Below are positions 1-61,866 of a stretch of DNA of 61,866 bases, in pieces. A program made the translations under genes and the position numbers. The notes under the pieces are model-generated. The model was not told where the DNA came from, searched no databases, and saw only the letters and a list, made by a program, of their open reading frames with translations. Source of the DNA: a virus; the IMG/VR virus record IMGVR_UViG_3300042301_001514, positions 1 to 61,866 of that record; one strand, written 5' to 3'. Numbering within the stretch: position 1 is the stretch's first letter; every line of letters begins with the position of its first letter.

Positions 1-50
1 GAGGCAATCACCTTGCCTATACCACCATTAATTTGAAATATTATATTCAT
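1..50 (-). CDS. truncated gene, GT9-type glycosyltransferase-like N-terminus
   Basis: Only the first 16 codons are inside the window, reading MNIIFQINGGIGKVIA before the edge. A short hydrophobic strand followed by GGIGK resembles the first strand and loop of GT-B (GT9/heptosyltransferase-like) proteins. This fits the glycan genes that precede it in transcription, but too little is visible to be sure. The start overlaps the stop of the nucleotidyltransferase gene by ATGA, so it is the next gene of the same minus-strand operon. Confidence 0.5.
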   Translation of the reverse strand, partial: MNIIFQINGGIGKVIA

Positions 51-433
51 AGTTTACCTTCTTTTTTCATTTGTTCTCTAATTTGTGTAGCAGATATATC
101 ATGTATCTCTTGTGGTGGTACATGTTCAACGACATCATAACCCACCCCTCTTCCAAAGTTTATAGACTCAATATCAGGGATAATTATAAGTCTCACCTTA
201 CCTTCTTCAATTAAATCATTTAATGCTTCTGCTAAGTTCATCATGATTTGATACGCAGACCATGGATTCTTTTCATCCTCTTTAACATCTCTTACACATA
301 GCAACACCTTCTTTCCCTGGTTCAATTGTTGATCAATTAACCATCTGTGACCAGCGTGCCATGGTTGCCATCTTCCTATGAACATTGCATACCCATCCGT
401 CTTACGGTTTCCCTCAGCTAAAATATTCTGCAT
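47..433 (-). CDS. HIGH-type nucleotidyltransferase (NadM/cytidylyltransferase-like)
   Basis: This 128-residue protein has the nucleotidylyltransferase signature FIGRWQPWHAGH near residue 17, with HAGH as the HxGH nucleotide-binding motif. Near the C-terminus it has ISATQIR, the family's ISSTxIR-like motif. Such enzymes move a nucleotidyl group from an NTP to a phosphorylated acceptor such as nicotinamide mononucleotide, glycerol phosphate or a sugar phosphate. The acceptor cannot be told from sequence. It overlaps the CysC-like kinase gene by 16 bases. The context suggests making an activated donor for the neighbouring glycosyltransferases, although an NAD salvage role is also possible. Confidence 0.8.
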   Translation of the reverse strand: MQNILAEGNRKTDGYAMFIGRWQPWHAGHRWLIDQQLNQGKKVLLCVRDVKEDEKNPWSAYQIMMNLAEALNDLIEEGKVRLIIIPDIESINFGRGVGYDVVEHVPPQEIHDISATQIREQMKKEGKL

Positions 434-855
434 ATACGCTTGATTTTATCTAAACTGTCTTCAATAGAAGTGTTAGAAGTGTTAATAATTAAATCTACAT
501 TATCCATGTGAGGAACTTCAAAGTCTTTCACTTTAAAGTCATCTCTACCTCTATCTTCTTCATAGATGAGATATATCCATTTGACATCTCTAGTTAGTTT
601 ATTAAGATGTTCTCTAGCTTCTTCATAAGGATACACTAGTGATAACACTATGTTATAGTTTTTAGCTTTATTTAAATAGTGTGCTATATCACTGGCTCTG
701 TTTAAGTTCTTAATCCTACCTTCTCTACTGTAGTCTTTATTCTTAAACATATCTCTTAATTCATCACCATCTATGTGATGAAATCCCTCTGCTATAAATT
801 TTTTAGCAAGGGTTGTTTTACCTGATGCAGGTTGACCAAATAATACTATTATCAT
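418..855 (-). CDS. adenylylsulfate kinase-like (CysC family) P-loop kinase
   Basis: The 145-residue protein starts with a Walker A loop, GQPASGKTT (about residues 7-15). It continues with IDGDELR and REGRIKNLNRASDIAHYL, the APS-kinase hallmarks DGDxxR and REGRxxNLxR. CysC enzymes phosphorylate the 3'-OH of adenylylsulfate, but relatives act on other nucleotide-linked small molecules in capsule pathways. No ATP sulfurylase or sulfotransferase is visible nearby, so sulfate activation is not established. The gene overlaps its upstream neighbour by ATGA (852-855) and lies in the glycan operon. Confidence 0.82.
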   Translation of the reverse strand: MIIVLFGQPASGKTTLAKKFIAEGFHHIDGDELRDMFKNKDYSREGRIKNLNRASDIAHYLNKAKNYNIVLSLVYPYEEAREHLNKLTRDVKWIYLIYEEDRGRDDFKVKDFEVPHMDNVDLIINTSNTSIEDSLDKIKRICRIF

Positions 856-3800
856 AGTAAGTGTTTTATTTTATTAATTACTGTTTCTGCAGATATACCT
901 TTATGACATTCAAATTGTCTGTCAGTTCCTTTATGTACAGGACACCAATCCCAATCACCTTTGTCAAACTTAAAGTTAGGATTGTTCCAACAACCATGAC
1001 ATAAGTTTGTATCTGTAATTCTTAAACAATTAGATTGAAACTCATGATCTGCTTCTGTAAAGTTACTAATCATTACAGTTTGCTTACCCATCATCCAAGC
1101 TAACCAGCTCAGTCCTGAGCTTAATCCTATAAAGAACTTACTATTCCAGATCATATTGATAGTGTTATCCATAGAAGTATCTTCTATCTGTGTACAGTTA
1201 TCAAATGGATTTTTTTCTTTAGATACATTGTACACCTTGTATCCATGATCAACTAGATAGTTAATCAAAGCCTGCCAACCTTGCTTGGTCCAGAACTTAC
1301 ATCCTGATGTACTGTTTGTAGCAATAGTTACAAATGTATCTTTACCACTAAATTTAACTGGTTCATAAGCAAATCTAGGTCTAATCTCTTTCCATTCTAA
1401 TCCTAGTATGTTAGTAGCTGCTTTCTGTAAAGGAATAGTGTTACACAACACAGGTTCTTTATCTTTACCGTATCTCCAGCCAACAATGTACTGACCATGA
1501 ATATTACCCACTACACTTCCTGGAGTGATAAACTCAAGCTCTGGATACGCTTTCTCAAACAAGAAATTCTTATATGTGCTCACTACAACATGACAGTTGT
1601 GTTTCTTTCTGAATTCATTGCAATACGGTATCCAGGCAATAGTATCACCTAATGATTGACTATCTATACAGATGTATACACGCTTACCTTCATAGTTTAA
1701 CGTTTCTTCAAAGATGAGTTCTCCATCTTCCCATACCATAGCTGTCCACTTGGTAAACCATTGTCTATTTAACTTAACCCAACGGTTGCTAGTAATTGTA
1801 TTTTCATAATGGCAAACCCCTTTCTCATCAAAGAATTTGATTAAGAAGTTACTATCACTGTTTCCTGTAATTTCTAAGGTGGGACTCTCTACAAATAACA
1901 AAGATATATTCACCTTTGTTTTCTTCTTTTTTCTAGGAACAATGGGTATATCAAGTGTTTTGTTATACAAGTGTAAATGATTTTGTGCAAATCTGTTATC
2001 TGGTATGTCATGAAAAACAACACCAACAGGATATTTTTCATTCACTTCATCTAAATCACTATCTATAGGTAGGATGTATCTAGTAAACATATCTTCATAC
2101 TGAGGAAGATTTCTAGCTACTACAGGAAGTGCATAGCTGATCGCTTCTCTAAGTACAAGAGGATTACATTCCCATGTGCTGTTAAACATGAATATGTCTG
2201 CAGCTTTTAAGAATATATCTACATCATTTCTCTCTCCCCATATCTTTACATTCTTTGGTAAGTTTTCCATCAACGGTTCCCAGTAGTCTTTAAAGTTGGG
2301 GGCTTGATTACCTACAAAATGGAAGTCCATACTAGGATATTTTCTAGCTATCTCTATTCCTTCTTTCTGATTCTTTCCTGGAGTCCACAGTCCTACGTTT
2401 ACAACATTAGGTCTGTTCAGATTAAATCCTAACTCATCTTTAGCATCCACTTTATGTACAATACTTGGTCTCTTATCTTCTATAGGGAATTCAATTACAT
2501 CTTTATAAGCCTTCATGTTAGCAAATGTCTTATAATGATATGGTGTACAGAAAGCATAAGCTTCTGGTTCATACTTCTTAAGTTCGTCAGGATTAAACCA
2601 AACGTTATGACATGTCTCAACTATTCTCCAGGTTCTATCAGGAGCATACAATGCATCTAATAACTGAGGGCTTATTTGATTAAAACTCTCAAACCCTTCT
2701 AACATTTCTTCTACATGTACAACATCAATGCTATTCTTTTTGATGATGTCAATGAGCTCCATCTTGTTTTCTCCTAGTGTAAACATCCTGTTTTCAGGCA
2801 ATAGCTTTTTGATTTCATTCTTCTGTACAACATACACAGGACTGAAGTCAGAGTACTCCACTACATAAATTCGTACGAAATGTTGTAGTTCTTGCACTCT
2901 TTTTAGGAGGAAACCAGGCATACCACCTGTAGATAAGTGAGGAGCTAAGAACAATACACTTAGTTGTTTCTCTGCACTCTCTAGAGTTTGTATCATCTTA
3001 TTCATCACCTTTGGATCTTTCTCTCCATGTAAGAATAATAACTTATGTTTATTATCTGGTAATCTTGACCAGCTTCCGTGGTGCTTCCCCCACTCAAGCT
3101 TATCGTAGATGTCTTCTATTCTATCTAGGCTAGCATTGGTGTAGATGTAAGGTAGGCCATCTAACACTCCCCACTTCCACAATAACACGTTAGCTATTGT
3201 TTCTTCATGGTATGGAGCATACCACTCATGGTTAGCCATCACTTTAGGATGAGTACACATCCAGTACCACTCATCTAAGAAATCAAAGCAGTAATGGTTG
3301 GCTACAAAATAACCTGTTTGTCTATATCTCTGTCTAACATATTGATTGACACCAAACAATTCACATGCTGGTGCTTCTAATGTTGTAGACATATCTTCTC
3401 TAGTATCAGCCCCACCTCTACCATTGATGTGTAGATAGTCATAAATACCCTCTACAAAATAGGGATAGTTCATTTTAGGATACATATCAAAGATGCTATC
3501 AACATATTCTGTGGCTACACTATCAGAGTCTATATAAGCTACTGTATGAGCACAGTTTAATAGAGCATCTTTAACAATCATTGGACGTTCTATCAACAGT
3601 CTATAAACATTCTTATCACTTCTATCAATGTATTTGTTGATAGAAAGCTTTGGTAGATTAGACTTCCACATAATTGTTGTAGCACCAGGAATATCTGCAA
3701 TAGTATCTAATAAATATACGTAGATGGGAAGCTCGCTATATCTTCTTATAGAAGCTACACAAGCTTTAACGGTAGGAACATAAGATGCATTTGCATATAA

Positions 3801-4328
3801 AACGTACGCTTTTTCAGCTTTTATATGCTTATTCGTATAATACCCATACAAATGATTACTGTAAAGTTCAACTAGCTGGGGGTATCTAGTCTTCATTACC
3901 CTGTGAGTTAGGTCTTCCTGGAGATGGGTTTCGTATGTATTACCATACTCTTCACCATCTTGAGCCATCATATATGGTACAGCCACTAAACATTCTTTGC
4001 CTGCATCTGTTATATCTGTAATAAGCTTCTGACCTTCTTCAGCTGTAAGATGTTCTAGTATATCTCCTAGGATGATGTAGTCATATTCTGACCAGTCAAA
4101 CTCACGGATGTCTGCATTGTGTACTGTTCCGTACCAATCTTTCAGTTTGAATTCTTCAATGTAAGGGGCCCAAGCTTCAACAGCATCTATATCATAACCA
4201 ATATCTTCTAAAAGCTTAGCATAAGTACCCTGTCCAGGACCAACATCTAATATCTTTTTATGTGTAGGAACATGATGTTCAAAGTATTTCTTAATCTCAG
4301 GTTTGTAAAAAGTATAACTATTTGGCAT
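852..4328 (-). CDS. four-domain methyltransferase / glycosyltransferase fusion with C-terminal BAHT-like O-heptosyltransferase
   Basis: This 1158-residue protein begins at ATG 4328; an in-frame TTG at 4349 is possible but less likely. Residues ~20-150 form a class I SAM methyltransferase (ILDVGPGQG near 26, LGDILEH near 87). Residues ~165-440 look like a GT-A/GT8-type transferase with a DSD metal motif (AYIDSDS). Residues ~455-750 are GT-B/GT4-like (LFLAPHLSTGGMPG, NVGLWTPGKNQKEG, WECNPLVLREAISY). A beta-rich linker leads to ~870-1158, which resembles autotransporter O-heptosyltransferases: SQSLGDTIAWIPY and the Cys cluster CHGCW, WCPVHKG, ECHKG that binds iron in TibC-type enzymes. That family glycosylates serines of surface proteins. 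Acceptor and sugar here are unknown. Confidence 0.88.
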   Translation of the reverse strand: MPNSYTFYKPEIKKYFEHHVPTHKKILDVGPGQGTYAKLLEDIGYDIDAVEAWAPYIEEFKLKDWYGTVHNADIREFDWSEYDYIILGDILEHLTAEEGQKLITDITDAGKECLVAVPYMMAQDGEEYGNTYETHLQEDLTHRVMKTRYPQLVELYSNHLYGYYTNKHIKAEKAYVLYANASYVPTVKACVASIRRYSELPIYVYLLDTIADIPGATTIMWKSNLPKLSINKYIDRSDKNVYRLLIERPMIVKDALLNCAHTVAYIDSDSVATEYVDSIFDMYPKMNYPYFVEGIYDYLHINGRGGADTREDMSTTLEAPACELFGVNQYVRQRYRQTGYFVANHYCFDFLDEWYWMCTHPKVMANHEWYAPYHEETIANVLLWKWGVLDGLPYIYTNASLDRIEDIYDKLEWGKHHGSWSRLPDNKHKLLFLHGEKDPKVMNKMIQTLESAEKQLSVLFLAPHLSTGGMPGFLLKRVQELQHFVRIYVVEYSDFSPVYVVQKNEIKKLLPENRMFTLGENKMELIDIIKKNSIDVVHVEEMLEGFESFNQISPQLLDALYAPDRTWRIVETCHNVWFNPDELKKYEPEAYAFCTPYHYKTFANMKAYKDVIEFPIEDKRPSIVHKVDAKDELGFNLNRPNVVNVGLWTPGKNQKEGIEIARKYPSMDFHFVGNQAPNFKDYWEPLMENLPKNVKIWGERNDVDIFLKAADIFMFNSTWECNPLVLREAISYALPVVARNLPQYEDMFTRYILPIDSDLDEVNEKYPVGVVFHDIPDNRFAQNHLHLYNKTLDIPIVPRKKKKTKVNISLLFVESPTLEITGNSDSNFLIKFFDEKGVCHYENTITSNRWVKLNRQWFTKWTAMVWEDGELIFEETLNYEGKRVYICIDSQSLGDTIAWIPYCNEFRKKHNCHVVVSTYKNFLFEKAYPELEFITPGSVVGNIHGQYIVGWRYGKDKEPVLCNTIPLQKAATNILGLEWKEIRPRFAYEPVKFSGKDTFVTIATNSTSGCKFWTKQGWQALINYLVDHGYKVYNVSKEKNPFDNCTQIEDTSMDNTINMIWNSKFFIGLSSGLSWLAWMMGKQTVMISNFTEADHEFQSNCLRITDTNLCHGCWNNPNFKFDKGDWDWCPVHKGTDRQFECHKGISAETVINKIKHLL

Positions 4329-4355
4329 AATGCTGGTTATTTTGAACAAAATTAG

Positions 4356-4363
4356 TATATTTG
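4356..4363 (+). promoter_or_regulatory. putative -7 element for the plus-strand lysis operon
   Basis: TATATTTG matches the Bacteroidota -7 consensus TAnnTTTG in the short divergent gap between the fusion gene and the DUF6165-like gene, 24 bases before ATG 4388. The -33 position carries CTG rather than TTG at 20-base spacing, so the match is partial. Confidence 0.45.
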
Positions 4364-4387
4364 TTGTAAATAAACAACAAAATTTTT

Positions 4388-4756
4388 ATGCAAATAGAAG
4401 TAAGTATTGGGGAAGTTGTGGACAAATGGACCATCCTTTCCATCAAGGCTTTGAACATTACAGACAAAGACAAACTTAAGAACGTTTTTGTTGAGAAAAA
4501 CTACTTAAATACAGTGATTGACCCTGAAATTCTACACGATCCACTAGTAGATGATCTACTTAAGACAAACAAAGCTCTTTGGGATGTGGAAGACTTGCTC
4601 AGAGACTTTGAAAGAGCTGGTAGTTTTGGCCCAGAATTTGTTGATCTGGCTAGGTCAGTGTACAAATTGAATGATAAAAGAGCACATATTAAAAAAGAAA
4701 TTAATATCAAGTACTTCTCTGAGTTTGTAGAGGAGAAATCATACAACCCTTACTAA
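4388..4756 (+). CDS. DUF6165-like protein
   Basis: The 122-residue protein opens with QIEVSIGEVVDKWTILSIK and ends with EEKSYNPY. These fit the pattern I recall for DUF6165, a family of unknown function often found next to polysaccharide and glycosyltransferase genes. Here too it directly faces the large glycosyltransferase fusion across a 59-base divergent gap. No catalytic motif is obvious; it is charged, mainly helical and lacks a signal peptide. It is the first gene of the plus-strand unit. Confidence 0.78.
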   Translation: MQIEVSIGEVVDKWTILSIKALNITDKDKLKNVFVEKNYLNTVIDPEILHDPLVDDLLKTNKALWDVEDLLRDFERAGSFGPEFVDLARSVYKLNDKRAHIKKEINIKYFSEFVEEKSYNPY

Positions 4757-4804
4757 AAAAAGATTTGGTTATATCAAATCTTTTACATAGTTTTGCTCAT
4801 ACAT

Positions 4805-5011
4805 ATGCCATTGGTAAAGAGACACATAGCTAAGACTATTAGCTATAGAATAATCAGCACCGTAATAGGTTTCCTAATAATGTGGTGGATCAGTGATTCT
4901 ATCAAGGTGGGGGCTGCCTTTGGGGTAGCTGAGCTTATCTACAAGCCTGTTCAATACTATCTTCACGAACGTTTCTGGTACAAGTGGATTAAGTACGGAT
5001 TGAAGAAATAA
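4805..5011 (+). CDS. DUF2061-like small membrane protein
   Basis: The 68-residue protein has the family pattern KRHIAKTISYRIISTVIGF, one or two hydrophobic segments (about residues 18-50) and a YYLHERFWYK tail. This matches DUF2061, inner-membrane proteins of unknown function. ATG 4805 gives the usual MPLVKRHIAK start; an upstream in-frame codon would add four residues. A holin-like role is possible because it opens a run of small membrane proteins, but nothing shows it. Confidence 0.75.
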   Translation: MPLVKRHIAKTISYRIISTVIGFLIMWWISDSIKVGAAFGVAELIYKPVQYYLHERFWYKWIKYGLKK

Positions 5012-5030
5012 AATTTTATTTATAAACTAC

Positions 5031-5076
5031 ATAGAATGATCTTCTCCCAAATAGGGGGACAGGCATTCTATTTTCT
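5031..5076 (+). terminator. stem-loop with U-rich tail after the DUF2061-like gene
   Basis: ATAGAATG (5031-5038) pairs with CATTCTAT (5064-5071), and inside it CTCCC (5044-5048) pairs with GGGGG (5054-5058, one G-U). A TTTCTATTTTT run follows. It looks like an intrinsic terminator or attenuator between the DUF2061-like gene and the lysis genes. Confidence 0.55.
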
Positions 5077-5087
5077 ATTTTTAAAAA

Positions 5088-5393
5088 ATGACAACAAAAC
5101 AAGAAAATTCTTCTATTGCAACATTTAAAGTTTGGATATTTCCAAGCTTAGTATCAATAGTTAGTCTTCTAATCTGGAATGATGTTAATGAAATCAAGTC
5201 TGATGTAAAGATGTTGATGGCTCAATCTAATGTAGACAAGACACGTATTGATAATTTAGAAAGAGTAGTTTATAATAAAACAGCATCTCTTCCCTTTGAT
5301 TTACCTAGTACAGACTTAGAAATGGAAAGCTATGCTATTCTACCTAACAAAAAAACAATTAAAAATAAAAAATATGAAGAAATTCTTTTCTGA
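5088..5393 (+). CDS. membrane-anchored coiled-coil protein of the lysis cassette
   Basis: The 101-residue protein has one hydrophobic segment at residues ~13-30 (VWIFPSLVSIVSLLIW), followed by a heptad-rich stretch (~34-60) and a polar tail. This is the shape of small phage envelope proteins near holins. Its 3' end overlaps the holin-like gene by 20 bases. No specific family was recognised. Confidence 0.7.
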   Translation: MTTKQENSSIATFKVWIFPSLVSIVSLLIWNDVNEIKSDVKMLMAQSNVDKTRIDNLERVVYNKTASLPFDLPSTDLEMESYAILPNKKTIKNKKYEEILF

Positions 5394-5625
5394 TTTATTT
5401 GATGACAGCAACTCAATCAATGAGAAGGCTGTAATTGGCTTTGCTTCTTTTGTAATCATGATAATATTTGCTTTGACAGATATTGTTACAGGGGCTATGA
5501 ATAAACCGTTGTTAGTTAATGAGTTCATATATGACTCATTTAAAATCTTGACTATAGCTTGTTTTGGTATTGCTTCTATAGATAAATTTATTAATAAGAG
5601 AAACCAAACTGAAGATAATGAATAA
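5374..5625 (+). CDS. holin-like two-helix membrane protein
   Basis: Starting at ATG 5374 (MKKFFSDLFDDSN) gives 83 residues with two hydrophobic helices (~20-41 and ~52-71) separated by a short loop and closed by a charged tail (NKRNQTEDNE). Its size and its place upstream of the endolysin suggest a holin. The ATG at 5332 would add 14 residues and lengthen the overlap with the preceding gene, so I prefer 5374. Confidence 0.65.
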   Translation: MKKFFSDLFDDSNSINEKAVIGFASFVIMIIFALTDIVTGAMNKPLLVNEFIYDSFKILTIACFGIASIDKFINKRNQTEDNE

Positions 5626-6217
5626 ACTACTTAGTGTTGTAATTGTTGTTTTACTAGCATTTATATTTTTTCAAAATGATGGGTGCACTTACATAGACAA
5701 AAAGTCTGAAATAGTAACTGTACATGACACTACTTGGCAGGTTCATGACTCATTGATTGTTAAGAAGATAAAGATCAAAGAGACAATACATGACACTATT
5801 GCCACTCCTCCAGAATATATAGCAGACACAAACTATTTAACTCTTAAGCTTCAGTATGAAGCGTTAGTATCAGATTTTTTAGCTAAGAATGTTTATGCTG
5901 ACACAGTGAAGTTGGATACATTAGGTTATGTAGCTGTAGCTGATACAGTGTATAAAAATGAATTACTAAATAGATCTTATAAATACAACTATAAGGTTCC
6001 TACAGTCACTGTAACAACCACCATTACTAAGTATGCTCCTAATAAAGGTGCTCTATTTATAGGGGGGGGTATTGCAAGTGATAGGAATAGTTTGAATATT
6101 TTACAAGGAGGGCTATTGTATAAATCTAAAAAAGATAAAATATTTGGATTAAATATTGGAATCAACAATAATAGTCAAGTTATATATGGTTTTCAATCAT
6201 ATTGGAAAATTAAATAA
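5618..6217 (+). CDS. exported envelope protein with C-terminal beta-barrel-like region
   Basis: The 199-residue protein has an N-terminal hydrophobic anchor (~4-20) followed by a Cys (NDGC). A long middle section of repeated HDT/HDS strands follows (~35-130). The Gly-rich C-terminal region (GALFIGGGIASD onward) resembles the last strands of an outer-membrane beta-barrel and ends in YWKIK. It lies between holin-like and endolysin genes, so a role in linking or disrupting the outer membrane (spanin-like) is a reasonable guess. The gene contains a run of eight G at 6061-6068. Confidence 0.65.
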   Translation: MNKLLSVVIVVLLAFIFFQNDGCTYIDKKSEIVTVHDTTWQVHDSLIVKKIKIKETIHDTIATPPEYIADTNYLTLKLQYEALVSDFLAKNVYADTVKLDTLGYVAVADTVYKNELLNRSYKYNYKVPTVTVTTTITKYAPNKGALFIGGGIASDRNSLNILQGGLLYKSKKDKIFGLNIGINNNSQVIYGFQSYWKIK

Positions 6218-6222
6218 AACAC

Positions 6223-6384
6223 ATGAAAAAAATTATTGAACTTGTCAAAAGCCTTTTTGGTGAAGGCTCTTTTGCTAAAAAACTATTAACTATCAAAAGC
6301 TTAGAGAAAGAAGTTAAAGCTGTAGTTAATGGTTCTGAAGAGAAAATAGAAAAAGTTAACTATAAAAAGAAAAAGAAAAAATGA
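6223..6384 (+). CDS. small lysine-rich protein preceding the endolysin
   Basis: An open frame of 53 codons starts at ATG 6223 (MKKIIELVKSLFGEG) and ends YKKKKKK, overlapping the endolysin start by ATGA. The N-terminal third could form an amphipathic helix and the tail is strongly basic. No family was recognised. The tight spacing within the operon supports it being a gene. Confidence 0.7.
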   Translation: MKKIIELVKSLFGEGSFAKKLLTIKSLEKEVKAVVNGSEEKIEKVNYKKKKKK

Positions 6385-6986
6385 ATTTAGATAAATTAAA
6401 AGGACACATTCCTGACACAGTGATTGCTCAAATCCCTGCTGTACAAGAGAAGTTTGAGATCAATACTCCTTTACGTTTAGCTCATTTCTTGGCTCAATGT
6501 GGACATGAATCTGGTGGCTTTAAAGCTGTTTCAGAGAACTTAAACTACGGTGCTGCTGGTTTACAGAGCATCTTTAAAAAATACTTTACTCCTGTGAGTG
6601 CTAAGGAATATGAACGCAAGCCTGAAAAGATTGCTAACATTGTTTACGCTAACCGTATGGGTAATGGTCCTCAAGCTAGTGGAGAAGGATACAAGTTTAG
6701 AGGACGTGGTTACATACAGTTAACTGGTAAAGATAACTACACAGCTTTTGATAAGGTGGTAGAAGATGATATATTAGTTAGTCCAGATCTTGTAGCTACA
6801 AAGTACCCACTTTTATCTGCAGCTTGGTTCTTCCATAAGAATGGATTACATAAGATTGCTGATGAGGGGGCTACAGATGCTGTGGTTACTAAGGTGACTA
6901 AACGTGTTAATGGTGGAACAATTGGTCTACCAGATCGTATAAAACATTTCAACGAATACAATAACCTATTAAACGGAAGTATATAA
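6381..6986 (+). CDS. GH19-family endolysin (chitinase/lysozyme-like)
   Basis: The 201-residue protein matches phage GH19 lysins. GHESGGF near residue 40 carries the general-acid Glu, SENLNYGAAGL follows, and GYKFRGRGYIQLTGKDNY near residue 95 is the second family signature. These enzymes cut the glycan strands of peptidoglycan in the periplasm. No signal peptide is present, so release probably depends on the holin-like proteins around it. The length is typical for a single-domain phage GH19 lysin. Confidence 0.92.
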   Translation: MNLDKLKGHIPDTVIAQIPAVQEKFEINTPLRLAHFLAQCGHESGGFKAVSENLNYGAAGLQSIFKKYFTPVSAKEYERKPEKIANIVYANRMGNGPQASGEGYKFRGRGYIQLTGKDNYTAFDKVVEDDILVSPDLVATKYPLLSAAWFFHKNGLHKIADEGATDAVVTKVTKRVNGGTIGLPDRIKHFNEYNNLLNGSI

Positions 6987-7378
6987 TGACACAAGAAGAA
7001 AGGAATGAAAAGATATCTGAGCAACTGGCAGCTGATAAAAGTAAGTCAGGGTTGGTAGAGAAGTTAGTTTTCACACTTTTACCTATTTGTGTATCAGCTA
7101 TTGGATGGTTATTGACTCAAGTGAGTACCTTAAACAACCAGATAACTGTTTTAAATAATAAGATAGCAGTGGTAGTAACTACTGAAAATAAAGCTATTCC
7201 TCCACAGGGAACTACTATTGAGATGGAGGCTATTAGAGCGGCAGCAGCACAAAGCAGAGCTGATATGAAGATGGAAATCATACAAAAAATGACTGATATT
7301 AAAGAATCTGCAGCAACTGAAAGAGCAGAGATCAAACAGCGTTTAGCTGTATTAGAATACAAAAACAAATTAAGATAA
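6986..7378 (+). CDS. membrane-anchored coiled-coil protein
   Basis: The 130-residue protein has a charged N-terminus, one hydrophobic helix (~28-46, VFTLLPICVSAIGWLL) and a long coiled coil (~50-130) rich in Ala, Glu and Lys. It starts on the last base of the endolysin stop codon (TAATG) and ends the same way at the next gene. Topology fits an inner-membrane spanin or holin accessory, but no motif proves it. Confidence 0.68.
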   Translation: MTQEERNEKISEQLAADKSKSGLVEKLVFTLLPICVSAIGWLLTQVSTLNNQITVLNNKIAVVVTTENKAIPPQGTTIEMEAIRAAAAQSRADMKMEIIQKMTDIKESAATERAEIKQRLAVLEYKNKLR

Positions 7379-7680
7379 TGGCAGCGAAAAAAGACTTAAA
7401 TGTATCAGCAAATCCTTTACCTATAAGTTTTAAGGAGTTTGCTAAAAACCCAATAGTGGGCACCCTTTTCTTGGTGCTCATTGCTATTTCATATCTATAC
7501 ATAGATGTTCGTACAACATTCAAAGAGCAGGCAACTTCTCAGAATGTACGTATTGAAAAGGTGGAAGGTAGATTAGATAAGGTGCAGGAAGCATTAAGAG
7601 TTAGTGACAGTACTAAAGCTGTGACTACCACTCAATTACAAACTCTACAACAATTAGGTGCAATCAAAAAACTTAAATAA
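7378..7680 (+). CDS. membrane-anchored coiled-coil protein
   Basis: The 100-residue protein has a hydrophobic helix at ~28-45 (VGTLFLVLIAISYLYI) and then a coiled coil with regular hydrophobic spacing (~52-95). Its architecture repeats that of the preceding gene, so the two may be distant paralogues or partners in the lysis cassette. Confidence 0.68.
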   Translation: MAAKKDLNVSANPLPISFKEFAKNPIVGTLFLVLIAISYLYIDVRTTFKEQATSQNVRIEKVEGRLDKVQEALRVSDSTKAVTTTQLQTLQQLGAIKKLK

Positions 7681-7681
7681 T

Positions 7682-8011
7682 ATGAAAAATATATTATATA
7701 TATTAGTATTATTTGCATATGGATGTCAAATTGGTACAGCTCAGCAAGTTGATGGAACAGCTAAGGAAGATAAGGAATTTGAACTTCTACTTAACAAAGT
7801 TTCAGAAAACAATAAGGCTGGTGCAGCTGTACAAGAAGGTGCTACCAAAGCACAAACAAAAATAGTAAACCAAGCAGTTAACCAAATAGTATCGTTAAAA
7901 GCAGAGGTTAGTTCATTAAAATCTGAATTAAATGATGTTAAAAGTAAACTTGATAGTAATCTTAGTGACACTGGTGTCAAATTTAGGTTATTGCCAGTAT
8001 CCAATCGTTAA
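7682..8011 (+). CDS. secreted or lipoprotein-like coiled-coil protein (possible spanin component)
   Basis: From ATG 7682 the protein has 109 residues with a signal sequence, MKNILYILVLFAYGCQIGTAQQ. Cleavage could be at a weak lipobox (FAYGC) or at GTA/QQ. The mature part is a long coiled coil (~75-100). Its 3' end overlaps the next gene by 80 bases in another frame, the arrangement seen in nested Rz/Rz1 spanin pairs. Confidence 0.66.
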   Translation: MKNILYILVLFAYGCQIGTAQQVDGTAKEDKEFELLLNKVSENNKAGAAVQEGATKAQTKIVNQAVNQIVSLKAEVSSLKSELNDVKSKLDSNLSDTGVKFRLLPVSNR

Positions 8012-8321
8012 GAAAATAGGAAATGATTCTGTTGTAGTTATGACCTTGAAACAGGCAAACACTATAAATGATAAGTTTCAATCTAATCAAACTACAATTG
8101 ATTCGTTGAAGACGTATGTTTATATAAAAGATAGCATTATAAGCAAAGACAAAATAACATACGATAGCTTGCATGCAGTTACAAATCAGTACAGAGCAAG
8201 ATATGATGAAAGATTAAATATGCGTATCCCTATTGCTAAAGATAATAGCGGATGGGAGTTTGCTCAAAAAATGGTATTGGTTGGTGTTATAGTATTACAA
8301 TTCTTCACTATAAAAAGATAA
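7932..8321 (+). CDS. exported protein with C-terminal membrane helix (possible spanin partner)
   Basis: The 129-residue protein starts with a signal-type sequence (~1-22, ending GYCQ), has a heptad-rich middle (~45-90) and finishes with a hydrophobic helix (~111-126, MVLVGVIVLQFF) and a basic tip. It begins inside the preceding gene in a different frame. The two-ended membrane topology together with the overlap suggests a pair that bridges the envelope during lysis. Confidence 0.64.
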   Translation: MMLKVNLIVILVTLVSNLGYCQYPIVKKIGNDSVVVMTLKQANTINDKFQSNQTTIDSLKTYVYIKDSIISKDKITYDSLHAVTNQYRARYDERLNMRIPIAKDNSGWEFAQKMVLVGVIVLQFFTIKR

Positions 8322-8329
8322 AAATCAAC

Positions 8330-8458
8330 ATGGCAAAGGCTAAAGGAGGATCATCCTCACAAAAAGTAAATTTTGGAAAACGTAAAGGTGGCAAAGCTGC
8401 TAAATCACAAGGTCCAAAAGACAAACCAGTAAAGAAATATAAAGGTCAAGGTAAGTAG
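8330..8458 (+). CDS. small lysine/glycine-rich protein
   Basis: The 42-residue frame from ATG 8330 (MAKAKGGSSSQK) is extremely basic and ends KKYKGQGK. It resembles the lysine-rich proteins encoded at 11269-13334 in composition and in its MA-K start. It ends the lysis operon before a gap carrying the next promoter. Function unknown; a nucleic-acid-binding role is plausible from charge alone. Confidence 0.65.
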   Translation: MAKAKGGSSSQKVNFGKRKGGKAAKSQGPKDKPVKKYKGQGK

Positions 8459-8557
8459 TAATACTACCAATATACAAACATTTCTAAACTAAAATCTATA
8501 ACTAACTTGATTAGAGTTGAGTTAATTAATTTGGTTATACCAATTTTATAAACCTCA

Positions 8558-8587
8558 TTGATTATAGTAAAAAACAACATATCTTTG
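8558..8587 (+). promoter_or_regulatory. Bacteroidota-type promoter (TTG-N19-TATCTTTG)
   Basis: TTG (8558-8560), 19 bases, then TATCTTTG (8580-8587) fits the -33/-7 consensus of Bacteroidota primary sigma-factor promoters. It lies in a 148-base gene-free gap, 20 bases before ATG 8607, so the transcript leader would be short. It probably drives the 8607-13334 unit. Confidence 0.7.
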
Positions 8588-8606
8588 AAAATTAATTTTT
8601 TATAAC

Positions 8607-8762
8607 ATGGCAATACCAGCAAGGCCCATAGGGCAAGATCCAGTTTCACAACAATTGTGGAACATCTCAAAACAAATGGAACAGTTGATTGGACAAGTTG
8701 GAGCTGTAGTTAAAAACACTGCAGGCTTAACTACCACAACTACCACTACAACAACCCCTTAA
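8607..8762 (+). CDS. small protein with poly-threonine C-terminus
   Basis: The 51-residue frame from ATG 8607 begins MAIPARPIGQDPVSQQLW, has a short coiled-coil-like helix and ends in nine consecutive Thr and a Pro. The Thr run resembles the tails of the proteins at 10037 and 58419. It sits directly behind the promoter at 8558. A virion surface or decoration role is inferred from this shared tail only. Confidence 0.68.
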   Translation: MAIPARPIGQDPVSQQLWNISKQMEQLIGQVGAVVKNTAGLTTTTTTTTTP

Positions 8763-8773
8763 ATAAAATAAAA

Positions 8774-8971
8774 ATGGCAAATTTACAAGCGTTACAAGCA
8801 GAATTAGAAGCAACAGATAAAGCAATTCAAGAAGCAAGAAAGGCTCAGATTGATGCACTTATTGCAGCAAAAGCAGCTGAAGAAGCAGCAAAAACTCCAG
8901 CAGATTATGAAGCTGAATTACAAGCTCAACTTGATGTTAAGAAAGCTTTATTAGCTGGTCTTCAAGCATAA
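8774..8971 (+). CDS. short alanine-rich coiled-coil protein
   Basis: The 65-residue protein is nearly all predicted helix, with heptad spacing and high Ala, Glu, Gln and Lys content (MANLQALQAELEATDKAI). No family was recognised. It lies between the poly-Thr protein and the glycosyltransferase gene, all probably in one transcript. Confidence 0.68.
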   Translation: MANLQALQAELEATDKAIQEARKAQIDALIAAKAAEEAAKTPADYEAELQAQLDVKKALLAGLQA

Positions 8972-9000
8972 GTATTTATCTAAACCAACAATAACTACAT

Positions 9001-10017
9001 ATGAAGGATTTAAAGTTTATCTGTGCTCAGCCAGATGATACTTACTATACTTGGCAAGTACATGCCTGGTTAGAAAGTTTAAAAGAAATTGGGCACTTGG
9101 ACAAAGCAATTGTGTTAATATACACTCCTAGCTTTAGAGAAAAAAGTGATAAATGGCAAAAGATAGTTGATCTGTATCCAGAAGCAGAGTTTGCTTTCTA
9201 TAAAGACACAGGAGATGTAAGTAAATACTTAGGAGTTTATATTCCTGTTTTACGTCCATATGTCTTGATGAGATACTTTCAGGAACACCCTGAGATGATA
9301 AGCAAAGCAGTGTTCTACTGTGACTGTGATATTCTGTTTACAGATAAATTTGATGTAGAGAAGTATAGAGACGATGAAGTCTGCTACTTGTCTGACACAA
9401 ACAGCTACATAAATGCTTCATATTTTGATAGTAAAATAAAAGATGTTCTTCCTGCTAAGCTAGAAGAATACAAAACTAGAGATGTCCTAGCTGAGCTTAC
9501 AAGCTTAATAGGAATCAATAGAGAAATAGCTGAAGCTAACAACGAACATTCAGGAGGAGCTCAATACTTCTTAAAGAATGTGGATGCTACCTTCTGGAAG
9601 AAGGTGATGAATGACTGTATTGTTATTCGTAGCTATCTTCAACATATAAACAAAGAGTTCTTTGGTAGTGAAGATAAAGGATTTCAAAGCTGGTGTGCAG
9701 ATATGTGGGCCGTGTTATGGAACCTTTGGTTAAGAGACCAAGAAACTAAAAACATCCCTGAGATGGATTTCTCTTGGGCAACAGACCCAATTGAAAAGGT
9801 GGAGAAACTAGGACTCTTTCATAATGCAGGAGTGACAGCTAAAACAATGTATGGCTACCCTGCGTTCTATAAAGGAACATACCACACAGGTAAAGATCCT
9901 TTCAGTGATAGTCACATGTATGTAGTGCATACTAGTGATGAGTCTAAAAAACATGGTACATATTACTATGTTAAAAAACTATTAGAATTAAAAAACAAAT
10001 ATAACCTTAACTATTAA
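9001..10017 (+). CDS. GT-A-fold glycosyltransferase-like protein
   Basis: This 338-residue protein has an N-terminal nucleotide-sugar region (KFICAQPDDTYYTWQV). At ~110 it has FYCDCDILFT, a DxD-type metal/nucleotide motif following a hydrophobic strand. EHSGGAQYFLKN (~180) resembles acceptor-loop motifs of GT8-like transferases. It probably transfers a sugar from a nucleotide donor in the cytoplasm. It is bracketed by two genes whose products end in Thr/Ser runs (8607 and 10037), which makes those tails candidate acceptors. The start has the recurrent context AACTACATATG. Confidence 0.78.
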   Translation: MKDLKFICAQPDDTYYTWQVHAWLESLKEIGHLDKAIVLIYTPSFREKSDKWQKIVDLYPEAEFAFYKDTGDVSKYLGVYIPVLRPYVLMRYFQEHPEMISKAVFYCDCDILFTDKFDVEKYRDDEVCYLSDTNSYINASYFDSKIKDVLPAKLEEYKTRDVLAELTSLIGINREIAEANNEHSGGAQYFLKNVDATFWKKVMNDCIVIRSYLQHINKEFFGSEDKGFQSWCADMWAVLWNLWLRDQETKNIPEMDFSWATDPIEKVEKLGLFHNAGVTAKTMYGYPAFYKGTYHTGKDPFSDSHMYVVHTSDESKKHGTYYYVKKLLELKNKYNLNY

Positions 10018-10036
10018 CCTAATTAAAAACAAAATT

Positions 10037-10237
10037 ATGGGAAGCAATCAAAATTTAAAAGCTTACGTCCGCTATGATGGTAGTGGTAGAGTAGTTGCAG
10101 GTAGTCTTATCTTTAGAAGAAAGAAACCTACAGTTGGAAGATGGCATGAAATCGCTATAACAGAATGTTGTGAGTATGTGCCTACAACTAGTACAACTAG
10201 TACAACTAGTACTACAACTACAGCTATTCCAGAATAG
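10037..10237 (+). CDS. small virion-type protein with Thr/Ser repeat tail
   Basis: The 66-residue protein has a compact basic core (LKAYVRYDGSGRVVAGSLI, FRRKKPTVGRWHEI) and a tail made of TTS repeats ending TTTTAIPE. The tail is encoded by direct repeats of ACTAGTACA near 10186-10212. I recall similar short proteins in other Bacteroidota phages but no known function. It directly follows the glycosyltransferase gene. Confidence 0.75.
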   Translation: MGSNQNLKAYVRYDGSGRVVAGSLIFRRKKPTVGRWHEIAITECCEYVPTTSTTSTTSTTTTAIPE

Positions 10238-10252
10238 TAAAAACCAAACAAC

Positions 10253-10657
10253 ATGGCAAAATCATTGTTCCCTGATGAGATGATGAAATCAGGAGAATTA
10301 AACTTGGAAACAATAGCTGGGAAGCTTACGTATTTTCATGAGCAATTGCACTTAACTCATTGGCAAACAAAGAGTTATGCTGAGCACCAAGCTTTAGGAG
10401 GATTGTATGATTATGTACATGATTTCAAAGATGGTGTAATAGAGAAACTTATGGGCTATACAGGCAAACGTCCTGCTCCATACAAGATAGAACCTCTTAC
10501 AAATTGTACAGGAAACGAGTGTGTTTCAAATCTTTTATCTTTTGCATCTTCATTAAAAAGTTATGCTGAAGCAAACAGCTATCACGATATAGCTAATTTA
10601 GCTGATGCATTAAGCGGTGAAGCAGCTAAAACGAAATATCTATTAACTCTGTCTTAA
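10253..10657 (+). CDS. Dps/ferritin-like helical protein (DUF5856-like)
   Basis: The 134-residue protein is helical and contains FHEQLHLTHWQTKSYAEHQALGGLYD (split here: FHEQLHLTHWQ, TKSYAEHQALGGLYD), which resembles helix A and B of Dps-type ferritins, where His, Asp and Glu bind iron. I recall such phage proteins annotated as DUF5856. Dps proteins oxidise iron and bind DNA; whether the metal site works here is not shown. It lies between virion-type small genes, so packaging with DNA is possible. Confidence 0.72.
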   Translation: MAKSLFPDEMMKSGELNLETIAGKLTYFHEQLHLTHWQTKSYAEHQALGGLYDYVHDFKDGVIEKLMGYTGKRPAPYKIEPLTNCTGNECVSNLLSFASSLKSYAEANSYHDIANLADALSGEAAKTKYLLTLS

Positions 10658-10947
10658 TGCAGATAAACAAAAAATACTTCCCTAAGGTGATGCAAGATAA
10701 TGAAATGATTTATTTTGCTCACCTAGAGGGAATAATTGACTCAATAGATGAACTATCTACTTTGGAGATAGTTAAAAATCCTCGCTCCTATCATTTTAGA
10801 TTGGCTCCTAGTGTACCAAAATACACTGAGTCTCTTTTGCAGGAGCTATTGAAGTTTCATAATATGTTTAAAATCAGACTAGAGTTATCTAAAAGTATTA
10901 AAAATTCATCTACTATTACGTTTGAAATAAATTTGGAAGATTCGTAA
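10657..10947 (+). CDS. hypothetical protein
   Basis: The 96-residue protein starts on the last base of the preceding stop codon. It is a mixed alpha/beta sequence (MQINKKYFPKVMQDNEMIYF) with no signal peptide or recognisable motif. Compact spacing supports it as a gene. Confidence 0.7.
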   Translation: MQINKKYFPKVMQDNEMIYFAHLEGIIDSIDELSTLEIVKNPRSYHFRLAPSVPKYTESLLQELLKFHNMFKIRLELSKSIKNSSTITFEINLEDS

Positions 10948-10963
10948 CAAATATATATCTTCG
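10932..10963 (+). promoter_or_regulatory. candidate promoter (TTTG-N20-TATCTTCG)
   Basis: TTTG (10932-10935), 20 bases, then TATCTTCG (10956-10963) differs from the TAnnTTTG consensus at one base. It overlaps the end of the preceding gene and lies 25 bases before ATG 10989. It could add expression to the lysine-rich gene array. Confidence 0.4.
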
Positions 10964-10988
10964 CTATTAAACCAAAAAAAATAAAGTT

Positions 10989-11258
10989 ATGTCAGAAGAA
11001 ATTCAAGAAGTTGGACAAGAAGCTCCAAAATTTGATCCTAATAAGAAATATACATGGGCTGGTGATGTTAGCATTGTAGTTTCTGGTGCAGAGTTTGGTG
11101 CAATTTTAAATGCTTTACGTGGTGTTACATCAACTCAAGAAGCACAAGCATTGTTCTTAGCTGCAGAAACTGCAGATAAAGTAGAAGCTATTTTAGCAAG
11201 AAATGTTGAAATTGGCATTATTGTAGAAGCTCCAGAAGTTCCTAAAGCAAGTTTATAA
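10989..11258 (+). CDS. hypothetical small acidic protein
   Basis: The 89-residue protein has a polar N-terminus, the phrase KKYTWAGDVSIVVSGAEFG and a helical Ala-rich second half, ending VPKASL. It is acidic, unlike the highly basic proteins that follow in the same transcript. No family was identified. Confidence 0.72.
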   Translation: MSEEIQEVGQEAPKFDPNKKYTWAGDVSIVVSGAEFGAILNALRGVTSTQEAQALFLAAETADKVEAILARNVEIGIIVEAPEVPKASL

Positions 11259-11268
11259 ATAATATATC

Positions 11269-11415
11269 ATGGCCACTGCTAAGAAAAATTGGATACAAGA
11301 TGCTGTTAACCCTAAACATAAGGGTTATTGCACTCCAATGACTAAAGCTACATGCACTCCTAAAAGAAAAGCATTAGCTAAGACTTTCAAAGCGATGGCT
11401 AAGAAACGTAAATAA
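11269..11415 (+). CDS. 48-residue lysine-rich protein (MATAKKNW type)
   Basis: From ATG 11269 the frame reads MATAKKNWIQDAVNPKHKGY, then CTPMTKATCTPKRKALAKTF, ending AKKRK. The two CTP motifs in a basic background look conserved in type with small proteins of other uncultured phages. It is the first of a row of six proteins starting MAT(A/V)KK and overlaps the next start by one base (TAATG). Confidence 0.75.
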   Translation: MATAKKNWIQDAVNPKHKGYCTPMTKATCTPKRKALAKTFKAMAKKRK

Positions 11416-11609
11416 TGGCAACTGTAAAAAAACCTACTCCTGTTCCAAATGGTCATCTAATTAAAAAAGATGGTACATCATTAAAGAAAGGTGGCAAGAT
11501 AGATGCTTTTAGTAAAGTTAAAAGAGCTATGAAGCCTAAGAAAGAAAAGATGTGGATGGATAAGGTTAAGAAAGATATATTTAAAGTTAAACCTGTTAAA
11601 AAGAAATAA
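11415..11609 (+). CDS. lysine-rich small protein (MATVKKPT)
   Basis: The 64-residue protein is about one-third Lys and carries the GG motif seen across this array (SLKKGGKIDAF). It ends VKPVKKK and overlaps the next start by one base. Function unknown; the charge suggests nucleic-acid contact or binding inside the capsid. Confidence 0.75.
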   Translation: MATVKKPTPVPNGHLIKKDGTSLKKGGKIDAFSKVKRAMKPKKEKMWMDKVKKDIFKVKPVKKK

Positions 11610-11911
11610 TGGCAACAGTTAAAAAGGTTATGAAATCTGGTGGGAGCACACCTGCTTGGACTCGTTCTGAAGGGAAAGATCCAAAGGGTGGTCTTAATAG
11701 AAAAGGTGTAGCAAGCTATAGAGCTGCTAATCCAGGTTCTAAATTAAAGATGGCTGTCACAACTAAACCTTCTAAACTTAAAGCTGGTTCTAAGGCTGCA
11801 GGTAGACGTAAATCTTTTTGTGCAAGAATGTCAGGAGTTAAAGGACCTGCAAAAAAACCTAATGGTGAACCAACAAGGAAAACATTAGCATTAAGAAAAT
11901 GGAATTGTTAA
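11609..11911 (+). CDS. DUF6321-like basic protein
   Basis: The 100-residue protein has the strongly patterned sequence PAWTRSEGKDPKGGLNRKG and RRKSFCARMSGVKGP, ending TRKTLALRKWNC. This is the signature I recall for DUF6321, a small family common in tailed phages with unknown function. The two Cys (SFCARM and the C-terminal C) and many Arg/Lys are typical. It sits in the MATVKK array and may have been captured into it behind the shared N-terminus. Confidence 0.82.
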   Translation: MATVKKVMKSGGSTPAWTRSEGKDPKGGLNRKGVASYRAANPGSKLKMAVTTKPSKLKAGSKAAGRRKSFCARMSGVKGPAKKPNGEPTRKTLALRKWNC

Positions 11912-11923
11912 AACAATAATATT

Positions 11924-12307
11924 ATGGCAACAGCAAAGAAAGTAGCAAAAGCTCAAAGCGGTAAAGATGTCCCTAAAGGATATGTCCGTGGTGAAATGAC
12001 TAATAGACTATACAAGAAAGAAGCAATGGATAAACATCAATCTGATATGGCTGATGCTTTAGACAGACAAGCTGGTCTTGGTAAATATGCTCCTAAGAAA
12101 AATCCTGCTATTAAAAACAATCCTCTTAAAGAAAAAGCTGTTCCTAAAAAGAAAATGAAAGCAGGTGGTATGTTAAAACGTGCTGATGGTTCTTATTCTC
12201 AAAGAGGACTTTGGGATAACATCAGAGCTGCTAAAGGATCTGGAAAGAAACCTACAGCACAAATGTTAAAACAAGAGAAAAAAATTAAAGCTAAATCTAA
12301 AAAATAA
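11924..12307 (+). CDS. lysine-rich protein with GSYSQRGLWDNIR motif
   Basis: The 127-residue protein starts MATAKKVAKAQSGKDVPKGY. It has a central MKAGGMLKR segment and the C-terminal motif RADGSYSQRGLWDNIRAAKG, followed by a basic helix. The C-terminal block looks like a small conserved module found in several phage proteins. Function unknown. Confidence 0.75.
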   Translation: MATAKKVAKAQSGKDVPKGYVRGEMTNRLYKKEAMDKHQSDMADALDRQAGLGKYAPKKNPAIKNNPLKEKAVPKKKMKAGGMLKRADGSYSQRGLWDNIRAAKGSGKKPTAQMLKQEKKIKAKSKK

Positions 12308-12312
12308 TTAAA

Positions 12313-12675
12313 ATGGCAACAGTTAAAAAGATGAAAAAAGCTCAAGATGGTATGGCTTTTAAAATGAAAAAAGATGCAAGAGAAGGTAAGGAAATGGTAT
12401 CAAAAATAAAAGAAGCTAACAAAAAATCAGATTCAACTAATCGTAAAACAGGTATGAATTTTGACAAGAAAAGTTTTGATTCATTACCTAAATTACCAAT
12501 GAAAAAATCTAAAGATGGTTCTTCTTTTGGTATGTTATCAGTAAAAGCTGGTGTTGACAAAAACCCTAATGCTACATTTGCAGATAAGATTGCAGGTGCT
12601 AAGAAAAAAGCTATGTCTGGTACATCTATGATGAAAAAAGGTGGTATGATTAAAAAATCTATTAAAAAGAAATAA
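12313..12675 (+). CDS. lysine-rich protein of the MATVKK array
   Basis: The 120-residue protein starts MATVKKMKKAQDGMAFKMKK and ends with MMKKGGMIKKSIKKK. The N-terminus and the GG-flanked tail repeat elements of its neighbours, which suggests origin by duplication. No enzyme motif. Confidence 0.74.
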   Translation: MATVKKMKKAQDGMAFKMKKDAREGKEMVSKIKEANKKSDSTNRKTGMNFDKKSFDSLPKLPMKKSKDGSSFGMLSVKAGVDKNPNATFADKIAGAKKKAMSGTSMMKKGGMIKKSIKKK

Positions 12676-12676
12676 A

Positions 12677-13174
12677 ATGGCAACTGTTAAAAAAGCAAAA
12701 AAATATCAAGGCGGTGGTGATGTTCCTTCATGGGCTTCTAAAGTTAATAAACAGACAGAAGATGAAAGAAAAAATCCTGCTTTAGGTGATGAAAGACGTA
12801 GAAAAGCAGATAGTACAGCAATGGCTAATTGGAAAAAAGCAGCTAACTTTGAACGTGCTTACCATAAAAAAGAAGGAAACAAAATTGAAGATAGAAAAAG
12901 TGGTTCTACTGCATACACTGTTTTAGCTAAGAAAAAAGAAATGAAAACTGGTGGTGCTGTTAAAAAGTACAAATCTGGCGGTAGTCTATCTGGATTAAAA
13001 GCTTCTAACAAGCGTGTTGGTCCTGTAGATCCTAAAGGTGCTTACACCACAGTGCAAAAAAGAACACTAGCAGGTGCTAAAGGTAAAGCTGTTTTAAAGA
13101 AAGATAAACAATTAGGTGCTACTAAGATGAAAATGGGTGGTGCTATGAAAAAATGTAAGTATGGCTGCAAGTAA
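12677..13174 (+). CDS. lysine-rich protein of the MATVKK array, longest member
   Basis: The 165-residue protein starts MATVKKAKKYQGGGDVPSW. It has several GG-basic repeats (MKTGGAVKKYKSGGSL, MKMGGAMKKCKYG) and a Cys pair at the end. The PSW near residue 17 parallels the PAW of the DUF6321-like member. It shares overall design with the other members. Confidence 0.74.
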   Translation: MATVKKAKKYQGGGDVPSWASKVNKQTEDERKNPALGDERRRKADSTAMANWKKAANFERAYHKKEGNKIEDRKSGSTAYTVLAKKKEMKTGGAVKKYKSGGSLSGLKASNKRVGPVDPKGAYTTVQKRTLAGAKGKAVLKKDKQLGATKMKMGGAMKKCKYGCK

Positions 13175-13334
13175 TATGACTGCTGGTAAAGCTAAGAAAT
13201 CAGGTGCACCTCGTAAAGCACCAAAGGTACCAGCTCCTAAACCAATCAATGGTAATTATATGAAGGAGTCTGATACAAAGTTACAAAGAAAGAGTCCTAT
13301 GCTTCCTATGAAGCAGAAGAGACTTTCAAAATAA
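13161..13334 (+). CDS. last small basic protein of the array
   Basis: From ATG 13161 the protein has 57 residues (MAASNMTAGKAKK), and from ATG 13176 it has 52. The rest is basic and Pro-rich (PRKAPKVPAPKPINGNY) and ends KQKRLSK. The longer start resembles neighbours beginning MA but overlaps the previous gene by 14 bases. Confidence 0.66.
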   Translation: MAASNMTAGKAKKSGAPRKAPKVPAPKPINGNYMKESDTKLQRKSPMLPMKQKRLSK

Positions 13335-13340
13335 AGAGTA

Positions 13341-13466
13341 CTTCTCCTGCATCCCATAAGAACTGCACGCTCAGGTTGTGGTAACCCATTCTAGACAGGG
13401 CCCCTTAAAGAAGTCATAAATTCCCCCCTTATAGTCTCAGTATTATAAGTCTGCTCCTTATGGGAG
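13341..13466 (+). ncRNA. structured RNA candidate in the 3' region of the lysine-rich operon
   Basis: No gene is present here. TCCCATAAG (13352-13360) pairs with CTTATGGGA (13457-13465), enclosing a smaller GGTT/AACC hairpin near 13374 and a CTTATA/TATAAG hairpin near 13438-13449. The multi-branched fold is more than a simple terminator needs. It could protect mRNA ends or be a small RNA. Confidence 0.35.
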
Positions 13467-13472
13467 TAAAAG

Positions 13473-13497
13473 AAAAGCCCCTATTTGGGGCTTTTTT
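13473..13497. terminator. bidirectional terminator between convergent operons
   Basis: AAAAGCCCC (13473-13481), loop TATTT, GGGGCTTTT (13487-13495) is flanked by A and T runs on both sides, so it can stop transcription from the plus array and from the minus block. It overlaps the stop codon of the minus-strand glycosyltransferase gene. Confidence 0.85.
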
Positions 13498-14212
13498 CAT
13501 TTAGAAGAGTATGTAAATATCTCATAAAGCTTTTATGTCTTATATAATGATGTGTTACATGTTTATGTAAAAATGTAACATCTTCTTCTGTAAGGTCAGC
13601 TAGCATCTTAGGTACATAACTATCTCCTTCTTTCCAAAGGTCATTGAAATATCTTTGAAATGGAAACCAGCCATTTAGATATAGTCTATGTAAAACATTT
13701 GAATCTAAAAACTTATCATAGATTTTTATCTGGTTCTCTTTTAACCATGTGCCTATACAAACATCTTCATATCCATAACCTTTTACAGTCATAGGTTGAC
13801 AATTTTTAATCAGTTGTGGAGATATAAAATAACCACATCCCCCTGATGGATAATCTAGTTCAGGTTCTTTTGTATAAGACCCTTTCATACTATATCCGTA
13901 TACAGCAGTTTTACTAAAGAATGTAATCACTTCTTCAAATAAAGGAATGTTAAGTATTGCATCATCATCAATGAAGACTAACCAATCATATGCATCAAGT
14001 TGGTCAGTAGTCCTAACCAGGTTAATGAAGTTGACTGTCTTCTCTTCATTGCTTTGATAATCATCTTTGTCAGAACAAGATATCTCATTAGGTCTCCCTG
14101 TAAGTTTATCTGTAAGACATACATAATCAAGAGCAGATAACCACGTTTCAAGGCAGTTATCTACTCTGTCAGTATGTTTATGACTAGTTTTTAATACAAT
14201 TTTGTATTTCAT
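13481..14212 (-). CDS. Fringe-like (GT31-type) glycosyltransferase
   Basis: The 243-residue protein shows DWLVFIDDDAIL (~92-103) with the DDD metal motif, PSGGCGYFIS (~127-136) and GYEDVCIGTWLKE (~150-162). These match the DDD, GGxGYxxS and EDVxxG pattern of beta-1,3 glycosyltransferases such as Fringe. It lacks a signal anchor, so it would act in the cytoplasm. It is the last gene of the minus block, far from the other glycan genes. Acceptor unknown. Confidence 0.82.
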   Translation of the reverse strand: MKYKIVLKTSHKHTDRVDNCLETWLSALDYVCLTDKLTGRPNEISCSDKDDYQSNEEKTVNFINLVRTTDQLDAYDWLVFIDDDAILNIPLFEEVITFFSKTAVYGYSMKGSYTKEPELDYPSGGCGYFISPQLIKNCQPMTVKGYGYEDVCIGTWLKENQIKIYDKFLDSNVLHRLYLNGWFPFQRYFNDLWKEGDSYVPKMLADLTEEDVTFLHKHVTHHYIRHKSFMRYLHTLLNEKSPK

Positions 14213-14499
14213 TACCAGATTTGAATTATGTCAAATGGTGATACCAAGATTGCACGGTCATCATCTTCATTGATTGGGACTAATGTAGCTTTGTTTAAAG
14301 CTGCTGGATCTACTAATACATAGTCTCCTGCTTTGATTTCTGTAACAATAGTGCCCACTTGTAACACTTTTAACTTAGACATTTTGTTAAGCAATTCTCT
14401 TTGTAATGCTTCTTTAGTATTGTCATCCACAATTAACTTACTATTGTCATCTTGTGGAGGCATCTCTAATAAAATTCTATTTCCTAATAACTTTGGCAT
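14212..14499 (-). CDS. GroES-like co-chaperonin fold protein
   Basis: The 95-residue protein has the Cpn10 layout: an N-terminal GNRILLEMP, a mobile-loop-like acidic stretch, and VLQVGTIVTEIKAGDYVLVDP with the GxxVxxxKxGDxVLxD core. Phage co-chaperonins can work with host GroEL to fold capsid proteins. No GroEL partner is seen. It overlaps the following gene's start by one base. Confidence 0.78.
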   Translation of the reverse strand: MPKLLGNRILLEMPPQDDNSKLIVDDNTKEALQRELLNKMSKLKVLQVGTIVTEIKAGDYVLVDPAALNKATLVPINEDDDRAILVSPFDIIQIW

Positions 14500-14501
14500 G
14501 A

Positions 14502-14774
14502 TTAATTATTTAAACTGTTAAATCTTGCAACATCTTCATCAACTAAACTAATCTCTGTTGAATAAGTGTTACGTTGTCTTTTAATTCCTCTTTGTTTTCC
14601 TGTCTTAGGATCAATATCTGGAACATCTTCTGAACGGTCATGTGCATCATCTAATAAGACTAACACTTTGTTCTCATCCATTTGTACTGATCTAATAACC
14701 TTATTTAGGTTAAAGCTGTCTGTGAAGACTTTACCGTCTTCTGTCTTTCTTGTGTAAAAGAATAAATTGCTCAT
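14502..14774 (-). CDS. hypothetical protein
   Basis: From ATG 14774 the protein has 90 residues (MSNLFFYTRKTEDGKVFTDS); an in-frame TTG would add four. It is beta-rich at the start and charged at the middle (DAHDRSEDVPDIDPKTGKQ). No family recognised. Confidence 0.72.
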   Translation of the reverse strand: MSNLFFYTRKTEDGKVFTDSFNLNKVIRSVQMDENKVLVLLDDAHDRSEDVPDIDPKTGKQRGIKRQRNTYSTEISLVDEDVARFNSLNN

Positions 14775-14775
14775 T

Positions 14776-15042
14776 TTAATTTTCAATTTTATCTGGGTTA
14801 TTTAAATCTGTCATTCTTTGAACTAATATGTTTTCATAATTTTGCATAGTAGTCAATTGATTATCTAGCAAACGTTTATGAAAGTAATTTACACTTTTAA
14901 AATCAGGACTCATTGTCATAAAAGTTTTTAACTTTTCAATCTTACCTGATAATTCAATTCTTTCAATGTGAAGTTTAGACTGTAAAGGTAAATCTACTTC
15001 TTGTTTTTCTTCTGGAACATTGTCCCATTCTGATGCGATCAT
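14776..15042 (-). CDS. crAss001_48-related helical protein
   Basis: The 88-residue protein has LHIERIELSGKIEKLKTFM and RLLDNQLTTMQNYENILVQR, a helix-turn-helix spacing that I recall from proteins annotated crAss001_48-related. It is a two-helix bundle type without known activity. It supports relatedness to crAss-like phages. It overlaps its upstream neighbour by ATGA. Confidence 0.72.
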   Translation of the reverse strand: MIASEWDNVPEEKQEVDLPLQSKLHIERIELSGKIEKLKTFMTMSPDFKSVNYFHKRLLDNQLTTMQNYENILVQRMTDLNNPDKIEN

Positions 15043-15476
15043 TTCGTTATATTTATTTGGTTATCTAATTGCTTTGATAGGTATTGTAATTGATATGCAT
15101 AAATTTCTTCTGTAGTATCATTTAAGGGAACACCTGCCCATTCCATTATATTCACTGCAGCATGAAACAGTTCATGATTGATGATATCTACATGACTTCC
15201 ATAAGGCATCCAAATTATAATAGGATTACCATTTTGTGTAGGAAATGTAGCAGCTCTACAATCAAAGTTTTCAGCTGTAACAGAACTGTCTAGATTAGCT
15301 CTTACATAATTAGCAGCAAAAGTTGTATCGTCTGTAATAAGAACTTGTACATCCAGGTCAAACATGCTTCCAGGTAATGTAACTAATTCATATTTAACTG
15401 TTAAATCCTCAGCACTTTTACATGATGAGTATAATATTGCTATTATAACAATAGATAATAAGATTTTAGATTTCAT
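15039..15476 (-). CDS. lipoprotein with HExxH metal motif
   Basis: The 145-residue protein has a lipoprotein signal (MKSKILLSIVIIAILYSSC), so it should be anchored in the envelope. DIINHELFHAAVNIM near residue 103 contains HELFH, the zinc-metalloprotease HExxH pattern, and Glu residues downstream (TTEEIYAYQ) could be the third ligand. It may be a small peptidase acting at the cell surface during infection, for example on receptors or superinfection. Function is inferred from motif only. Confidence 0.7.
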   Translation of the reverse strand: MKSKILLSIVIIAILYSSCKSAEDLTVKYELVTLPGSMFDLDVQVLITDDTTFAANYVRANLDSSVTAENFDCRAATFPTQNGNPIIIWMPYGSHVDIINHELFHAAVNIMEWAGVPLNDTTEEIYAYQLQYLSKQLDNQINITK

Positions 15477-15858
15477 ATTTATTTTTTAATTGTTCACGTT
15501 TAATATTAACTTCTTCATACTTATACATATCATTCTCAACATTAGAGTGTTCATCTAATGTCAAAAGTATGATATTTTCTTCATCCAAAGAAGCATCAGG
15601 ATATTTTTCTTTTGGTAGTATGTGGTGAAAATATACTGAGAGAGGCTCCCCAACCAAGGGAAGCCCACTAATCTCAGATAAATGTTGTCTTTTCTTCCAG
15701 ATTTGTAAGAAGAACTCTCTCATTACGTCAATCTTCCGTATTACTTCATTTTTTTTGACACTTTTTGTCAAATTTTGTGCAGCAATTCGTTTTCTAGGTT
15801 TATGTTGAAAGCAATATTCTCCATCACATCTCTTACCACAGGTTTTACAGGTAGGCAT
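15466..15858 (-). CDS. zinc-ribbon HNH-type endonuclease
   Basis: The 130-residue protein starts with a C4-type element (CKTCGKRCDGEYCFQH). The C-terminal half carries FHHILPKEKYP, then ENIILLTLDEHSNVE, matching the H..HILPK and N...L...H pattern of HNH nucleases. It could be a free-standing homing or recombination nuclease. It is tightly packed within the operon rather than inserted, so a housekeeping phage function is likely. Confidence 0.72.
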   Translation of the reverse strand: MPTCKTCGKRCDGEYCFQHKPRKRIAAQNLTKSVKKNEVIRKIDVMREFFLQIWKKRQHLSEISGLPLVGEPLSVYFHHILPKEKYPDASLDEENIILLTLDEHSNVENDMYKYEEVNIKREQLKNKYEI

Positions 15859-16298
15859 TATTGCACACCAGTTGAACCAAATCCACCTTCTCCTCTTTCA
15901 GACTCTTCAAGTTCAGGTACTTGGGTAAGGTCTGCAATCATAACTGGTTCAAAATAGATCTGAGCAACTCTTTCACCTACACCATAAGGAAACTGATTTT
16001 CTGTTATAGTTCCTTTTAATGATGTAAATACAGCTTTCCATTCACCACGGTAGTCTGCATCAATTATACCAAAAGAATTGTTTAAAACCCAATCATATTT
16101 AGTTAGATTACTTCTAGGTACAATAATTCCTTTATATCCTACAGGAATTTCTGTTTTAAAACCTAAACCCACTATAATCTTGTTAGTAGCATTAGATGTA
16201 ATATCATGTGCATATACATCAAAACATGCTGCATACTTAGAGCCTTTTACAGGCATTTTTACGTCATCGCTGACTTTCTTAAATTTCACTTGTATCAT
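15858..16298 (-). CDS. dut: dUTP diphosphatase
   Basis: The 146-residue protein carries the trimeric dUTPase motifs in order: AACFDVYAHD (motif 1), PRSNLTKYDW (2), GIIDADYRGEW (3), GERVAQIYF (4) and ERGEGGFGSTG (5). It hydrolyses dUTP to dUMP, supplying precursor for dTMP and keeping uracil out of DNA. It overlaps recA by 20 bases. Length and motif order are standard. Confidence 0.95.
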   Translation of the reverse strand: MIQVKFKKVSDDVKMPVKGSKYAACFDVYAHDITSNATNKIIVGLGFKTEIPVGYKGIIVPRSNLTKYDWVLNNSFGIIDADYRGEWKAVFTSLKGTITENQFPYGVGERVAQIYFEPVMIADLTQVPELEESERGEGGFGSTGVQ

Positions 16299-17316
16299 CT
16301 TCTTCTGTTTTAGTTTCTGTTTGATTAATTTTAGTTATAATTTCTTTTTTGATTTCATCATAGAATTCTTGATTATCAGTAAGCATACTCTTAAATTGTT
16401 CAAGATCATACTTATGTTCACCAATAGTCATTGTTTTACCATACTTTCTACCAATACCAAAATCATTGATAAGAGTCATGATTTCATCAAGCTTATCAAT
16501 ACCTAAACCATATACAATCTCAAATTGAGCTAGTTTATATGGAGGACACATCTTATTCTTAATAGCTTTCACCTTGGTAATATTACCATAGTTTACATCA
16601 CCATCTTTGGCTAAGCTTTTGCTCACCTCAATTCTACAATCTGTGTAAAACTTAAGAGCATGTCCACCTTGTGTAGTTGTTGGATTACCAAACATCACAC
16701 CAATCTTCTCTCTATATTGAGAGATGACAATGAGACATACATTATGTTCTGATAGAGCAGATTTAAGTTTTGGATAGGCATTACTATTTAGTCTAGATTT
16801 ATAACCAATAGTACTATCACCCACCTCACCATCTAATTGTTTCTTAGGAATCAATGATGAATCTGAGTCAATAATGATGAGACCTACCTCACCAGTGTTA
16901 ATCATTTCCATAGCAATGTTAAAACCTTCCTCACCACATGATGGTTGAGCAATCAATAACTCACTAGTGTTAACACCAATAGCTTCAAAGTAATTCTTAT
17001 CAACAGCATGTTCGCCATCAATATAAACCACCTTGTTACCTTTCTTCTGAGCTTCAGCTACAACGTGTCCACAAATAGTAGACTTACCTGTACCTTCCCA
17101 GCCCATTAGTTCATACATTTTACCTTTAACAAATCCACCAACACCTAATGTAATGTAATCAAATCCAATAGAACCTGTTGAGATGACATCATAGTCACCA
17201 CTGTCTTTTGAATCAAGTGTAAGTACTGTACCTACACCATAAGTCTTGTTTAATTTATCAAGAGCTTCTTGGAATTTAGAGACACCGCTGTCTACTGTTT
17301 TTGCTGCTTTAGCCAT
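16279..17316 (-). CDS. RecA-family recombinase
   Basis: The 345-residue protein has an N-terminal linker, the Walker A loop GWEGTGKST (~71-79), Walker B LIIIDSDSS, and SQYREKIGVMFGNPTTTQGG corresponding to the MAW/L2 region of RecA. The C-terminal end is acidic (ETKTEEDDTSEI), as in bacterial RecA. It probably coats single strands and drives strand exchange in phage recombination-dependent replication or repair. It lies behind its own terminator/promoter gap. Confidence 0.92.
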   Translation of the reverse strand: MAKAAKTVDSGVSKFQEALDKLNKTYGVGTVLTLDSKDSGDYDVISTGSIGFDYITLGVGGFVKGKMYELMGWEGTGKSTICGHVVAEAQKKGNKVVYIDGEHAVDKNYFEAIGVNTSELLIAQPSCGEEGFNIAMEMINTGEVGLIIIDSDSSLIPKKQLDGEVGDSTIGYKSRLNSNAYPKLKSALSEHNVCLIVISQYREKIGVMFGNPTTTQGGHALKFYTDCRIEVSKSLAKDGDVNYGNITKVKAIKNKMCPPYKLAQFEIVYGLGIDKLDEIMTLINDFGIGRKYGKTMTIGEHKYDLEQFKSMLTDNQEFYDEIKKEIITKINQTETKTEEDDTSEI

Positions 17317-17340
17317 TATTTAACTGTTTTTGTTTGAGAG

Positions 17341-17348
17341 CAAATTTA
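17341..17348 (-). promoter_or_regulatory. -7 element upstream of recA-like gene
   Basis: On the minus strand this reads TAAATTTG, an exact TAnnTTTG match 24 bases before the ATG. A clear TTG is not found at 19-21 bases upstream, so the promoter is only partly supported. Confidence 0.45.
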
Positions 17349-17393
17349 CTGAAATTGTATGATATTTCCATAACTTTTTTGGATAATTGGAAC

Positions 17394-17425
17394 AAAAAAC
17401 CCCCACCATAAAAATGGCAGGGGTT
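17394..17425 (-). terminator. intrinsic terminator after the DUF5522-like gene
   Basis: Reading on the minus strand, AACCCC and CCAT pair with ATGG and GGGGTT around a short internal mismatch, followed by TTTTTTG. It would separate the ribonucleotide reductase transcript from the recA-dut-HNH transcript. Confidence 0.75.
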
Positions 17426-17452
17426 ATATAAGACACACATTAAACAAAAACA

Positions 17453-17496
17453 GTTACGCAATATTACGCATATTTATGCACACTTACGTAATATTA
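17453..17496. repeat. TTACG repeat cluster
   Basis: Three copies of TTACG(C/T)A occur at about 17453, 17464 and 17484, the last being the palindrome TTACGTAA. It is in the gap between the DUF5522-like gene and its terminator. Possibly a protein-binding site; the region is short and AT-rich, so chance is not excluded. Confidence 0.35.
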
Positions 17497-17706
17497 TCAT
17501 TTATTTTCTTTTTCTAACTTTTTGTTACCTTTTTTAACAGGTTTAGTGTATGGACAATGCCTACAGTTGTTACCACAGCAAAATCCCCTTTCTTTCAAGT
17601 ATTCTTCTGTAAAGACCACCTTGTCTTTGTCCAGATAATACAGATTAGGCGATTTCACAAGCACCTCCTGCACAGGCTGCAACTTGACCAAAATCAACGT
17701 TGTCAT
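17497..17706 (-). CDS. DUF5522-like cysteine-rich small protein
   Basis: The protein contains YYLDKDKVVFTEEYLKERG then CCGNNCRHCPY, the CCGxxCRHCPY signature of DUF5522, likely a metal-binding knot. ATG 17706 gives 69 residues and overlaps ribonucleotide reductase by 62 bases. A GTG at 17658 preceded by GGAGGT gives 53 residues and a 14-base overlap, and is equally plausible. Function unknown, though the tight link to the reductase suggests a redox or metal role. Confidence 0.72.
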   Translation of the reverse strand: MTTLILVKLQPVQEVLVKSPNLYYLDKDKVVFTEEYLKERGFCCGNNCRHCPYTKPVKKGNKKLEKENK

Positions 17707-19498
17707 CCATCTCTATCACCTTTGTTAAATCTATTTCTTGTACAGAAGCAATACGTTTGTTGTATTCTTCTTCTGTGATATCTTCAAATGGAGCTTGTTG
17801 ATATGAGCCACCAAAGAATGGTAGTACAGACAAGCCATTATACGTCTCTCTGTTATCCCACATCCAGGCACCCACTTCTTTCCACTCATCAGCAATAGAA
17901 ACAGTAGCACTTACATTGTGTGTATTAGCCCCATTGATATGACCTGGTTTAACCCATTCTGTAGAGAACTTCTTAACACGCTCTAATGTATCTATTGGAG
18001 ACTCTGTACGGAAAATAGATCCTTCTGGTGCTTTAACAGGAATACGTACACAAACTGTATCTGTAGGACGTAACACATCATCTTCGCACAATTCAGGATG
18101 GTTAATCATTAAGTATAATGCAATAGCTTCATTCTTGTTAAATCTCATTGTACGTAAGTAGTATGGAGCATGCCAAGCATGAATACCACTAGCTGTACCT
18201 AAGACCAAACTAGTTGTTCCTGAAGGTTTAATACATGTAATACGAGCTGCTTCGTTGGTGCCAATAAATCCAGAGATATCTCTATTTACTGTCTTAGCTG
18301 TATTAGCTACTAGTTCTAGGTCATATTTAAGGATTTCTCCACTTCCTATACCTGTCATACCAATTCCTAATAAAGCGTCTTTTTGGGTTGTTTTAGACCA
18401 AATAGGACGTAGGTAATGAAAGTCATAAAACCCTGCTTGTAATGTACCAAAGAATGCAGCTACTGCTACACGGTTGTTAAGATCTTCTTGATTCTCAACA
18501 TCGCTTACATTCACTTCACATAGATTACAGAACTGGAAAGGACGTAATCCAATCTCACAACAAGGATTAGTTCCCCAATCTAGGTCGTTAGACCAATAGA
18601 TACCTGGTTCACCACTTCCTGATGCTTCAATTCTTTTCCATAAAGCCATAAATTCAGCTTCATCTACTTCACCTCTCTTTAACACTGCAGAGTTATTACT
18701 TCTACCACGTTGTTCGTTTAGTTCCCACCAGTTGCCATACTTACATGTAATCATTTCCTCATCATCATGGCTGAATAGACTAATCATAGCACTTCTTCTA
18801 ATACCACCTGCTAGCACTGAGTTAGCAATATGACACATAATATCATGAGCTTCTAAAGGAGATAGTTTACTACCATCTTCTTTTCTTTCCATGATAGCAT
18901 CAATATGAGCTAATGCAATCTTTAATGGTTCTGGACCTGGGGCTTTACCACCAGCTGTTACTAGTCTAGCTCCTTTATGTCTAATAGCTCTAAAGTCAAA
19001 CTTAGGCTTTTGACCACCTTCAAAGTAAAACTTCATTAACATCTTTACTGAGTCAGCCCAGCCCATAATAGAATCTTCTATAAGATAGTTACGATGCTTG
19101 TAAGTTTCTTGTTTCTTAATAGCTGGTAACTGCTCTACATGATGCTTTTGTACAGAAAAACCTACACCTGAACCTCCTAGTAATAAAAACATAGTCTCAC
19201 TGAAACTATATAAGCTATCTACAGGTAAGTAAGCACAGTTGTAACCTCTTGCGTTGTTCACTTCCATTGCTGGACCTGCAAACTGCAAAGCTCTCATAGA
19301 TGGCAAAATCTTCTTTTCTCTGATAAACTTAGCACTTTCTACAATTGCTAATTCTAATTTAGGATACTTCTTGATCATCATTACTTGATATCTATCCACT
19401 ATTTCATCCCAAGTTTCTCTTCTTTGTAGCTGGGGATTGTGCTTAGCGTACTTGCTAAACACAGTAATCTTTCCTAAGGCATCTAATCCTAAATCCAT
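17645..19498 (-). CDS. nrdJ: class II (B12-dependent) ribonucleotide reductase
   Basis: From ATG 19498 the enzyme has 617 residues. FCNLCEVN provides the N-x-C-x-E active site, NPCCEIG one redox Cys, and the tail ACAGGACEIA the C-terminal reducing pair. SGSGEPGIYW and GTASGIHAWH fit adenosylcobalamin-dependent reductases. It makes deoxyribonucleotides without an NrdB partner, so the phage need not carry a small subunit, but the host must supply B12 coenzyme. Its promoter overlaps the upstream terminator. Confidence 0.92.
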   Translation of the reverse strand: MDLGLDALGKITVFSKYAKHNPQLQRRETWDEIVDRYQVMMIKKYPKLELAIVESAKFIREKKILPSMRALQFAGPAMEVNNARGYNCAYLPVDSLYSFSETMFLLLGGSGVGFSVQKHHVEQLPAIKKQETYKHRNYLIEDSIMGWADSVKMLMKFYFEGGQKPKFDFRAIRHKGARLVTAGGKAPGPEPLKIALAHIDAIMERKEDGSKLSPLEAHDIMCHIANSVLAGGIRRSAMISLFSHDDEEMITCKYGNWWELNEQRGRSNNSAVLKRGEVDEAEFMALWKRIEASGSGEPGIYWSNDLDWGTNPCCEIGLRPFQFCNLCEVNVSDVENQEDLNNRVAVAAFFGTLQAGFYDFHYLRPIWSKTTQKDALLGIGMTGIGSGEILKYDLELVANTAKTVNRDISGFIGTNEAARITCIKPSGTTSLVLGTASGIHAWHAPYYLRTMRFNKNEAIALYLMINHPELCEDDVLRPTDTVCVRIPVKAPEGSIFRTESPIDTLERVKKFSTEWVKPGHINGANTHNVSATVSIADEWKEVGAWMWDNRETYNGLSVLPFFGGSYQQAPFEDITEEEYNKRIASVQEIDLTKVIEMDDNVDFGQVAACAGGACEIA

Positions 19499-19522
19499 GT
19501 TTGTTTGTTTTAATATATGTAA

Positions 19523-19558
19523 AAAAATGAGGGTTGCAAATGTACAACCCTCATTTTT
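19523..19558. terminator. perfect 14-bp hairpin, bidirectional terminator
   Basis: AAAAATGAGGGTTG (19523-19536) pairs with CAACCCTCATTTTT (19545-19558) around an 8-base loop, with A/T runs on both ends. It follows the MazG-like gene on the minus strand and precedes the reductase gene. Confidence 0.85.
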
Positions 19559-19567
19559 ATAAACCAA
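19537..19567 (-). promoter_or_regulatory. reductase promoter nested in the terminator hairpin
   Basis: On the minus strand TTG (19567-19565), 20 bases, then TACATTTG (19544-19537) fits the Bacteroidota consensus. The -7 element is exactly the loop of the terminator hairpin, and ATG follows about 38 bases later. Confidence 0.68.
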
Positions 19568-19582
19568 GAAAATTAGAAAATT

Positions 19583-19834
19583 CTATCTAATCAATTCTCT
19601 TATTTTATGTCCTAATTCTGCATCATTTGAATGATTCTTAACCAACTTAGTTATTTCCTTATTTTGGTCCATAATCTTCTGCAAATACAGTGTTGCGTCC
19701 ATCAATTCTTCCTGGAGATGCTTGAGATAGTTATCCTTATTGTTAGCTTCTAGAGTGGTACCGTATTTGGTTTGTCCTATTCCACTACGCTGAGCATACT
19801 TCTCAATCACTTCCAATACTATTTGATCACTCAT
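19583..19834 (-). CDS. MazG-like nucleotide pyrophosphohydrolase
   Basis: The 83-residue helical protein has DNYLKHLQEELMDATLYLQK near residue 33, with the EExxD spacing of MazG-type enzymes that cleave (d)NTPs to monophosphates. It would tune nucleotide pools next to ribonucleotide reductase. It overlaps the next gene upstream by ATGA. The short length fits phage MazG-like proteins. Confidence 0.7.
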   Translation of the reverse strand: MSDQIVLEVIEKYAQRSGIGQTKYGTTLEANNKDNYLKHLQEELMDATLYLQKIMDQNKEITKLVKNHSNDAELGHKIRELIR

Positions 19835-20199
19835 AACTTCTCATTTAAGATTTCAAATGCTGCTTCAATTGCTCTAGTTTCTGCTGCTATTCTTGTAAGA
19901 AAGTCATTACTTTCTACTTGTCCTCCATCAAATGAATATCTGAAACAATTATTCTCAAGATCTACAGTGATTTGAATATAAATCTCATGAGCATCAAATG
20001 CATCAAACAATGCTCTAGGCATTGCATCTATCATTTTAGCCACGGTATCATTGTCTATACCCTGCTCTTTAGCAAAATCTTTAAAGTTTTCTGGAAGGTT
20101 TTCTGAATCTTCTATAGAATCTAGGAATTTACCTAAATAAAAATCTTTAACGACACTGGCTGCTTTGCCATAATTTTCTAATAATTCTTGACTATTCAT
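19831..20199 (-). CDS. hypothetical protein
   Basis: The 122-residue protein has a helical N-terminal half and a YIQITVDLENNCFRYSFDGG beta hairpin, then a long helix. It is acidic with no recognised motif. It overlaps neighbours on both sides by 4-8 bases. Confidence 0.75.
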   Translation of the reverse strand: MNSQELLENYGKAASVVKDFYLGKFLDSIEDSENLPENFKDFAKEQGIDNDTVAKMIDAMPRALFDAFDAHEIYIQITVDLENNCFRYSFDGGQVESNDFLTRIAAETRAIEAAFEILNEKL

Positions 20200-20416
20200 A
20201 ATTTGTTTTTAAGTTACGTGATTCTAATTTCTTACCATTTTCTTTCCACCAGTCTCTTTCATAAGACCATTCGTTTGGTTCTGGATAGTGTTGTTTGTTT
20301 TCTTCTACACTATCAAAAAGCATACCATTCTTTACACTCTCCATTTTACAGAAGAGGACAGTAGCTTCTTCACCAAACTGGTTAACAAGCTCTTCTAATA
20401 CTTCATGATTATACAT
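20192..20416 (-). CDS. hypothetical protein
   Basis: The 74-residue protein (MYNHEVLEELVNQFGEEATV) has a Trp-rich centre (NEWSYERDWWKENGKK). No family recognised. It overlaps both neighbours by eight bases. Confidence 0.72.
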   Translation of the reverse strand: MYNHEVLEELVNQFGEEATVLFCKMESVKNGMLFDSVEENKQHYPEPNEWSYERDWWKENGKKLESRNLKTNYE

Positions 20417-20957
20417 TTTCTTTAAATTTATCTAAATTAAGAGTTTCGTTTTCTTCAAAGAATCCATCCCAAACTTCCATATCATCATCTAGTTCCATAT
20501 CAAGCTTTTCTTCCCAAAATTTCTTTAAATCTTGAGTTTTATTAAAGATACGGAATTGAAGACTTATTTTAGTAGAATAGTTTTCATCTGGACTTGTAAA
20601 TGATTTTGGGAATATACCCTGGAATTTAACAGATGTTTTAGAATATTTACCTTGTTTAATTAACTCAAAGTCAGACTTTAATCTTTCATTAAGTACATAA
20701 ACTACTACCACATAACCATCTTCATAGTCATAATCATCTATAATAGATTTGGTACGCTCATATTCTTCATCTAAAAATTCTTTAAATTTATCAATGTTTT
20801 CAGGTTTAAAGAGGAGATATACAGCATTTTCATACTGTACATCTCTTCTACCATCTTTGATATAACCATTGATAAATATATTATCTCGCAATTTATCTCT
20901 ACTAATACTTAATGTAGGAACAATAAATATTGTTGTAACAGTTTTATCAAATTTCAT
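20409..20957 (-). CDS. hypothetical protein
   Basis: The 182-residue protein is alpha/beta with several aromatic strands and an acidic C-terminal half (KLDMELDDDMEVWDGFFEE). No catalytic motif is evident. Its start and the exonuclease stop share one base. Confidence 0.75.
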   Translation of the reverse strand: MKFDKTVTTIFIVPTLSISRDKLRDNIFINGYIKDGRRDVQYENAVYLLFKPENIDKFKEFLDEEYERTKSIIDDYDYEDGYVVVVYVLNERLKSDFELIKQGKYSKTSVKFQGIFPKSFTSPDENYSTKISLQFRIFNKTQDLKKFWEEKLDMELDDDMEVWDGFFEENETLNLDKFKENV

Positions 20958-22000
20958 TAACCTAATTTTACTACACCATTATTTAAATAGTTTTCTCTAG
21001 AAATATTCCATTTATCATTCTCAATAGCCCATTGAAGGTCTTCTATTAAAGAAGCAACACCTGGATACTCTCTTCCTTTGTGCTCAAATCCAGCACGAGC
21101 ATCCACCATATTTATATCAGACATTTTATAAATTAATGGAGAGCTATAATTTGTACTGTCACAAACAATAAACTTAGGATAAAGTATTTTGTAATCTCCA
21201 TAGCCCATTTCACTAGCCCAAAACTCTGCAGCTTTATGATATAGAAATCCTTGGAGGTAGGCTCTTCTGTACAAGTAATACTCATCATAGAAGTTCTCTA
21301 CAGACCAAGTACATTTCAAATCATACACCTGAACTGTCTTTGCTTCATGATCTACAATCATTTTGTCCATCATAGACTTAAAGAAATGACCAAACACTTC
21401 ATATCCCTCAACTTGTAATTGGTTATATACAGAATATCTAGCACTATTAACTAAGTTTACAATAGATGCTATGAAATCATTAGTCTTTAACTCTTCTACA
21501 ATCTTAGTAGCATTATCTACTTCCTGCATTGTAACAACAGTTAATCCTCTACGTCTCACTTCAACCATCTCTTTGAAATACACCTCAGCATCAGTTCCTA
21601 AGAACTTACCAAGTACAGCATCTAATTTGATCTTGAATCCTGAATCAACATGTGCATCTCTAGTTAATTCTTCAAACGCTCTAGTTACTACACCGTCTTC
21701 ATTTGTAGCTGCAAGTGTATGCTTACACAATGCTTCTACGAAATCTAACATCATTGCTGTTGGTGCACTGCTAACAACTGACATGTGGAAACGGTTGTCA
21801 AACTCTTCTGGTTCTAACAACAATGTTTCAACCACTCTACCTGTAACGGCAGCTTTACTGTCTTCATCTTCAACGTGTTCATTAAGAATGTACTTTTTGT
21901 GATACTTCTTACGATTTGTTGAGAATTCTTTTAAGCTTGAACTACTGTCCATCTTAACTGCTCTGTACTGAGCTTCTGTTTTTGTTTGTCCGCTAATCAT
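20957..22000 (-). CDS. PD-(D/E)XK exonuclease (RecE/Cas4-type)
   Basis: From ATG 22000 the protein has 347 residues. SSSSLKEFSTNRKKYHKKYI and GRVVETLLLEPEEFDNRF match the N-terminal region of phage RecE-like nucleases. FKSMMDKMIVDHEAKTVQVYDLKCT gives the D...(D/E)xK core, and LYRRAYLQGFLYH gives the QxxxY-like motif. It probably resects double-stranded ends for the RecA-like or Sak4-like recombinase. An upstream in-frame codon would add 12 residues. Confidence 0.82.
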   Translation of the reverse strand: MISGQTKTEAQYRAVKMDSSSSLKEFSTNRKKYHKKYILNEHVEDEDSKAAVTGRVVETLLLEPEEFDNRFHMSVVSSAPTAMMLDFVEALCKHTLAATNEDGVVTRAFEELTRDAHVDSGFKIKLDAVLGKFLGTDAEVYFKEMVEVRRRGLTVVTMQEVDNATKIVEELKTNDFIASIVNLVNSARYSVYNQLQVEGYEVFGHFFKSMMDKMIVDHEAKTVQVYDLKCTWSVENFYDEYYLYRRAYLQGFLYHKAAEFWASEMGYGDYKILYPKFIVCDSTNYSSPLIYKMSDINMVDARAGFEHKGREYPGVASLIEDLQWAIENDKWNISRENYLNNGVVKLG

Positions 22001-22235
22001 GTTTGTTTTGTTTAAAATCATTAATAATTGTTTCACTCATTCTTCTAATCTCCATGGGTACTTGTTTAAACCACCATCTCACTTCCATTTCATACTCACG
22101 TCCATTTTCATCAAACCCTCTTGGATTGATAAGCCAGAACATGTATGTTTTGTCATTAAATTCAACAGATCCTTCATGCCATATTTCAGTGAAAGAAGGT
22201 TTTTTGTTGATGCTTACAGTTATTGCATTTTCCAT
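21993..22235 (-). CDS. hypothetical protein
   Basis: The 80-residue protein (MENAITVSINKKPSFTEIWH) contains TYMFWLINPRGFDENGREYEMEVRWWF (split: TYMFWLINPRGFDENG, REYEMEVRWWF), a beta-rich region, and a C-terminal helix. It looks conserved in design but no family was identified. Confidence 0.74.
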   Translation of the reverse strand: MENAITVSINKKPSFTEIWHEGSVEFNDKTYMFWLINPRGFDENGREYEMEVRWWFKQVPMEIRRMSETIINDFKQNKHD

Positions 22236-22236
22236 A

Positions 22237-22485
22237 TTAATAATCTATTTCTTCAGGTTCCCACTTATATCCATATAAGAAATAATCTGGCCCCCCTATT
22301 TTACTTTTATACTTATCTTTTGATGTATAAGTACGTTTACTAACTAACTCATCTGGTGTCAACACCATAAAGTCAATTCCATATTTAATTTTGACTGATT
22401 CGTTATCATCAATAGACTTCTGTACTTCAAAGTCACGTAGGTGAACTCTTCCTCCAAAGTCTGATTTTACTTTAATCTCTTTCAT
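22237..22485 (-). CDS. hypothetical protein
   Basis: From ATG 22485 the protein has 82 residues (MKEIKVKSDFGGRVHLRDFE). It has basic beta strands and a PDYFLYGYKWEPEE end. Starting here gives a 14-base overlap with the HNH gene, better than a longer frame that would run 80 bases into it. Confidence 0.72.
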   Translation of the reverse strand: MKEIKVKSDFGGRVHLRDFEVQKSIDDNESVKIKYGIDFMVLTPDELVSKRTYTSKDKYKSKIGGPDYFLYGYKWEPEEIDY

Positions 22486-22888
22486 CTTTATCTTTTTTTG
22501 TTTTAATGTTATGGCATGCTTCACATAGCACTTGTAAGTTTTCTTGTTCACAGAACAATCTTTCTACAAATCCTGGTAAGTCTTGAGCACAGTTTAATGA
22601 ACCTGCAGGGGTGATATGATCTACATTTACCAGTTTCTCTGGGAACCAATCTCCACAACAAGCACATTTGTATTCAAACTTTTGTCTTTTACTAGGACCT
22701 TTGTAAGCTCTACGAGCTTTTAATTTACATTCACTAATAGGTTTCCACCATCTAGATTTCTGTCTCAATCCACTTCTAATGAAACTCCAGAACCCTGACT
22801 CTGTCATAGTACCAGCATTCCTAGTTTTAGGAACTCTTGGTTTTCTAGGAGCAGCAGGCTTTCTTTTGTTTGCTTTTTTCTTTATCAT
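22472..22888 (-). CDS. HNH endonuclease
   Basis: The 138-residue protein has a very basic N-terminus, a zinc-binding CACCGDWFPEKLVNVDHI with the DH of the HNH core, and NLQVLCEACHNIKTKKD as the N..H part. The two CxxC pairs frame the metal site. It may be a structural or recombination nuclease or a mobile HNH gene. It begins after a hairpin-bearing gap. Confidence 0.85.
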   Translation of the reverse strand: MIKKKANKRKPAAPRKPRVPKTRNAGTMTESGFWSFIRSGLRQKSRWWKPISECKLKARRAYKGPSKRQKFEYKCACCGDWFPEKLVNVDHITPAGSLNCAQDLPGFVERLFCEQENLQVLCEACHNIKTKKDKDERD

Positions 22889-22904
22889 ATATTATATTTA
22901 ATAG

Positions 22905-22924
22905 CCCAGGGATTTCTCCCTGGG
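22905..22924 (-). terminator. hairpin after the rIIB-like gene region boundary
   Basis: CCCAGGGA and TCCCTGGG form an 8-bp stem with a four-base loop. There is no T run directly behind it on the minus strand, so it may be a pause or processing site rather than a strong terminator. It lies between the rIIB-like stop and the HNH start. Confidence 0.5.
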
Positions 22925-22933
22925 ACTACAAAT

Positions 22934-24499
22934 TTAATCAATTGTAACGATTCTTCCTGAAATTTCTTCTTTAATTTCATCAAGACTCCTAACAATTGTA
23001 TACACTTCTACAGCAGATAGAGCAGGTAAGTTGAAATCATACTTCTTAGCTTCTGCAGTGAATCCTTCTTTAGCTTTCTCAGCCAAGTTTTGCAATTCGC
23101 GAATCGCATAAGACTCATCTAACTGTAATGTATCAAAATCTAAATCATGTAAGATTTCTGTTGCTTCTTCACGTGGCACAGTCATAATTGGTAAATACTC
23201 ATAGCATCTACCCTTACTCTCACCAATACCTACAACCTTCATTGGATTGATAAGTACAAGTACAGATGTGTCACCACAACCTACATAATGAATCTCATCA
23301 GATGTAAAGTGTAAACCTTCAGCACCACAGTCATCAGTATTCCATCTGCACTTTTCCATAGGCATACTTACTGGTCTACCAATTCTGATGTCAAATGTTC
23401 TTGTATGAGCATCTGTGAATCTATTCTCTGCTCTATTAGGCAAATCAAGATATAGCTCAGTTAAGTTACCAAGGTTTTCACCTTCAATTGCAAGAACAAG
23501 ATCTTCATATTCGCCTGTACCATTACACTCTGGACACTCTTCACTATCTTCCCATTCATCACACTCAGGAATAGTTCCTGTACCATCACAATAAGAACAT
23601 GTACATGTTTCTTTTTTATACATAGCATCTTCATGAACCATTTTATATTCACCATCTTTTAAGAAGATAGTATAATCATCTGGTTTCTTCTTCCATACAG
23701 CTTTCACCTTATTATAAGCATTACTTACAAAGTGCACAAGCTCAGTAGAACCATGAAGTGTAACAACATTACGTAATGCTACAAAGAATCCTTGTTTAGT
23801 GATGCTGAAGCTATTCTTCTTCAAGAAGCCATATAACTTATCTGCCACTTCAGCTCTTGGATTCAAGCAACACCACATGAAGAAACGCTTAAGTGCTTGA
23901 TACTCTTCATCTTCTATTACAAGAGCATTCATTTCATCTATATCAGCCATTCCATTATAAGAATAACTACCAATGATTTCTAAGAACTCTTCCACCATCA
24001 AAGGTGGGATACTTCTGTTGATACCCTTAAGATATAAACTACCGTGTTTCATCTCAAAATCATCAAACTTAGCTAGGAACTCAGCACCTTTCTGAACAGC
24101 TTTAGCTTTCTCATACTCAGCTTCAGCTTGTCTTCTTTGGTCTTTAACCTCTTGTGTACTAACAAGATCTAGTAAACATGCTTCTGATTTACATAGCTTA
24201 GCTGCAGTAAAATCATCTGCTGTAGCTGGAGTTTTGGTAATGATATTGCCATCATTCAATACAATAGTCAATGTATCATTAACCATTTTGATGTTTATAT
24301 AGGGCTTTGTGTAACTAGTTGGCCCTGTCCATGTACTGCTTGAATTCCAATTAGCATTGGGATTGAAAGCAGAATTAAAAGAAGGAGCCTGAGCCCCTTC
24401 TTCTTTATCCAATTCATTGAACGCTTGTTCAATTTTGTTTTCTACTACTTTTTCAATTGTGCGTTCAATAGCACTTTTAAACCATTTTAAACTTAGCAT
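22934..24499 (-). CDS. rIIB-like protein with DnaJ-type zinc finger
   Basis: The 521-residue protein has an N-terminal helix, a NDTLTIVLNDGNIITKTPAT strand, and FFVALRNVVT near 240. Its C-terminal part (NRFTDAHTRTFDIRIGRPVS, CGAEGLHFTSDEIHYVG, VLVLINPMKVVGI) matches my recollection of the conserved rIIB C-terminus. At ~300-335 it carries CxxCxGxG repeats (CSYCDGTGT, CPECNGTGE), a DnaJ-like zinc finger. T4 rIIB works with rIIA to block prophage-mediated exclusion. It lies directly downstream of the rIIA-like gene. Confidence 0.72.
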   Translation of the reverse strand: MLSLKWFKSAIERTIEKVVENKIEQAFNELDKEEGAQAPSFNSAFNPNANWNSSSTWTGPTSYTKPYINIKMVNDTLTIVLNDGNIITKTPATADDFTAAKLCKSEACLLDLVSTQEVKDQRRQAEAEYEKAKAVQKGAEFLAKFDDFEMKHGSLYLKGINRSIPPLMVEEFLEIIGSYSYNGMADIDEMNALVIEDEEYQALKRFFMWCCLNPRAEVADKLYGFLKKNSFSITKQGFFVALRNVVTLHGSTELVHFVSNAYNKVKAVWKKKPDDYTIFLKDGEYKMVHEDAMYKKETCTCSYCDGTGTIPECDEWEDSEECPECNGTGEYEDLVLAIEGENLGNLTELYLDLPNRAENRFTDAHTRTFDIRIGRPVSMPMEKCRWNTDDCGAEGLHFTSDEIHYVGCGDTSVLVLINPMKVVGIGESKGRCYEYLPIMTVPREEATEILHDLDFDTLQLDESYAIRELQNLAEKAKEGFTAEAKKYDFNLPALSAVEVYTIVRSLDEIKEEISGRIVTID

Positions 24500-24510
24500 G
24501 TTTTTGTTTT

Positions 24511-26871
24511 TTAAATTGTTTGTAATTCTTCAATTGTGTCTTCTGTTAATACTTCTTCCAAGGATGCATCTTCATTGAGCTTTATAGTGTAGTGCTCAAG
24601 GTTCACCTTGTGTTTATTATATTTAAATAGATCAACATAAGCTTTTAATAAATCTTTATCAACTCCACCATAATAAGAATTAATTTGTCCCATTAGTGGA
24701 TTTAAGAATGTAAGTTTGTTAAATACTTCTTCTACCTGCTTGTACACAACTAGTATTTCCTGGTCAAATAAGTTTTGTTCTAAAGCTAGCTCTAACACTA
24801 TATCTTTAGTCTTATTGTCACAATAGTTTTTAGAATACTTGTTATCGTACTGTCTTATCACTTCTAACTTATCATAAAGATCTGTAGAGATTTGCTTAAC
24901 AACCTCAGTTCTTTTAAAAGTGTTAGTATACTTGTTTGTCATTCTCTCAACAAGAAACTGTGTAGCCATTGTTCTAAATGGTCTGTTTTTTCCTTCCATA
25001 AATTTTTCTAATGTTATCCAGTTATGTAAATCTGCTTTCTGTAAATTATCTATTGTAGCTTGAGCAACAATAACAAAGTTTGCATGATCGTTAAATAAAG
25101 ACCAGAGCTTATCTAACTTCTCTCTTTGCTCTTCTTTAGCATACACATGCAGTTTATTAACTTTATGAACATCTTCTAACTTAAATGTTGTAGGAACAAA
25201 CTTAGAATGTCTATCAGAATATGTAATCTCTGTTTTGGTAGCAACCTTACCAGAGAATTCACCTTTCATTCTAACCTTCTTAACACCATTCACTGTTACA
25301 GGATTAGATAACACCTTCATTCTCTTAGCTTTCTGAGTATCTATCCATGTTTGTGGAATATCAATAGCATCTACATCAATGAAATCTTTAGAATATAAAC
25401 TAATTACATACTGGAATTCTGTGATGAGTTGTCTCCATTGACTCTTTGGATAGTTCTTAAGACCTAAAATAGAATGATAATACTTATTGTAATCAATAGA
25501 TTCACCCTTCATTAATTGAAAAGGCTTTTCTTTCTTTACAAACAAGTGACATTTGCTGCTATCACCAAGTAAGCTTCTCATGTAATCTTGCTTATTCTTA
25601 GCAAGTCTGTCAGAGAATAGATAAATGTTACCAGCATTGTAAGAACTAATGTCTTGAATTCTTAGGTTACCACCCCAATAATTCTTTGCATTATTGAATC
25701 TGTTTCCTTGGTATCTAAACTTTATTTGATACTCAGCTAACATATACTCCTTGTTCTGCTCAGCCATTCTCTTAAGATCTAACAAATCTACACCTTCAAG
25801 TTTAGGTTGTTTCAAAGGAATAGTTGCATACTTAAGAAGTTCATCAATCTCAATTCTATCTTCTTCTTTTCTATAAAAGCTTGGTAAGTATTTACGTCTT
25901 TCTCCATAAAAGCTCATGATAGAATCAATATTAGCTTTATCAGAAATTGATTCATTGAACTTCTCCATGAATACATCTGCCACCTGAGCTAGCTTATTAA
26001 GAATAACTTGCTTAGCTTCCTGTGTATATCTGATAGCTTCTCTATTTGGTGTAGGGAACAATCCATCACTAAGACTAAAACGTAAAGCTATCTTGATATT
26101 AATCCTTTCAATACCAAGCTTCTCCCAGTCAATTGGATAACTAACATTGTCCAAACATAAATGCATGTAATTGTTAGTAGCTATACTAGAGAATTGGAAA
26201 TGTTCAGCTCTGTGAATTGTAAAATCATTAGTAACAGCATAACTAATACTATTATCTACATCAAAATACACATTCTCAAAATAAGCTAATTGCTCTCTAA
26301 TCTTACTAGTGAAACTGTGTCTATCATAATAGTTCACAGGTACAATCACCTTTACACCATTTGGTTCTTCTGTAGCTTTTTCATACAGAAGATCAATACT
26401 ATTTGTTTCTTCTCCTTCGTACATCATGTACTTGCGTTCCATACCATCTTTTCTAGCTACAAAATAGAAGCTAGAACTGTAAGCTAGTGGGGCTTTGAAA
26501 CCTAAGCCCATCATACCTAACTCTGTATTGCTGTTACGCTTGGTTGATTTACCATATTTGCTGATAATGTTAACTACATCATCTGCATCTAAACCAATAC
26601 CAAAATCTTCAACAGCAAATTCATATGTATCTGCCTGATTGTTTCTCTTAAATGAGACAATAATAGGTCTGTCACTCCCAGCTCTTCTGTGACTATCTAG
26701 TGCATTGGATGCACATTCTCTGATAGTAGAGCCTATTGAATCTGAATATAGATTCTTACTTAACATCTGCATCAATACTTGTGCAGAATCTAAGTCTAAT
26801 GACATTTTCACAGTTTCCTGTGATTCTCCTTCTTGGAGGATGTGTGCTTCTGTTTGTTTTTCTAAGATCAT
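24511..26871 (-). CDS. rIIA-like GHKL ATPase
   Basis: The 786-residue protein has a clear GHKL fold at the N-terminus: ECASNALDSHR (N box, ~47-58), VEDFGIGLDADD (G1, ~84) and GMMGLGFKAPLAYS (G2, ~120). Phage rIIA proteins share this ATPase head and a long variable C-terminal half, as here. It probably acts with the adjacent rIIB-like protein to counter host or prophage defences or lysis timing, as in T4, but the target here is unknown. Confidence 0.85.
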   Translation of the reverse strand: MILEKQTEAHILQEGESQETVKMSLDLDSAQVLMQMLSKNLYSDSIGSTIRECASNALDSHRRAGSDRPIIVSFKRNNQADTYEFAVEDFGIGLDADDVVNIISKYGKSTKRNSNTELGMMGLGFKAPLAYSSSFYFVARKDGMERKYMMYEGEETNSIDLLYEKATEEPNGVKVIVPVNYYDRHSFTSKIREQLAYFENVYFDVDNSISYAVTNDFTIHRAEHFQFSSIATNNYMHLCLDNVSYPIDWEKLGIERINIKIALRFSLSDGLFPTPNREAIRYTQEAKQVILNKLAQVADVFMEKFNESISDKANIDSIMSFYGERRKYLPSFYRKEEDRIEIDELLKYATIPLKQPKLEGVDLLDLKRMAEQNKEYMLAEYQIKFRYQGNRFNNAKNYWGGNLRIQDISSYNAGNIYLFSDRLAKNKQDYMRSLLGDSSKCHLFVKKEKPFQLMKGESIDYNKYYHSILGLKNYPKSQWRQLITEFQYVISLYSKDFIDVDAIDIPQTWIDTQKAKRMKVLSNPVTVNGVKKVRMKGEFSGKVATKTEITYSDRHSKFVPTTFKLEDVHKVNKLHVYAKEEQREKLDKLWSLFNDHANFVIVAQATIDNLQKADLHNWITLEKFMEGKNRPFRTMATQFLVERMTNKYTNTFKRTEVVKQISTDLYDKLEVIRQYDNKYSKNYCDNKTKDIVLELALEQNLFDQEILVVYKQVEEVFNKLTFLNPLMGQINSYYGGVDKDLLKAYVDLFKYNKHKVNLEHYTIKLNEDASLEEVLTEDTIEELQTI

Positions 26872-26873
26872 AA

Positions 26874-27236
26874 TTAAAAGTTTACTTCTATGTTAAATTC
26901 TTTAAGGATTTCTTTTGCTTCAATAATGTTTTCTATGTCTTGTTGTTCTGTAATATTATCTCTATTTAATTTGAGAATTCTTGTGTCTCTTGGTGTATTT
27001 ACATAACTCTTCCAGATTCTGGTAAGTTTCCAAGGTTTATTATGATCAGCATATGCTGAGTCTTTGTTTGCTTTTTCCCACCAAATTTTAGAGCTTACAA
27101 CTCCTGATGGTGTAAAATACTGAAATGTACCACCTCTACCTTGACCATAATAAATACCAAGACTAAAATCATTACCATTAGATATGGCAACTAAATCACC
27201 TTTGTGGATATCTCCACCAACTTTTACTTTATACAT
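26874..27236 (-). CDS. hypothetical SH3-like protein
   Basis: The 120-residue protein starts MYKVKVGGDIHKGDLVAISN and shows repeated short beta strands (SLGIYYGQGRGGTFQYF), suggesting a small barrel, then a helical C-terminus. No family recognised. The AAACAAAAACA leader before the ATG recurs before other minus-strand genes. Confidence 0.72.
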   Translation of the reverse strand: MYKVKVGGDIHKGDLVAISNGNDFSLGIYYGQGRGGTFQYFTPSGVVSSKIWWEKANKDSAYADHNKPWKLTRIWKSYVNTPRDTRILKLNRDNITEQQDIENIIEAKEILKEFNIEVNF

Positions 27237-27248
27237 AATTGTTTTTGT

Positions 27249-27968
27249 TTAAAATGGTGTACCGTCTAACCATTCAATTTGAAAATTATTATTGTCTTTT
27301 ATCACCTTGTTAACCATTCTGAATACATCTCCAGATTCCCATTCTGTATTCCTATAGCTAGCTGATGCAGGATGTGTAGTTGTGAAACTCCATACAAATG
27401 GATTTGCATACCTAGCATACTGTGCAGCATCTTTGCCTAAGAATATATAAGGAACTTGTTGAGGATTTAAAATCTCCTCTATGACATACTTTGTGAACGG
27501 TTCCCACAGTTTGATATGACTACCTGCTTTGTTAATCTCAGTGGTGAGAGATGCATTAAACATTAATACACCCTGATGAGCTAGATAGCTTACATCTGGA
27601 TTAGTCTTGTCACAATAAGCACATAGTCCATTATACACTTCTCTTTCAATTGCTCCATAGAACTGTTCTAATGAAGGCTGTAATACACCAGTGGTGGAAC
27701 AGCCCATCAATAAACCATCTGCTACAGGACTTCCTTGTTTAAGTGTGTGATATGGAGCCATACCCATCATTACAATCTTAAGCTCATCTAGTGGGGTCTC
27801 CATAAAACATCTATAGACATTAGAAGACAGAGGAGCAATCTTCTTGCCCCTCTGACTCTCTGACTTAAGAAATTTATAGATTTCATCACAAGCTTCGCTC
27901 TCAATAAATGGTCTCATCTTTAAGTGCCAACTCTCATGAAACTGATCTTTAAATTTTTCCCAATTCAT
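27249..27968 (-). CDS. uracil-DNA glycosylase homologue lacking catalytic Asp
   Basis: The 239-residue protein aligns by eye to family 1 UDGs: IVMMGMAPYHTLKQGSPVADGL replaces GQDPYH-type motif A, MFNASLTTEINKAGSH corresponds to the LLNxxLT region with its Asn, and TTHPASASYRN corresponds to the HPSPLS loop with the catalytic His. In motif A the Asp that activates water is Ala (GMAPYH). The fold is probably intact but glycosylase activity doubtful. A non-catalytic role, such as polymerase processivity as in poxvirus D4, is a possibility. Confidence 0.82.
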   Translation of the reverse strand: MNWEKFKDQFHESWHLKMRPFIESEACDEIYKFLKSESQRGKKIAPLSSNVYRCFMETPLDELKIVMMGMAPYHTLKQGSPVADGLLMGCSTTGVLQPSLEQFYGAIEREVYNGLCAYCDKTNPDVSYLAHQGVLMFNASLTTEINKAGSHIKLWEPFTKYVIEEILNPQQVPYIFLGKDAAQYARYANPFVWSFTTTHPASASYRNTEWESGDVFRMVNKVIKDNNNFQIEWLDGTPF

Positions 27969-27969
27969 A

Positions 27970-28734
27970 TTAAAATATTGATAATTGATTAAGCATTATT
28001 TCTCCTTGCTCATAATCCATTGGTGTAGCATCATATGCATAATCATTAAAGAACTTATGTGCTTGGATATGATTCTCCATCCAAAGACTAGGATGTACTT
28101 CTTTCATAGCAAAGGTGGTATAGTTATACAACTCCCATAAGCTATCAGGTGCACCATAATCATGTGTAGGATTCGTCATCTCTCTGCTAATAATGTTCAT
28201 CTGTGTAGACTGGATGAACTGTTCTTCAATCATCATTCTACCAATCAACTCAGCTTTTATACGTCTAGTGATTTCAATCTGCTTCATATTCTCTCTTTGA
28301 GTTTGCATCAACTTGAATGAGTCTGCAGCTGTCTTGATATAATCTCCAATAGCCTGTGGTGTGAAAGATTGAATCTCACCAACATGCTTCTTCTTGAATG
28401 CACCGTAGTCACCAGACACACAACCATTAGAACAAATTAATATACGTGTACCAATAGCAAACTTTAATGTAAGTTGCTTGTTGTAGCTATTCTGCCAACC
28501 AACTTGTAATTGCATCTCACTATCTGCAACATTACTGATAGAGAATCTACCATTAGCAATCTGACCATTAGCAGCTGCTGAGTATGTTTGCTTGTCTAAA
28601 ATGAAACCAGCTTTGCTAATACCATCTAATGTAAGGTCTATTAATTGACCATGTGAAACAGGCTTATATGTTCTTGTCTGTGCAGGAACTGGTGTGTTGA
28701 GAATTAACTCTTTTGTTGTGTTATAAATTTCCAT
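27970..28734 (-). CDS. DUF932-like protein ending in a clamp-binding-type motif
   Basis: The 254-residue protein has the pattern LTLKFAIGTRILICSNGCVSG (two parts: LTLKFAIGTRI, LICSNGCVSG) with a long helix behind it, as in DUF932 phage/plasmid proteins of unknown function. The last six residues are NQLSIF, close to the QL(S/D)LF beta-clamp-binding consensus. It stands between UDG-like and primase genes, so a replication role is likely. Confidence 0.7.
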   Translation of the reverse strand: MEIYNTTKELILNTPVPAQTRTYKPVSHGQLIDLTLDGISKAGFILDKQTYSAAANGQIANGRFSISNVADSEMQLQVGWQNSYNKQLTLKFAIGTRILICSNGCVSGDYGAFKKKHVGEIQSFTPQAIGDYIKTAADSFKLMQTQRENMKQIEITRRIKAELIGRMMIEEQFIQSTQMNIISREMTNPTHDYGAPDSLWELYNYTTFAMKEVHPSLWMENHIQAHKFFNDYAYDATPMDYEQGEIMLNQLSIF

Positions 28735-28882
28735 CTTGTGTTAATTTAATTTCTGTGTTAAAATATTTTGATAATATACCTTCTAGGTTTTCTATTCCTA
28801 TACATTCTACTTCATCTCCTTCAGAGGTTTCTAACCATTCTACATTATTTTGAATGATTTCTTTTAAGTTTTGTATCGTCAT
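28721..28882 (-). CDS. small acidic protein
   Basis: A 53-codon frame from ATG 28882 (MTIQNLKEIIQNNVEWLETS) ends IKLTQDGNL. It overlaps the primase stop by ATGA and the DUF932-like start by 14 bases, filling what would otherwise be a 144-base gap. Acidic and helical; function unknown. Confidence 0.7.
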   Translation of the reverse strand: MTIQNLKEIIQNNVEWLETSEGDEVECIGIENLEGILSKYFNTEIKLTQDGNL

Positions 28883-29883
28883 AAAATGTTTTTGTTAATT
28901 AAATACTTTTCTATTGTTTCTAATCCGTGGACTTTTGCAAGATCTGCCCAATCTTTAATCCCTTCAGCTAAATACTTACGTGGGACGTTAGCATAACCAA
29001 AATCAAACAATTTAGTAATTTGTTGTGAGTTAGTTACACCTGTGACATCACTGTCAAAACTTAATATCTGGCTATCAGAATTGGCTTTTAGGTATTCTAC
29101 ATTGTCTTCTGAGAAACAACCTATGCCCTCATTCTGTACAGCACAGCTACATGGGAATATCTTCTTCATCACCATATAGTCTTTCTTACTCTTATTGATA
29201 AATGCTACGCTGCAGTTAACTATATCTTCTTTACCGTCCATTACGGTGATTGGAACATTATTAGGAATCCATTTGTGTTTCTTGTCTTCAAATGGCCTAT
29301 ATATCTTCCAATATTGTCCTTCATATAGATAACCAAATGTCATTTCTTCATCTTTAAGTGCAAACTTGCTCTTATTAAGAAATACATTCTTTATAGCATA
29401 TACATTATTATCTCTAAGGTCTTGAAGATCTATGTGATATTGATTCCAATACTTAAGTTCTCTACTAGTGAACTTTCTGGTACTCACCTGGATGATAGAG
29501 TATCTCTTCTCAATCTGAGGCTGTTTGTATTCAGAGACTATCTTTTTATACTCTTCTGTTGATTTACCATTACTGATACCTAACCCAAAGTCTTTATCTA
29601 TAAGCTTTAGTGTGTCTATCATATTTGGTAGCATGAACAGCTTTTGTACAAAGTTAAAACAGTCACCTCTCAAACTTGTATCAGCAAAGTCTATAAATGA
29701 TATATAACCAAGTTTGTTACCAATAACAAATGATGGATTATTCTCTTTCCTAAATGGAGAATATGTAACCCTATTAAGTTTCCAATCATGATCTGGCATA
29801 TAGAATCTAAATATATCATATTCAGATATCTTGCTGAGCACCGCTTCTATAGACAATTTTGTCTTCTTCACTCCTTTAATCAT
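28879..29883 (-). CDS. DnaG-like DNA primase
   Basis: The 334-residue protein starts with a region like the DnaG zinc-binding domain (VTYSPFRKENNPSFVI, with GDCFNFVQKL) although the usual Cys ligands are reduced. The C-terminal part holds a TOPRIM-type core (SDSQILSFDSDVTGV, KDWADLA). It would make RNA primers for the PolB-led fork together with the DnaB-like helicase. Short primases of this type are typical of crAss-like phages. Confidence 0.75.
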   Translation of the reverse strand: MIKGVKKTKLSIEAVLSKISEYDIFRFYMPDHDWKLNRVTYSPFRKENNPSFVIGNKLGYISFIDFADTSLRGDCFNFVQKLFMLPNMIDTLKLIDKDFGLGISNGKSTEEYKKIVSEYKQPQIEKRYSIIQVSTRKFTSRELKYWNQYHIDLQDLRDNNVYAIKNVFLNKSKFALKDEEMTFGYLYEGQYWKIYRPFEDKKHKWIPNNVPITVMDGKEDIVNCSVAFINKSKKDYMVMKKIFPCSCAVQNEGIGCFSEDNVEYLKANSDSQILSFDSDVTGVTNSQQITKLFDFGYANVPRKYLAEGIKDWADLAKVHGLETIEKYLINKNIL

Positions 29884-29896
29884 GATACATGTTTAA

Positions 29897-29927
29897 TAAA
29901 AAAGCCCCACATTTCTGTGAGGCTTTT
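29897..29927 (-). terminator. intrinsic terminator between SSB and primase
   Basis: On the minus strand AAAGCC..ACA pairs with TGT..GGCTTT around a four-base loop and is followed by TTTTTTATT. It lies in the 60-base gap after the SSB-like gene. Confidence 0.75.
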
Positions 29928-29943
29928 GTTGAGGATTTATATT

Positions 29944-30819
29944 TTAATAATCACCATCATCTTCAGCAATCACCTTGTCAGATGCTACCAGATTATCATC
30001 AGAGTTATAGTCTCTCAAGTCTTTTAGTGTATAAAAGTCTTTACAACCATACTCGCCTGTAACGTTAATTACAAAACGCTCATGAGGTTTCAAATCTTTA
30101 GATTTCTTGGCACGTATTGCTTTCAAGTTATCAGATGCACTATAATCAAGTAATCTGAAGTTCTTTAAGGCATATGCAGGTAAGAATGCTTTGTTGTAGA
30201 TAGTTTGATACTCCTTAGGACCATCTTCTTTCTCTACAGTTTTGATAGCTGCTAATGCAATTACATTTGTAGCATATTCACCACCCACTTGACTCTTTAA
30301 GTCTTTAACATTACCTTTCATTAACTTAGACCACTCAATCTGTAATGTAGATTCAGCATCACGTAAGTCAAGATTACCCATCCAAGTACGTAAGAAGTTG
30401 TATAAATCTTCTTCACCTACATAAGCTACACGATATTCTCTACCTGAGAACCATGTTGGTAAATTGTTTACATCATCAGCCCAAGAACACATACCTACAG
30501 CATTGATATACTGCTTCTTAGTAGCATCTTTGTTTTCTTTCTCTTTGTTTTCCAAGAAGAAAGTCACCTTGAACTTGTCTTTGTTCTTAACTTCTTCCAA
30601 CCAAACATCTACACGCAAAATGGTGTTACCATCATTGTTCTTGCTTAGATACTCAGTTGCTTTACTGTCTTCTTTCAATTCCATTCCTAGAATGTCCTTG
30701 TACTCTTCTGTAGTTGGGTTAATTGTCACTACTTCAGCTTCAAATAAACCTACTTTCTTCGCAAACTCTTTGTTGTCAAACTGTTGCGATTCTCTTTTTT
30801 TGCCTCCAATGTTACTCAT
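29944..30819 (-). CDS. single-stranded DNA-binding protein, crAss-like type
   Basis: The 291-residue protein has many beta strands in the middle, repeated basic and aromatic patches (WFSGREYRVAYVGEEDLYNF), and an acidic C-terminal tip (AEDDGDY). That tip is the hallmark used by SSBs to bind partner proteins. Its place beside the Sak4-like ATPase and primase agrees with an SSB. It is longer than E. coli SSB, as in crAss-like phages. No single motif is decisive. Confidence 0.68.
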   Translation of the reverse strand: MSNIGGKKRESQQFDNKEFAKKVGLFEAEVVTINPTTEEYKDILGMELKEDSKATEYLSKNNDGNTILRVDVWLEEVKNKDKFKVTFFLENKEKENKDATKKQYINAVGMCSWADDVNNLPTWFSGREYRVAYVGEEDLYNFLRTWMGNLDLRDAESTLQIEWSKLMKGNVKDLKSQVGGEYATNVIALAAIKTVEKEDGPKEYQTIYNKAFLPAYALKNFRLLDYSASDNLKAIRAKKSKDLKPHERFVINVTGEYGCKDFYTLKDLRDYNSDDNLVASDKVIAEDDGDY

Positions 30820-30843
30820 TGTTTTCTCTGTTTTTGTTTATGA

Positions 30844-31515
30844 TTAATTATAATACTCGTCTATTGCATTTACAACTGATTGTAAATTGTTTGGAATCTT
30901 TACTTCTGTAAACATACCGTCTGGACTCTTAGCTGGATACTTTCTAAAACGATTAGTTAAGAAATTATAATTAGCTGAGCCATCTTTGTTGTCTTCAACA
31001 TGTGTGTATAAGCACACAGTTAACAAACCTTCAAGAACAATCTGATTATCAATTAACTTACCTGCTGTTTTAATCTTATATCCTATAATCTCACCACCAT
31101 CTTCAATAGTTTCAGGGTGTGTAAAATAGAACACTTTGATATCATCACGTAAGCGTCTTGCTTCTCTGAATAGTTCCACCATATCTCTAGCCATTAGAGT
31201 GAATTTGGTAAAACCAACCTCTGTAGCTTTAGATACAATATTGAATCCCATAATGTAATTAGAGTCTTCAATAATGATGTTCTTGATGTGAGGAGCTTTT
31301 TCTGAAATCACTCGTAATAACTTTGTGATTTCAATTGCATCATCTACCTCTTTGTAGTTCTTGCTCTCCAAATTGTACAACTTCTCTGCTCCCTTAAAAG
31401 GTAATTCCTTTTTAGCAACGTTGATGATGTAAGTTTCCTTTGGATCTAAATGTTTGATTGATGTGGATTTTCCTGTACCAGTGGCACCCACGATACCAAT
31501 TAATTTGCTTGACAT
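30844..31515 (-). CDS. Sak4-like/AAA P-loop ATPase
   Basis: The 223-residue protein starts with GIVGATGTGKST (Walker A, ~7-18) and has IIIEDSNYI as Walker B and VFYFTHPE as a sensor-like strand. Such RecA-core ATPases (Sak4) anneal single strands in cooperation with an SSB, and the SSB-like gene is next to it. It could alternatively be a replication-associated ATPase. Confidence 0.8.
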   Translation of the reverse strand: MSSKLIGIVGATGTGKSTSIKHLDPKETYIINVAKKELPFKGAEKLYNLESKNYKEVDDAIEITKLLRVISEKAPHIKNIIIEDSNYIMGFNIVSKATEVGFTKFTLMARDMVELFREARRLRDDIKVFYFTHPETIEDGGEIIGYKIKTAGKLIDNQIVLEGLLTVCLYTHVEDNKDGSANYNFLTNRFRKYPAKSPDGMFTEVKIPNNLQSVVNAIDEYYN

Positions 31516-31518
31516 ATT

Positions 31519-31731
31519 TTAACTGTTTTGTTCGTCCAAAGATACATTAATTTCATCAGTTTTCAAAATATTTATTTTAGGTTTTAATATTTCTGGATTA
31601 GCTATAACCTCTAAATAAAAGGCTTCTGCAGAAGTTTTTTGTGCAAACCATTTAATATTGGCACCATCAATTTTTACTAAAAACATAGTACCACTTCCTA
31701 TGGAAGTCTCTTCAATTAATTCTATTTTCAT
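31519..31731 (-). CDS. hypothetical protein
   Basis: The 70-residue protein (MKIELIEETSIGSGTMFLVK) is a small beta-rich protein with WFAQKTSAEAFYLE in the middle. It starts inside the ATGA overlap with the helicase gene. No family recognised. Confidence 0.72.
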   Translation of the reverse strand: MKIELIEETSIGSGTMFLVKIDGANIKWFAQKTSAEAFYLEVIANPEILKPKINILKTDEINVSLDEQNS

Positions 31732-32828
31732 ATGTATTTTATTTTGTTTTTGTCAAAGAACTCTAACGCTTTATTGAGCCATTTCTTTTCCACTTCTTCC
31801 GTGGAACACACTATGTATATGTGTGCTTTTTTGTCTGGTGTATTATACTCCATAGCCATGCATCTATTAATCTTTTGTGCTAGATTTTCACCATTGCTAT
31901 CAAAGTAATTGATAATCACACGGTTAAGTGGTTTATACGTAACACCAGTGTTTCCAATCTTTACAACAGCAAGGTGATTACCCTCACCATTAGCAAAGTC
32001 TTCAAACACTTCTTTATCTCCTGCTTTAGAATGATACACAGGAATGCCTAAACTATCAGCAATACTAGTGACACCACAGAATACCAATACACGTTCATCT
32101 CTGTGCTTTTCTAACAGTTTTTGAGTTAAACAAAGCTTTGCTACACTGTTCTGTACAATTCTCATTCTGGCTAGACGTAAGAACATAGTTGCCTTACCTT
32201 GTCTTTCCATTTGATCTATTACCCATCCATATGCATCAAACTGTTTCTTCTCAGTTTTCCACTTACCCTTATAGTTGTATTTAATTACATCATCTAAAGG
32301 AGTGGTTACCACTGTTATTTCATAGTCTACAATAACACCTTCTTCAATAGCTTGTTCTATTGGATATTCTGCCAATACATTCAGTCCAAGCTCTTCTCTA
32401 AGCGTTTTCTCTGTATAGCTAGATAGCGTACCAGTTAAACCAAGTACATTTATGCATTTTAGCTCCTTTACAGCCTCTATTTGTGCTTCTGAGAGTAAAT
32501 GTATCTCATCAAGTACAACTAAGTCATAAACAGCTTCTGTGTGCTTTTTAATGGATAAATGAGTGGTATACGTTATATTAGGATTATTATACTTTCTAGC
32601 GTTGAAATCCTCTTCCCAAGATGTTTTAATCTTTAAATCAGGATAGGCTATTAGTATATTGATATCCTTATCTAGTTTCTCTAGTATGTTAATGGTAGTA
32701 TAAATCTTACCAAATCTAGGACATAGATTAAGAATACCAAACTTACCGTGCTCTAAGAATATATTAGCAAATTCTTGCTGTCTATTATCCCTTAAAGTAG
32801 GCTTCTGGTTCTTCTGGAGGGTTGCCAT
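31728..32828 (-). CDS. SF2 DNA/RNA helicase
   Basis: The 366-residue protein has the SF2 order: PRFGKIYTT (motif I, ~39), VVLDEIHLLS (DEIH, motif II), LGLTGT (III), and LAQKINRCMAM (VI). Motif I has Ile where Thr or Ser normally follows GK. Small two-domain SF2 helicases like this occur in crAss-like replication clusters and may act at replication forks or recombination intermediates. Confidence 0.85.
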   Translation of the reverse strand: MATLQKNQKPTLRDNRQQEFANIFLEHGKFGILNLCPRFGKIYTTINILEKLDKDINILIAYPDLKIKTSWEEDFNARKYNNPNITYTTHLSIKKHTEAVYDLVVLDEIHLLSEAQIEAVKELKCINVLGLTGTLSSYTEKTLREELGLNVLAEYPIEQAIEEGVIVDYEITVVTTPLDDVIKYNYKGKWKTEKKQFDAYGWVIDQMERQGKATMFLRLARMRIVQNSVAKLCLTQKLLEKHRDERVLVFCGVTSIADSLGIPVYHSKAGDKEVFEDFANGEGNHLAVVKIGNTGVTYKPLNRVIINYFDSNGENLAQKINRCMAMEYNTPDKKAHIYIVCSTEEVEKKWLNKALEFFDKNKIKYI

Positions 32829-32997
32829 GGTTTATAATTATTGTATGTGACCAAAATAACCATTCTATATTAATTGCTACATACGGATCAAACTCCTGTA
32901 TGTTGTTCATAATAGCTACAGTTGGTATCAGGACTACCTGCCACCAATGGCTATCTTTGCTTGGTAAAGTGTTGTACACTTTGCTTGTTATTCTCAT
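32785..32997 (-). CDS. hypothetical protein
   Basis: The 70-residue protein (MRITSKVYNTLPSKDSHWWQ) has a hydrophobic middle (VVLIPTVAIMNN) and overlaps the SF2 helicase start by 44 bases in another frame. It fills the gap between helicase genes. Function unknown. Confidence 0.66.
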   Translation of the reverse strand: MRITSKVYNTLPSKDSHWWQVVLIPTVAIMNNIQEFDPYVAINIEWLFWSHTIIINHGNPPEEPEAYFKG

Positions 32998-33000
32998 GTT

Positions 33001-34068
33001 TTATTTGTTTAGGAAATACGTTTTATTTAATACAGAACTATAGTCATCTTCAGTCATGTCTCTTTGTCTTGGTAGCTCTTTGAACATACCAATTTGACCT
33101 AGGAATCCTAAGCCTATTCTTACATCATCCTCACCATAACTATTCTTAATTAGTCTTAGTGATCTAAAATACTTAGCACCAAAATCATCTGTTAGTCTGT
33201 TAAGATCGTAACCAGATGGGTCTGCCACCTTATATCTCATAGGATCAAACAATGCTAATACAACATCAGCATCATCCTGTGTAGAACTTGATTCTTTGAA
33301 ATCTTCTAGTCTTGGCTCAACGTCACCATTCTTTAGTCTCATTTGATTAGAGATGTCACGGTTAAACTGACTAACAACCACTGGACTAAATCCATACATA
33401 TCTCTAGAATATCTTAGCTCATCAGACATCTTGTCAATAGCTTGCTTTTTTGTAGGCTGGTCCTTAGTAATCTTCAATAGACCAATATGATCAACAATAA
33501 CAAGTGTAACTGCATTCTCATCATTAGGAACGTATTTCTTGTTATATTTATCTATTTCTTCTATTGTACCATTAGCTAATGCATGTTCTTTTAGATGCTT
33601 AGCAATACCTATAGCGTTCTCTGGACCATCAATGATTGTCATCACTTCATTCATCTCTCCCATGTAATCTTCATACATTAGAAATAGATCATGTTCGTCA
33701 TGAGTCATCTTATCAGTCCAACCAAGCATTTTATTAACAGGAATGATTATCCCTTGGTCTAAGAATATTTTACGAGATACCCATTTAGCAAACTTGTATG
33801 TTCTACTACGCTCCATGGATCTGTATATAATCTTCAGTTTAATGTTTGTCTTGTTCTCTTTGCTTATGTACCAATCAAATGGATTAAGTACATATGCATC
33901 ATCAATGAATGATGTTTTACCAGAACCAGTTAGTCCGCCCACAAGAGTATACATAGACTTTCTAATGCCTATATATCTGTTCAATCTGTTAAAGCCCATA
34001 GGAATACCATTGTTCCTACCGTCCATACCGTCTTGAACTGCTTTCTTTAAATCGTCAAAACTACTCAT
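33001..34068 (-). CDS. DnaB-like replicative helicase
   Basis: The 355-residue protein matches the RecA-like C-terminal domain of DnaB: GGLTGSGKTSF (Walker A, ~44-54), RSMERSRTYK (H1a-like), VTLVIVDHIGLLK (Walker B), VVVSQFNRDI (Q motif) and an ESSSTQDDADVVLAL segment. The N-terminal collar of classical DnaB is missing, as in many phage helicases. It probably unwinds ahead of PolB. Confidence 0.87.
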   Translation of the reverse strand: MSSFDDLKKAVQDGMDGRNNGIPMGFNRLNRYIGIRKSMYTLVGGLTGSGKTSFIDDAYVLNPFDWYISKENKTNIKLKIIYRSMERSRTYKFAKWVSRKIFLDQGIIIPVNKMLGWTDKMTHDEHDLFLMYEDYMGEMNEVMTIIDGPENAIGIAKHLKEHALANGTIEEIDKYNKKYVPNDENAVTLVIVDHIGLLKITKDQPTKKQAIDKMSDELRYSRDMYGFSPVVVSQFNRDISNQMRLKNGDVEPRLEDFKESSSTQDDADVVLALFDPMRYKVADPSGYDLNRLTDDFGAKYFRSLRLIKNSYGEDDVRIGLGFLGQIGMFKELPRQRDMTEDDYSSVLNKTYFLNK

Positions 34069-34256
34069 ATTTTACTTTTTTCAAATTCTTCTTGTGTTGT
34101 GAAATCAACGTGTTCTTCGCAGTCTTCACACCATCTATCTCCACTATCATCACTACAGTCACTTGCAAACTCACCAGAGTTTACATATTGCCAAACTTTT
34201 AATTGGATAGAATCTGCTGATCCACATTTTTCACATACCAAAATTTCATTTTTCAT
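34065..34256 (-). CDS. small C4 zinc-ribbon protein
   Basis: The 63-residue protein has CEKCGSADS near the start and WCEDCEEHVDF near residue 42, a four-Cys zinc-ribbon. Short proteins of this kind often bind nucleic acids or RNA polymerase. It overlaps the DnaB-like start by ATGA. Confidence 0.74.
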   Translation of the reverse strand: MKNEILVCEKCGSADSIQLKVWQYVNSGEFASDCSDDSGDRWCEDCEEHVDFTTQEEFEKSKI

Positions 34257-34879
34257 ATATCTGTTCCTCCTCTTACTATTGGTTCTTCAACCACGGTTTT
34301 ACCTTCTCTAATTAATTCAATGAAGGGCTCAAATGTTCTTTGATTTAAATACGTGAGACTATTCTGCATAAACGTTAACCTATTGGTCTTTGTTTTTACA
34401 GAATTCTCTTTCTTCTGAAGCACTTCATATTCTAATGCTGCTATCATTTCCTTGATAGTATATTCACCTTCAGCTAGAATAGCGTAAAGCTTGACTTTAC
34501 AGTCATCTTTCTTTACACGCATGCTTCTTGTACCTGTGAAAGGTTGTTTTTTGTGTGTGAATGTGTCTGTACCTGGATAAGCTTTCCACCACTCATCAAA
34601 ATCATTAGCATCTTTTTTCTGCTTAACGAACTTTGTTTCTGGTGTACCAGCTTCATCTAGAAATCCTAATACAGATTTACCAATGACAGTGAGCTTAAAA
34701 GATTCACTAATTAAACCTTTTCTTCTCACTGTCTGGCAAAGCATTTGTAGTTTTGGATCTGAACACATTTGTTCCACATCAACACCTTCTTCCACAAGTT
34801 TAAGGAAATAGATTATATCTAGCGTATAGCCAGCTTTAATAATCTCCTCAAAATGGTAGTGCGTTACTGTGATGTTCAT
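34253..34879 (-). CDS. winged-helix replication-associated protein
   Basis: The 208-residue protein has an N-terminal helical region like a winged helix (LDIIYFLKLVEEGVDVEQM) and a second half with FDEWWKAYPGTDTF and VKKDDCKVKLYAIL. It sits beside the DnaB-like helicase, where phages often encode a helicase loader. That role is inferred from position. Confidence 0.66.
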   Translation of the reverse strand: MNITVTHYHFEEIIKAGYTLDIIYFLKLVEEGVDVEQMCSDPKLQMLCQTVRRKGLISESFKLTVIGKSVLGFLDEAGTPETKFVKQKKDANDFDEWWKAYPGTDTFTHKKQPFTGTRSMRVKKDDCKVKLYAILAEGEYTIKEMIAALEYEVLQKKENSVKTKTNRLTFMQNSLTYLNQRTFEPFIELIREGKTVVEEPIVRGGTDI

Positions 34880-35048
34880 GTTGTTTGTCTAATATATTGT
34901 GTTTGTCAACAACTGTTATTATTGCTGGTTTTCTATGTAATTCTCTATGAATTTCATCAGAAATCAACTGTTTTTCTTCATGCAAATATATGAAATCTTT
35001 TAGAGCTTCACGCTCCCAATCCTCAGTTATTTGTAGGTTTTTTTTCAT
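34848..35048 (-). CDS. hypothetical small protein
   Basis: From ATG 35048 it has 66 residues (MKKNLQITEDWEREALKDFI). An in-frame ATG at 35066 adds six residues. It is helical and His-rich near its C-terminus (VDKHNILDKQHEHHSN). Overlaps both neighbours. Confidence 0.66.
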   Translation of the reverse strand: MKKNLQITEDWEREALKDFIYLHEEKQLISDEIHRELHRKPAIITVVDKHNILDKQHEHHSNALPF

Positions 35049-35256
35049 CTTTCTTATATTTTTCATTGTTCCAAAAGTAACTACAAGATAATGTTACAAC
35101 ACCTAAATTAGCATTGTGTTCATCTAGCATCATGTTCACTTTATATGGAGGGTCTGAGAAAAATGATTGACCTAAATCATCAGCTGTTGCTGTATATCTG
35201 TGGCATGTAAGTCTTAGCATACAACTACCACCTTTGCACATTGAAATATCTGGCAT
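35023..35256 (-). CDS. Cys-rich small protein of Bacteroidota phages
   Basis: The 77-residue protein starts MPDISMCKGGSCMLRLTCHRYTA with C-x4-C-x5-CHR spacing and QSFFSDPPY. I recall similar short proteins in Bacteroidota phages with unknown function. The Cys/His set suggests a metal knuckle. Confidence 0.74.
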   Translation of the reverse strand: MPDISMCKGGSCMLRLTCHRYTATADDLGQSFFSDPPYKVNMMLDEHNANLGVVTLSCSYFWNNEKYKKDEKKPTNN

Positions 35257-35257
35257 A

Positions 35258-35488
35258 TTATTTGGTTTTATGATTAATGTAAATACGTAATGTTTTTTGT
35301 GTATCTTCTAATAAAGCTATCACTTTAGAATTCTTATCCCAATTATAATACTTAACCACACCATCTTCTACAACCTCAATTTGTGTAACTAGTGTAGTGT
35401 TTAATATATTTTTACTAGGTAGAGGTAGTTTGTTTAGGGATATGTCCCTTGTACTCATTGGTCTGTGATAAGGATATTTTCCTGACAT
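35258..35488 (-). CDS. hypothetical protein
   Basis: From ATG 35488 it has 76 residues (MSGKYPYHRPMSTRDISLNK). Basic N-terminus, then a beta strand (TLVTQIEVVEDGVVKYYNWD). An upstream in-frame codon would add 15 residues overlapping the next gene. Confidence 0.7.
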   Translation of the reverse strand: MSGKYPYHRPMSTRDISLNKLPLPSKNILNTTLVTQIEVVEDGVVKYYNWDKNSKVIALLEDTQKTLRIYINHKTK

Positions 35489-35502
35489 ATGTTTAGTTTT
35501 AA

Positions 35503-36063
35503 TTATTCTGCTGCATAACCAAAGAATATCCACTCTCCATCTCTTTCAGTAGTGGATTTCTTGTATGTTATCTTAGCTACTGTCTTATTAGCTTTATCAA
35601 GAACCTTCTCCATTGTTATATATGTAGATTCTATTGTCTTTTCTGTATGTGCTCTAGCTTTTGTAACAGCTTCGCCTTTAGTAAGATATGCACCAATAAA
35701 AGTATCATAACCAGAATATACAAAATACTTAAGTATCCACTTCTTGGTACCAGGTGTAACTATGTGCTCCACTTGAGACTTAGTCTTATTTTTATTAGGA
35801 ACAGGTTTTAGAACACATATAGCTGAACAATCACGTTTGTTCATAGTATGACTATCAAATCTGTCACGTATGTAAGTAGATACATCATTAAACTTACTTT
35901 TATTATATGCTTCTGTTTCATCTCTAAATCCATGAGTAGTACTAATTGTACCATTATATCCTTCTTGATGACCATATTCATCTTCAGCTATTTCACAAAC
36001 TCTTTTATATGCTTCTTCTGCTGTTTTACCAGTACTTCTTTCTTTAAATTGACATGCTCCCAT
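35503..36063 (-). CDS. hypothetical protein with GACQF start
   Basis: From ATG 36063 it has 186 residues. MGACQFKERSTGKTAEEAYK and the later EYGHQEGYNGTISTTHGF region suggest an alpha/beta fold. The second half repeats VTKARAHTEKTIE and ITYKKSTTERDGEWIFFGYA. I recall related unnamed phage proteins with the same GACQF and EGYNGTIST phrases. Confidence 0.7.
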   Translation of the reverse strand: MGACQFKERSTGKTAEEAYKRVCEIAEDEYGHQEGYNGTISTTHGFRDETEAYNKSKFNDVSTYIRDRFDSHTMNKRDCSAICVLKPVPNKNKTKSQVEHIVTPGTKKWILKYFVYSGYDTFIGAYLTKGEAVTKARAHTEKTIESTYITMEKVLDKANKTVAKITYKKSTTERDGEWIFFGYAAE

Positions 36064-36065
36064 AA

Positions 36066-36242
36066 TTATCTGTTTAAAATTTGATCTAATTGTTGTTGTG
36101 CGTCCCATCTAGAATAGAATGGACCGCTGTGTTTCTTTTTTCTAGGTATCATAGTAAATATCCACCAATTAATCATCCTTTTTCCAAGTGAAGATCTTTG
36201 CCCCACTTGAACAGGTCTTACTATATATTTTTGTTCAGGCAT
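36066..36242 (-). CDS. small basic protein
   Basis: A 58-codon frame from ATG 36242 (MPEQKYIVRPVQVGQRSSLG) ends WDAQQQLDQILNR. It exactly fills the gap between two tightly spaced genes. Basic, aromatic, unknown function. Confidence 0.68.
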   Translation of the reverse strand: MPEQKYIVRPVQVGQRSSLGKRMINWWIFTMIPRKKKHSGPFYSRWDAQQQLDQILNR

Positions 36243-36245
36243 AAA

Positions 36246-36500
36246 TTAGTCTTTTATACGTAAACCAAATTCTAAATCAAACCAGTCAAAGTTTGCTTCC
36301 GCTCTTCCTTTGTTTATTTTAAATACTTTTTTCATTAATGGTATAGCGTATGCTTTAAACTCCTGATGTTGTTGTGAAGTCATAGTCCATTTACTGTACC
36401 ATTCTTTTGTCATATATGCTTCTTGCATAGACTTACCAATCATGTTTAATTGATAATCAACTAGATGATTACCTATATTTTCTCTATTTATCTTTGCCAT
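36246..36500 (-). CDS. hypothetical protein
   Basis: The 84-residue protein (MAKINRENIGNHLVDYQLNM) has a helical first half and ends NFDWFDLEFGLRIKD. Similar short proteins exist in Bacteroidota phages from memory. It overlaps its neighbour by one base. Confidence 0.74.
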   Translation of the reverse strand: MAKINRENIGNHLVDYQLNMIGKSMQEAYMTKEWYSKWTMTSQQHQEFKAYAIPLMKKVFKINKGRAEANFDWFDLEFGLRIKD

Positions 36501-36688
36501 TAGAATGTATCTATTTGTTTAATTATTTCATCGTAGTCATAGATGTCTTCTTCTTGATCTGCTTTCATTAATAGTTTTGCAGCTACTTTAGCACATTTTT
36601 TAGCTACATCTATACCTGTATATGGATCTTGTCCTATAATTGGTAGGAATTCCATTACTAGTTCTGCTGCTTTATGTTTGTTGTCCAT
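36500..36688 (-). CDS. hypothetical protein
   Basis: The 62-residue protein (MDNKHKAAELVMEFLPIIGQ) is a helical acidic protein, ending YDEIIKQIDTF. No family recognised. Confidence 0.7.
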   Translation of the reverse strand: MDNKHKAAELVMEFLPIIGQDPYTGIDVAKKCAKVAAKLLMKADQEEDIYDYDEIIKQIDTF

Positions 36689-36689
36689 G

Positions 36690-37040
36690 TTATTGTTGTT
36701 TAGCTACATCAATAAACCATTTGATAGCTGCAAGTTCTGCTGCTTCATATGAATCATTGTTTTGTAATAATTGTGTTGTTGGTCCATAGTGTATAACAGC
36801 TATATTTGTTTTACCTATAGAATAAGTGAACTCATACTTCTCTCTGAAGAATCTAAATGCTTGTTGATAAAGTGGTGCTTGTACACAATTATTAATATTA
36901 ATAGAATCATTTCTATATATGAGCCATTTTAACTCTAAATATTCTTCTCCTTCTCCTAAATAATGTGCAGCACACTTCTCATTAAATCCTAGTTCTTTAA
37001 GGTCTAATGATTCTTGATATGGTAAAAATTCTTTTTTCAT
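36690..37040 (-). CDS. hypothetical protein next to PolB
   Basis: The 116-residue protein has LKELGFNEKCAAHYLGEG and QAFRFFREKYEFTYSIG, with SYEAAELAAIKWFIDVAK at the end. Proteins of this pattern are frequent in Bacteroidota phages and plasmids, without known function. It starts on the last base of the PolB stop. Confidence 0.74.
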   Translation of the reverse strand: MKKEFLPYQESLDLKELGFNEKCAAHYLGEGEEYLELKWLIYRNDSININNCVQAPLYQQAFRFFREKYEFTYSIGKTNIAVIHYGPTTQLLQNNDSYEAAELAAIKWFIDVAKQQ

Positions 37041-38992
37041 TAGAATAAATTTAATTGATTTGGATTAACAATAATTTTTCTTTTCTTACCTTCAAGCTGT
37101 ATCTTATATACAATACGCTCAGCACGCTCTATATAATATGCGTGGTTAATGTTATCTAGAGAATGGTCTTTGCTTAGTTTATTACAAACTGTCATTAGCC
37201 ATTCACCTGCTTCCACTTGTGACACATCTGCAGCATTAGTTGTACAATCAGGATTCTTTATCTTTAAGAGCTTTTCTCCTGTATTAGATACATAATAACG
37301 AATCAACTTATTGTACACTGTTCTTTTAGCACCAGCTACACCTTCATAATGAAAGTCTTTGCTAGCCTTTTGCCTTAACGCAAAATCATATATATTATTA
37401 TGATTGGTGATAGTGTCAGCAATAGGTATATTGTGAACAAAATACTGTTCAAGAGCCAAAGGAATAACACGACCAGACTTATTTTTATGAAGCTCAAAAT
37501 CTGTGAGGAAATCGCCTTTCTTTTTAATTTCTCCATTTGTTTTAATTGCTAAATAGTCATTTACTGTTGAGAATATAATCTTAGCATAATCTGTACGCTC
37601 TAGTTCATATGTAGTTAGTTCCATCCACCATTTGTTTAACTCATGCATTTTTTGCAATAGTTCCTTCTTTATCTGAACTGTAACACCATCTGTATTAGCT
37701 GATATAACATGTATACCATTTAATTCATAGGCTTCAATTAGCATAAGTAAACTAAGCTCACCTGTAATAGTGGTGAACATGGTTAGTTGTCTATCATAGA
37801 TCCAGTTTTGCATGTCAGAGCTTTTACCATACACAGAGTTAACTGCTAACTTCAACGCTCCAACAATACCTGCTATCTTCTTATCTTTCTTAGCTAATGG
37901 CTTGAGTTCTAGTCTCTTCTCAAACATCTGTTTGTATCCTCTAAGAAACTCTTTACCTAAATGCTGTGGATAGCGACCATTGTTAATGATAATAGCTGGA
38001 TAGTATGAACTAACATCCCAATCAATAATTTCTACATCTTCATCAGCTTCAAATATCTTGGGCTTGTTCTCTGTATGTAAACCACCCTTAGCAAACGTAT
38101 ATGTATTATCATAGAATACTAATGACTCTTTAAAATCATCAGTGAGCGTAAAGATTTGTTTCTTTATATGCTTTAAGAATCCTTGTAGTTCTGGTGTCTG
38201 GAATGTTACATAATCAGCTATACAGTTTCTAGCTTTAACTTCTTTACGAAAGTATCCTTTCTTTGGTAGTTCACTATATTGTATACCTTTCTCTTGACAA
38301 TAATATTTCTTAATCATTTCATCACCTATCTTACTATCTGAATAGTTAAGACATGGTATGTTAAACTCTTCTTCAATATCTTGTCTGAGCTCTATCTGAT
38401 TGTTATCCTTATATAATGGATGTTCAGTGACACCTGTTGTTACCAAATAGAATTCATAAGTGGCATATATATCATTACGACAGTAATCAATAGTTAGTTC
38501 TATTTCATCATCTGTCATGTTAGTCTTTGTATGATGAATGGGCATCTCTTCAATGTTCTCTAGATCCATCTCAAACTCTAATCTTTTCAATGATACACGT
38601 CTGTTCTTATTATCATAATGATTCACCCTAAACAAATCAATTTGCTTATTAGCTAGCCATTCTTCCCTATATTCTGGGAATACATCATAGTTTGCATCAT
38701 GTATTATATCTGCAGCCTTCTGAGCTATCAATGCACATACATCTAGTGCACCTATTTCATGCCAGTTCTGATGATTGCGTATGATCCACTCAACCACTTG
38801 ACTGTCAAAGCGTAGATTGTTATAACCTACCCAATAGAAGTCTTTGTAGTCTTCTGTCATTCTAACAAAGGCATCAATTTGGTTTGTATTTTTACTCACC
38901 TGGAATTCATGCCATTGCTGTGTTTCAGGATTATATATACAAACTAGAAACAGCTCCTGCATGGTTTCTATATCATAGATGAGTACGTTCAT
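37040..38992 (-). CDS. family B DNA polymerase
   Basis: The 650-residue enzyme has proofreading motifs YDIET (Exo I, ~6), YNNLRFDS (Exo II) and DYCRNDIYATY (Exo III). The polymerase motifs are DVSSYYPAII (A), GALKLAVNSVYGKSSD (B) and SANTDGVTV (C). Motif C carries Asn in place of the first Asp of DTDS. The extreme C-terminus is NQLNLF, a beta-clamp-binding type motif. It is the likely replicative polymerase and probably borrows the host clamp. Confidence 0.93.
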   Translation of the reverse strand: MNVLIYDIETMQELFLVCIYNPETQQWHEFQVSKNTNQIDAFVRMTEDYKDFYWVGYNNLRFDSQVVEWIIRNHQNWHEIGALDVCALIAQKAADIIHDANYDVFPEYREEWLANKQIDLFRVNHYDNKNRRVSLKRLEFEMDLENIEEMPIHHTKTNMTDDEIELTIDYCRNDIYATYEFYLVTTGVTEHPLYKDNNQIELRQDIEEEFNIPCLNYSDSKIGDEMIKKYYCQEKGIQYSELPKKGYFRKEVKARNCIADYVTFQTPELQGFLKHIKKQIFTLTDDFKESLVFYDNTYTFAKGGLHTENKPKIFEADEDVEIIDWDVSSYYPAIIINNGRYPQHLGKEFLRGYKQMFEKRLELKPLAKKDKKIAGIVGALKLAVNSVYGKSSDMQNWIYDRQLTMFTTITGELSLLMLIEAYELNGIHVISANTDGVTVQIKKELLQKMHELNKWWMELTTYELERTDYAKIIFSTVNDYLAIKTNGEIKKKGDFLTDFELHKNKSGRVIPLALEQYFVHNIPIADTITNHNNIYDFALRQKASKDFHYEGVAGAKRTVYNKLIRYYVSNTGEKLLKIKNPDCTTNAADVSQVEAGEWLMTVCNKLSKDHSLDNINHAYYIERAERIVYKIQLEGKKRKIIVNPNQLNLF

Positions 38993-38994
38993 AA

Positions 38995-39210
38995 TTAAAA
39001 GCTTATTTGTGGTGTAACAAAACTGAATTTTATAGGCTCACCTAATTCATAAATTTCAAGTTTACCGTCAGCATCTAAATATGTATCAGGATTTTCATTG
39101 AAATCATCAATGATATCTTGTTTTGTACCTACTACCCATGCTTCTGTATTTTCATACATTACAACATATTGTTTTTGTTTAGCTGGTTTAGCTATTGTTT
39201 TCTTTTTCAT
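38995..39210 (-). CDS. hypothetical protein
   Basis: The 71-residue protein starts with a basic KKKTIAKPAKQKQYVV stretch and has DFNENPDTYLDADGKLEIYE in the middle. No family recognised. Two bases separate it from PolB. Confidence 0.7.
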   Translation of the reverse strand: MKKKTIAKPAKQKQYVVMYENTEAWVVGTKQDIIDDFNENPDTYLDADGKLEIYELGEPIKFSFVTPQISF

Positions 39211-39212
39211 AA

Positions 39213-39374
39213 TTAGTTTCGTTTATTTCGTTTAGATTGATACACTGCTCTCACTTCATCTAATTTCTTTAAGAATTCTCTGTTCTCAGAGCGTTCATTG
39301 TCCCACAGTGTGGATACATTAAACTTGCGTGCCCAATCATTGAATGTAATTTGTTGTTCTATTTTAATTGCCAT
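39213..39374 (-). CDS. small protein with QQITFNDWARKF motif
   Basis: A 53-codon frame from ATG 39374 (MAIKIEQQITFNDWARKFNV) ends AVYQSKRNKRN. The QQ-hydrophobic-(S/T)F-x-(D/E)WAR pattern recurs in the protein at 41955, so the two are probably paralogues. The start shares one base with the preceding stop. Confidence 0.7.
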   Translation of the reverse strand: MAIKIEQQITFNDWARKFNVSTLWDNERSENREFLKKLDEVRAVYQSKRNKRN

Positions 39375-39613
39375 TATTCTGTTTCGTTAGTATGTATATT
39401 CTTAAATTTATCTGCAGCTATACTGTCTTGTTCTTCTAATAGCTCTAATGCTATTTCATATCTAGTAAGGTTTACATTACTAATATATAGTTCATCATAT
39501 ATTGAATCTATTCTGTTTTGTAGGAGAGTATTTTCTCTCTTTAAACTTGCTGTTTCATAACCAGCTGCAAATAACACAATTGCTGCTATTGCAAATAATA
39601 TTGCTGTTTTCAT
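39374..39613 (-). CDS. membrane-anchored coiled-coil protein
   Basis: The 79-residue protein has a hydrophobic N-terminus (MKTAILFAIAAIVLFAAG) followed by a heptad-rich helix (LKRENTLLQNRIDSIYDEL). It could be an inner-membrane protein with a cytoplasmic or periplasmic coil. Function unknown. Confidence 0.72.
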   Translation of the reverse strand: MKTAILFAIAAIVLFAAGYETASLKRENTLLQNRIDSIYDELYISNVNLTRYEIALELLEEQDSIAADKFKNIHTNETE

Positions 39614-39616
39614 AGG

Positions 39617-39736
39617 TTATTTGTATGTTTTAATATATTCTTTAATACACCATTTAATCATATCCCATAGATAATATCTCTGTTTAGACTTGGTTAGTTT
39701 GTACAAACCTTCATAATAACTAAAATATTTGTTCAT
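39617..39736 (-). CDS. small aromatic-rich protein
   Basis: A 39-codon frame from ATG 39736 (MNKYFSYYEGLYKLTKSKQR) ends CIKEYIKTYK, with many Tyr and Lys. It fills a 150-base gap and has an AACACATT-type leader. The frame is short, so this is less certain. Confidence 0.5.
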   Translation of the reverse strand: MNKYFSYYEGLYKLTKSKQRYYLWDMIKWCIKEYIKTYK

Positions 39737-39767
39737 AATGTGTAATTTAATGCACTAAATTAGAAAT

Positions 39768-40034
39768 TTATTTCTTTTTTGCTGCTTTTGTTGGTGTTTT
39801 AGGCAACTTATTGCTCTTTTTAGAACTATATTTCTCTTTTCCTTCAAGAGCTGTTAGTAATGCAGCACTGAATATTTTAAGCAATTCTTTATCTTCTTCC
39901 ATTACGCTAGCTAATCCAGCACCAAGTCCTGCACCATTTGAATCATCATGATATATAATGTCTACATGATTACCACGTATACTCATAAAGAAATGAGCAT
40001 TCATGTCTTCTACCTTTAATTTACTTTTTGCCAT
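39768..40034 (-). CDS. hypothetical protein
   Basis: The 88-residue protein (MAKSKLKVEDMNAHFFMSIR) has an acidic-helical centre (ASVMEEDKELLKIFSAALL) and a very basic tail (KLPKTPTKAAKKK). It immediately follows the tmRNA in transcription direction. Confidence 0.72.
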   Translation of the reverse strand: MAKSKLKVEDMNAHFFMSIRGNHVDIIYHDDSNGAGLGAGLASVMEEDKELLKIFSAALLTALEGKEKYSSKKSNKLPKTPTKAAKKK

Positions 40035-40060
40035 GTTGTGTTTTTTAATTGTTAATGTTG

Positions 40061-40471
40061 TGGAGGTGAGGGGAGTTGAACCCCTGTCCAGACAAGTGAT
40101 AATAATACCATTCTTACATGCTTAGATCTGAAGCTGTTCATGTACATTTACTTAGAGCAATTACAATGTATTACTACATAGTCCTAAGCACTTCTAATCA
40201 GTAGTTGGGATCGCAGGGTTTGCTATCTACCACCACTCTATTTTGACATAATAGAGAAAACGCTTGTAACTTTCTGTTTCCAGGTTGTTACCACCCAGTT
40301 GACTAAGCAGCTAATGCTAACTCAGAAGCGAAAGCCATAGCAATAATGCTAGCACCTTCTTCAACACGCTCAGATTGACTCTTTACGGTTATTGTTTAGA
40401 ACTTGTTTACCTGTTCCAAGGCTTGCATGTGATACTACCAGCCTCATGTCTGTCAAAGCCAGTACACCCCC
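40061..40471 (-). ncRNA. ssrA: tmRNA (transfer-messenger RNA)
   Basis: The 411-base RNA starts GGGGGTGTACTGGCTTTGACAG at 40471 (first half GGGGGTGTAC, second TGGCTTTGACAG), the bacterial tmRNA 5' end. It closes with a T-arm AGGGGTTCAACTCCCCT and CACCTCC, which pairs with GGGGGTG to form the 7-bp acceptor stem. The discriminator A is at 40061; CCA is not encoded. A tag frame ends at the TAG at 40303-40305. The last residues are ELALAA, typical of tmRNA degradation tags. The tag starts at about AGT 40380 (25 codons, or 23 from TCT 40374), much longer than the 8-15 residues of most bacteria. It lies in a 440-base gene-free gap and is probably cut from the operon transcript, since no own promoter is evident. 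Confidence 0.95.
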
Positions 40472-40472
40472 A

Positions 40473-40637
40473 TTATGTATTTCTATCTAAAGATATATTC
40501 TTACAGAATCTGATTTCTTTATTACTCAATGTCCATATTTCACCATTATCCATGGCACAAGTAAATAGAAGATTATGCTCCTGGCTATAATCTATAACCA
40601 AGAAAGCATAACCTTCCATTCCATCAGAATATCTCAT
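40473..40637 (-). CDS. small protein directly upstream of tmRNA
   Basis: From ATG 40637 the protein has 54 residues (MRYSDGMEGYAFLVIDYSQE); an in-frame ATG at 40670 adds 11 and lengthens the overlap with the preceding gene. It is beta-rich (LLFTCAMDNGEIWTLSNKEI). Its stop is two bases before the tmRNA 5' end. Confidence 0.6.
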   Translation of the reverse strand: MRYSDGMEGYAFLVIDYSQEHNLLFTCAMDNGEIWTLSNKEIRFCKNISLDRNT

Positions 40638-40782
40638 GATAGGTATCATTGGATTCAGTTGAAGAATCATTCTTTTTCTTTTTAATTATGTTGCCATCTT
40701 TATCAATGAATGGAGCCCTATGAAATTCATAGGACATCCATACAATGACAGTTAGCATCACAAAGATAACGATATATATCAT
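40624..40782 (-). CDS. small membrane protein
   Basis: A 52-codon frame from ATG 40782 has one N-terminal hydrophobic helix (MIYIVIFVMLTVIVWM) and a polar, basic and acidic tail. It shares one base with the preceding stop (TAATG). Function unknown. Confidence 0.66.
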   Translation of the reverse strand: MIYIVIFVMLTVIVWMSYEFHRAPFIDKDGNIIKKKKNDSSTESNDTYHEIF

Positions 40783-41000
40783 TATTTGTAGGATTTAAAT
40801 CTGATAAATCTAGACTTTTCTTGTGTATACTCATTTGTAGGTGTATACATATATCTACCATTCTTAATCTGTAATCTATTAGCAGCTGTTTTAGCTGAAG
40901 CATTACGATAGATGGATTCAATTAAGTTATCTGCACTAGGTACATAACTTAATACCTGAATGTGTGCAAAGTCTTTACTTGATGCAATTAATGTTGCCAT
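40782..41000 (-). CDS. hypothetical protein
   Basis: The 72-residue protein (MATLIASSKDFAHIQVLSYV) contains SAKTAANRLQIKNGRYMYTP, a small alpha/beta motif. No family recognised. Confidence 0.7.
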   Translation of the reverse strand: MATLIASSKDFAHIQVLSYVPSADNLIESIYRNASAKTAANRLQIKNGRYMYTPTNEYTQEKSRFIRFKSYK

Positions 41001-41005
41001 GGTTG

Positions 41006-41734
41006 TTATTTTAATTTTGTGAATAATTCTACTAGTTTACCATCTTCTTGTGTAGCCAGTATAAACTCTTTTTTGTTCTTTTTAAGATTTTCTAAGAATT
41101 TAGGATGATTGTATTTACTTGTGTTTCTTACAAACTTAACATACTCTCTACATAAGTATTTGTTTTCCATTCTATTCATTCTAGGAACAACTTTTAATAC
41201 ATCTGTTAGATTGTTTAATATATTAACATTCTTTGCTTCGTCAATTATTTTAAACTCTCCACATTTGATTTTTCTAGTTACATTGCCACCATCTGATATA
41301 TAATTACATAATACAGAAGATAATATACCCATGTCAAAATCATACACTTGATAGTAATGATTAAGCTTTACATAATCAGGAACTAATGAACTCCATGCTG
41401 TAATATAATCAGTTAGAGCCCAGTTTTTAGATGATGCATTTAATAATGCTATCTTCTCTACTAGTTCCACCTTGTCTTTAACAGTGATTGTTACATATGG
41501 AATATCCATATTGTTCCTAATCAATGCATTGAACAAATGCTGACCATCAATGATGTACATTTTCTTTTTACCATCAACAAATGATATCTCAGCTGCTACA
41601 ACAGGTCTAATAATACCCATTTTGTTCACTGAGTTTGCTAATTTAGTCACCTGAGCTGGATTAATAGCTCTGTTAATACCTGCTAGGTAATAAAATGACT
41701 GTTTACTGTCTTTTTTCAATGTTAAGATTTTCAT
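41006..41734 (-). CDS. ParB-like N-terminal domain protein
   Basis: The 242-residue protein has RAINPAQVTKLANSVNKMGI then RPVVAA and MYIIDGQHLFNALIR, the ParB/Srx-type layout R-x-I-x2-x-Q-V...G...P...IDGQHR. Phages use such domains as nucleases, CTPases or DNA-binding regulators. The C-terminal half is helical and unassigned. No parS-like cluster was identified. Confidence 0.78.
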   Translation of the reverse strand: MKILTLKKDSKQSFYYLAGINRAINPAQVTKLANSVNKMGIIRPVVAAEISFVDGKKKMYIIDGQHLFNALIRNNMDIPYVTITVKDKVELVEKIALLNASSKNWALTDYITAWSSLVPDYVKLNHYYQVYDFDMGILSSVLCNYISDGGNVTRKIKCGEFKIIDEAKNVNILNNLTDVLKVVPRMNRMENKYLCREYVKFVRNTSKYNHPKFLENLKKNKKEFILATQEDGKLVELFTKLK

Positions 41735-41955
41735 GTTTTCTGTGTTTTATTTTTAGATTTTTTATAATGTTTACTAGCTTGTTGTTGTCTAAGTACTTGC
41801 TTAGGTATGTCATCTATTATTGGTTGTATTACCTGAAACCGTGGTTTAAGTGGTAATGGTATATTAAGAAAGCTCATTGCTCCCTTATCTACATCATCTT
41901 TATATCTACCATCTATAAACTTACGTTCACCTGGTTTAGCATCTATCCTTCTCAT
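41731..41955 (-). CDS. hypothetical basic protein
   Basis: The 74-residue protein (MRRIDAKPGERKFIDGRYKD) has a Pro-rich centre (NIPLPLKPRFQVIQPIID) and a basic tail. Function unknown. Confidence 0.7.
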   Translation of the reverse strand: MRRIDAKPGERKFIDGRYKDDVDKGAMSFLNIPLPLKPRFQVIQPIIDDIPKQVLRQQQASKHYKKSKNKTQKT

Positions 41956-42143
41956 TATGCAAGAGTTAGTTGTTTTAGATATTTTACTTGTCTTTCTCTA
42001 TCCCATAGATTCATCATGTCTTGAGCCTTATCTGTTAGTTTGGATCTGTTATATGCAATACCAACTTTAAGTTCTCTAGCCCATTCAGTGAATGATAGTT
42101 GTTGTTCAGGAACAACTGTTGATTGTGTTTTAATGTTCTCCAT
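41955..42143 (-). CDS. small protein with QQLSFTEWARELKV motif
   Basis: The 62-residue protein carries the same QQ-x-(S/T)F-x-(D/E)WAR element as the gene at 39213, followed by a helical region (TDKAQDMMNLWDRERQVKYL). Probably a paralogue. Function unknown; the element might be a docking helix. Confidence 0.72.
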   Translation of the reverse strand: MENIKTQSTVVPEQQLSFTEWARELKVGIAYNRSKLTDKAQDMMNLWDRERQVKYLKQLTLA

Positions 42144-42170
42144 AATTAAATTGATTAATAATTAAATAAA

Positions 42171-42713
42171 TTAGTCTTCTGGTTCATCATCTGGATTATC
42201 ATCCATCTCATCCCAATATTCATCATCATCAGGATATTCATTGTCATCTTGATCATATAAATAGTCATCCTCATCCCATAATAGTCTAAGTGTTACCTTA
42301 TCCATGTATAGCACTGGAACAGCTAAGCCATCTTCAAAGGCTAAGTCTTCTATTTCTATCTCAAGCTCACCATTATAATCTGATAGTATAAGATTGATGT
42401 CTTTGAGCTCTATGTCTCTGAGTTCATCTGTACCTGGTCCATCATCCCACCAACCTACCTCATCAGGTGCTGCTAATGCAACAGCCTTTTCATCAGGATT
42501 AGCTGTATATGATACAACAACAGGCATAATAGGACAACCATTTATTTGTATATAAGCCTCTTGATCTTCTGGTGTGTGACCTAATAGAAATACTCTATCA
42601 TATGTATATCTTTTACCATATATGGTGTCTGTAATTGTTTGTTTAAACCACATGCCTGGTTTTAGTTTTTCAGGCATATATGAGTCAAATGTTAGTTTTG
42701 CTTTTATGTACAT
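42171..42713 (-). CDS. protein with extremely acidic C-terminus
   Basis: The 180-residue protein has beta-rich N-terminal region (MYIKAKLTFDSYMPEKLKPG) and ends in about 35 residues dominated by Asp, Glu and Tyr (WDEDDYLYDQDDNEYPDDDE). The tail could mimic DNA or bind calcium or basic proteins. No family recognised. A DNA-mimic anti-defence role is only one option. Confidence 0.72.
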   Translation of the reverse strand: MYIKAKLTFDSYMPEKLKPGMWFKQTITDTIYGKRYTYDRVFLLGHTPEDQEAYIQINGCPIMPVVVSYTANPDEKAVALAAPDEVGWWDDGPGTDELRDIELKDINLILSDYNGELEIEIEDLAFEDGLAVPVLYMDKVTLRLLWDEDDYLYDQDDNEYPDDDEYWDEMDDNPDDEPED

Positions 42714-42733
42714 TTTTGTTTGTTTTTAATGTA

Positions 42734-43144
42734 TTATCTATATCTGTTATGATAGTCATAACAAGAATAACATACTTTAGCTATATAATCTCCTTTTGCA
42801 GATGTATGTAGATAAAGTTCTGCTCTTCTGTCACCAAAGCTACCATCTAATGAATCACCACATTCTTCACAAATGTATTTCTCTTTAGAACCAAATGTAA
42901 TAGTGTCATATGAAGACATATCTATCTCATCATGATTATCAAGAATTGGTTCTTGCCCTTCAGCAACTATGTCTGCTGGTAGATAACCAATACCATCTAA
43001 TATATCCTGTAATGTTACAGTGAATACACCTTTGTCTGTTAATGACTCAAGTATGTCATGTCTGTTAAAGAACTCTTTGCATATATCATGGTCAAAATAC
43101 CAATCAATAAATGATTGTTTATCAATCAATAAGGTTTTAGTCAT
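42734..43144 (-). CDS. C4 zinc-ribbon protein
   Basis: The 136-residue protein has a mixed N-terminus (LLIDKQSFIDWYFDHDICKE) and near residue 90 a metal motif CEECGDSLDGSFGDR with a second CYSCYDYH. It probably binds zinc. Function unknown. Confidence 0.74.
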   Translation of the reverse strand: MTKTLLIDKQSFIDWYFDHDICKEFFNRHDILESLTDKGVFTVTLQDILDGIGYLPADIVAEGQEPILDNHDEIDMSSYDTITFGSKEKYICEECGDSLDGSFGDRRAELYLHTSAKGDYIAKVCYSCYDYHNRYR

Positions 43145-43174
43145 ATAATTGTTTGTTTAATGATGAAATAAATA

Positions 43175-43202
43175 AGGACCCAGCTAGGGGAAGCTGAGCC
43201 CT
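43175..43202 (-). terminator. hairpin between small genes
   Basis: CAGCT and AGCTG plus flanking GG/CC pairs form an imperfect stem, followed on the minus strand by TTATTTATTTC. It may be a weak terminator in the gap between 42734-43144 and 43223-43363. Confidence 0.4.
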
Positions 43203-43222
43203 ATATCTACCAACACACACAT

Positions 43223-43363
43223 CTAAAATCCTAATAGTTCTAAATCTTGTGCGTTAGCCTCAATTGAGACTATTGTGTGTTTAATACTTTCTATTCTATA
43301 TTTAAAGTTTGCTATCATTTTAAATATATAAAACTCTTGAGGTGTTAACTGTATTGTTTTCAT
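43223..43363 (-). CDS. small helical protein
   Basis: A 46-codon frame from ATG 43363 (MKTIQLTPQEFYIFKMIANF) ends QDLELLGF. It occupies the gap between two other genes and is the only good frame there. Function unknown. Confidence 0.62.
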   Translation of the reverse strand: MKTIQLTPQEFYIFKMIANFKYRIESIKHTIVSIEANAQDLELLGF

Positions 43364-43375
43364 CTTATTGCTATA

Positions 43376-43645
43376 TTAATGTGAGTTTTTAGATAGGTTA
43401 AATCTAACCTTTGTGTCTTTAATTTGATCTAAACATTCGTCATAACCCTTAAAATAGTAATATGTTTCCACTCTACATATATAACTATCAATAAGTAAAT
43501 AACCTCCAAAATATCCAATAACGGACATTAAAGAGATGAGTGCAAGCTTCTCATTACTGTATTCAACAGCTAATGGAAAGAGTATGATTAACACTGTTGT
43601 AATCATAATCATAGCAATACCAAGGTACAATTCAAATTTTTTCAT
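43376..43645 (-). CDS. two-helix membrane protein
   Basis: The 89-residue protein has hydrophobic helices at ~8-27 (LGIAMIMITTVLIILFPLAV) and ~35-53 (LALISLMSVIGYFGGYLLI), then a polar C-terminus. Early-gene membrane proteins of this kind may affect host envelope functions or superinfection. Confidence 0.72.
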   Translation of the reverse strand: MKKFELYLGIAMIMITTVLIILFPLAVEYSNEKLALISLMSVIGYFGGYLLIDSYICRVETYYYFKGYDECLDQIKDTKVRFNLSKNSH

Positions 43646-43755
43646 AAATAATGTGTGTTAAAAGATTGTGTAATAATGTGTTGTAAAGAATATAGATTTT
43701 GTGCCTCAATCTACAAAGCCTCTATTCAATGAAGTAGAACAGATAAACTCCTATA

Positions 43756-43905
43756 TTATCTTTGCCATAGGTTAACTTTACCTACTACGCAACGCATTTG
43801 TTTTGGTGCATGATATTGTCTTTGTACACTGCATGATGATAGTAACATAACTATAACCATTGTAGCAAAGAACCATGCTAACATTGTTGGTACTTCTTTT
43901 TTCAT
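43756..43905 (-). CDS. small lipoprotein
   Basis: A 49-codon frame from ATG 43905 has a hydrophobic signal (MKKEVPTMLAWFFATMVIVM) and a lipobox LLSSC at ~21-25, then a short basic mature part (SVQRQYHAPKQMRC). It could be an immunity or superinfection-exclusion type lipoprotein. The size is small, but the lipobox is clean. Confidence 0.66.
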   Translation of the reverse strand: MKKEVPTMLAWFFATMVIVMLLSSCSVQRQYHAPKQMRCVVGKVNLWQR

Positions 43906-43907
43906 AA

Positions 43908-44135
43908 CTAATTGATTTTAAATAGTTTAATAGAATCAAAGTCTTTTTCATCACCTGTCATATACAATATAGACATCATAATGAAATAGAATGCATAACA
44001 TATAATGTATGGTGTAGAAGAAATAGCATCTTGGTATACAAATGCAAATCCAGATACTAATAAGAAGAATAGGACAATTACATATGGTACTGTCCATAGA
44101 GCTAATAAGTTAGCAATGTGTTTGATTAAGTTCAT
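43908..44135 (-). CDS. two-helix membrane protein
   Basis: The 75-residue protein has hydrophobic helices at ~8-32 and ~43-60 (PYIICYAFYFIMMSILYM) with an acidic C-terminus. It adjoins the lipoprotein gene and the other membrane protein, so the three could form one envelope module. Confidence 0.72.
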   Translation of the reverse strand: MNLIKHIANLLALWTVPYVIVLFFLLVSGFAFVYQDAISSTPYIICYAFYFIMMSILYMTGDEKDFDSIKLFKIN

Positions 44136-44174
44136 GTGTTGTTTATTAAATGATTGATTAATAATGTGTTATAT

Positions 44175-44224
44175 AATATATATCGCCTTTGGTACGCTAA
44201 AGGCTAATGACAGAGATATATATT
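44175..44224. other. compound stem-loop
   Basis: AATATATATC (44175-44184) pairs with GATATATATT (44215-44224), and inside it GCCTTT (44185-44190) pairs with AAAGGC (44199-44204). It lies between two minus-strand genes. It may terminate or stabilise transcripts. Confidence 0.5.
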
Positions 44225-44229
44225 ATGTG

Positions 44230-44805
44230 TTATATTACAACTGTGTCTGATGTATTGATCTTTCTAAATAGATTATGAATGTTCATATCACTGTCAACAG
44301 TTCGTACATATATGTATTTGTGCTCATCAGTGTTTAATAGAACAACAGCAGCAAATGCATCTTCCCAATACTCCTGACCATATCTTAATGCAATAGAGTT
44401 TAAACCACCATAACTAGTGATTTCTCCATCTGAATTGGCACAAAATACCATTGTCTCTTGCATCATTAGATTTGTAGAGGCAACAACATACTCTGGATGA
44501 AGTTCTTGTTCATAATCACGTTCATCAGTGATAACATCTGTGTGCTCCTCATAATCATAATCAGGATAATCTATATCATCAGGATAGTCTATATCCTTTG
44601 GATCATCAGCATGATATGATAAGAAGGAAGCATTATAGTCTTTCCACTCCCAACAATCATTCTCCATATAAGGAGTTTTAATTGTATTAGAATAAAGACT
44701 AACAACAATGATGTCTTCACCATTGGTTAATTGTTCATTAACATCAGGCCAATTTCCATGATGTACTTTTGTTTCGTTGGTTGTTCTGTTGATGATGTAA
44801 TACAT
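44230..44805 (-). CDS. hypothetical acidic protein
   Basis: From ATG 44805 the protein has 191 residues (MYYIINRTTNETKVHHGNWP); an in-frame codon at 44847 would add 14. It contains an Asp/Tyr-rich low-complexity run (DIDYPDDIDYPDYDYEE) and a C-terminal alpha/beta region with EYWEDAFAAVVLLNTDEH. Function unknown. Confidence 0.7.
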   Translation of the reverse strand: MYYIINRTTNETKVHHGNWPDVNEQLTNGEDIIVVSLYSNTIKTPYMENDCWEWKDYNASFLSYHADDPKDIDYPDDIDYPDYDYEEHTDVITDERDYEQELHPEYVVASTNLMMQETMVFCANSDGEITSYGGLNSIALRYGQEYWEDAFAAVVLLNTDEHKYIYVRTVDSDMNIHNLFRKINTSDTVVI

Positions 44806-44962
44806 GTTTTTTCTATTTAATGCTATATATATTGTATTGAATAGCATGATTAGTTAATAGTGATTTGGTATATGATTATCCTGTGAGGGTTACACACCTT
44901 CTCTTGTGTTCACAGATAAGTTATTGATTATTAGCAGTTTATTATGCTTGCTGTGCCTATTT

Positions 44963-44987
44963 CCCACAACCCCTAACCCCTACACCC
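44963..44987 (-). promoter_or_regulatory. G-quadruplex-forming motif
   Basis: On the minus strand there are four G-runs of 3, 4, 4 and 3 separated by loops TGTA, TTA and TTGT, fitting the G3+N1-7 rule. The GGGGTTAGGGG core resembles telomeric repeats. It lies in the 240-base gap between the first two minus-strand genes, upstream of 44230-44805. No other features occupy this gap. Confidence 0.6.
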
Positions 44988-45003
44988 ACTTGTATATGTA
45001 ATA

Positions 45004-45039
45004 ATGAAAGAGAGCACAATTTAATGCACTCTCTTTCAT
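45004..45039 (-). terminator. stem-loop after the first minus-strand gene
   Basis: ATGAAAGAGAG (45004-45014) pairs with CTCTCTTTCAT (45029-45039). On the minus strand it is directly after the stop of 45048-45554. A T-poor tail makes it a weak terminator or attenuator. Confidence 0.6.
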
Positions 45040-45047
45040 ATTAGTGA

Positions 45048-45554
45048 CTACCAAACATCAGATACTGATGCAACATTACTCTTCGCAGGAGCAACAGGCA
45101 TCTTAACCTTAACGCGAGAACCACCTTCTGGATTACTAATGATATACTTAACGACTTGTTCGCCTGTTTCATCACTAATCAAAGGTATTGTATTATCAAT
45201 ATCTTGGAAGATTGGTTGCTCTTGAATTGGATAGTTCAACATATCAGCAAGCTTGATAGACTTGTTACGAAGCTTTGCACTCAATGGACGACTGAACCAC
45301 AATAAACCGTAGTCAGATGTACCTTCATAATTAATTTTAAGAGTGACAGCTTGGTCAGTCTTAACATTCATTACAGGATAGTTAACATTATCACTCAATG
45401 ATAATTCTTCGCTATCTACAAGATAGTCTTGTAATGTGCCTGCCAACACACGCTCTGTGGTGCCGTTAGTTTCAGGTGCATTTCTTCTGATGTTAAAAAT
45501 TGCAGGCTTTTTAGCTACTGCTGTCTTTGCTGTTTTTGTTTGTGGCTGTGCCAT
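45048..45554 (-). CDS. hypothetical protein, first gene of the minus block
   Basis: The 168-residue protein has a basic, Ala/Lys/Thr-rich N-terminus (MAQPQTKTAKTAVAKKPAIF), then a beta-rich region with ETNGTTERVLAGTLQDYLVD and SDNVNYPVMNVKTDQAVTLK. As the gene next to the control region, it is expected to be transcribed earliest. No family was recognised; nucleic-acid or host-protein binding is a guess from position. Confidence 0.72.
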   Translation of the reverse strand: MAQPQTKTAKTAVAKKPAIFNIRRNAPETNGTTERVLAGTLQDYLVDSEELSLSDNVNYPVMNVKTDQAVTLKINYEGTSDYGLLWFSRPLSAKLRNKSIKLADMLNYPIQEQPIFQDIDNTIPLISDETGEQVVKYIISNPEGGSRVKVKMPVAPAKSNVASVSDVW

Positions 45555-45608
45555 AATGTGTTTTTGTTCAGATTGTGTTCTGTTCCCAATGTTTAATTGT
45601 GTCTTTGA

Positions 45609-45668
45609 GACCCCTGGGGGCTACCCCAATCGCTCAAATCACAGGAGGGGTCACCATGTGGAGTAGCC
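45609..45668. promoter_or_regulatory. possible H-type pseudoknot
   Basis: GACCCC (45609-45614) can pair with GGGGTC (45647-45652), and GGCTAC (45619-45624) with GTAGCC (45663-45668). The two stems interleave, which is the layout of a pseudoknot. It lies 55-115 bases upstream of the first minus-strand gene, so it may be in its leader. Confidence 0.45.
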
Positions 45669-46032
45669 TCTCCTCCCATGGATAAGGGGGTTGTAACATC
45701 TAGAAAAAAATTTTGTAAAATAGTTCCACATGGAACCTTGGGTATAATCATCTGAGGACCAATGGCTTAAGTGGCCCCTGTGTTAAATGTTCCATGGCCC
45801 CATGTTAAATGTTTGCATGAATTTTTCCAAATGTTTCATGCACCCATTTTTATACTTACAGTATAAATTGCACCCATAAATTAAACTTTGCCCCCATTTT
45901 TCGTAACAAATAACTATATAAATATGTTACAAGAGTGTCACAGTTTTTCAAATATTTGTGACACACTTCCAGGTTTGGCTGTGTTTCACTTCCTGATTTG
46001 GCAAGTTATAACAAGTCTATATTCTGCCAAAA

Positions 46033-46082
46033 GTCAAGCTATGGCTTTACCCATCTTACGTTTTGTCAAGCTATAGCTTTAC
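46033..46082. repeat. two 18-base direct repeats
   Basis: GTCAAGCTAT(G/A)GCTTTAC occurs at 46033-46050 and 46065-46082, 32 bases apart (three helical turns), differing at one base. This spacing suits cooperative protein binding. Confidence 0.6.
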
Positions 46083-46087
46083 ATATT

Positions 46088-46140
46088 GTTCACATTTTCC
46101 TTCTGTTCACGTATTCGTGAACAAGCTTTGTTTGTGAACA
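46088..46140. promoter_or_regulatory. GTTCAC/GTGAAC operator-like cluster
   Basis: GTTCACG TATT CGTGAAC (46105-46122) is a perfect palindrome with a 4-base spacer. It is flanked by an outer GTTCACA (46088-46094) and TGTGAAC (46133-46139), which can also pair. Four half-sites suggest a repressor or replication-protein site. Confidence 0.55.
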
Positions 46141-46451
46141 TAATGTGTCTTATAAGGGATATGCTCAGCTTAACAATGTTGCTTTTATAACACATTATGG
46201 TATGTTATGGTGTATAGTGATGGAATGTTCCACCAAAATTATAAACTCCTGTTGTATCAAAACTATAATATTTTGCAAGTTTTGATAATAGGTGAAAATA
46301 AATTTGGTAGTTTCAAAATAGTCTTCGTAACTTTGGGGGGGATTTAGGGGGGGCCCTAAGTACATCTAATCAGCTAATACACTATCTACAATTTATTGGT
46401 AGAATATAATGGATTATAAAAATAGTGCATAATATAGCATTCCTATTCCAG

Positions 46452-46468
46452 ATAACTAAAATAGTTAT
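46452..46468. promoter_or_regulatory. operator-like palindrome overlapping the late promoter
   Basis: ATAACTA AAA TAGTTAT is a perfect 7-bp inverted repeat. Its last base is the first base of the -33 TTTG of the promoter at 46468. A protein bound here would block or recruit polymerase. Confidence 0.55.
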
Positions 46469-46498
46469 TTGACAATCAAAGGAATATACATACCTTTG
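46468..46498 (+). promoter_or_regulatory. strong Bacteroidota-type promoter for virion operon
   Basis: TTTG (46468-46471), 19 bases, then TACCTTTG (46491-46498) matches the -33/-7 consensus closely. ATG 46511 is 12 bases beyond, so the message may have a very short leader. Confidence 0.8.
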
Positions 46499-46510
46499 CT
46501 TTAACTAATT

Positions 46511-46873
46511 ATGGAACCAACAAACAACAAGAAGCTAATTGTTCAGAAAATGAAGAGACCAGTGGGGGATTCCTACGCTGTGGCTGAGAAGTATTACAAT
46601 ATACTGTCAGCTGTGAATGGTCTTGGATTGACAGAACGTGAGGTGCAGCTGATAGCCTTTGCGGCTATTAAGGGTAACATCTCCTATGCTAATGTTCGTG
46701 CTGAGTTCTGTGAGAAGTACAAAAGCTCGCCCCCAACCATCAACAACATCATCTCCAAGCTTAAACGTATTGGTGTATTTGTCAAGGACGGTACCAAGGT
46801 GAAGGTCAACCCAGTCATCATCCTAGACTTTGAGAAAGACATTGTCTTACAAATAACTGTAAGTCATGGATAA
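46511..46873 (+). CDS. winged-helix/HTH regulator-like protein
   Basis: The 120-residue protein has a LTEREVQLIAFAAIKGNISY helix pair and KSSPPTINNIISKLKRIGVF, an HTH recognition-like region ending in a beta wing. As first gene after the operator-promoter it could regulate the switch to virion genes or act in packaging. No close family was recognised. Confidence 0.68.
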   Translation: MEPTNNKKLIVQKMKRPVGDSYAVAEKYYNILSAVNGLGLTEREVQLIAFAAIKGNISYANVRAEFCEKYKSSPPTINNIISKLKRIGVFVKDGTKVKVNPVIILDFEKDIVLQITVSHG

Positions 46874-47219
46874 GCCAATCTCAATGTCAGTGAAGGATTA
46901 TCTAGTCAGGACACTAGCTGTTAAGATGATGGTTTCAGAGAAGACAATTGAGACAGTGGTCAATCATCAGTTCCAATCAGCCAATGAGGCAATGGACTTA
47001 AATGACAGCATAGAAATTTCTGGATTTGGAAAGCTCTTCTTTAACAGGAAGAAGGCAGGAAAGAAGGTGGAGAAGCTAAATGCTAAAAAGCTAGCTATGG
47101 AACGTATTATTAATGATGTTAATACGTCTGAGCAAAAGAGAAAGTCTTCTATTGTCACATTAGAAAAGACAATAGTGCAGATAAACCAACTTAAACCAAG
47201 AACTACATATGAAGATTAA
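46866..47219 (+). CDS. IHF/HU-like DNA-bending protein
   Basis: The 117-residue protein has an N-terminal helical dimer region (MSVKDYLVRTLAVKMMVSE) and NDSIEISGFGKLFFNRKKAGK, where GFGxFxxxxRxxR is the HU/IHF beta-arm motif. It then has a helical extension beyond the usual 90 residues. IHF-like genes next to the terminase are typical of crAss-like phages. It may bend DNA at a packaging or promoter site. Confidence 0.8.
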   Translation: MDKPISMSVKDYLVRTLAVKMMVSEKTIETVVNHQFQSANEAMDLNDSIEISGFGKLFFNRKKAGKKVEKLNAKKLAMERIINDVNTSEQKRKSSIVTLEKTIVQINQLKPRTTYED

Positions 47220-47508
47220 CTTCTCCCAGATATATGAGGGTTGGAAAAATAACCTTTTCCCAGCTGAGAATATGAGAACTTACATTAAACAAGTGAGTGA
47301 TGAAAGAATGGCTATATGTGAGGAGTGTGATCTCATATCAACAAAACATAAAACTGTCAGACCTGATGTACATTGCACAAATTGTGGATGTATGTTAATT
47401 GCTAAAACAAAATGTTTATCATGTGACTGTCCTCTTAAGAAATGGGAAGCTGTTATAGCCAATGTAGAAGAGGAGGAAGCATTAAAAAAAGAAGTTCATG
47501 GACAATAA
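47209..47508 (+). CDS. zinc-ribbon protein
   Basis: The 99-residue protein has CEECDLISTKHK, then HCTNCGCML and CLSCDCPLKKW, giving three CxxC-type pairs for two zinc ions. The C-terminal tail is acidic. It may bind DNA or a packaging protein. It overlaps its neighbours by 11 bases on each side. Confidence 0.72.
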   Translation: MKINFSQIYEGWKNNLFPAENMRTYIKQVSDERMAICEECDLISTKHKTVRPDVHCTNCGCMLIAKTKCLSCDCPLKKWEAVIANVEEEEALKKEVHGQ

Positions 47509-47776
47509 GGTAATGCATATTAAGAAGATTCACCTAGATAATTTTATAGAAATCTTAGTAGATCTCTATAATAAAGGTGTGGACTATATTGATATTACAG
47601 GTGCTCCAGATGATAATCAAGAGAGTGATCAAGATAGGATGGCTGTATCATTTACAAAAGACTATATGATGGAAGGAGCTGAAGAAAACTTTAAAAATGT
47701 TCCTATACAAGGAATGGATATAAGTGAGCTTCTGAATCAAAAACTGTCTGATAAAGACTTGAATGATTTAATATGA
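47498..47776 (+). CDS. hypothetical protein of packaging operon
   Basis: The 92-residue protein has MHIKKIHLDNFIEILVDLYN and GVDYIDITGAPDDNQESDQD (two phrases), suggesting an alpha/beta fold. Position upstream of terminase is conserved in type among Bacteroidota phages from memory. Function unknown. Confidence 0.7.
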   Translation: MDNKVMHIKKIHLDNFIEILVDLYNKGVDYIDITGAPDDNQESDQDRMAVSFTKDYMMEGAEENFKNVPIQGMDISELLNQKLSDKDLNDLI

Positions 47777-48054
47777 GTAAAAAGAACAACTACGAAAAAG
47801 CTCTTTATATACTACAAGAACTACATAAAGACTTTCCTACATACAATTTAGGAAGGCATCTTGCTACAGCTCTTAGTGATTATGGAGATATATGGGGGAT
47901 GACAGACAAAGAATTAGTCTTTGCTTTGGAAAAATATAAGACAGAGATTGAAATGGACGTTCCACATACAGATGAGTCTGAGATTGATAAGATTATAAAA
48001 GAAGGTATGGACCTTGATAATATACTAAAAGAAGAAGAAGATGGCGACTATTAA
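47773..48054 (+). CDS. hypothetical helical protein
   Basis: The 93-residue protein (MSKKNNYEKALYILQELHKD) is helical and acidic at its end (NILKEEEDGDY). It overlaps the preceding stop by ATGA and the next gene by 14 bases. Confidence 0.7.
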   Translation: MSKKNNYEKALYILQELHKDFPTYNLGRHLATALSDYGDIWGMTDKELVFALEKYKTEIEMDVPHTDESEIDKIIKEGMDLDNILKEEEDGDY

Positions 48055-48373
48055 AAAAACTACATATATAAACACAGAGCTTGAATGGGCAGAAGCACAG
48101 CTTGTTTCCTGGAAAGCTTATGTAAATGCAAACCCACTACATGAATTGAAAGATAGAATTGAGTGGAAGCCTACAGCTAAAGGAGGAATGTTACCTATGG
48201 TAATAGCTAGTATTGAAGCTCAGGGTAAGTTTGTACAGGAGACAATGAAGAACTACCTTGCTCTAGTAGAAGTGGTAGATAAGCTAAGAAACATGGAAGA
48301 AGCTAAGGTGGAAGTGAGAGGAAAGGGTGAGTTGTCAGGAGCTGCTGCTGAGTTTTTAGCAAATAGAAAATAA
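48041..48373 (+). CDS. small terminase-like protein (tentative)
   Basis: The 110-residue protein (MATIKKTTYINTELEWAEAQ) is helical with a basic N-terminus and a coiled-coil-like centre (KFVQETMKNYLALVEVVDKL). It starts one base before the large terminase and shares TAATG spacing. Small terminase subunits are often of this size and position, but no HTH motif proves it. Confidence 0.55.
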   Translation: MATIKKTTYINTELEWAEAQLVSWKAYVNANPLHELKDRIEWKPTAKGGMLPMVIASIEAQGKFVQETMKNYLALVEVVDKLRNMEEAKVEVRGKGELSGAAAEFLANRK

Positions 48374-50415
48374 TGATTGAACTACAAAACATAGATTACA
48401 AAGATTGGTTCATAAATCAGAAACGTATTCCTGATAAGGAATCTGCTGAATGTAAACCGTTCTTTGATTTCCATAGAGAATTATGTTTAAATGGTGCTAT
48501 GATGGGGGGTGTGTATATCAACCCCTTTTTATATTGGCACCTAAATATATGGCACACTGAGGTGGATGTCATAGATGATAGAGGAAGAATTGCACAAAAA
48601 TATGCTAATCCGTTTTTAAGAGATAATGAGTGGCTGGTAACAAACGAAATTGATAGAGCCCAACAGGAAAAAAAGGGCTTGGTTATTCTAGGTATTAGAC
48701 GTTTTGCTAAATCCGTTCTTGAAGCATCCTATATTGCATGGGGTGCAACATTTGATGAGAACTCCCAGAATATTATTGCTGGTTTGAATGCACCAGATAT
48801 AAAACTTATTACGGATAAAATAGATAAAGGATTAAACTTTATCCCTGAGTATTGGAGATGGCAGAGAATTGAGGATAACTGGAAAAACCAGGTCACATTA
48901 GGTATTAAAACCAAATCTGGTGAACGTATCCCATTCTCTTCCATTCTGATACGTAACCTTGATGAAGGTAATAATGAAGAAGCAATTGCAGGTACAAAAC
49001 CACGTAAATTAATTATAGATGAGATTGGTAAAGGAAATTTTCTTAGAGGTTTACAGGCGGCTATACCAGGTTTCACTACACCCTATGGTTGGGGATGTTC
49101 TCCAATTCTCACAGGCACTGGTGGTGATATGAAGAAATTTCAGGATGCAAAATCCCTGATGTTTGACGTAGACAACTTTAATTTCCTTACATATAATAAT
49201 GCAAAAGATGATAAGCGTATACATGGCTTATTCATCCCAGCTAAATATAGAATGGAAGCTAAAGAGAAATCTACATTAGGAGCTTTCTTAAATGAGCCTA
49301 CTGGATCAGACTTATATAACGTTGAAATGTTAGTGGGTGATGAGGAAAGAGCTAAAGAGATTACAGAGAAGAACCTAGAAAGACTTAAAAAGGCTGGAGA
49401 TAGAATTGCTTATTTGAAGGAGAAGATGTACTACCCAATGGAGGTGGATGATATCTTCTTGAATGAGGATACAAACATCTTTGATATTGAATCAGCTAAG
49501 AGACAGAAAACCAGACTGTTACAACAAGAAAGAACAGGAACTCCTGTTACATTGTTCTCTGGAGAAAATGGTATTGAGCATGAGTTTACAGACAAGCTTC
49601 CTATATCTAACTTTCCATTAAAGAACAGTGATACAAAAGATGCTCCTATAGTTATATATGAATTCCCTGTAGAAAACCCTCCTTATGGATTGTATGTAGC
49701 AGGAGTTGACCCTTATAGACAAGGTAAGTCTGTGTATTCAAGTTCACTTGGTTCTGTATTCATATATAAAAGAATGCATGAAATTAGTGGTGAGAAGTAT
49801 CAAGATATGTTCGTAGCTTCGTATTGTGCAAGACCTGATAAGAAAGAGATTTGGGAAGAACAAGCTAGACTTCTTATTAAGTATTACAATGCAAGAACAC
49901 TGTGTGAGAATGATGATATATCATTTATAGAATATATGAAGGCCAAAGGGGATGCTCACTATTTAGAGAAACAACCTGAATGGCTTAAAGAAATTGTTCC
50001 AAACACAACAGTTAAAAGAGATTATGGAATTCATCGTTCAAGTGACAAAATAATTGAGTATCTTCACACCTGCTTAAAGAAGTATATGGAGTCTGTGATA
50101 TTCAAAGAAACAAATGAGGCTGGTGATACTATAAGAGAAGTTCTAGGGGTGAGTAAGATATTTGATCCTGTATTGCTTGAAGAGATTATACAATACAATG
50201 ATTCAGGTAACTTTGATAGAATCATTGCTGCAGAGTTAGCCATTGCACAAGCATTAAAGATGGACCCTATTATGGGTAAGATTGGTGGAACATCTGATGA
50301 TAGAGTGAAGGCAATGTTTAGTAAGAAGAAAGGAAACGTACTGTTTACAGAATCAAGAGGTGGGATGTTTGGAACCTCTCATAATAAATATAAAAGAAAT
50401 AAATTGTTTACATAA
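48373..50415 (+). CDS. terL: large terminase subunit (TerL)
   Basis: The 680-residue packaging motor has the ATPase motif VILGIRRFAKSVL (deviant Walker A, ~98-110), KLIIDEIGKG (Walker B, ~216-225) and a C-terminal RNase-H-like nuclease with VAGVDPYRQGKS, LCENDDISFIEYM and FDRIIAAELAIAQAL providing acidic residues. It translocates DNA through the portal and cuts concatemers. Length is typical of crAss-like TerL. Confidence 0.93.
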   Translation: MIELQNIDYKDWFINQKRIPDKESAECKPFFDFHRELCLNGAMMGGVYINPFLYWHLNIWHTEVDVIDDRGRIAQKYANPFLRDNEWLVTNEIDRAQQEKKGLVILGIRRFAKSVLEASYIAWGATFDENSQNIIAGLNAPDIKLITDKIDKGLNFIPEYWRWQRIEDNWKNQVTLGIKTKSGERIPFSSILIRNLDEGNNEEAIAGTKPRKLIIDEIGKGNFLRGLQAAIPGFTTPYGWGCSPILTGTGGDMKKFQDAKSLMFDVDNFNFLTYNNAKDDKRIHGLFIPAKYRMEAKEKSTLGAFLNEPTGSDLYNVEMLVGDEERAKEITEKNLERLKKAGDRIAYLKEKMYYPMEVDDIFLNEDTNIFDIESAKRQKTRLLQQERTGTPVTLFSGENGIEHEFTDKLPISNFPLKNSDTKDAPIVIYEFPVENPPYGLYVAGVDPYRQGKSVYSSSLGSVFIYKRMHEISGEKYQDMFVASYCARPDKKEIWEEQARLLIKYYNARTLCENDDISFIEYMKAKGDAHYLEKQPEWLKEIVPNTTVKRDYGIHRSSDKIIEYLHTCLKKYMESVIFKETNEAGDTIREVLGVSKIFDPVLLEEIIQYNDSGNFDRIIAAELAIAQALKMDPIMGKIGGTSDDRVKAMFSKKKGNVLFTESRGGMFGTSHNKYKRNKLFT

Positions 50416-52997
50416 TGGCAATTATAAGATATACAAAAGACGCAACAATTAGGTATGCCTATTTAAACATCTTCCCTGATCAGTTTAAAACTGAGAAGGA
50501 AAAGATGGATGAGAGTTGGATAAAGAATACAATGGACTACTTTGCAAACAAAGCTTACGCTGAGTATGTAAAGAACCGTGATACGTTTGTTAAGAACTAC
50601 GATCTTGTTAAGGGTATTTTAAGACATGAGGATTTTTACCAAGAACCTGAGGTGAGAAGTTTTACAGATATGCTAACAGCTGATTTACAGCTTCCTGCAT
50701 ATGTAAAACATTATTCTATAATGACAACACCTATTAATGAATTAGTAGGTGAGATTTCTAAACGTCCAGATGCTTTCCGTGTGAAGGCATTTGATGATGA
50801 TAGTAAGTCTGAAGAGCTTGAATTTAAAACAAGTATATTACAAGATTATGTAATTAATCAAGCTCAGTCTAAAATACAAGAACAAGCTGATTTAAAAGGA
50901 GAAGAAATCTCTGACGAAGACTTGCAAAAAATGACAATGGAGGATGTAAAAGATCAACTTGATTCTTATACATCTGTTGCAGAGAAGTGGGCTAATCATG
51001 TATTAACAGCTCAGAAAGCTGAGTTTATTTTAAAAGAAAAAAGTGAAGATGCGTTTAGAGATTTATTAATTTCTTCTAGAGAGTTCTATCATGTATATGA
51101 AGATAACTCAAAAGTTGGATTTAATATTGAGGTGGCTAACCCTAAGAATACATTCTTCTTAACTACACCAGATAGAAAATATATTTCAGATCCTTCAGGA
51201 CGTGCACAAGGAGCATATGCTGCTGGTACAGTTATGGTGATGGAACTATCTGAGATTATTGAAACGTTCCCTGATATCACTAAAGAAGAGATTGATCACT
51301 TACGTAGTTCATTACAAGACTATGGTTTGATTAACGTACGTGAATCTAATTTAGGTAATCCTAATGCTATTCCAGGTATTGATTCAGTACAATATGATAC
51401 ATATGATCCATTAGTGTTACAAACAAGAATGGTAATTGAGTCTGAAATGAAAGAGAACAATGATGGCTTACAAGACTTCTTAGGTCTTACATCTAATGTT
51501 AGTTCATTTGGTTACAAGTATGTTGTTGTACGTACATATTGGATTTCTAAAAAGAAGATTGGTAAATTAATTTACTTAGATGAGTTAGGTAATGAGCAAT
51601 CTTTACTAGTAGATGAAAACTACAAATCTGGAACTATTCCTACACAACAATCGTTAGAGTGGGGATGGATTAATGAATGGTACCAAGGAGTTAAGATTGG
51701 TCCAGACATCTATCATATTAAACCATATAAATTACTTCCTTATTGTCCTATCATTGGATTAGTACATGAAGTTAAGAATACAGAAGCTAGAAGCTTGGTA
51801 GATATGATGAAACCTTTTCAGGTTCTTTATAACGTTTGTATGAATCAATTATACAAGCTGTTAGAAAAAGAAGTTGGTAAGGTGTATTTAACATCTATTA
51901 GACATATTCCTATTCCTAAAGATGGAGATGCTCAAGATGCTCTTGATGTATGGGAAATGGAAGCACGTAACCGTGGTGTAATGTTTATTGATGACTCTCC
52001 AGAAAATTTGAAGAGCCCATCATCATTTAACCAGTTCCGTGATATTGATCTTACACGTACGCAAGAGATCCAATCTAGATATACACTAGCTCAACAATTA
52101 AAGAATGAGTGTTGGGAATTGATAGGTATGTCTAGACAACGTATGGGATCTATTTCAGCTAGTGAATCAGCTACAGGTACTAACACTGCTATTACACAAT
52201 CATATTCTCAAACTGAGCCTATATTTGTTGCACATGAATACGTATTAGGTCAGCTTTATCAAGCTATAATTGATGCATCACTATATGTAGAAGCTAAAAA
52301 ACCTGAGTCAACTATTTCATATATTACTAACGAAGGAGAATCTGCATTTGTACAAGTGAATGGTACAGATCTTAAGTTCCGTGATCTTAAAGTGTATTTA
52401 ACTAATAGACCAGAAGATCAGAAAATGTTTAATGAAATTAGAGGCTTATCTCAAGCTGTTTTACAAAACGGTGGTTCATTACATGATATCATTGAGCTTT
52501 ACAGCACTAACTCTGTACGTCAGATGAAGAAGGTGTTTAAGACACTTAAAGATCGTCAAGATCAAATGCAAGATCAACAAATGCAACAAAAGCAACAAGA
52601 ACTTGAGCAACAGCAACAGCAATCTATGGCAGCTATTGAAAGTGCTAAACAAATGCAAGCTGAAAAAATAGCTCATGATGATTATCAAAATGCATTAGAC
52701 AGAATTAATAAGAAAGAAATTGCTATTATTTCTGCTGAATCTAAAGGGGGATTACCAGATACAGACATAAATGGAGTTCCTGATGCTTTAGAAGTTGATA
52801 AATTAATGCGTGAACAAACAAAAGCTGCTAATGATTATCAATTAAAAATGAACGATATTCAATCTAAAAATACATTAGCTTTACAAAAACTTGAAGTAGA
52901 AAAAGAAAAGTTAAAAGTATCTAGAGAGAATCAAGCAAATGATTTAGCTATTGCTAAAGAGAATGCTAAAGGTAGGGCGAACAAGAAAACTAAATAG
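50415..52997 (+). CDS. portal protein
   Basis: The 860-residue protein follows TerL directly, has a long globular first part and a C-terminal 150-residue helical and Gln-rich coiled coil (about residues 700-860, QQMQQKQQELEQQQQQS). Length and position between TerL and the capsid genes fit a dodecameric portal of Podoviridae type. Residues such as ELVGEISKRPDAF near 112 and LVDMMKPFQVLYNVCMNQ near 460 are portal-like. Confidence 0.85.
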   Translation: MAIIRYTKDATIRYAYLNIFPDQFKTEKEKMDESWIKNTMDYFANKAYAEYVKNRDTFVKNYDLVKGILRHEDFYQEPEVRSFTDMLTADLQLPAYVKHYSIMTTPINELVGEISKRPDAFRVKAFDDDSKSEELEFKTSILQDYVINQAQSKIQEQADLKGEEISDEDLQKMTMEDVKDQLDSYTSVAEKWANHVLTAQKAEFILKEKSEDAFRDLLISSREFYHVYEDNSKVGFNIEVANPKNTFFLTTPDRKYISDPSGRAQGAYAAGTVMVMELSEIIETFPDITKEEIDHLRSSLQDYGLINVRESNLGNPNAIPGIDSVQYDTYDPLVLQTRMVIESEMKENNDGLQDFLGLTSNVSSFGYKYVVVRTYWISKKKIGKLIYLDELGNEQSLLVDENYKSGTIPTQQSLEWGWINEWYQGVKIGPDIYHIKPYKLLPYCPIIGLVHEVKNTEARSLVDMMKPFQVLYNVCMNQLYKLLEKEVGKVYLTSIRHIPIPKDGDAQDALDVWEMEARNRGVMFIDDSPENLKSPSSFNQFRDIDLTRTQEIQSRYTLAQQLKNECWELIGMSRQRMGSISASESATGTNTAITQSYSQTEPIFVAHEYVLGQLYQAIIDASLYVEAKKPESTISYITNEGESAFVQVNGTDLKFRDLKVYLTNRPEDQKMFNEIRGLSQAVLQNGGSLHDIIELYSTNSVRQMKKVFKTLKDRQDQMQDQQMQQKQQELEQQQQQSMAAIESAKQMQAEKIAHDDYQNALDRINKKEIAIISAESKGGLPDTDINGVPDALEVDKLMREQTKAANDYQLKMNDIQSKNTLALQKLEVEKEKLKVSRENQANDLAIAKENAKGRANKKTK

Positions 52998-52999
52998 TT

Positions 53000-53530
53000 A
53001 TGTTTGATAAACTGATTGAGATTATATCTAATTGGTGGTTACAACTAACCCCAATAATTATAATAAGAGATTACGAGAAAGCTGTATTACTTAGGTTTGG
53101 AAAATTTAAAAAAGTTCTTGAACCTGGAATACATTTGAAAATTCCAATGTTTGACGAGGTGATTGACCAGCATGTTGTCACTACAACATTAAGTCTTGAT
53201 GCACAATCTTTGTATACAGCAGATAAACAGAATATTGTTGTGAAAGGATTGATTAAATATAAGATAGCTGACGTTAAAATATTCTTATTAGAAGTTTGGG
53301 ATGCTCAAGATGCTATATCAGATATGGCACAAGCTATCATTAAAAATGTCATTATGTCTATGACATTAGATGAGTGTACAGATGCTGAAATTGATAACAC
53401 TCTTACTAAGAAAGTGAGGGTGGAAGCTAAGAAGTGGGGGGTTGAAGTTCAACAAGTTACACTCACTGACCTAGCTCCAATAAGAAGCATTAGACTTATA
53501 AATGACAACTTTATTAATAAATTAGATTAG
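53000..53530 (+). CDS. SPFH/band-7 (stomatin-like) protein in head module
   Basis: The 176-residue protein has a hydrophobic N-terminus (~8-23) and band-7 features: VLLRFGKFKKVLEPGIHLKI, SLDAQSLYTADKQNIVVKG and YKIADVKIFLLEV, ending with an SPFH-type tail helix. Host stomatins form membrane cages; why one is in a capsid operon is unclear. It could be a membrane or ejection factor. It starts three bases after the portal gene. Confidence 0.8.
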   Translation: MFDKLIEIISNWWLQLTPIIIIRDYEKAVLLRFGKFKKVLEPGIHLKIPMFDEVIDQHVVTTTLSLDAQSLYTADKQNIVVKGLIKYKIADVKIFLLEVWDAQDAISDMAQAIIKNVIMSMTLDECTDAEIDNTLTKKVRVEAKKWGVEVQQVTLTDLAPIRSIRLINDNFINKLD

Positions 53531-53589
53531 AGTAAAAAATATTAATGCTATATTATCTTAAATAATGATCTATATAGAGCTTCATCTCT

Positions 53590-53617
53590 TTGATATTAAT
53601 TTACTATAGTATACTTT
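53590..53617 (+). promoter_or_regulatory. candidate promoter before scaffold-like gene
   Basis: TTG (53590-53592), 17 bases, then TATACTTT (53610-53617) differs from TAnnTTTG by the last base. It lies in the 120-base gap after the SPFH gene. It might raise expression of the capsid genes. Confidence 0.35.
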
Positions 53618-53650
53618 TACATTACAAAACCAATTAAAACTCAACTACAT

Positions 53651-54937
53651 ATGGCTGAAAATCTAGATAATCCAGGTTTTGGGAACTTTAGTATCCAAGA
53701 TACAATGGAAATGGGAATGGGCAACGCTGAATTGTTAAACGATTTAATGGGCCCTGATAGTGCTACATCTAATCCTGATGACATTAAGGATATTAATGAC
53801 ACTCCCCCTCCTGCTCCTGATAAAAAAACTACTTCTGCAAATTCAGGTAAAAAACCTGATGCAGACAATTCTAGTGATGACACTTCTGATAAAAAACCTG
53901 ATGAAAAGAAATCTTTAACAGACTTCTTATTAGGTGGAGACGATGAAGAAGATGGTGATGATTCAGAAGATACTGATAATCAACCAGTTGCAAAAACTAG
54001 TAAACAAGATAGTAAACAAGATGATGCTGATGAAGAGGAAGGAGATGATGCTCCTGAGTCAACATTTTCATCTTTATCTAAAGACCTTTTCAAACTGGGT
54101 GTATTCACTCAAGGAGAAGATGAAGAAGAAGAACCAATTACAACTCCAGAACAATTCTTAGAGAAGTTTAATGCTGAGAAAAAGAAAGGAGCTATTGAAG
54201 TGGTTGATAACTTCATTGGTCAATTTGGAGAAGATTATCGTAATGCATTTGATGCCATATTTGTAAAAGGAGTTGATCCTAAAGATTACTTTGGTACATA
54301 TAACCAAATTCAATCATTTGCTGAAATGGATCTTGCACAAGAAGCAAATCAGGTTTCTGTAATTAAACAAGCTTTAGCTGATCAAGGATTTGATCCTGAA
54401 GATGTTACATCTGAAGTTGAAAGACTTAAGAACTACGGAGATCTTGAAAGTGTTGCTACAAAGCATCACAAGGTCTTAGTAAAGAAAGAAGCTGTAAAGC
54501 TTCAAAAAATGGAACAAGAGAAAGAAGTACAATTACAACAACAAGCTCAATATAAACAGCAATATGCTAATAATGTAACCCAAGTGTTACAAGACAAGCT
54601 AAAAGCAAAAGAGTTTGATGGTATTCCTCTTAATCCAAAACTGGCTGGTGAACTACAAGATTTCTTAGTAACAGATAAGTACAAGACAAATTCTGGTGAA
54701 ACATTAACAGACTTTGATCGTACTATTCTAGAACTTAAACGTCCTGAGAATCATGAAAGAAAAGTGAAAGTTGCTCTTTTACTTAAGATCTTGGAAAAAG
54801 ATCCTACACTTTCTACGATTCAAAAGAATGGTGTCACCAAAAAGTCAAATGAATTGTTTGGTGAGGTAGCCAGACAGGTTAGTAAAAGTGCTGTGAAATC
54901 TAAACAACCAGTCAAAGCTAACTCATGGTTTCAATAA
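53651..54937 (+). CDS. scaffold-like capsid assembly protein
   Basis: The 428-residue protein has a very acidic, Asp/Glu/Pro/Ser-rich disordered N-terminal half (~30-170), then Gln-rich coiled coils (~260-330) and a C-terminal region ending in KANSWFQ. Position between portal and major capsid, charge and coiled coil fit a scaffold. Start context is CAACTACATATGG. Confidence 0.74.
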   Translation: MAENLDNPGFGNFSIQDTMEMGMGNAELLNDLMGPDSATSNPDDIKDINDTPPPAPDKKTTSANSGKKPDADNSSDDTSDKKPDEKKSLTDFLLGGDDEEDGDDSEDTDNQPVAKTSKQDSKQDDADEEEGDDAPESTFSSLSKDLFKLGVFTQGEDEEEEPITTPEQFLEKFNAEKKKGAIEVVDNFIGQFGEDYRNAFDAIFVKGVDPKDYFGTYNQIQSFAEMDLAQEANQVSVIKQALADQGFDPEDVTSEVERLKNYGDLESVATKHHKVLVKKEAVKLQKMEQEKEVQLQQQAQYKQQYANNVTQVLQDKLKAKEFDGIPLNPKLAGELQDFLVTDKYKTNSGETLTDFDRTILELKRPENHERKVKVALLLKILEKDPTLSTIQKNGVTKKSNELFGEVARQVSKSAVKSKQPVKANSWFQ

Positions 54938-54973
54938 ACAATTTCAATAAACATTAATTAAAAAAATAAAAAA

Positions 54974-56527
54974 ATGGCAATTCAAACAATTCCAGGTTTA
55001 ACTGGTTTTACTTACGCAAGAGTAGCTTCTATGGACAAGCGTGCTGTAGGTAAATTAACAGATGCTAACCACTTGGAAAGCTTTCACTCTACAGAGCCAG
55101 CAGATTATGATAAGAAAATTATCAGTTTGTATACTCAAAGCTCTCTTTACAGTAATGACTTCTTGGACATGATTAACAAGAGCACTCCTTACTATATTGA
55201 CAACAACAGTGATGCTTGGAAGTGGCAGGTACAAGTTCCATACAAGTTCCCTAAAATCATTGACATTCCAACAAGTACTTTAGAGCTGAGCAAGCCAGGT
55301 ATTGATGGTCAAGAATTCCAATTAGTAATTGATACTAATGAGTTCTCTAAGAATGCAATTGTATCTGTAGGTACTCGTCAGTATGGTCCTCGTTTCTATG
55401 TAATCAAAGATCCAGTAAACTGGAACATGGGTTACTTATACACTTTCACTTTAGTTACAGACAATCCAACTGTAGATTTCGTTAGTCCTAACTTCTTAAG
55501 AGTTGGTATTGAATTGGAATTAGTTGATGCTGCAATTGGTGAATTTGACCAAGACTTATTAGGTCTTCCTCGTTTAGGTGAGCAAATCACAATGTTTGAA
55601 TCTTTAGGTTCTGCATATGGTTATGAGCACAAAATCACTGAGTGGGCTGATGATAAGATGATGGTTGATGCTTCTGGTAAAGCTTTAGACATTTTAGTAT
55701 ATGCTCCTCAAAGACGTAACCAATTACCTTTAACTCGTAATGATGTTAAGTGGGAACCATTTATTGAGTTCTGGATGCGTAAGTCTATGTTAGAATTAAA
55801 AGTTAAGCGTATGATCTGGGCTAAGCCTGGTACCGTGAAGACTAATGGTTCTAAGCAAGAATTAAAGCGTACATCTGCTGGTGTTTACCACAGAATGCGT
55901 AATAACGGTAACTTAGTACAATACAACCGTGGTGAGTTCACTGCAAACTTGATTCGTTCAGTGTTTGGTGACTTGTTCTACAGACGTGTTGATGTTAAGG
56001 ATCGTAGAGTTAAAATGTACACTAACGAAGCTGGTTTTGACGTGTTCCAACAAGCTTTAAAGAATGATGCATTGAATTCAGGTTTAACTTTCATGGCTGA
56101 TTCTGGTAACAGATATTTACAAGGAGAAGGTCAACACATTACTTACAACTTTGCATTTGATGCAATGGTTACACGTGAGACTGGTCGTGTTGAATTGATC
56201 CACTTGAAAGAATTAGATCTTCCTCAAACAAACTTAGAATTTGGTCAGAATAAGAAGTCAACTCCAGTATTTATGGTGTTTGATGTATCTCCAATGTCTG
56301 ATGGTTCTATGATCAACAACATTCGTGAAGTACGTATGAAGGGTGCTCCTTCTATGACTTGGGGTTATATTGATGGTACTCGTCACCACTTAGGCTTTGC
56401 TAAGTCTCAAGGTATGAGTTCTGCAAATAAATTCCCAGGATACGAAATCTGGATGAAAGATCGTTGTGATGTATTCATTGAAGATTTATCTAGAACAGTA
56501 TTGATTGAAGAAATTCCTCAATTCTAA
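54974..56527 (+). CDS. major capsid protein
   Basis: The 517-residue protein follows the scaffold-like gene and is long, beta-rich and without signal. Phrases such as ITEWADDKMMVDASGKALDI and LLGLPRLGEQITMFESLG, and a long spine helix, fit the HK97-fold capsid of crAss-like phages, though identity was assigned by position and size. It is followed by a structured, gene-free 168-base region. Confidence 0.8.
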   Translation: MAIQTIPGLTGFTYARVASMDKRAVGKLTDANHLESFHSTEPADYDKKIISLYTQSSLYSNDFLDMINKSTPYYIDNNSDAWKWQVQVPYKFPKIIDIPTSTLELSKPGIDGQEFQLVIDTNEFSKNAIVSVGTRQYGPRFYVIKDPVNWNMGYLYTFTLVTDNPTVDFVSPNFLRVGIELELVDAAIGEFDQDLLGLPRLGEQITMFESLGSAYGYEHKITEWADDKMMVDASGKALDILVYAPQRRNQLPLTRNDVKWEPFIEFWMRKSMLELKVKRMIWAKPGTVKTNGSKQELKRTSAGVYHRMRNNGNLVQYNRGEFTANLIRSVFGDLFYRRVDVKDRRVKMYTNEAGFDVFQQALKNDALNSGLTFMADSGNRYLQGEGQHITYNFAFDAMVTRETGRVELIHLKELDLPQTNLEFGQNKKSTPVFMVFDVSPMSDGSMINNIREVRMKGAPSMTWGYIDGTRHHLGFAKSQGMSSANKFPGYEIWMKDRCDVFIEDLSRTVLIEEIPQF

Positions 56528-56535
56528 TAAAAGAG

Positions 56536-56667
56536 TTAAGGGTTAAAATCCTTAAAACTACACAGAGAAGATGTTCCCCCCTCCCTCAACGAGGGGGAAT
56601 CTTCTTACACAGATGGATGGGTTTGGGCTCCATGCCCCACCGCATTCCCTTCAATGGGAACCATCTG
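56536..56667 (+). ncRNA. structured RNA after the capsid gene
   Basis: The gap holds three consecutive folds: TTAAGG/CCTTAA (56536-56555), a 13-bp imperfect hairpin (56566-56605) with TTCCCCC/GGGGGAA, and a three-way junction (56610-56667). In the last, P1 CAGATGG/CCATCTG encloses GGGC/GCCC and TTCCC-TTCAAT-GGGAA, a T-arm-like hairpin stacked on P1. No T run follows any of them, so it is not a plain terminator. Confidence 0.5.
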
Positions 56668-56695
56668 CAAATAAACCAATAAAAAACAACTACAT

Positions 56696-57664
56696 ATGGG
56701 TAAGATAGGAAAAATCTCTACGTTAAAAAAAGAGTATAACAATTCTCAGTTACAAACGATGCAGGCTGGTCTTGCACAGAAAGGCTTAACAAGAATTCCT
56801 GGTACAGGTGTTTTCAAGTATCCTTATAAAGAACTTGATGGACAGTACAGAACAGGTCTTGATCCAAATGCTGCTTACATTAGACGCATTAGTGATAATC
56901 TTGAAAGAGAGTTAGAAGTTGAAAGAGTTACAGCATTGAAAGCTAAACTTGAAGCTGCTATGGGTGATATTGACTTAGGTCCTCGTTCTAAATTTTGGAA
57001 CTATGGATTGTCTACATCTACAGATGATGTACTACATGTACAAGCTGTTAAGTTAATGGATGGTGATAACTTCTTTGATTTTAGTAATCCATCTCAAGAG
57101 TTAGCTTTTGCATGGTTAAGAGTTCATCCAACAATTGCTTCTAGCTATCAAGCATGGGAGCGTGGTGAATATTCAGCAGATATACAATTTTATGTTGCTG
57201 ATGATGAGATTGAAAACCAAGTGATTTTCAAGAAGAAACAATTGATCAACAAGGCTATTGTTAAGTTTGATGCAATGACTCCTGAAAAGAAACGTAAGGT
57301 AGCAAGATTATTAGGTTTACCAGTTAGTGAAGATTCTAAAGAAGAGTCTGTATATAACCAAGTAGACAACCTATTAAAACAAACTGAATTCAAAAATGGT
57401 AAACACGCTGGTTTAAATCCTGTAGAAGTGTTTAACAGATTTGCAGACATGAGTGAAAACTTACTCCATATTAAAGATTTAGTAAAACAAGCAGTTGCAC
57501 ATTCTATTTATAGAATAAAAGCAAATGACAAAGTATATGAAGGTGAACATGCTATTGCAAAAGATGAAGATGATTTAATCAGATTCTTAGCAGATGAAGA
57601 TAATCAAGATGCATTGATCACTTTGGAACAAAAATTGAAACTTAAAAAACTAGCCTCTGTATGA
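56696..57664 (+). CDS. head/virion structural protein
   Basis: The 322-residue protein begins MGKIGKISTLKKEYNNSQLQ and has an internal helix-rich region. It follows the capsid gene and precedes the ring-type protein with ATGA overlap, the position of an accessory capsid or connector protein in crAss-like phages. No enzyme motif. Start context is AACTACATATGG. Confidence 0.7.
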   Translation: MGKIGKISTLKKEYNNSQLQTMQAGLAQKGLTRIPGTGVFKYPYKELDGQYRTGLDPNAAYIRRISDNLERELEVERVTALKAKLEAAMGDIDLGPRSKFWNYGLSTSTDDVLHVQAVKLMDGDNFFDFSNPSQELAFAWLRVHPTIASSYQAWERGEYSADIQFYVADDEIENQVIFKKKQLINKAIVKFDAMTPEKKRKVARLLGLPVSEDSKEESVYNQVDNLLKQTEFKNGKHAGLNPVEVFNRFADMSENLLHIKDLVKQAVAHSIYRIKANDKVYEGEHAIAKDEDDLIRFLADEDNQDALITLEQKLKLKKLASV

Positions 57665-58392
57665 TCCCTGTAGATAGTTTATTATATAAGATAGACCAGA
57701 AACTAAATAAACTATCAACTAACGAGCATCAACAAATTAACCTAGAAGACAAAATTTTAGCTTTAAATGAAGCTCAGATAAAGCTTATAAAGCAAAAGGT
57801 TGATGGGTTTAGTACAGTTTCAGGTATGGGCTTTGACTCTTTTAAAAAGCGTTACGAAGACCTACAAAGATTGGTAGTGAACTATATTGATGGTGAACTA
57901 TCTCTAACTTTAAAAAACACAGAGTTAAATCAATGGTCTGCTGATTTAGATTTATTAGTTCCTAAATATATGTTCTATGTAGACTCATATGTTTTGGCTA
58001 ATAAAGGAAGATGTACTGATAGAAAGATATGGATTAATAAGGATTTGGCAAAGCATGGTGATTTATCTGTGCTTTTAAACAATACTCATTATAGACCTTC
58101 TTTTGAATATCAAGAGACATTCAACTTTATATCTTCTGATGAGATAAGTATATTTACAGATGGTACATTTACACCAAGTAAGATGTACATATCTTATATG
58201 AGATACCCAGTGTATATTGATTCAGTAGGGTATACTGACTTTGATGGACAACCATCAATTAACCAAAATTGCGAACTTGAATTATACTTAGAAGATGAAT
58301 TAGTAGATTTAACAGTTCAAAATTTAGCAATGTACACAGAAAACATGTCTGCAGTTCAATCAGCTCAGATGAGGATTCAAACAAACGAGTAA
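57661..58392 (+). CDS. connector/ring-type protein
   Basis: The 243-residue protein opens with SLLYKIDQKLNKLSTNEHQQ and LEDKILALNEAQIKLIKQKV, a helical pattern that I recall from neck/ring proteins of crAss-like phages. The C-terminal half is beta-rich. It probably joins portal to tail. Confidence 0.72.
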   Translation: MIPVDSLLYKIDQKLNKLSTNEHQQINLEDKILALNEAQIKLIKQKVDGFSTVSGMGFDSFKKRYEDLQRLVVNYIDGELSLTLKNTELNQWSADLDLLVPKYMFYVDSYVLANKGRCTDRKIWINKDLAKHGDLSVLLNNTHYRPSFEYQETFNFISSDEISIFTDGTFTPSKMYISYMRYPVYIDSVGYTDFDGQPSINQNCELELYLEDELVDLTVQNLAMYTENMSAVQSAQMRIQTNE

Positions 58393-58418
58393 TTTTTCAT
58401 AATTTAAAATAAAACAAA

Positions 58419-59558
58419 ATGGCGGATTTTTCATTAACCACCCTCTTTGTTGTACCAGTAGGAAATTCATTACCTAGCTCTGGATCAACACAAGACTTAA
58501 CAGCTGGTCAGTTTGGTATTTATACCAATAACTATGCTGTTGCAACTGTAGGTAACATTGCAGCTGCTCCTTATTTCTATTTAGCTCAAGGTAGAGTAAA
58601 CACGTATTTACAAGGTTCTAAGCGTTCTGACAAGATTTCTGCAGACAATGTATCTGAATGGTACAAAGTTACAGGTAATCCAGTTGCTGCTAACCAAGTA
58701 ACAGAAGTTGGTGATTTCACTGTAAAACCAGGTGAAGTTGTAACTTTAACATTACGTGCTTTCTCTAGTTACATTGACACATTGTATTTCAACGGTTTCA
58801 CTCGTAGTGTAACTGTAAACGCTCCATGTTTAGAATGTGGTGGTGATCCTTGTACAGATGTTGATGTACCTGCTTTAATTGATGAATTAATCATCAAGTT
58901 ACGTCAAAAAGCTCCAGGTAACAACCCTGACAACATTAGCTTTGACACTTTCTATCAATTCCAAAGAGTTGGTAATAATGCAAGTGCTAAGTTAGTTATT
59001 AGCGGTAAGCCTTTGACTATCTATGGACAACCATGTGATGTGGCTGCATTCCCTTGGGAGTATGACCGTATGTATTTCCGTACATTCATCTTCTCTGGTC
59101 CAGCTACAACTGCTGACTTCATTGTTGATGATCCTTGTAACCAAGTAGCTCAAGCTGTAATTACTCAACGTAGTTCTTATGTTTCTGGTACTTCTGGAGA
59201 GATTCAACAATTAGAGAAAAACTTCTATAGCTACCAAGCTGGTTATTTGAAGCATTTGTACAGAATGGTTGGTTACAACGAGAACTTTGAGTCTTGGGTA
59301 ACTGATGGTACTACTTACGATACTTTGTATATCAAGTTTAATGAGTATGACAAATCTGCTTACAAGTGGGGTGATTATATCATTGAAGATTCTCAAGTAA
59401 TCATTGCTGCTCCACAAGCGTTAACTCAAGACATCTTAGATGTATTAGAGGCTGCTTTGGGTGTTGTATCTGATGAAAGTGGTGATATCACTTCTACAAC
59501 TAGTACTACAACTACTATTTGGCCTAGTACTTCAACAACAACTACTTTGATTCCTTAA
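58419..59558 (+). CDS. virion structural protein with Thr/Ser repeat tail
   Basis: The 379-residue protein is beta-rich with a Cys-containing loop (CLECGGDPCTD, ~140) and a domain that looks like a tail or fibre base protein. It ends with STTSTTTTIWPSTSTTTTLI, the same style of Thr/Ser tail as the proteins at 8607 and 10037. The tail would be exposed if the protein is on the particle surface. A promoter-like site is not obvious. Confidence 0.7.
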   Translation: MADFSLTTLFVVPVGNSLPSSGSTQDLTAGQFGIYTNNYAVATVGNIAAAPYFYLAQGRVNTYLQGSKRSDKISADNVSEWYKVTGNPVAANQVTEVGDFTVKPGEVVTLTLRAFSSYIDTLYFNGFTRSVTVNAPCLECGGDPCTDVDVPALIDELIIKLRQKAPGNNPDNISFDTFYQFQRVGNNASAKLVISGKPLTIYGQPCDVAAFPWEYDRMYFRTFIFSGPATTADFIVDDPCNQVAQAVITQRSSYVSGTSGEIQQLEKNFYSYQAGYLKHLYRMVGYNENFESWVTDGTTYDTLYIKFNEYDKSAYKWGDYIIEDSQVIIAAPQALTQDILDVLEAALGVVSDESGDITSTTSTTTTIWPSTSTTTTLIP

Positions 59559-59584
59559 GAATAAAAGTAGAATCATATTAACCT

Positions 59585-59634
59585 ATGCCAGAGGGTGAGA
59601 GGATAATCTCAAGTCCTCTGGCATTTTTATTTTA
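59585..59634 (+). terminator. intrinsic terminator with inner hairpin
   Basis: ATGCCAGAGG (59585-59594) pairs with CCTCTGGCAT (59615-59624), followed by TTTTTATTTT, and an inner GAGA/TCTC pair adds stability. It ends just before ATG 59640, so it may also separate transcripts. Confidence 0.8.
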
Positions 59635-59639
59635 AAGAC

Positions 59640-60200
59640 ATGACTCTAGATTTTTTAGTAATAAATACTTTCAATACAAAAACACTAGGTGTTGCTGATA
59701 TATCAGTTTATGATACACAGCCTCCTAATGTTGTTGCTCCAACTATGGAGATTACTATTCCTGGATATACTGTTCCTGTGTCTATTCCTTTTATACCTCA
59801 AGATTTTAATGTTTATAATTCTATTATATTAGGACTTAATACTCTTGCAGGAGGTATGCAACCTCTTCCAGATGGTGTATACTTTATGAAATATTCTGTT
59901 GCTCCTGCATATTTAAACTTTGTAGAAAAGAACATAATGCGTACTGAAAGAATTCAAGAAAAATTTGATAATGCTTTCATGAAGCTTGATATGATGGAAT
60001 GTGATAGTGCAATTAGAACACAAGCAAAAGTGAATCTAAATAGTATATATTATATGATTCAAGGCTCTATTGCTGCTGCTAATAACTGTGCAATAGATAC
60101 AGCTAACAGATTATATTTACAGGCAGATAGACAATTAGATAATTTTATTAGGAACAACTGTGGTTGTTCTGGAAACAACTATATAAATAACTTCTATTGA
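59640..60200 (+). CDS. hypothetical virion-type protein
   Basis: The 186-residue protein has an N-terminal beta-sandwich-like region (LVINTFNTKTLGVADISVYD, IPGYTVPVSIPFIPQDFNVY) and a helical second half, with Cys residues near the end (NNCGCSGNNYI). Position within tail genes suggests a tail or adaptor protein. Confidence 0.66.
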   Translation: MTLDFLVINTFNTKTLGVADISVYDTQPPNVVAPTMEITIPGYTVPVSIPFIPQDFNVYNSIILGLNTLAGGMQPLPDGVYFMKYSVAPAYLNFVEKNIMRTERIQEKFDNAFMKLDMMECDSAIRTQAKVNLNSIYYMIQGSIAAANNCAIDTANRLYLQADRQLDNFIRNNCGCSGNNYINNFY

Positions 60201-60201
60201 T

Positions 60202-60345
60202 ATGGCAAACTGTAGAGATTGTGGCCTTAAAGTAGGCTGCGGATGTCAATTAATTAATGGCTTGTGTTCAGCATGTAATAACAAGCTGAAACAAATTAAT
60301 CAAAGAATAAGAAATGTTATCACCAAGATTAACGGACTGTATTGA
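60202..60345 (+). CDS. small Cys-rich protein
   Basis: The 47-residue protein (MANCRDCGLKVGCGCQLING, then LCSACN) has six Cys in CxxC and CxC pairs, fitting one zinc site. It starts six bases before the window's usual gene spacing and overlaps the next gene by 32 bases. It may be an adaptor for the following tail proteins. Confidence 0.68.
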   Translation: MANCRDCGLKVGCGCQLINGLCSACNNKLKQINQRIRNVITKINGLY

Positions 60346-60580
60346 GTGTGCTAGCATACCTGCACTATTAACTGATATTGATCTTAGACTAACTGCGTTA
60401 GCTAATGATCAGTATAATAATATTGTATACTCCTTGAATTATTTTATTCCAGGACAGGTAATTGGTGACTTACTACACTATAAACAAATATTAACTTACA
60501 AACTTTGTAATCCAGAATACTGTGCACCTTTTACAGTGGAGATGATTGCAAGTAGAGTAATATTGTTAATAAATAAATAA
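60314..60580 (+). CDS. hypothetical helical protein
   Basis: The 88-residue protein (MLSPRLTDCIECASIPALLT) contains a CIEC near its start and two long helices. It resembles neither neighbour except for the N-terminal CxxC. Tail gene context. Confidence 0.66.
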   Translation: MLSPRLTDCIECASIPALLTDIDLRLTALANDQYNNIVYSLNYFIPGQVIGDLLHYKQILTYKLCNPEYCAPFTVEMIASRVILLINK

Positions 60581-60588
60581 ATTATAAA

Positions 60589-61692
60589 ATGTCTTGTACA
60601 AGTTGTTTTAATGGATGTGTTGAGACTGTATCTGATCAATGTGTTAGATATACAGGTCCAACTATCCCTGCTCTAAATATTACTACAGGAGATACATTGC
60701 TTCATGTAGAAGAAATGATTACAACTAAACTTGTTCCGTTATTAACTGGTACAGGTGATGTTATAACTATTGCTTCTGGTGATAAATGTGCTCTTATAAA
60801 TGGATTCTTAATAGGAATCACTTCTCCTAATTCTACTCAATTATTCACAGCGTTAGTTAAATCTGTTTGTAGTTTACAAGCTCAGGTGACTGCAGTTGCT
60901 GCTGATATTGCTGTATTAAATGCAGATTATACAATAGATTGTCTTACAGGTGTAACAGCCTCTTCTGACACACATGCTATCTTACAAGCTGTTATTACAA
61001 GACTTTGTGTTGTAGTGGCAGATTTAGCAGCATTAGATTTAGATGTAAGCACAAACTATGTAAAGCTGTCTGACCTAGATGCATTAATAGCTGCTTACAT
61101 AGCTGGTCAATCAGGTAATGTAACTCAGAACTATTTAAAGATGGTTCCTTTTACAGTAGTTGAATACTATGGTCCTCTTACAAACTTTGATGGTACAGGT
61201 GCTGGTATAGGAACATTAGGATGGGATAAAATCTATTTATGTAATGGTTCTAACGGCACTCCTGATAAAAGAGGTAGAGTTGGTGTAGGAGCTATTCTTA
61301 ATGTTCCTGGTGGACCATTAACCGCTGCTGTAGATCCTGTTTATGCTGGTAATCCAAATTATGATCTTGAAGATATTGCTGGTGCAAACACAGTGGCTAT
61401 AAATGTTAATCAACTTCCTAGTCACACACACACTGCAACAGCAAGTGCTTCATCCACTGTAACAGATCCTGGGCATAGTCATTATGTTGGTAATACACCA
61501 GAAGGTTGGGATAGTTCAGGTAGTATTGGTATTGTAAATAGAACACCAAAGAATGTTCAAACTACAACTTCTACAACAGGTATCACTGTAGCAACAACTG
61601 TAAATGTAAGCAACACAAACACTGGTAGTAATCAAGGTCATCCAAACATTCAACCTGTAATTGCTTCTTATTACATCATGTATATTCCTTAA
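60589..61692 (+). CDS. tail collar-domain fibre protein
   Basis: The 367-residue protein has a Cys-rich N-terminus (MSCTSCFNGCVETVSDQCVR) then a helical coiled coil (~95-165) and a C-terminal phage tail collar domain (GWDKIYLCNGSNGTPDKRGR, QLPSHTHTATA, NQGHPNIQPVIASYYIMY). Collar domains sit on tail-fibre receptor-binding ends. The His-rich THTH loop is typical of metal-binding fibre tips. Probably adhesin or fibre. Confidence 0.85.
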   Translation: MSCTSCFNGCVETVSDQCVRYTGPTIPALNITTGDTLLHVEEMITTKLVPLLTGTGDVITIASGDKCALINGFLIGITSPNSTQLFTALVKSVCSLQAQVTAVAADIAVLNADYTIDCLTGVTASSDTHAILQAVITRLCVVVADLAALDLDVSTNYVKLSDLDALIAAYIAGQSGNVTQNYLKMVPFTVVEYYGPLTNFDGTGAGIGTLGWDKIYLCNGSNGTPDKRGRVGVGAILNVPGGPLTAAVDPVYAGNPNYDLEDIAGANTVAINVNQLPSHTHTATASASSTVTDPGHSHYVGNTPEGWDSSGSIGIVNRTPKNVQTTTSTTGITVATTVNVSNTNTGSNQGHPNIQPVIASYYIMYIP

Positions 61693-61711
61693 TATTCTAA
61701 ATCAACTATAA

Positions 61712-61866
61712 ATGTCTTGTTTACCTGGTACACCTTGCTATGACGCTTATTATCATCCTAGTGAAAACTGTGGATGTGCTGAGTGCATTAGCAATTCAAA
61801 TAATGTAATATACGTTGGTCCTAATTTACCAAACTCAGGAGTTCAAAACGGAAACTGCTTAACTCT
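61712..61866 (+). CDS. truncated tail protein with Cys-rich start
   Basis: Only 51 codons are visible (MSCLPGTPCYDAYYHPSENC, then GCAECISNSNNVIYVGPNLP). The Cys pattern and the YVGPNLP phrase mirror the CVRYTGPTIP of the preceding fibre gene, suggesting a paralogue. The end lies outside the window. Confidence 0.7.
   Translation, partial: MSCLPGTPCYDAYYHPSENCGCAECISNSNNVIYVGPNLPNSGVQNGNCLT

Follow-up and report, generated by a model that had tools for sequence, protein, structure and literature searches.

A phage tmRNA gene with a 27-residue tag in a virus contig apparently near the crAss-like phages, and types of long tags among its relatives

The window, by which the whole stretch of DNA analysed is meant (a virus contig of 61,866 bases from IMG/VR, where it is classed as linear), carries a complete one-piece tmRNA gene whose tag peptide has about three times as many residues as a usual host tag, the tags of the window and its relatives being two to four times as long as those of hosts. 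The gene very probably encodes a functional phage tmRNA, which would rescue ribosomes together with host SmpB and mark the released products for proteolysis, the extension of the tag presumably altering their handling. Long tags of three mutually unrelated types were recognised in viral contigs: type A of 26-27 aa, to which the window belongs, type B of 23-25 aa and type C of about 33-36 aa. It is possible, and proposed here tentatively, that phages of Bacteroidota possess a distinct class of tmRNAs in which tags of 23-36 aa are swapped as peptide cassettes while the body is kept, the phage controlling in this way the fate of stalled products.

The gene was called by ARAGORN as one tmRNA at 40060-40471 (-) with the tag VKSQSERVEEGASIIAMAFASELALAA*, the sole RNA gene that was called in the window, where no tRNA genes were found by the same program. 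Rfam cmscan aligned the RF00023 model in full (1-374) to positions 40058-40471(-) with 88 bits (E=8e-33) against a gathering cut-off of 47 bits, with low posterior probability across the middle of the alignment. The covariance score and the conservation of the gene in relatives rule out a chance call. An earlier note, made from the letters of this DNA, had placed a complete tmRNA gene at 40061-40471; this span proved exact, the minus strand is added here, and the covariance search which that note had suggested as a check thus returned a score well over the threshold. CCA is not encoded, and CAA (40058-40060) follows the discriminator A.

The pairing of GGGGGTG with CACCTCC at the two ends, as well as the canonical T-arm described in the same note, were found intact (7/7 acceptor pairs; 5/5 pairs of the T-stem AGGGG/CCCCT). 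The acceptor stem contains the G3.U70 pair, the alanine identity pair of tRNA-Ala and tmRNA, and its third pair is G.U in 6/6 aligned relatives. A long P2 helix, paired and supported by two-sided changes, stands in place of the anticodon arm. In the alignment of six relatives analysed by RNAalifold, which gives nested pairs without the four pseudoknots of tmRNA, two-sided compensatory changes were present in 18 of 96 consensus pairs, including pairs of the acceptor, P2 and T-stem; for example, the acceptor of the relative L092 shows changes from G-C to C-G and from U-A to C-G. Among the distinct tmRNAs that bear a tag of either type A or type B (n=51), the acceptor is fully paired (7/7) in 46, the T-stem (5/5) in all 51 and G3.U70 is present in 48, while at least seven compensated versions of the acceptor stem occur. 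The T-arm pattern has matches across many phyla among the matches listed.

Table 1. Features of the tmRNA locus and landmark genes of the window
Feature	Position	Strand	Evidence or remark
tmRNA gene, one-piece, mature 411 nt without CCA	40061..40471	-	ARAGORN; RF00023; covariation in relatives
Acceptor stem, 5' strand GGGGGTG	40465..40471	-	7/7 pairs; contains G3 of G3.U70
Acceptor stem, 3' strand CACCTCC	40062..40068	-	Sequence
Discriminator A	40061	-	Sequence
T-arm AGGGG-TTCAACT-CCCCT	40069..40085	-	5/5 stem pairs; compensatory change in L043
P2 helix, 5' side, junction of tRNA-like and mRNA-like domains	40425..40452	-	RNAalifold, two-sided changes
P2 helix, 3' side, including CTAAGCATGTA	40089..40121	-	RNAalifold
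Tag frame: GTA resume codon, 27 codons VKSQSERVEEGASIIAMAFASELALAA, TAG stop; AACAATAACC before	40303..40386	-	ARAGORN
65-aa ORF, ending (stop included) 1 nt before tmRNA 5' end	40473..40670	-	ORF list
88-aa ORF, starting 26 nt past tmRNA 3' end	39768..40034	-	ORF list
Family-B DNA polymerase, landmark of the slot	37040..38992	-	PHROG 1252, E=2e-140
ParB-like protein, upstream of tmRNA	41006..41734	-	PHROG 12305, E=5e-14; Pfam ParB_N weak, sub-cut-off
Terminase large subunit, near crAss-like phages	48373..50415	+	PHROG 6681, E=1e-86

The tag occupies positions 86-169 of the tmRNA gene, its start being aligned to the consensus resume codon of RF00023. In host tmRNAs the resume position mostly lies at 82-99; the resume codon of the window is thus as far from the 5' end as is usual, and a misplaced start does not account for the length of the tag. 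The frame ends in ELALAA and TAG, as had been read earlier, and this end is seen in the ARAGORN tag; what the earlier interpretation overlooked was the length of the tag, its phage specificity in the searches described below and its membership of a set of long tags, while its central part, a complete phage tmRNA distinct from the host ssrA, stands. Among sampled tmRNAs of Bacteroidota hosts, 66 of 68 have tags of 9-10 aa with a maximum of 19, further host tags from a separate search are of 8-19 aa (n=102), and the commonest tmRNA tag length in a 2025 database paper is 10 (PMC11915505). The type-A signature was found in 11 viral contigs and in 0 of 84,980 bacterial and archaeal species genomes, so that in the searches made the type-A tag is phage-specific. 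A tag-blind scan of viral tmRNAs gave about 17 of 84 tags of at least 20 aa, compared with 0 of 170 host tags (Fisher p = 2e-9), a comparison that may include some erroneous tag calls and that draws on host sets not sampled at random.

Two relatives (L043 and L045) have a tmRNA in the same slot as the window, with a tag of type B instead of type A. The type-B pattern, built on these tags and two similar ones, was found in 84 viral contigs, nearly all of the matches lying inside a recognisable tmRNA, and the number expected by chance was estimated to be below 1. The tag reads (D/A)VELSTMTFEDAM(A/S)FVGADYAVAA or close variants. The contigs are up to 294 kb in length, and many of them belong to unrelated and to jumbo phages; among the tested records with a type-B tag from outside the clade, none has a match to the window terminase, and the type A and B loci together form 16 clusters by flanking DNA. 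A search of 396 Bacteroidota genomes gave no match to the pattern, and the peptide had none by tblastn in cultured phages. A short blastn match led to the tmRNA of Mycobacterium phage PegLeg (L508:375-777), the tag of which, translated as AAFVDADYAVAA, is near the type-B end AFVGADYAVAA, yet the host is actinobacterial. The type-C pattern (for example, GKNNSRVVALGANAQIEANMNKVFSLLREEVAVAA) was found in 72 contigs, all with short frames, the complete ones ending in AA or VA, and in most of the type-C records tested the terminase shares 78-82% identity with that of the window. As types A, B and C occur within it, one phage clade holds three unrelated long tags. Of the 73 distinct tag DNAs, 70 encode a C-terminal AA. 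Other long tags of 20-31 aa, unrelated to A, B and C, were observed in tmRNAs of five further viral contigs (L131, L144, L153, L193 and L202).

Selection on the tag was assessed by pN/pS measured in the tag regions that were not fixed by the search patterns. The ratio was 0.24 for type B (main length class) and 0.37-0.59 for type A, and since these values are below 1, the tags of both types are under selection at the peptide level. The values for type C are mixed (0.38-1.44), and a peptide constraint is not evident from them. The tag may also be replaced as a unit: of the 411 positions of the tmRNA gene, 23 are different between the window and L003, and 19 of these 23 are inside the 84-nt tag (Fisher p = 6e-11), while the tags of L003 and L092 are 98% identical and their tmRNA bodies 86-91%. 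The simplest reading is that the tag segment was replaced by recombination between related phages; fast divergence is a less likely cause, as another phage (L092) has a tag that matches the replaced one of L003.

All neighbours of the tmRNA are on its strand, and the DNA polymerase, a DnaB-like helicase and RecA are encoded downstream, so the setting within a replication operon that had been proposed for it holds broadly, with small genes without assigned function, as well as the ParB-like gene, directly adjoining the tmRNA. The end of the 65-aa ORF, 1 nt from the tmRNA, suggests co-transcription in an operon followed by 5' processing. This ORF is kept beside the tmRNA in L003, L006, L095 and L097, and the 88-aa ORF on the other side in L003, L004, L006, L095 and L097. 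Scans for promoters and terminators near the tmRNA gave results at chance level.

The terminase, portal and capsid proteins match PHROG phage families, and by these matches the phage appears to be near the crAss-like phages. The terminase shows 33-40% identity to those of Cellulophaga phage phi17:2 and Leptolyngbya phage Lbo-JY46, and TerL comparison gave 25-33% identity to crAss and Cellulophaga phages, gut crAss-like phages being more distant. Lbo-JY46 (L222), the nearest cultured relative by terminase, has a cyanobacterium recorded as its host; most of the other matches infect Bacteroidota. Between the portal and capsid genes, the product of 53000-53530(+) resembles by eye a prohibitin/SPFH-domain protein, the PHROG annotation being lipoprotein. 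None of the 39 genes examined (at least 130 codons) is preceded by a Shine-Dalgarno-like motif, and A is found at -3 in 77%; in control viral loci with short-tag tmRNAs the motif occurs in 42%. Starts without the motif and with A at -3 are typical of Bacteroidota, and this start pattern suggests that the host of the phage is probably a member of Bacteroidota. A host ssrA or an assembly chimera was considered and excluded by the virus hallmark genes and by the occurrence of the same slot in relatives from other metagenomes; the reading of the earlier note, that this is a phage gene, agrees with the IMG/VR virus contig and with relatives in other metagenomes having the same gene.

With the DNA polymerase as query, 80 related loci were recovered. 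Of 47 relative records, 8 contain a tmRNA scoring above the cut-off, which lies upstream of the polymerase and on its strand. On the polymerase tree its distribution is patchy, with the type-A tag at two separate places. The tmRNA is phage-borne, mobile or often lost, and not essential to the clade; being absent from most of the records, it is dispensable in many of these phages. One relative (L046:1640-1860), the DNA polymerase of which is identical to that of L045, has a tmRNA copy with its ends kept and the tag and nearby sequence deleted. This copy is reminiscent of phage DS6A, whose tag-less tmRNA reportedly inhibits the host tmRNA. The window tmRNA had no blastn match among 50,697 cultured-phage records, and in phi17:2 and Lbo-JY46 the matches were short and limited to the T-arm, no tmRNA scoring above the cut-off. 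No SmpB was found in the window, nor any over the threshold in relatives of up to 118 kb, and therefore a host SmpB would be needed as partner. A sub-threshold SmpB-like match with several stops, mostly TAG, is present in a relative without a tmRNA match (L054, 107526-107783(-)), and an intact SmpB (45458-45868(-), 146 bits) is encoded in a 294-kb phage with a type-B tag (records L456/L497).

Ribosome rescue by the window tmRNA is well grounded in tmRNA biology, and trans-translation with host SmpB appears by far the likeliest function because both the tRNA-like domain and the tag frame are intact; the redirection of host proteins to degradation, which the earlier note also suggested, is a hypothetical role. 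As part of the operon transcript, the RNA would be matured by RNase P and 3' nucleases of the host and would receive CCA and then alanine. Together with host SmpB and EF-Tu, it would in the course of infection reach ribosomes that have stalled on truncated or broken messages. These ribosomes would switch to the phage tag frame and end at its own stop, being freed in this way, and the stalled product would gain Ala and the 27-residue phage tag. As the AA end is kept, phage tags should stay ClpXP substrates, and the C-terminal ALAA may still be readable by ClpXP-type proteases. The phage-specific segment before ALAA probably serves as a second recognition element, for an adaptor or a further protease, for instance Lon, or might alter the speed of degradation. 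Altered or added protease recognition is the best-grounded idea for this segment, because the longer tag of Mesoplasma mf-ssrA is a substrate of Lon instead of ClpXP (PMC9382460).

The phage might, on the other hand, carry just a spare tmRNA, adding rescue capacity or replacing a host tmRNA lost through defence, with a neutral long tag of which only the last residues matter. This is possible but somewhat doubtful: the near-universal C-terminal AA, the wholly different tags of close relatives, as if the tag were mostly free to vary, and the little peptide constraint of type C in places are consistent with it, whereas the interior S, T, F, E, D, M, F, V and G of the type-B tag are near-invariant across many unrelated phage lineages, with synonymous change beside these residues and the low pN/pS given above, and tags of at least 20 aa are confined to the viral side of the tag-blind comparison. 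That the peptide, produced in quantity on stalled products, is rather an effector binding a host factor such as a protease adaptor or a defence protein, with an arms race driving the exchange, is unlikely. Such a role would fit the phage specificity, the presence of three unrelated long tags in a single clade and the swapping of tags in tmRNA bodies that are almost identical, but the binding partner and motif are hypothetical, and the exchanges are explicable by recombination without selection.

Conservation of the tag might also act at the RNA level, the segment folding into the tmRNA structure with the peptide unselected. Although alifold pairs run through the tag, they are often broken in L043, unlike those of the acceptor, T-stem and P2; in tags A and B most changes are at third codon positions, and every scanned tag frame remains open up to a stop codon preceded by AA or a near variant of it, which makes this reading improbable. 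It is highly improbable that the gene is a degenerate passenger or an attachment-site remnant of a host ssrA, as suggested by the integration of some prophages at ssrA and by the deleted copy in L046, given that its paired structure is complete and its tag open, that no host genes surround it and relatives have the same slot, and that the tag signature is absent from the sampled hosts.

If the tag, beyond rescue capacity, is the contribution of the phage, phages would reprogram the peptide put on stalled products. The tags, recognised in over 160 contigs of uncultured phages, are in addition candidates for degradation signals in Bacteroidota. The view that only a few phage copies of tmRNA are known, taken in the earlier note, is outdated, as a 2022 survey reported tmRNA in 402 of 18,146 phage genomes (PMC9004378), and in mycobacteriophage Wildcat the tmRNA is the most highly expressed lytic gene (PMC7474061). 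In the open-licence literature, neither families of long tags nor an exchange of tags was found to have been described before, which suggests that, while phage tmRNAs and the long tag of Bxz1-type phages are already known, the families and the exchange are seemingly unreported.

The window tmRNA is similar to the bacterial one-piece ssrA (RF00023) in its G3.U70 acceptor, T-arm, P2, resume position at about 86 nt and ALAA followed by a stop, and differs in being phage-borne, in a tag of 27 aa versus 9-10 in Bacteroidota and in the resume codon GUA. The Bxz1-type tmRNA, represented by phage ET08, is likewise a one-piece tmRNA of a phage, its long tag having 25 aa (ATDTDATVTDAEIEAFFAEEAAALV), but it belongs to a phage of an actinobacterial host and is located in a tRNA cluster, whereas the window has no tRNA genes; by eye, the ET08 tag shares no evident sequence with that of the window. 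Melnitz and pelagiphages are also aquatic phages with a complete ssrA, although their tmRNA is two-piece permuted and under a glutamine riboswitch (PMC9004378). Huge phages encode both tmRNA and SmpB (PMC7162821) and are thus similar in carrying rescue genes, while the window and the tested relatives of its clade have no above-threshold SmpB. The mf-ssrA of Mesoplasma florum has in common with the window a tag longer than standard, yet it ends in NYAFA rather than ALAA, its host has no ClpXP and there is no evident sequence similarity; recognition of the window tag by Lon is an idea only, for which mf-ssrA may serve as a precedent of a change of protease.
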